In this document: positions 1 to 64,000 of the stretch, piece after piece
How positions within the stretch are numbered: position 1 is the first letter of the stretch
Layout of the letters: each line of letters starts with the position of its first letter
Assembly: GCA_034096865.1 (NCBI GenBank)
Contig: JAWQFJ010002861.1
Location: 137,193 to 201,192 of the forward strand
Direction: 5' to 3'
DNA length: 64,000 nt
Source: Theodoxus fluviatilis
Lineage: Eukaryota > Mollusca > Gastropoda > Cycloneritida > Neritidae
The notes under the pieces: model-generated
Seen by the model: the letters and a program-made list of their open reading frames with translations, nothing else
Databases searched by the model: none
What the model was told of the DNA's origin: nothing
Program-made: the position numbers and the translations under genes

Positions 1-394
1 TAAAATGGCCTTTCAACCTCTGTGGGCTTTCTACATGTATTCTTGGCTGTCAAATCATTCCAAATGACCCCAATTGGGCTTTATAACCTAGCATTACTCA
101 TCAATTTCATACAAATTCTTTTACATTCCATACTCCTGAGACAGTGCAAGGAAACAGAAAAACTTGGTCTGAATAGATACAGAACCAGTCTAGCTACTGT
201 CCATCCAGTCTCCAACAACCACCAAGACTTGCGTTTTTGAAAAACGAACAAACTTGCCACACCAACATTGTCTACATTCACATCAAAACAGATCAACCTT
301 CAGTGAGTGAAAATCCCAATGATAGTTGATACAGTTATCCATAGCAGGCAATGTTCAACAACCCCAAAGCTTAGACTTTCTCAATTCTCTACAC
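1..394. other. EIF4ENIF1 intron, nothing recognised
   Basis: This stretch is downstream (minus strand) of the last recognisable 4E-T exon. The short ORFs on both strands have no recognisable motif. Confidence 0.5.
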
Positions 395-28275
<27,881 letters not shown>

Positions 28276-28301
28276 TACTATCTCACCAGTTCAAAATGGG
28301 T

Positions 28302-28566
28302 CTGAAAATGAATACATAAGAGAAAACACTTCAGAACATGGCACTTTACAGGACTCTGCAAAAGTCAACGTGTCATTTGTTTTATAATGTTGTACACTAT
28401 TTCACAAATGATCTAATAATGAAAATGAAAGAATTATGCACACATCCTTCTCAATGCATTTATAGCACACACAGACTGCTATCCTAGCAAACAACACGTC
28501 TGAAAAAGAAAAAAAAAAGGGGGGGGGCAACTATTTTAAAAATTATATTTTTTCCTACACATATTG
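28302..28566. other. intron, poly-A/poly-G tract
   Basis: EIF4ENIF1 5' intron sequence with a run of A then G at about 28508-28528. Nothing else was seen. Confidence 0.5.
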
Positions 28567-29281
28567 TAGTCCTTCAGCTGGCCTACACCCCCACTGACCC
28601 CCCCTGGGGAATTTATGAGACTATGTTTTTAGGTTAGCCTGATATACCCTCTTATGATTTCTGGATGTTTGGTTTTTGTAAACTGGTGGGTGTGGGAACC
28701 AGACCACTCGAAAGGTCTCATTTTTTCTTCTTTCGGCCCTATATTTGCTCTCGGACAGTATGGTTCATCCGACAGCTGCTGTTTTTTTTCTTATCAACAT
28801 ATTTTAAATCAGTTGACAGTTTCTGAAAGACAATTGATTGTAGAATGTTTTGATATGTGTTTTTTGGTGATATCTTGGTTATTAAGGGAATGACATGAAT
28901 ACGAAATGAGGCATTTTTGAAAATCAATTTTTCATCTGTGAGTCTTATGTTTTGACATATTGAATCTAAAACAGTTTATTTTTGCACATTTGAAATAAAT
29001 TGACTTTATAAGGCAAAGTAAGTTTTATCTTTTGATACCAGTTTGGTTGACCTTTGCTTCAAGGTCAAGGTCACACAAGTCATGAGTCGTATGAATCATG
29101 TGCATACTTTGATTAGAGTGTGACAAAATGTTTTGAATGTTTGACCTTCAACTTCAAAGTCAATTATTGTTTGACCTTGACCTTCAAGGTCATTGATAGG
29201 TCCAGTTTGTATGGAGGTCAAGGTCACAGTGGACAAATAACAATAATCTGGTTGCTTTTTTGGTGTGTTTTGTGGCATTGA

Positions 29282-30523
29282 TACATACTTCACGATTGCC
29301 AGGATTATCAACATTTTCAGACTGTTGAAAGTCTCTTTGAACAACTGCCCAAAGCAGCACGGGTAGATTTTGTGACTGACTCTTACTACCCTTTCTCTGT
29401 AAAAGGACTAGAAAGAGCAAGAAGGGGATCTGGAAGTGTGCACTTGATCAAAGGAGCTTCCACCAAGGTTCCAAGAAACTGGAAACAATTTCTGAGCAGT
29501 GATGAAAACAAGCAAAATTTCACAAAGTTTTTGCTTGGTGAGTGGAAGCTGAACAAGTTCGCCGCAAAACTCAAAGGGAGGCAGATATTGTTCGTGTGTT
29601 CAGATCACTGTGTGTGTCTCTCAAGTGCTGATGGTCTCACAACACTATCTGAAAGTGTTGACGAGCTCTGCTCTTCACAGGAGGAAGCCGACACTAAAAT
29701 CATCCTACACTGCCTGCATGCCTCAAAGGTTTCATCCAAAGAAACAACCATTACGGTGAAGTCCCCAGACACGGATGTCTTCATTCTCCTGCTGTTCTTT
29801 GCCAAGCGTGTCAGGAATGACATCTTCTTTGACACTGGAACAGGCAATAATCGAAGGCTACTTGACATCAAAGAAATCGCCAAGAAAGCTGGTGCAGAGA
29901 TCTGCGCTATCCTGCCAGCAGTCCATGCCTTTAGCGGATGCGACACAACCAGCGCGTTTGTACGCAAGGGCAAAATCAGCCATCTGAAGATCATAAAGCA
30001 ACATCCCGAGTTCCACAGAGCTTTTGCTGAGCTTGGTGTCATCGGAGATCTCAACAGCACAGTGCTTGCAGAGCTGGAGCGCTTCACTTGTCAGCTGTAT
30101 GGTCTTCCGTCAGCTGACATCAACAAAGTCAGGTACCAGAAGTTTGTCGAGCGATTCTCAACAAAAGAAGGACAGCTTCTCTCATCGTATGATGGTGTGG
30201 ACATGAGTCTGCTCCCTCCCTGCAAGGACTCGCTCCAGATGCACGTTGAAAGAGCTCACTACCAGACAATGATCTGGAGACAGGCAGACAACCCTTTGCC
30301 AAAACTTCCATTGCCAGAAAATCACGGTTGGGAGAAGTCTGATGGAAAACTGCAGATCAAATGGACCAAGGGAAACCTCATGCCAGAGGAACTCTTAGAT
30401 GTCATGCTTGAGACACCCCTTGAGACACTTCTCACTGCAGAACAAGAAACCTCCGAGAATGAGTGTCCAGACACAGACTTTGGCGACCTTGTCTTTATGG
30501 ATGAGGCTAACAATGACAACTAA
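29282..30523 (+). CDS. uncharacterised TE-type protein with PIN/FEN1-like acidic motifs
   Basis: The frame is open from 29282 (stop at 29279) to 30523; there is no ATG near its start, and GTG at 29372 is only a convenient anchor. Numbered from there: VTDSYYPFSVKGLERARRGS; STKVPRNWKQFL; SSQEEADTKIILH (102-113); SPDTDVFILLLFF (131-143); LPAVHAFSGCDTTSAF (181-196) followed by KGKISHLK; then an LP.C.D.L..H...A.YQ..IW block and ENHGWE. The spacing EEAD - SxDxD - GxDxxxxFxxKGK resembles the metal-binding acidic motifs of FEN1/XPG and PIN nucleases (EAEA, SxDxD, GCDY...GIG). This protein type recurs in many invertebrate predicted proteomes, by my recollection. The N-terminus appears cut by the inverted arm. 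The frame is intact over 400 codons, so it is fairly young or selected. Confidence 0.7.
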   Translation, partial: YILHDCQDYQHFQTVESLFEQLPKAARVDFVTDSYYPFSVKGLERARRGSGSVHLIKGASTKVPRNWKQFLSSDENKQNFTKFLLGEWKLNKFAAKLKGRQILFVCSDHCVCLSSADGLTTLSESVDELCSSQEEADTKIILHCLHASKVSSKETTITVKSPDTDVFILLLFFAKRVRNDIFFDTGTGNNRRLLDIKEIAKKAGAEICAILPAVHAFSGCDTTSAFVRKGKISHLKIIKQHPEFHRAFAELGVIGDLNSTVLAELERFTCQLYGLPSADINKVRYQKFVERFSTKEGQLLSSYDGVDMSLLPPCKDSLQMHVERAHYQTMIWRQADNPLPKLPLPENHGWEKSDGKLQIKWTKGNLMPEELLDVMLETPLETLLTAEQETSENECPDTDFGDLVFMDEANNDN

Positions 30524-30632
30524 ATGAGACTTACAACTTTTGCTGTGTAGTAATGAGAACAATTGCTACAGCTTATTTATCCTGCTAAGACTTATTCAGC
30601 AATTTTGGCACTGCTTAAGTGCAGTTGTTGTT

Positions 30633-30866
30633 GGTTATGTTTGACTTTAATTTGACTGATGTACTCTTAATTCTGTAACTGTTAATGATAATCTTTGTAT
30701 GCTGGAGAATGGTTATGTTTGACTTGAATTTGACTGATGTACTCTTAATTCTGTAACTGTTAATGATAATCTTTGTATGCTGGAGAATGGTTATGTTTGA
30801 CTTTAATTTGACTGATGTACTCTTAATTCTGTAACTGTTAATGATAATCTTTGTATGCTGGAGAAA
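30633..30866 (+). repeat. three 78-bp tandem repeats
   Basis: Units start at 30633, 30711 and 30789 with GGTTATGTTTGACTT and are nearly identical. They lie 3' of the PIN/FEN1-like ORF. Confidence 0.93.
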
Positions 30867-31141
30867 ACCTGAGTAATTTCACAGACAATTGGCAACTAGT
30901 GTACTACATAGAGTTTAAATGTGTTTGTATATAAGATTATTCTTGCAACATTTTTTACTATTTGCAGCTGTTTTAGTTTGAAATTTTCACGTTTTAGTTT
31001 GTAATTTTCACGTTTTAGTTCATAAAGTTCCTATAGTTGTTTAAGAATTCAAGGAGATCCTTGATTTGATGTTGAACTTGGATGGGTCAATGATTATGAC
31101 ACAAGTTACAATAAAACAAAGACATATTCTAGGTTGCGTTT

Positions 31142-31144
<3 letters not shown>

Positions 31145-31202
<58 letters not shown>
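31145..31202 (+). repeat. (CT)n microsatellite
   Basis: About 29 CT units between the ORF and the right arm of the foldback element. Confidence 0.97.
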
Positions 31203-31206
<4 letters not shown>

Positions 31207-32072
31207 TGGTTTCAGCAAACAATGTTGATGACTCAACAGTCTGAAAATGTTGATAATCCTGGCAATCGTGAAGTATGTATCAATGCCACAAAACACACCA
31301 AAAAAGCAACCAGATTATTGTTATTTGTCCACTGTGACCTTGACCTCCATACAAACTGGACCTATCAATGACCTTGAAGGTCAAGGTCAAACAATAATTG
31401 ACTTTGAAGTTGAAGGTCAAACATTCAAAACATTTTGTCACACTCTAATCAAAGTATGCACATGATTCATACGACTCATGACTTGTGTGACCTTGACCTT
31501 GAAGCAAAGGTCAACCAAACTGGTATCAAAAGATAAAACTTACTTTGCCTTATAAAGTCAATTTATTTCAAATGTGCAAAAATAAACTGTTTTAGATTCA
31601 ATATGTCAAAACATAAGACTCACAGATGAAAAATTGATTTTCAAAAATGCCTCATTTCGTATTCATGTCATTCCCTTATTAACCAAGATATCACCAATAA
31701 ACACATATCAAAACATTCTACAATCAATTGTCTTTCAGAAACTGTCAACTGATTTAAAATACGTTGATAAGAAAAAAAACCAGCAGCTGTCGGATGAACC
31801 ATACTGTCCGAGAGCAAATATAGGGCCGAAAGAAGGAAAAATGAGACCTTTCGAGTGGTCTGGTTCCCACACCCACCAGTTTACAAAAACCAAACATCCA
31901 GAAATCATAAGAGGGTATGTCAGGCTACCCTAAAAACATAGTCTCATAAATTCCCCAGGGGGAGTCAGTGGGGGTATAGGCCAGCTGAAGGACTATTGGT
32001 CTTTCACAAGAAACTATAACTTATAGTATAAGCATAACCATATTCTGAAGAAACTATGCCTGCAACATATAA

Positions 32073-32933
32073 AACAAGAAGGGCAAAGCCCATACGACTC
32101 ACATGCTTGACCTTGACCTTTATATGACCTTGACCTTCAGGTGACCTTCAAGGTCAAGGTCAAACAACTAAACCTACCAATGACATCATACACAAAGAAA
32201 TGCTTTACACATTTTTCCTACCAAAATACATGTGACCTTGACCCAAGGTCAAGGTCATCCAAGGTCATGCAACACAAAGCTGTTAATTCAAGACATAGGA
32301 AGCACAATGGTGCTTATTGGCACTTTCTACCATGAGATATAGTCACTTTTAGTGGTTCATACCCCATTTTGGTCACATTTCATAAGGGTCAAAGTGACCT
32401 TGACCTTGATGATATGTGACCAAATGTGTCTCATGATGAAAGTATAACATGTGCCCCACATAATTATTAAGTTTGAAACAGTTATCTTCCATAGTTCAGG
32501 GTCAAGGTCACTTCAAAATATGTATACAATCCAACTTTGAAGAGCTCCTGTGACCTTGACCTTGAAGCAAGGTCAACCAAACTGGTATCAAAAGATAGGG
32601 CTTGCTTTGACCTATATACCACTTGTAGCTAAGGTCGCCATTCTCAATAACGTGGGAGAAAATTGGGAAAATGTGAAAAATGACTGTTTTTGAGACCACA
32701 TTTATGGCTCCTGTGACCTTGACCTTGAAGCAAGGTCAAGTCACTATGTATGTTTTTTGAGGCCTTGTCATCATACACCATCATGCCACATTTGGTGTTG
32801 ATAGACTTAATAGTCTCCGAGAAAAATCCAACGTTTAAGTTTTTTTACGGACGGACGCCCGCCCGCCCGGACGGACGCCCGGACGGACGACACGGCTCAG
32901 TACATAGACTCACTTTTGCTTCGCATGTGAGTC
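32073..32933 (+). mobile_element. TGACCTTGACC repeat, copy 5
   Basis: Full-length copy very close to copy 4 (21108-21973), from AACAAGAAGGGCAAAGCCC to GCATGTGAGTC. Confidence 0.9.
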
Positions 32934-33156
32934 AAAAAGATGCAATTTTCTAAATAGATTAATCACAATCCGACCTTTTCTATTCCTACATCTTTAAAAG
33001 TACCTTGTTTGAAGGTACTTATGCACACACAACTGCCATAACATGCTTATAGTATTCCATACCCATTTAGGTCACCTTCACAGAAGGAAATTTCTGTATC
33101 TGAAAGGACTCTTAATTAAACCCCCACAAGAATAATTTGAGGTGGCCTATTTCTTA

Positions 33157-33735
33157 AGGCCTCCGCACACGAGGCAACTCCACTCGGGCAACTCGATTGC
33201 TCACCATACATTGCTTCGTGTGCGATGTCGGTTGAAAGCAACTGGCATTCCAAGCAACTTTTCACGTCACCAGCAACTGAGTTGCTCGAGTTTGAACCTG
33301 TTCTAATTTTTGGGGCAGTGGCGTGCCACTCCAGCCACTCTCTGTGAATCCACCAAGAGCCTCGTTCTCGTGTTCTCCCGACTACTGCACATTTAATGGC
33401 GGCCGTTTCTCTCGCTTCGCTCAGAAAACGCTGAATTTGGGGACACTAAGAACCCCATCCAAAGAGAATGTAAGTCATGAACAGCATTAATTTATCAAAG
33501 CTTTATGTTGAATGCATCGATAGGCCGTGAAAGCGTCTACATTTTAAATTTCGAAATGCAGGTCACACGCAGAACCATGTGTCCGCGAGTCGACGTGTTC
33601 TCAACGTGGCGAGAGATGAAAGGTCACAGTGGAAGCGTGTGCGAGCTGCAGTCTCCAGCATTGCCTGCCACATGTCAAACAACCGACCGCAAGAAACGTG
33701 GCAAGATACTTTGGTTGCCTCGTGTGCGGAGGCCT
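33157..33735. mobile_element. PIF/Harbinger-type MITE, TTA target duplication
   Basis: Termini AGGCCTCCGCACACGAGGCA and its reverse complement; TTA at 33154-33156 and 33736-33738. The 3-bp TWA duplication is the PIF/Harbinger hallmark. The interior (about 33430-33560) shares a segment containing ACCCCATCCAAAGAGAATGT with the foldback element at 18395-20595. No transposase. Confidence 0.8.
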
Positions 33736-33818
33736 TTAGGATACTAAAAGAGGAAACTTCACTGTACAGCTTAGGATTGCCAAATCAGAGCAGCAGAAAC
33801 AGCAGAGCAGAGCAGCAG

Positions 33819-34334
33819 TGACCTTGACCTTGATGATGTGACCAAATGTGGCTCATGATGAAAGTATGACACGTGCCCCACACAATTATGAAGTTTGAAA
33901 CAGTTATCTTTCATAGTTCAGGGTCAAGGTCACTTCACAATATGTATACAATCCAACTTGAAGAGCTCCTGTGACCCTGACCTTGAAGCAAGGTCAACCA
34001 AACTGGTATCAAAAGATAGAGCTTACTTTCCCTATATACCAAATATAGGTCAGGTATCCAATATAAAAAAACTTCTGAGAAAATTGGGAAAATGTAAAAA
34101 ATGGCTGTTCTTAGACAACATTTATGGCCCCTGCGACCTTGACCTTGAAGCAAGGTCGAGTCACTGTGTATGTTTTTTGAGGCCTTGTCATCATACACGA
34201 TCATGCCACATTTGGAGTTAATAGATTTAATAGTGTCCGAGAAAAGTCAAACGTTAAAGTTTTTTACGGACGACAGGACGCCCGGTCGGACGACACGGGT
34301 GAGTACATACTCACTTTTGCTTTGCATGTGAGTC
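33819..34334 (+). mobile_element. TGACCTTGACC repeat, copy 6, 5'-truncated
   Basis: It begins at TGACCTTGACCTTGATGATG, mid-element, directly after an (AGCAG)n-like stretch, and runs to the normal end GCATGTGAGTC. Confidence 0.85.
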
Positions 34335-35029
34335 AAAAACCTACATCAGATCATTTTAACCAAAAAGGAGGCATGACAAAGACAAAAAAGACTAGTCTGC
34401 CCCTGGGGGAGCAGACCACGAGCCAAGTCAAACACTCTTACCTTAGATAAGGGTCACTCCTCAATCAGAATGTCATTGCCTACATATGGCTAAACTTTAA
34501 ACATTTTCAAATTTGTTTTCATGTCTGAACATCTATTATTTTTACTAAAACAGTATTAAAGAATACCAAACAAGAACAGATTCTAGACTTGATTGTTGAT
34601 GCTCTGAAACACATTAGAACATAAGATGAGAGAAATAAATGTATTCAGTTCTACTGATTTTAACAAGGCTACCAGTAGGAATATCACGTTACATTCAGGA
34701 CACTCACCAGATTCTGTACTTGACTGTTAAACTACAAAATGAGTTGGAAGGGATAAGCAGATGCAGGGTTCAGTAGCAGTAGAAACCAAACTGTAAATTA
34801 CCTGCAAAGGATGGAAAATCAACCTGTTCAACATTCCTGGGACAAAGTCATATTGTATACAATTCTTACAGTTTACACACAGCAGTTGCCATTATGATGT
34901 CCCCTATTCAGCTGGAACCCCTGTCTGTGGAGATTTTAGGGCCTACTCCAGTAGCTCAGTTCGTCAAATCCACAAGAGTGCGGCCTCAGCCGTTAGCTTC
35001 AGCTCTTTGAAGACCCTTTAGAATTGAAT
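34335..35029. other. intron; possible SINE head fragment
   Basis: AT-rich intron. Near 34953 the sequence CCAGTAGCTCAGTTCGTCAA resembles a tRNA A-box region and may be the head of the SINE-like copies that follow. Otherwise nothing. Confidence 0.4.
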
Positions 35030-35425
35030 GGATGGATAGTGTTTTACGGCCTATCAGCCTTTGTATTGTAGGCTATGTAAGGCCATCAATCATGAAGATC
35101 ACTAGAACAGTTAGGAGTAAGCGCAATTCAAGCAACGATGTCCCTAGTTATTCGCCTCTTACGAATCACGTAGGGAGAGGCTGTGGGTCAATCCTTACCC
35201 CGAACCCATAGGGGGCGACCCTTTAGACTGGATGGATGGATGGGTGGTGTTTTACGGCCTATCAGCCTCCGTAGGCTAAGTAAGGCCATTAAGCACGAAA
35301 ATCACTAGAATAGAATAAATGCAAATCAAGTCACGATGTCCCTATTTATTCGCCTCTTACAAATCGCGTAGGGAGACGCGGTGGGCCGCAATTTCTTGTA
35401 ACCCCCAACCCACAGGGGGATCGAC
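35030..35425 (-). repeat. two tandem SINE-like repeats
   Basis: Two adjacent copies (about 35030-35215 and 35229-35425) each run from GGATGGAT, through TTTTACGGCCTATCAGCCT and AAAATCACTAGAA-type sequence, to AACCCA(T/C)AGGGGG. On the minus strand the distal end is a GTGGGTT-type B-box-like head. Confidence 0.75.
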
Positions 35426-35677
35426 CCTTTAGAAGGGCGAGGGCCTACATACCAGGTGTACCAGGAAATGGGCATCTTCTAACTACCTGCATCCCTACCG
35501 TCATGTCCCCAATCTAATTAGCATGCTATGTTATCTTCTACTGCCCTGCTTTTCCCCTTGAGAACAGATTAGGCCACAAAATAATATTTGTGGGTAAGGC
35601 AACATGGCCACACAAAAGTAGGGGTTGGTAAGTAGGCCCAACTTTTTTCATTTTATACAGGAAGCCCGTTTGAGACC

Positions 35678-35681
<4 letters not shown>

Positions 35682-35757
<76 letters not shown>
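35682..35757 (+). repeat. (TG)n microsatellite
   Basis: About 38 TG units. Confidence 0.98.
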
Positions 35758-35759
<2 letters not shown>

Positions 35760-37263
35760 AACAGTAGTGGCTTCCAGTATCCCACTTTGGCCAGCATTCT
35801 TTTGCTTGAAGCATATCAGTGTAGCTCAATGAGCGCAACTGTCTTGCAAGATTTCCTACAGTTTCCCACAAGATCTTAAGGCTTCCTCACATGTGGCAAG
35901 TTTTGTTGAAAGGACAATTTGTGTCTGGTAAAACAGCTAAATGAAAGCTAGGGGAAATGCAAAATACACAGTAGGAGAAGGACATGAATTCACACTAGAA
36001 TAAGTGTGTCAATGTTTTTCCAACTTTACCAGTAACATGTTCATAGTAACTGGCATTCCTATCTTTTCACAAGTCCCCAACCAACCAGTTCCCCAAACAC
36101 AAAATGAACATAACACCCTATGGTGTGATTGCATCCTAGATCTATCCATTATTATTTCTGCTCTCTGCCCAGTCTTTCAACAGTGTTTGAATTTCTTTGA
36201 ACTAAATTGAGTCAGTTGCACACCTTGGGATGACAACATGTTTATAGCATTGGCAATAAACTCCACAGTGATGTAGAACTGTACAAGAAATTAATACTTA
36301 GGCATCAGGACAGGACAAGACAAGACACGACAGGGATGTTTAGAGTTATCTTTCCTTCATAAAGGGTTGGTACTGAACAAGAGGCACAACTACAAATGCA
36401 GTTGTGCTGGAAAATCATTTTTTCAGTTCCCCAAAGACACAGAGCAGTAAGTTGAACACTTTCTTACCTTTATTTATATATACAAATTTATGAAATTGTC
36501 CCAGCGCTCGTGATAGACAGGAACGAGATTTTAGTTTTACTTTTAGAAATGACTAAACAATGCTTTCAGGAGATACTCTATGTGAAAAAGACGTCATATA
36601 GGAATAGATTAAAAAAGATAATTTGATTTACACATAGACATTTAAATTCATTTTTCAGATAACCTAACAAATCAAATGCTATCTCCAAAGACAATTGATC
36701 TGGGCTTAGCCATCAATGATCTAACTCTGTGTTTTAACATGTGCAGAAGGATTTCCACAAATTGCAACCTGAAGTTCTATGCAAATGTGCTGTAAGTTTG
36801 TACAGTGACCCCTTCGTAGACAGCCAGTTCACCTGTCCCACAGAGCTGCAAAGGGTACTGTGGAATGCAGTGCCAACTCTCTTCTCAGTTCAAAATCCAA
36901 CCCACTGATTATTGCCAAAATGATGACCAGTTATGGATAATAAAGATTATTTTACTGCCTCTTTTGTCTATTTGCTGCTGACACAGCATGAATACATTGC
37001 ACATGTGTTACCTGATGAGGTCGTCGGGGCTACAAGATAGGATGGGAACCTTTACCCACCTCCCAAGTGTTGGGGACGCAGAGGCACATACATGGACACG
37101 GAGCCAGTGACTGAGTGAGGCAGTTCCCAAATAATATTGTTATCAATTGTGTACTACATCACAGAGATACAACAGCTGCATGCTGTATCAGTCAGTCCAA
37201 CTGTCTAAACACACACACATTCATCTATGCATCTAATCCTCAATCCATCTTAGTGAAGATGCT
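35760..37263. other. intron, nothing recognised
   Basis: EIF4ENIF1 5' intron, AT-rich. No ORF with a motif and no structured repeat was seen. Confidence 0.5.
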
Positions 37264-37545
37264 CTAAGATATTGCACTTTCTATGTGCTTATAGAACAGG
37301 GAAGATGGGACTGCATGCAGTTCATTGTTTATAGTCAATTTCTTTTTTTGCACAATTGAAAAAAAGTAAATGGTCATCAGAAAAAAACTAGGGTTGGTCG
37401 GAGACCAGTAGTCGGCAGTCTCTGGGTGCTTGCCTATCCCAATGCAGATGTATACTGCCAGAAACTTGTCCAGCTCGTGTGGGGTTATGTTCACCCATTT
37501 TCCGTGGGTGGTGGTAGTAGGGTCATCACTGATGTTTTTTTCCAA
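37264..37545 (-). pseudogene. piggyBac transposase fragment
   Basis: Minus-strand frame GKWVNITPHELDKFLAVYI, then GIGKHPETADYWS, then TINNELHAVPSSLFYKH. The W...T..EL..FL.....G......YW pattern is the start of the DDE_Tnp_1_7 (piggyBac) core. The catalytic Asp positions are not included. No TTAA termini were identified around it. Confidence 0.6.
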
Positions 37546-38453
37546 GCATAATTGTTGATGGATGTGATGAGGAAGTCCCTTACTTCATCAAAGAGCTTGG
37601 AAACAGTCTATTGTACAAAGTGTATATACTTAAATGACAGAGGCCTTGCCATCAATGTGACCAATCTTTTGTGACTTTCCATCTAATTGGCAGTGGGACT
37701 ACTGTCATAACTGTACACCTGTAGGACACAGCAACTTGAAATTTTCACTGGATCTTCCCTTTTGGAGGAATATTGTGTGCTGAGAACAAGATCAACCTGC
37801 TGGGTGCTGTGTAAGTAAATTCTTGCTGTTTGTCCCAAATCGTAAATGCTTCTGTAACACTTGATGTTTCAATTTCTTTTTTTCATACACAATGCTTCAA
37901 ACTGCAATTAATATTCATCCAACTTTAAGATTACTTAATTTTCTTCAAATTGATATGCTGCAAGGCACATGTTGAATGTAGTGACAAAGCACAATGAAGT
38001 CTTGAATGAAGGATTTCTCACCTTTTTTTTAGCTAACAAAAAAAAAACACCTCTGGAAAGATTTAAAGTTCCTTGACAAAGACTTATTCACTCATTGGGT
38101 CCACTGTCATACTACAAAGTAGCACCAGTCAAAACTACAGAGCTCTGAACTTTCGAAAAACATAAAATAATTGAAAAATAAAGATGAGAAACCTCCACAT
38201 TCATTACAGCTTATCAGTGGTTAAAATATTTGTTATGTCTCCAAATATTTTGGACTTCTAAGATGGCAACATCAAAAGTACACACATTTGTCCAGAAAAT
38301 ATTTATGTTTGCGAAATGTTCGACAAACATGCTTCAAATGTCTTCTAATGAAGTCATATTATGCACGCTTTTCACGTGTAATGTGATTCCCGCTGGGGAA
38401 CATTCTTCCACGTGCACATGACAAAGGGCAATTGATATGCAACGTCCACTTAC
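37546..38453. other. intron, nothing recognised
   Basis: AT-rich. Short ORFs without motifs. Confidence 0.45.
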
Positions 38454-38556
38454 CGTCGACAGGATAATTATGACATGCAACAGCGAGCATCACAACCAAA
38501 GTTACTTTGGCAATCTTTCCATTTGGCCAGTTAACACTCGTCACAACGACAGACAA
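38454..38556 (-). other. candidate alternative first exon with short ORF
   Basis: The minus strand has an ATG at 38556, then an open frame with a hydrophobic run (VTLVVMLAVA) and NYPVDG, stopping at a strong donor GACG|GTAAGTGG at 38454. Joined to the EIF4ENIF1 acceptor at 28302 the frame hits a stop after two codons, so it could be an upstream-ORF-bearing alternative 5' exon of that gene. It could instead begin a separate secreted product whose other exons I cannot find. Confidence 0.3.
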
Positions 38557-38941
38557 CTAGTTTAGTTCACTACGTCACGCCTCTATTTTGCCTAAGTCGT
38601 AAACACAAACGGTATAATGCTGTTGTTTCGTGTAATTAAGATGAATACTTGATATTACTGGTGAACTCTGGCTCACTGTACCAATGCACACTATTCAACA
38701 CAAGGTAACTGGCTACGACGAAAATTTTCGTAAACACAAAAAACTAAGCACGCAAAACAGTAACAAAATCACCGATACCAGGAGAAACAAACAAATGGAC
38801 AAACAATTATAGCACAGCACATAGCTGCTCAATAGCAATGAGGTACAGCAACAGTGGTCACCTCTGGACTACCACTCTCCAAATGCAAGGCGACAGTCAA
38901 TCGCCTCAAAAGTCTTAGCCATTCTTACAAATGCAACTTAC

Positions 38942-39060
38942 CTTGTTCGTAGTGTTTTATCTTACGATGTTGACGGTTATTCAACGGCAAATAGGGCCAA
39001 AATTATTGTAGAAGAAAGCTCAGACAGTGAATTTCATTAATTATACAATGGCACTCAGAA
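38942..39060 (-). other. EIF4ENIF1: probable 5'UTR first exon of EIF4ENIF1
   Basis: On the minus strand a perfect donor CAAG|GTAAGTT ends at 38942 in a compact, low-repeat region facing DRG1 exon 1. No long reading frame runs through it, so it would be noncoding and splice to the acceptor at 28302. The transcription start (set here at about 39060) is a guess. An alternative upstream exon is annotated at 38454-38556. Confidence 0.45.
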
Positions 39061-39482
39061 TTCAATGCTGCATTACCAAAGATACATATTTCTGACGAAA
39101 GAACGAAAGCCTACGAATACATTTGAAACGCTGCCGTACAACAATCATCGACAGTCCAGACACCCGTATTCTGCGCATGCGCAAGTTGCTGACCAAACCG
39201 TCTCGCTTTTTAATTTTGCGTCTCTTGAGACGAACGAAGTGTTTTATTGTATTAATTTTATAGACAAAACCACAGCAAGTGTCGATTCATTCCATATACA
39301 TTTTCTGCTACTTAAAATGACCTAGTAATTTCTTTGAGATGTCAACATTGAACTATTTCCGGGTCACAACCCTCCATTTTGGTCTTTTCTGTGACATGTG
39401 GGACTCCTTTCACATCCTGTGCTGTTTTCCAACGTTTGGATCTACTGTTTTCAGCAGGAGTATTTGAGATCACATCGATACC
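39061..39482. promoter_or_regulatory. probable bidirectional promoter, EIF4ENIF1/DRG1
   Basis: This is about 0.4 kb of ordinary-complexity DNA between the probable minus-strand first exon and the DRG1 start codon at 39483. It has no transposon hallmarks, in contrast to the flanking introns. I see no clear TATA box. It must include the DRG1 5'UTR. Bidirectionality is inferred from gene orientation only. Confidence 0.45.
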
Positions 39483-53003
<13,521 letters not shown>

Positions 53004-53010
<7 letters not shown>

Positions 53011-53243
53011 ATTGTTCCATGATGGCAGCTAATGGATTTTTAAACTTTGGAAAAGCAAGCCAGATCCTTCTCATGTGATGACAGGAATAATTATGGGATG
53101 TTCTCATCAGAAACAAGCTGTTTCCATGGAATGGAAGACCCCGACAAGTGACAAAATACTGATGACTGACAGACTTATGAAAGGATGTATGAATTGCAAA
53201 AATGCTTTGAATGAATTGAGTTGTATTTTTCCTTACACACACA

Positions 53244-53276
<33 letters not shown>

Positions 53277-53495
53277 CTCATCCCCCTTTGAGCATGTTGG
53301 GATGTTGTTACTGACATTGTTAATGTCGCTTTTTGGTTTGCTTCCAATTTTCCAAAAATTATGGGATTGCTAGTTTTATTGCGTGTCCATCCAAGTGAAC
53401 CTGATTAAATCTTTCCTTCTCATGCTTACAGGGTTTCTTTTCTTTTTTCCTTGTTAGAAAAGACCTTGCGCATTAATAAAATGGAAATTTTTTAC
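53004..53495 (+). other. DRG1: DRG1 terminal exon, 3'UTR and poly(A) signal
   Basis: A long T-rich tract ending in CTCTTTTCAG leads into an exon whose first seven bases complete Lys-Val-stop. The rest is 3'UTR with a (CA)n tract at about 53236-53276 and a canonical AATAAA at 53475-53480. Cleavage is expected about 15-25 nt later. Confidence 0.7.
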
Positions 53496-54705
53496 TAAAC
53501 AAACCTTGATTTTGTGGTGTGTGCATGCAGCAGTGACACATTATGTCCCAAGCTGGTTACTCCAAAGTCCAATCCTTGCCACCATTCCCATACTCATAGG
53601 GGCCATAGCTGCCGGCTAAGGCTGTACTTTCCAGAACATCTCCAGAGCTCAGGTCTGTAGTTGCAGGTGATAAAGGAAGTCTACCTCAACCAGTACTACC
53701 ATTTCAATGAAGGCCAGGCCTTTGGTAACACCCTGCTTTCCCCTGTAAACCAGGGATTTTGTGGAACTGCAACAGTTAATTGGGAATGGTGTTTTCCAGA
53801 GAGCACAATGGTTTTTAACTGCCAGATAAGATCATTTCTGGTAGAATCTGCTAGTCAAAGGCCTTAACTAAAATGCATTGAATGGCAACATCTTTTTTCT
53901 TCTTGTGTATTTAAACAAAGGGTTGATATTTGATGCATTTTATGAAAATGCTTCAATAAGAAAATCTTGTTCAATCAAATCGAAAGAGACATCAAAATGA
54001 TAATATACCTCATTTTATTGGCTTGTTCATGCAGTGTATCTAGATTTTATTCTCCACAAGATGTTAGTATTGACATTTTCCTGGTGGCCTAGAAAACAAT
54101 ACAACTGCTGCATTCATAGCAATGTGTGCAAGACTGAAGTAAGCCATATGGTATTTTCTGCACACAAAATATATATGGCACTCTGCTGGTGAAAATTTCA
54201 AGAGCAGGATGCAAATGGACAAAACTTTGACAAATATGATTGCATAACAATAATACACAATTATTGAAAAGATCTGCTCATCTGCACAGCATTTTTGTAT
54301 AAGTATATATGCATTCTTATAAAGGAAAAAAAAAAGGTGTGAGCAAATGAAGATAGAAACTGAGAATGCAGACCATGTCATTCAAACATTACCGACTGAT
54401 GTGAAAGTGATGAGTGTTTGGGGGGAAAAAATATGTTTTGTACAGTGAGTTTAGAAGAAGTCACAAACACTACTTCATACTTTCACCCACAACTTATGGA
54501 GGGTGAAAAAAGTTCATCTCATGACTCCTGGAGAAGGTGTTATCAACTGAGCCAGTGAGTTGAAACTGGATGGCAGAGCAGCTAACCGGTCATGATCTAC
54601 CCCACTATTTTTGCCATGGACAGTTCTTGTCATGACAGAAAACCCCAATAGATGAAGGAGGCAACATTTCCTAGCTGAGGACAGGATACAGTCAGTCCAT
54701 GTTGA
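53496..54705. other. DRG1-TEKT1 tail-to-tail intergenic region
   Basis: AT-rich with no supported gene. It probably contains the TEKT1 3'UTR (minus strand) down to about 54030, with a poly(A) signal at 54046-54051. Short ORFs lack motifs. Confidence 0.5.
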
Positions 54706-63252
<8,547 letters not shown>

Positions 63253-63605
63253 GGCTGTCTGAAAAAAGTATGCATCTCACCAATTATGGTATCATAAGTA
63301 ATGAAATACAAACAAACAATGAAAAAAAGAAGACAGCATGATTTATTGGTATTCATGTATTCAGCTATGTTGACTTACTTTTTCCCCCTCAGTTATGAGA
63401 CTGATTCCTTAATATCTTAATGTAGTGCCTAATGCACCACTTCCCTCTACACAAATATACAAATATCGTTATTTTCGCGTAAAACGGTAGTGGGGAAAAT
63501 ATGCTATGACTTCCCAACTAGGCGGCGGGAATTTCAACACAGAACCGGAAATTTTCAAACATCTTTGTACATTAAATCCAATATCACCCTAGCTACACCC
63601 AAAAC

Positions 63606-63950
63606 ATGAAACGAACTGTCAGACGTCACGACGATGAAGACACAGCACATAAATTTATACCGGGTGTGCAATCGGTGGTTCAAAAACACCTGCAAGAATC
63701 GAAACGCAGAACACTAAATTTCTTTTTTCCAATCAAATCGTTCTTCCTATATCTTGATAATATTTGCTGTCGTTCACATACGATTTCGATGCTCATGCCC
63801 TTTCGACGTATTGTTTCTCAGATCCGGTCTAAATATAGTGTTCATGAAAATGAACAAATCAGCCACTCTTTCGAAGTGCATGACGACGAAGAAGAACCCC
63901 AGAATACGAAATCTTTTCATGCCTTCAGATGCTGTCACTTGGATATGTGA
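63606..63950 (+). CDS. Unrecognised ORF, 114 aa, divergent from TEKT1
   Basis: The ORF starts MKRTVRRHDDEDTAHKF and is rich in basic and acidic residues, with an aromatic Cys-containing middle and an acidic stretch HDDEEEPQNTK. It begins about 350 bp from the TEKT1 start codon, in low-repeat sequence, as a divergent gene would. A potential donor (CAGATGTAAGTG) follows at about 63966-63977, so it may be a first exon continuing beyond the window. I do not recognise the family, and it could be a chance ORF. Confidence 0.35.
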   Translation: MKRTVRRHDDEDTAHKFIPGVQSVVQKHLQESKRRTLNFFFPIKSFFLYLDNICCRSHTISMLMPFRRIVSQIRSKYSVHENEQISHSFEVHDDEEEPQNTKSFHAFRCCHLDM

Positions 63951-64000
63951 GATTCCGTGAGCTCCAGATGTAAGTGTTTTCCCTCGCTCGCCCGATCTGC

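Follow-up and report, generated by a model that had tools for sequence, protein, structure and literature searches.

A transposon derivative with long inverted arms in Theodoxus fluviatilis, very probably AcademX-type and formed by replacement of the left end with an inverted copy of the right end

We analyzed a 64,000-nucleotide stretch of the Theodoxus fluviatilis genome (contig JAWQFJ010002861.1, hereafter the window). The unit at 28567-31995 is very probably a non-autonomous derivative of an AcademX-type cut-and-paste transposon, carrying a copy of the right end, in inverted orientation, where the left end used to be. The element is instructive, but it is not a new kind of system. An earlier note on this DNA had described two near-identical inverted arms of 762-763 bp and an open frame starting inside the left one, and both are real. 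Aligned as reverse complements, the arms (28567-29328 and 31233-31995) are identical at 754 of 763 positions with one gap, and the mismatches are confined to their outer ~316 bp. From 29282 onward, the frame stays open for 413 codons until a stop codon at 30521-30523. The unit is laid out as follows:

28564..28566 (+): left target-site duplication TTG, read from the sequence
28567..29328 (+): left arm, matching the right arm at 754/763 positions; other copies have a different left end
28567..28692 (+): outer ~126 bp of the left arm, likely the ancestral terminal inverted repeat, common to the other left end
29318..29332 (+): arm/coding junction; arm identity stops at 29328 and family similarity starts from 29318-29324
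29324..30523 (+): C-terminal ~400 codons of a DDE-FEN1 transposase, with a FEN1/XRN-like nuclease lacking the first Asp
30203..30205 (+): first in-frame ATG, beyond all nuclease motifs
30632..30865 (+): 78-bp tandem repeat in three copies, in the 3' non-coding part
31110..31115 (+): AATAAA in the sequence, a possible polyadenylation signal
31144..31202 (+): (TC)n microsatellite
31233..31995 (+): right arm, read as the original right end of the element from the arm alignment and the single copy on contig C6564
31996..31998 (+): right target-site duplication TTG, compared across copies

With 28567-31995 as the query, we searched the assembly from which the window was taken; it comprises 965 Mb in 19668 contigs. 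Among the 40 of 1164 candidates that were scored, at least eight rows, the window included, are longer than 3.3 kb at 98-99% identity, and seven or more further contigs carry near-full-length copies at this level. Since a unit with identical ends recurs at 98-99% identity in the genome, the window unit is not a chance arrangement; it is one among many recent copies. Among 20 places that were retrieved, eight copies, including the window, could be read at both ends. All eight start with TAGTCCTTCAGCTGG and finish with its complement. The check for other copies and their ends proposed in the earlier note thus returned a 3- or 4-bp duplication in seven of eight copies: six are flanked by 3 bp (TTG, TGT, ATA, TTT, GTG and TTA), one by the 4-bp TAAC, and the remaining one (L018) has no target-site duplication. 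A ninth copy, on C6564, has a variant right end and no target-site duplication. This variant, in which the outermost ~25 bp differ and the terminal GGACTA is kept, was seen on L025, L026 and L027 (C6564, C717 and C5416).

Similarity to the protein family begins only at 29318-29324, depending on the relative, which is the inner border of the left arm, and the codons of the frame deeper inside the arm are therefore accidental. Within 29282-30523 there is no in-frame ATG upstream of 30203. Because of this, and of the start of family similarity at the arm border, the frame is a stop-to-stop stretch that is incomplete as a gene. It matches only residues ~1159-1556 of the 1560 residues of the relative P0209. 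The proposal that it encodes a PIN/FEN1-like nuclease was borne out: the motifs EEAD, SPDTDV and GCDTTSAF...KGK are present, the order of the acidic motifs matches, and the predicted structure has a FEN1/XRN fold of the FEN1/PIN-like type. Fold and motif order are common to the FEN1/XPG/EXO1/XRN structure-specific 5' nucleases, but here the domain belongs to a transposase. The acidic FEN1/XPG active site is incomplete. D20, E122, D124, D150, D152 and D208 are all kept, and the first-strand Asp of the DGN motif is missing, since the window copy has no equivalent of the first ~62 residues of FEN1, which carry it. This Asp occurs in 45 of the 45 alignment rows that have a letter at the position, with a gap in 25 rows including the window, and it is kept in the full-length relatives P0209, P0251 and L052. 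Pfam returned no family for the window ORF, the PDB searched by sequence gave nothing significant, and Rfam had no match at gathering scores. Overall, the window copy does not encode a whole transposase, as an autonomous transposon would; it is a deletion derivative without Cys/His motifs, DDE domain and first catalytic Asp.

The ORF is uninterrupted in 11 of 12 aligned copies. It has 18 variable sites in 1192 positions, against 20/762, 14/621 and 30/763 elsewhere in the unit (P = 0.01 versus all three other parts, P = 0.09 versus the left arm plus the 3' part). Counted copy by copy, 11 of 24 substitutions are synonymous (P = 0.008 or 0.047, according to the assumed neutral fraction). When each unique variant is counted once, there are seven synonymous and 11 non-synonymous changes (P = 0.22 against neutrality), and because of this result we claim no selection on the truncated ORF.

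In the full-length relatives, a single protein of ~1550 residues bears Cys/His motifs at its N terminus and also contains a P-element-like DDE domain and a FEN1-like domain. The earlier note had suggested a nuclease in place of a DDE transposase; these proteins fuse the two, and one of them is encoded in the same genome. When the window's assembly was searched with P0209, 280 candidates came up, and the 30 that were scored yielded 30 rows. Half of them (15/30), the window's own row included, are the window's family, and none of these 15 extends upstream of P0209 residue 1159 (1158 in two copies in a further comparison). The other 15 rows form a second family that is 29-33% identical to P0209; in two of these rows, frames of 1552-1553 codons align with residues 389-1501. 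Six places of the second family were retrieved; L051 and L054 run into N and the other four are readable at both ends. One of these, L052 on contig C7290, is 6.4 kb long. Its 1552-codon frame contains the motifs of each of the three parts, its terminal repeats share a core of 129-132 bp (96-97%), and the element is flanked by the 3-bp duplication AAT. All four both-end copies have a 3-bp duplication read by eye (AAT, TTA, TTT and CAG), and the ends of this family are also TAG...CTA. The frames given for L052, L055 and L056 are the longest of each; a motif search of L051-L056 found no frame. Two C-C...H-C motif pairs were identified in L052, with similar ones in P0209 and P0251, as judged within these proteins.

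Pfam returned DUF6589 in three of nine long relatives, always below the gathering score (best 24.6 bits versus 27), and PF20231 (DUF6589) is present in the precomputed annotation of several further relatives. DUF6589 is not mentioned in the literature searched, and NCBIfam gave no match for three proteins. Named relatives occur in molluscs (snails, pearl oyster) and in other animals, namely sea spider, hagfish, fish, corals and anemones; one more, from a bacterial MAG, we take as contamination. None of 25 pattern matches in viral contigs is a relative, and neither of the two relatives among 67 pattern matches in prokaryote genome contigs has long inverted arms; both look like eukaryotic contamination. 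L001, L002 and P0219 are transposon sequence recorded under a Planctomycetota MAG, a Bathymodiolus symbiont and a Thiodiazotropha MAG, and their presence in bacterial genomes is probably host or other eukaryotic contamination.

AcademX transposases carry a Cys8-type zinc finger at the N terminus and an XPG-like nuclease. The DDE transposase domain expected of AcademX is found in the full-length relatives, an element-encoded nuclease is present, and duplications of 3-4 bp flank 7/8 both-end copies of the window family and 4/4 of the second family. In the description given in PMC10045372, target-site duplications are 3 or 4 bp in AcademX and 9 or 10 bp in AcademH, a difference that seems tied to the encoded nuclease and helicase. 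Since the 3-4 bp duplications and the nuclease agree with this description (PMC10045372), we provisionally filed the family as AcademX, an assignment that follows the published account. The same agreement with a published lineage speaks against an undescribed system, as which the element had been put forward. In bivalves, Academ elements average 5565 bp in length (PMC10294476), and L052, at 6.4 kb, comes close to this. The window copy differs from AcademX in having neither DDE part nor Cys/His motifs, and in bearing a right end on both sides. Its closest structural parallel is Galileo, a Foldback-like member of the P superfamily, in which the longest arms sit on non-autonomous copies (PMC3573991). 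The DDE part of P0130 likewise resembles the P-element transposase. In Galileo, the long repeats are internally repetitive and the flanking sequences measure 7 bp, whereas the window family has a FEN1-like domain and duplications of 3-4 bp.

The ancestral repeats of the family were probably not the 0.76-kb arms. On five contigs, the position of the long left arm is taken by another left end, which extends over 763-769 bp on C5441 (the query itself), C18960 and C6564, 307 bp on C9890 and 195 bp on C1845. This left end resembles the right end over ~126 bp only, at ~80% identity (~97% in the outermost 58 bp). On C18960 it is followed by the transposase start, matching P0209 residues 7-82 (42% identity, E = 1e-11); past this stretch no further coding match was found there. 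On C6564, a single right-arm copy without its outermost 25 bp lies ~6.1 kb from a left end of the original type, and the pair has no target-site duplication. Because the other left end occurs on five contigs and on one of them reaches the transposase N terminus, we infer that it is the ancestral one; most likely, the family began with another left end, and the window copy now has the right 763 bp there instead, copied in inverted orientation. It is improbable that the long arms are the family's own terminal inverted repeats and that the window copy arose by simple internal deletion. The arms are indeed 98.8% identical and bounded by a 3-bp duplication like normal terminal repeats, and no intact full-length copy of the window's family was found among the scored candidates. 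However, the left end on the five contigs is right-end-like only over the short outer stretch, it leads into the transposase on C18960, and the full-length element of the second family has a repeat core of only ~130 bp.

The second family contains elements built in the same way. In L055 and L056 the inverted arms measure 900 and 906 bp, and all that remains of the protein is its C-terminal part, in frames of 923 and 862 codons that start at P0209 residue 656 or 684, and their full-length relative has a short repeat. An independent origin of the two sets of arms was rejected for their common inner border (L052 position 7608), and we therefore counted them as one event. In the outermost ~37-46 bp of L055 and L056 the types are swapped, with right-type sequence at the left end and left-type sequence at the right end. 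The probable end replacement is seen in two distantly related families of one genome, with arms of 763 bp and ~900 bp.

The preferred reading, replacement of the left end by a copied right end, would start from a parent with short (~126 bp) terminal inverted repeats ending TAG...CTA and one polypeptide with Cys/His motifs at the N terminus, a DDE (RNase H-like) transposase and, at the C terminus, a FEN1/XPG-like nuclease. The DDE domain would cut and join the element ends, and the nuclease would probably process branched or flap intermediates. After excision, repair of the donor site may have started correctly from the right side, while the broken end on the left invaded the terminal repeat of the right side, which is similar to that of the left. 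The invading end would have copied 763 bp inward and then been end-joined within the coding region. All sequence between the left terminus and a point midway through the nuclease domain would thereby have been lost and replaced by the inverted terminal 763 bp, giving a derivative with two right ends that could spread with transposase supplied in trans. It is doubtful that such replacement is a regular by-product of DDE-FEN1 transposition that repeatedly yields fast-spreading long-arm derivatives, as might happen if the nuclease left one broken end free to invade the wrong terminal repeat.

An undescribed element moved by its nuclease rather than by a DDE transposase is very improbable. The ORF is the sole long coding stretch in the unit, has a predicted nuclease fold and is open in nearly all aligned copies; against this, the first catalytic Asp is absent, no ATG precedes the motifs, relatives carry the domain fused to a DDE transposase, and the unique variants do not depart from neutrality. 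Equally hard to credit is capture of a PIN/FEN gene fragment by an unrelated long-arm element, as the dispersed repeats shared by the arms and the rest of the window might suggest, since a left end with the same terminus leads into the transposase N terminus and full-length DDE-FEN1 elements of the second family show TAG...CTA ends and 3-bp duplications.

Other sequences were observed in and around the unit. The arms hold AAGGTCA-rich dispersed repeats that are also present elsewhere in the window, and a ~135-bp dispersed repeat with AAGGTCA half-sites (32066-32200) recurs at several window sites and on many contigs. The inner arm border reads cag|act, and a splice-acceptor reading was considered. 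The window also holds fragments that we read as host exons and retroelements. Two near-identical stretches at 22298-25203, with reverse-transcriptase-like and GIY-YIG-like frames and a short N run in the spacer, are read as a Penelope-like element, possibly with an assembly duplication. There is a short reverse-transcriptase-like frame at 27156-27413, and a 359-codon frame at 59686-60765 (-) has motifs that we take to resemble the RNase H end of a LINE retrotransposon. Presumably, 49537-49935 and 54706-55113 (-) are exons of ordinary animal genes, a DRG-type GTPase and a tektin-like protein, respectively. Long G/A- or C/T-rich simple-repeat tracts lie at 16231-16709, 18587-19361 and 51058-51866, with strong GC skew in 4-kb bins around the latter two.

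These results remove a candidate 'nuclease-only' transposon and place it in a known superfamily. Predicted structures support a transposase in which a P-element-like DDE domain is fused to a FEN1/EXO1-like nuclease; to our knowledge, the role of the nuclease in transposition by such fusion proteins has had no test. The long-arm derivatives that end copying probably produced in two families are tangible products of repair, from which one can study the departure of these elements from the donor site and the filling of that site.
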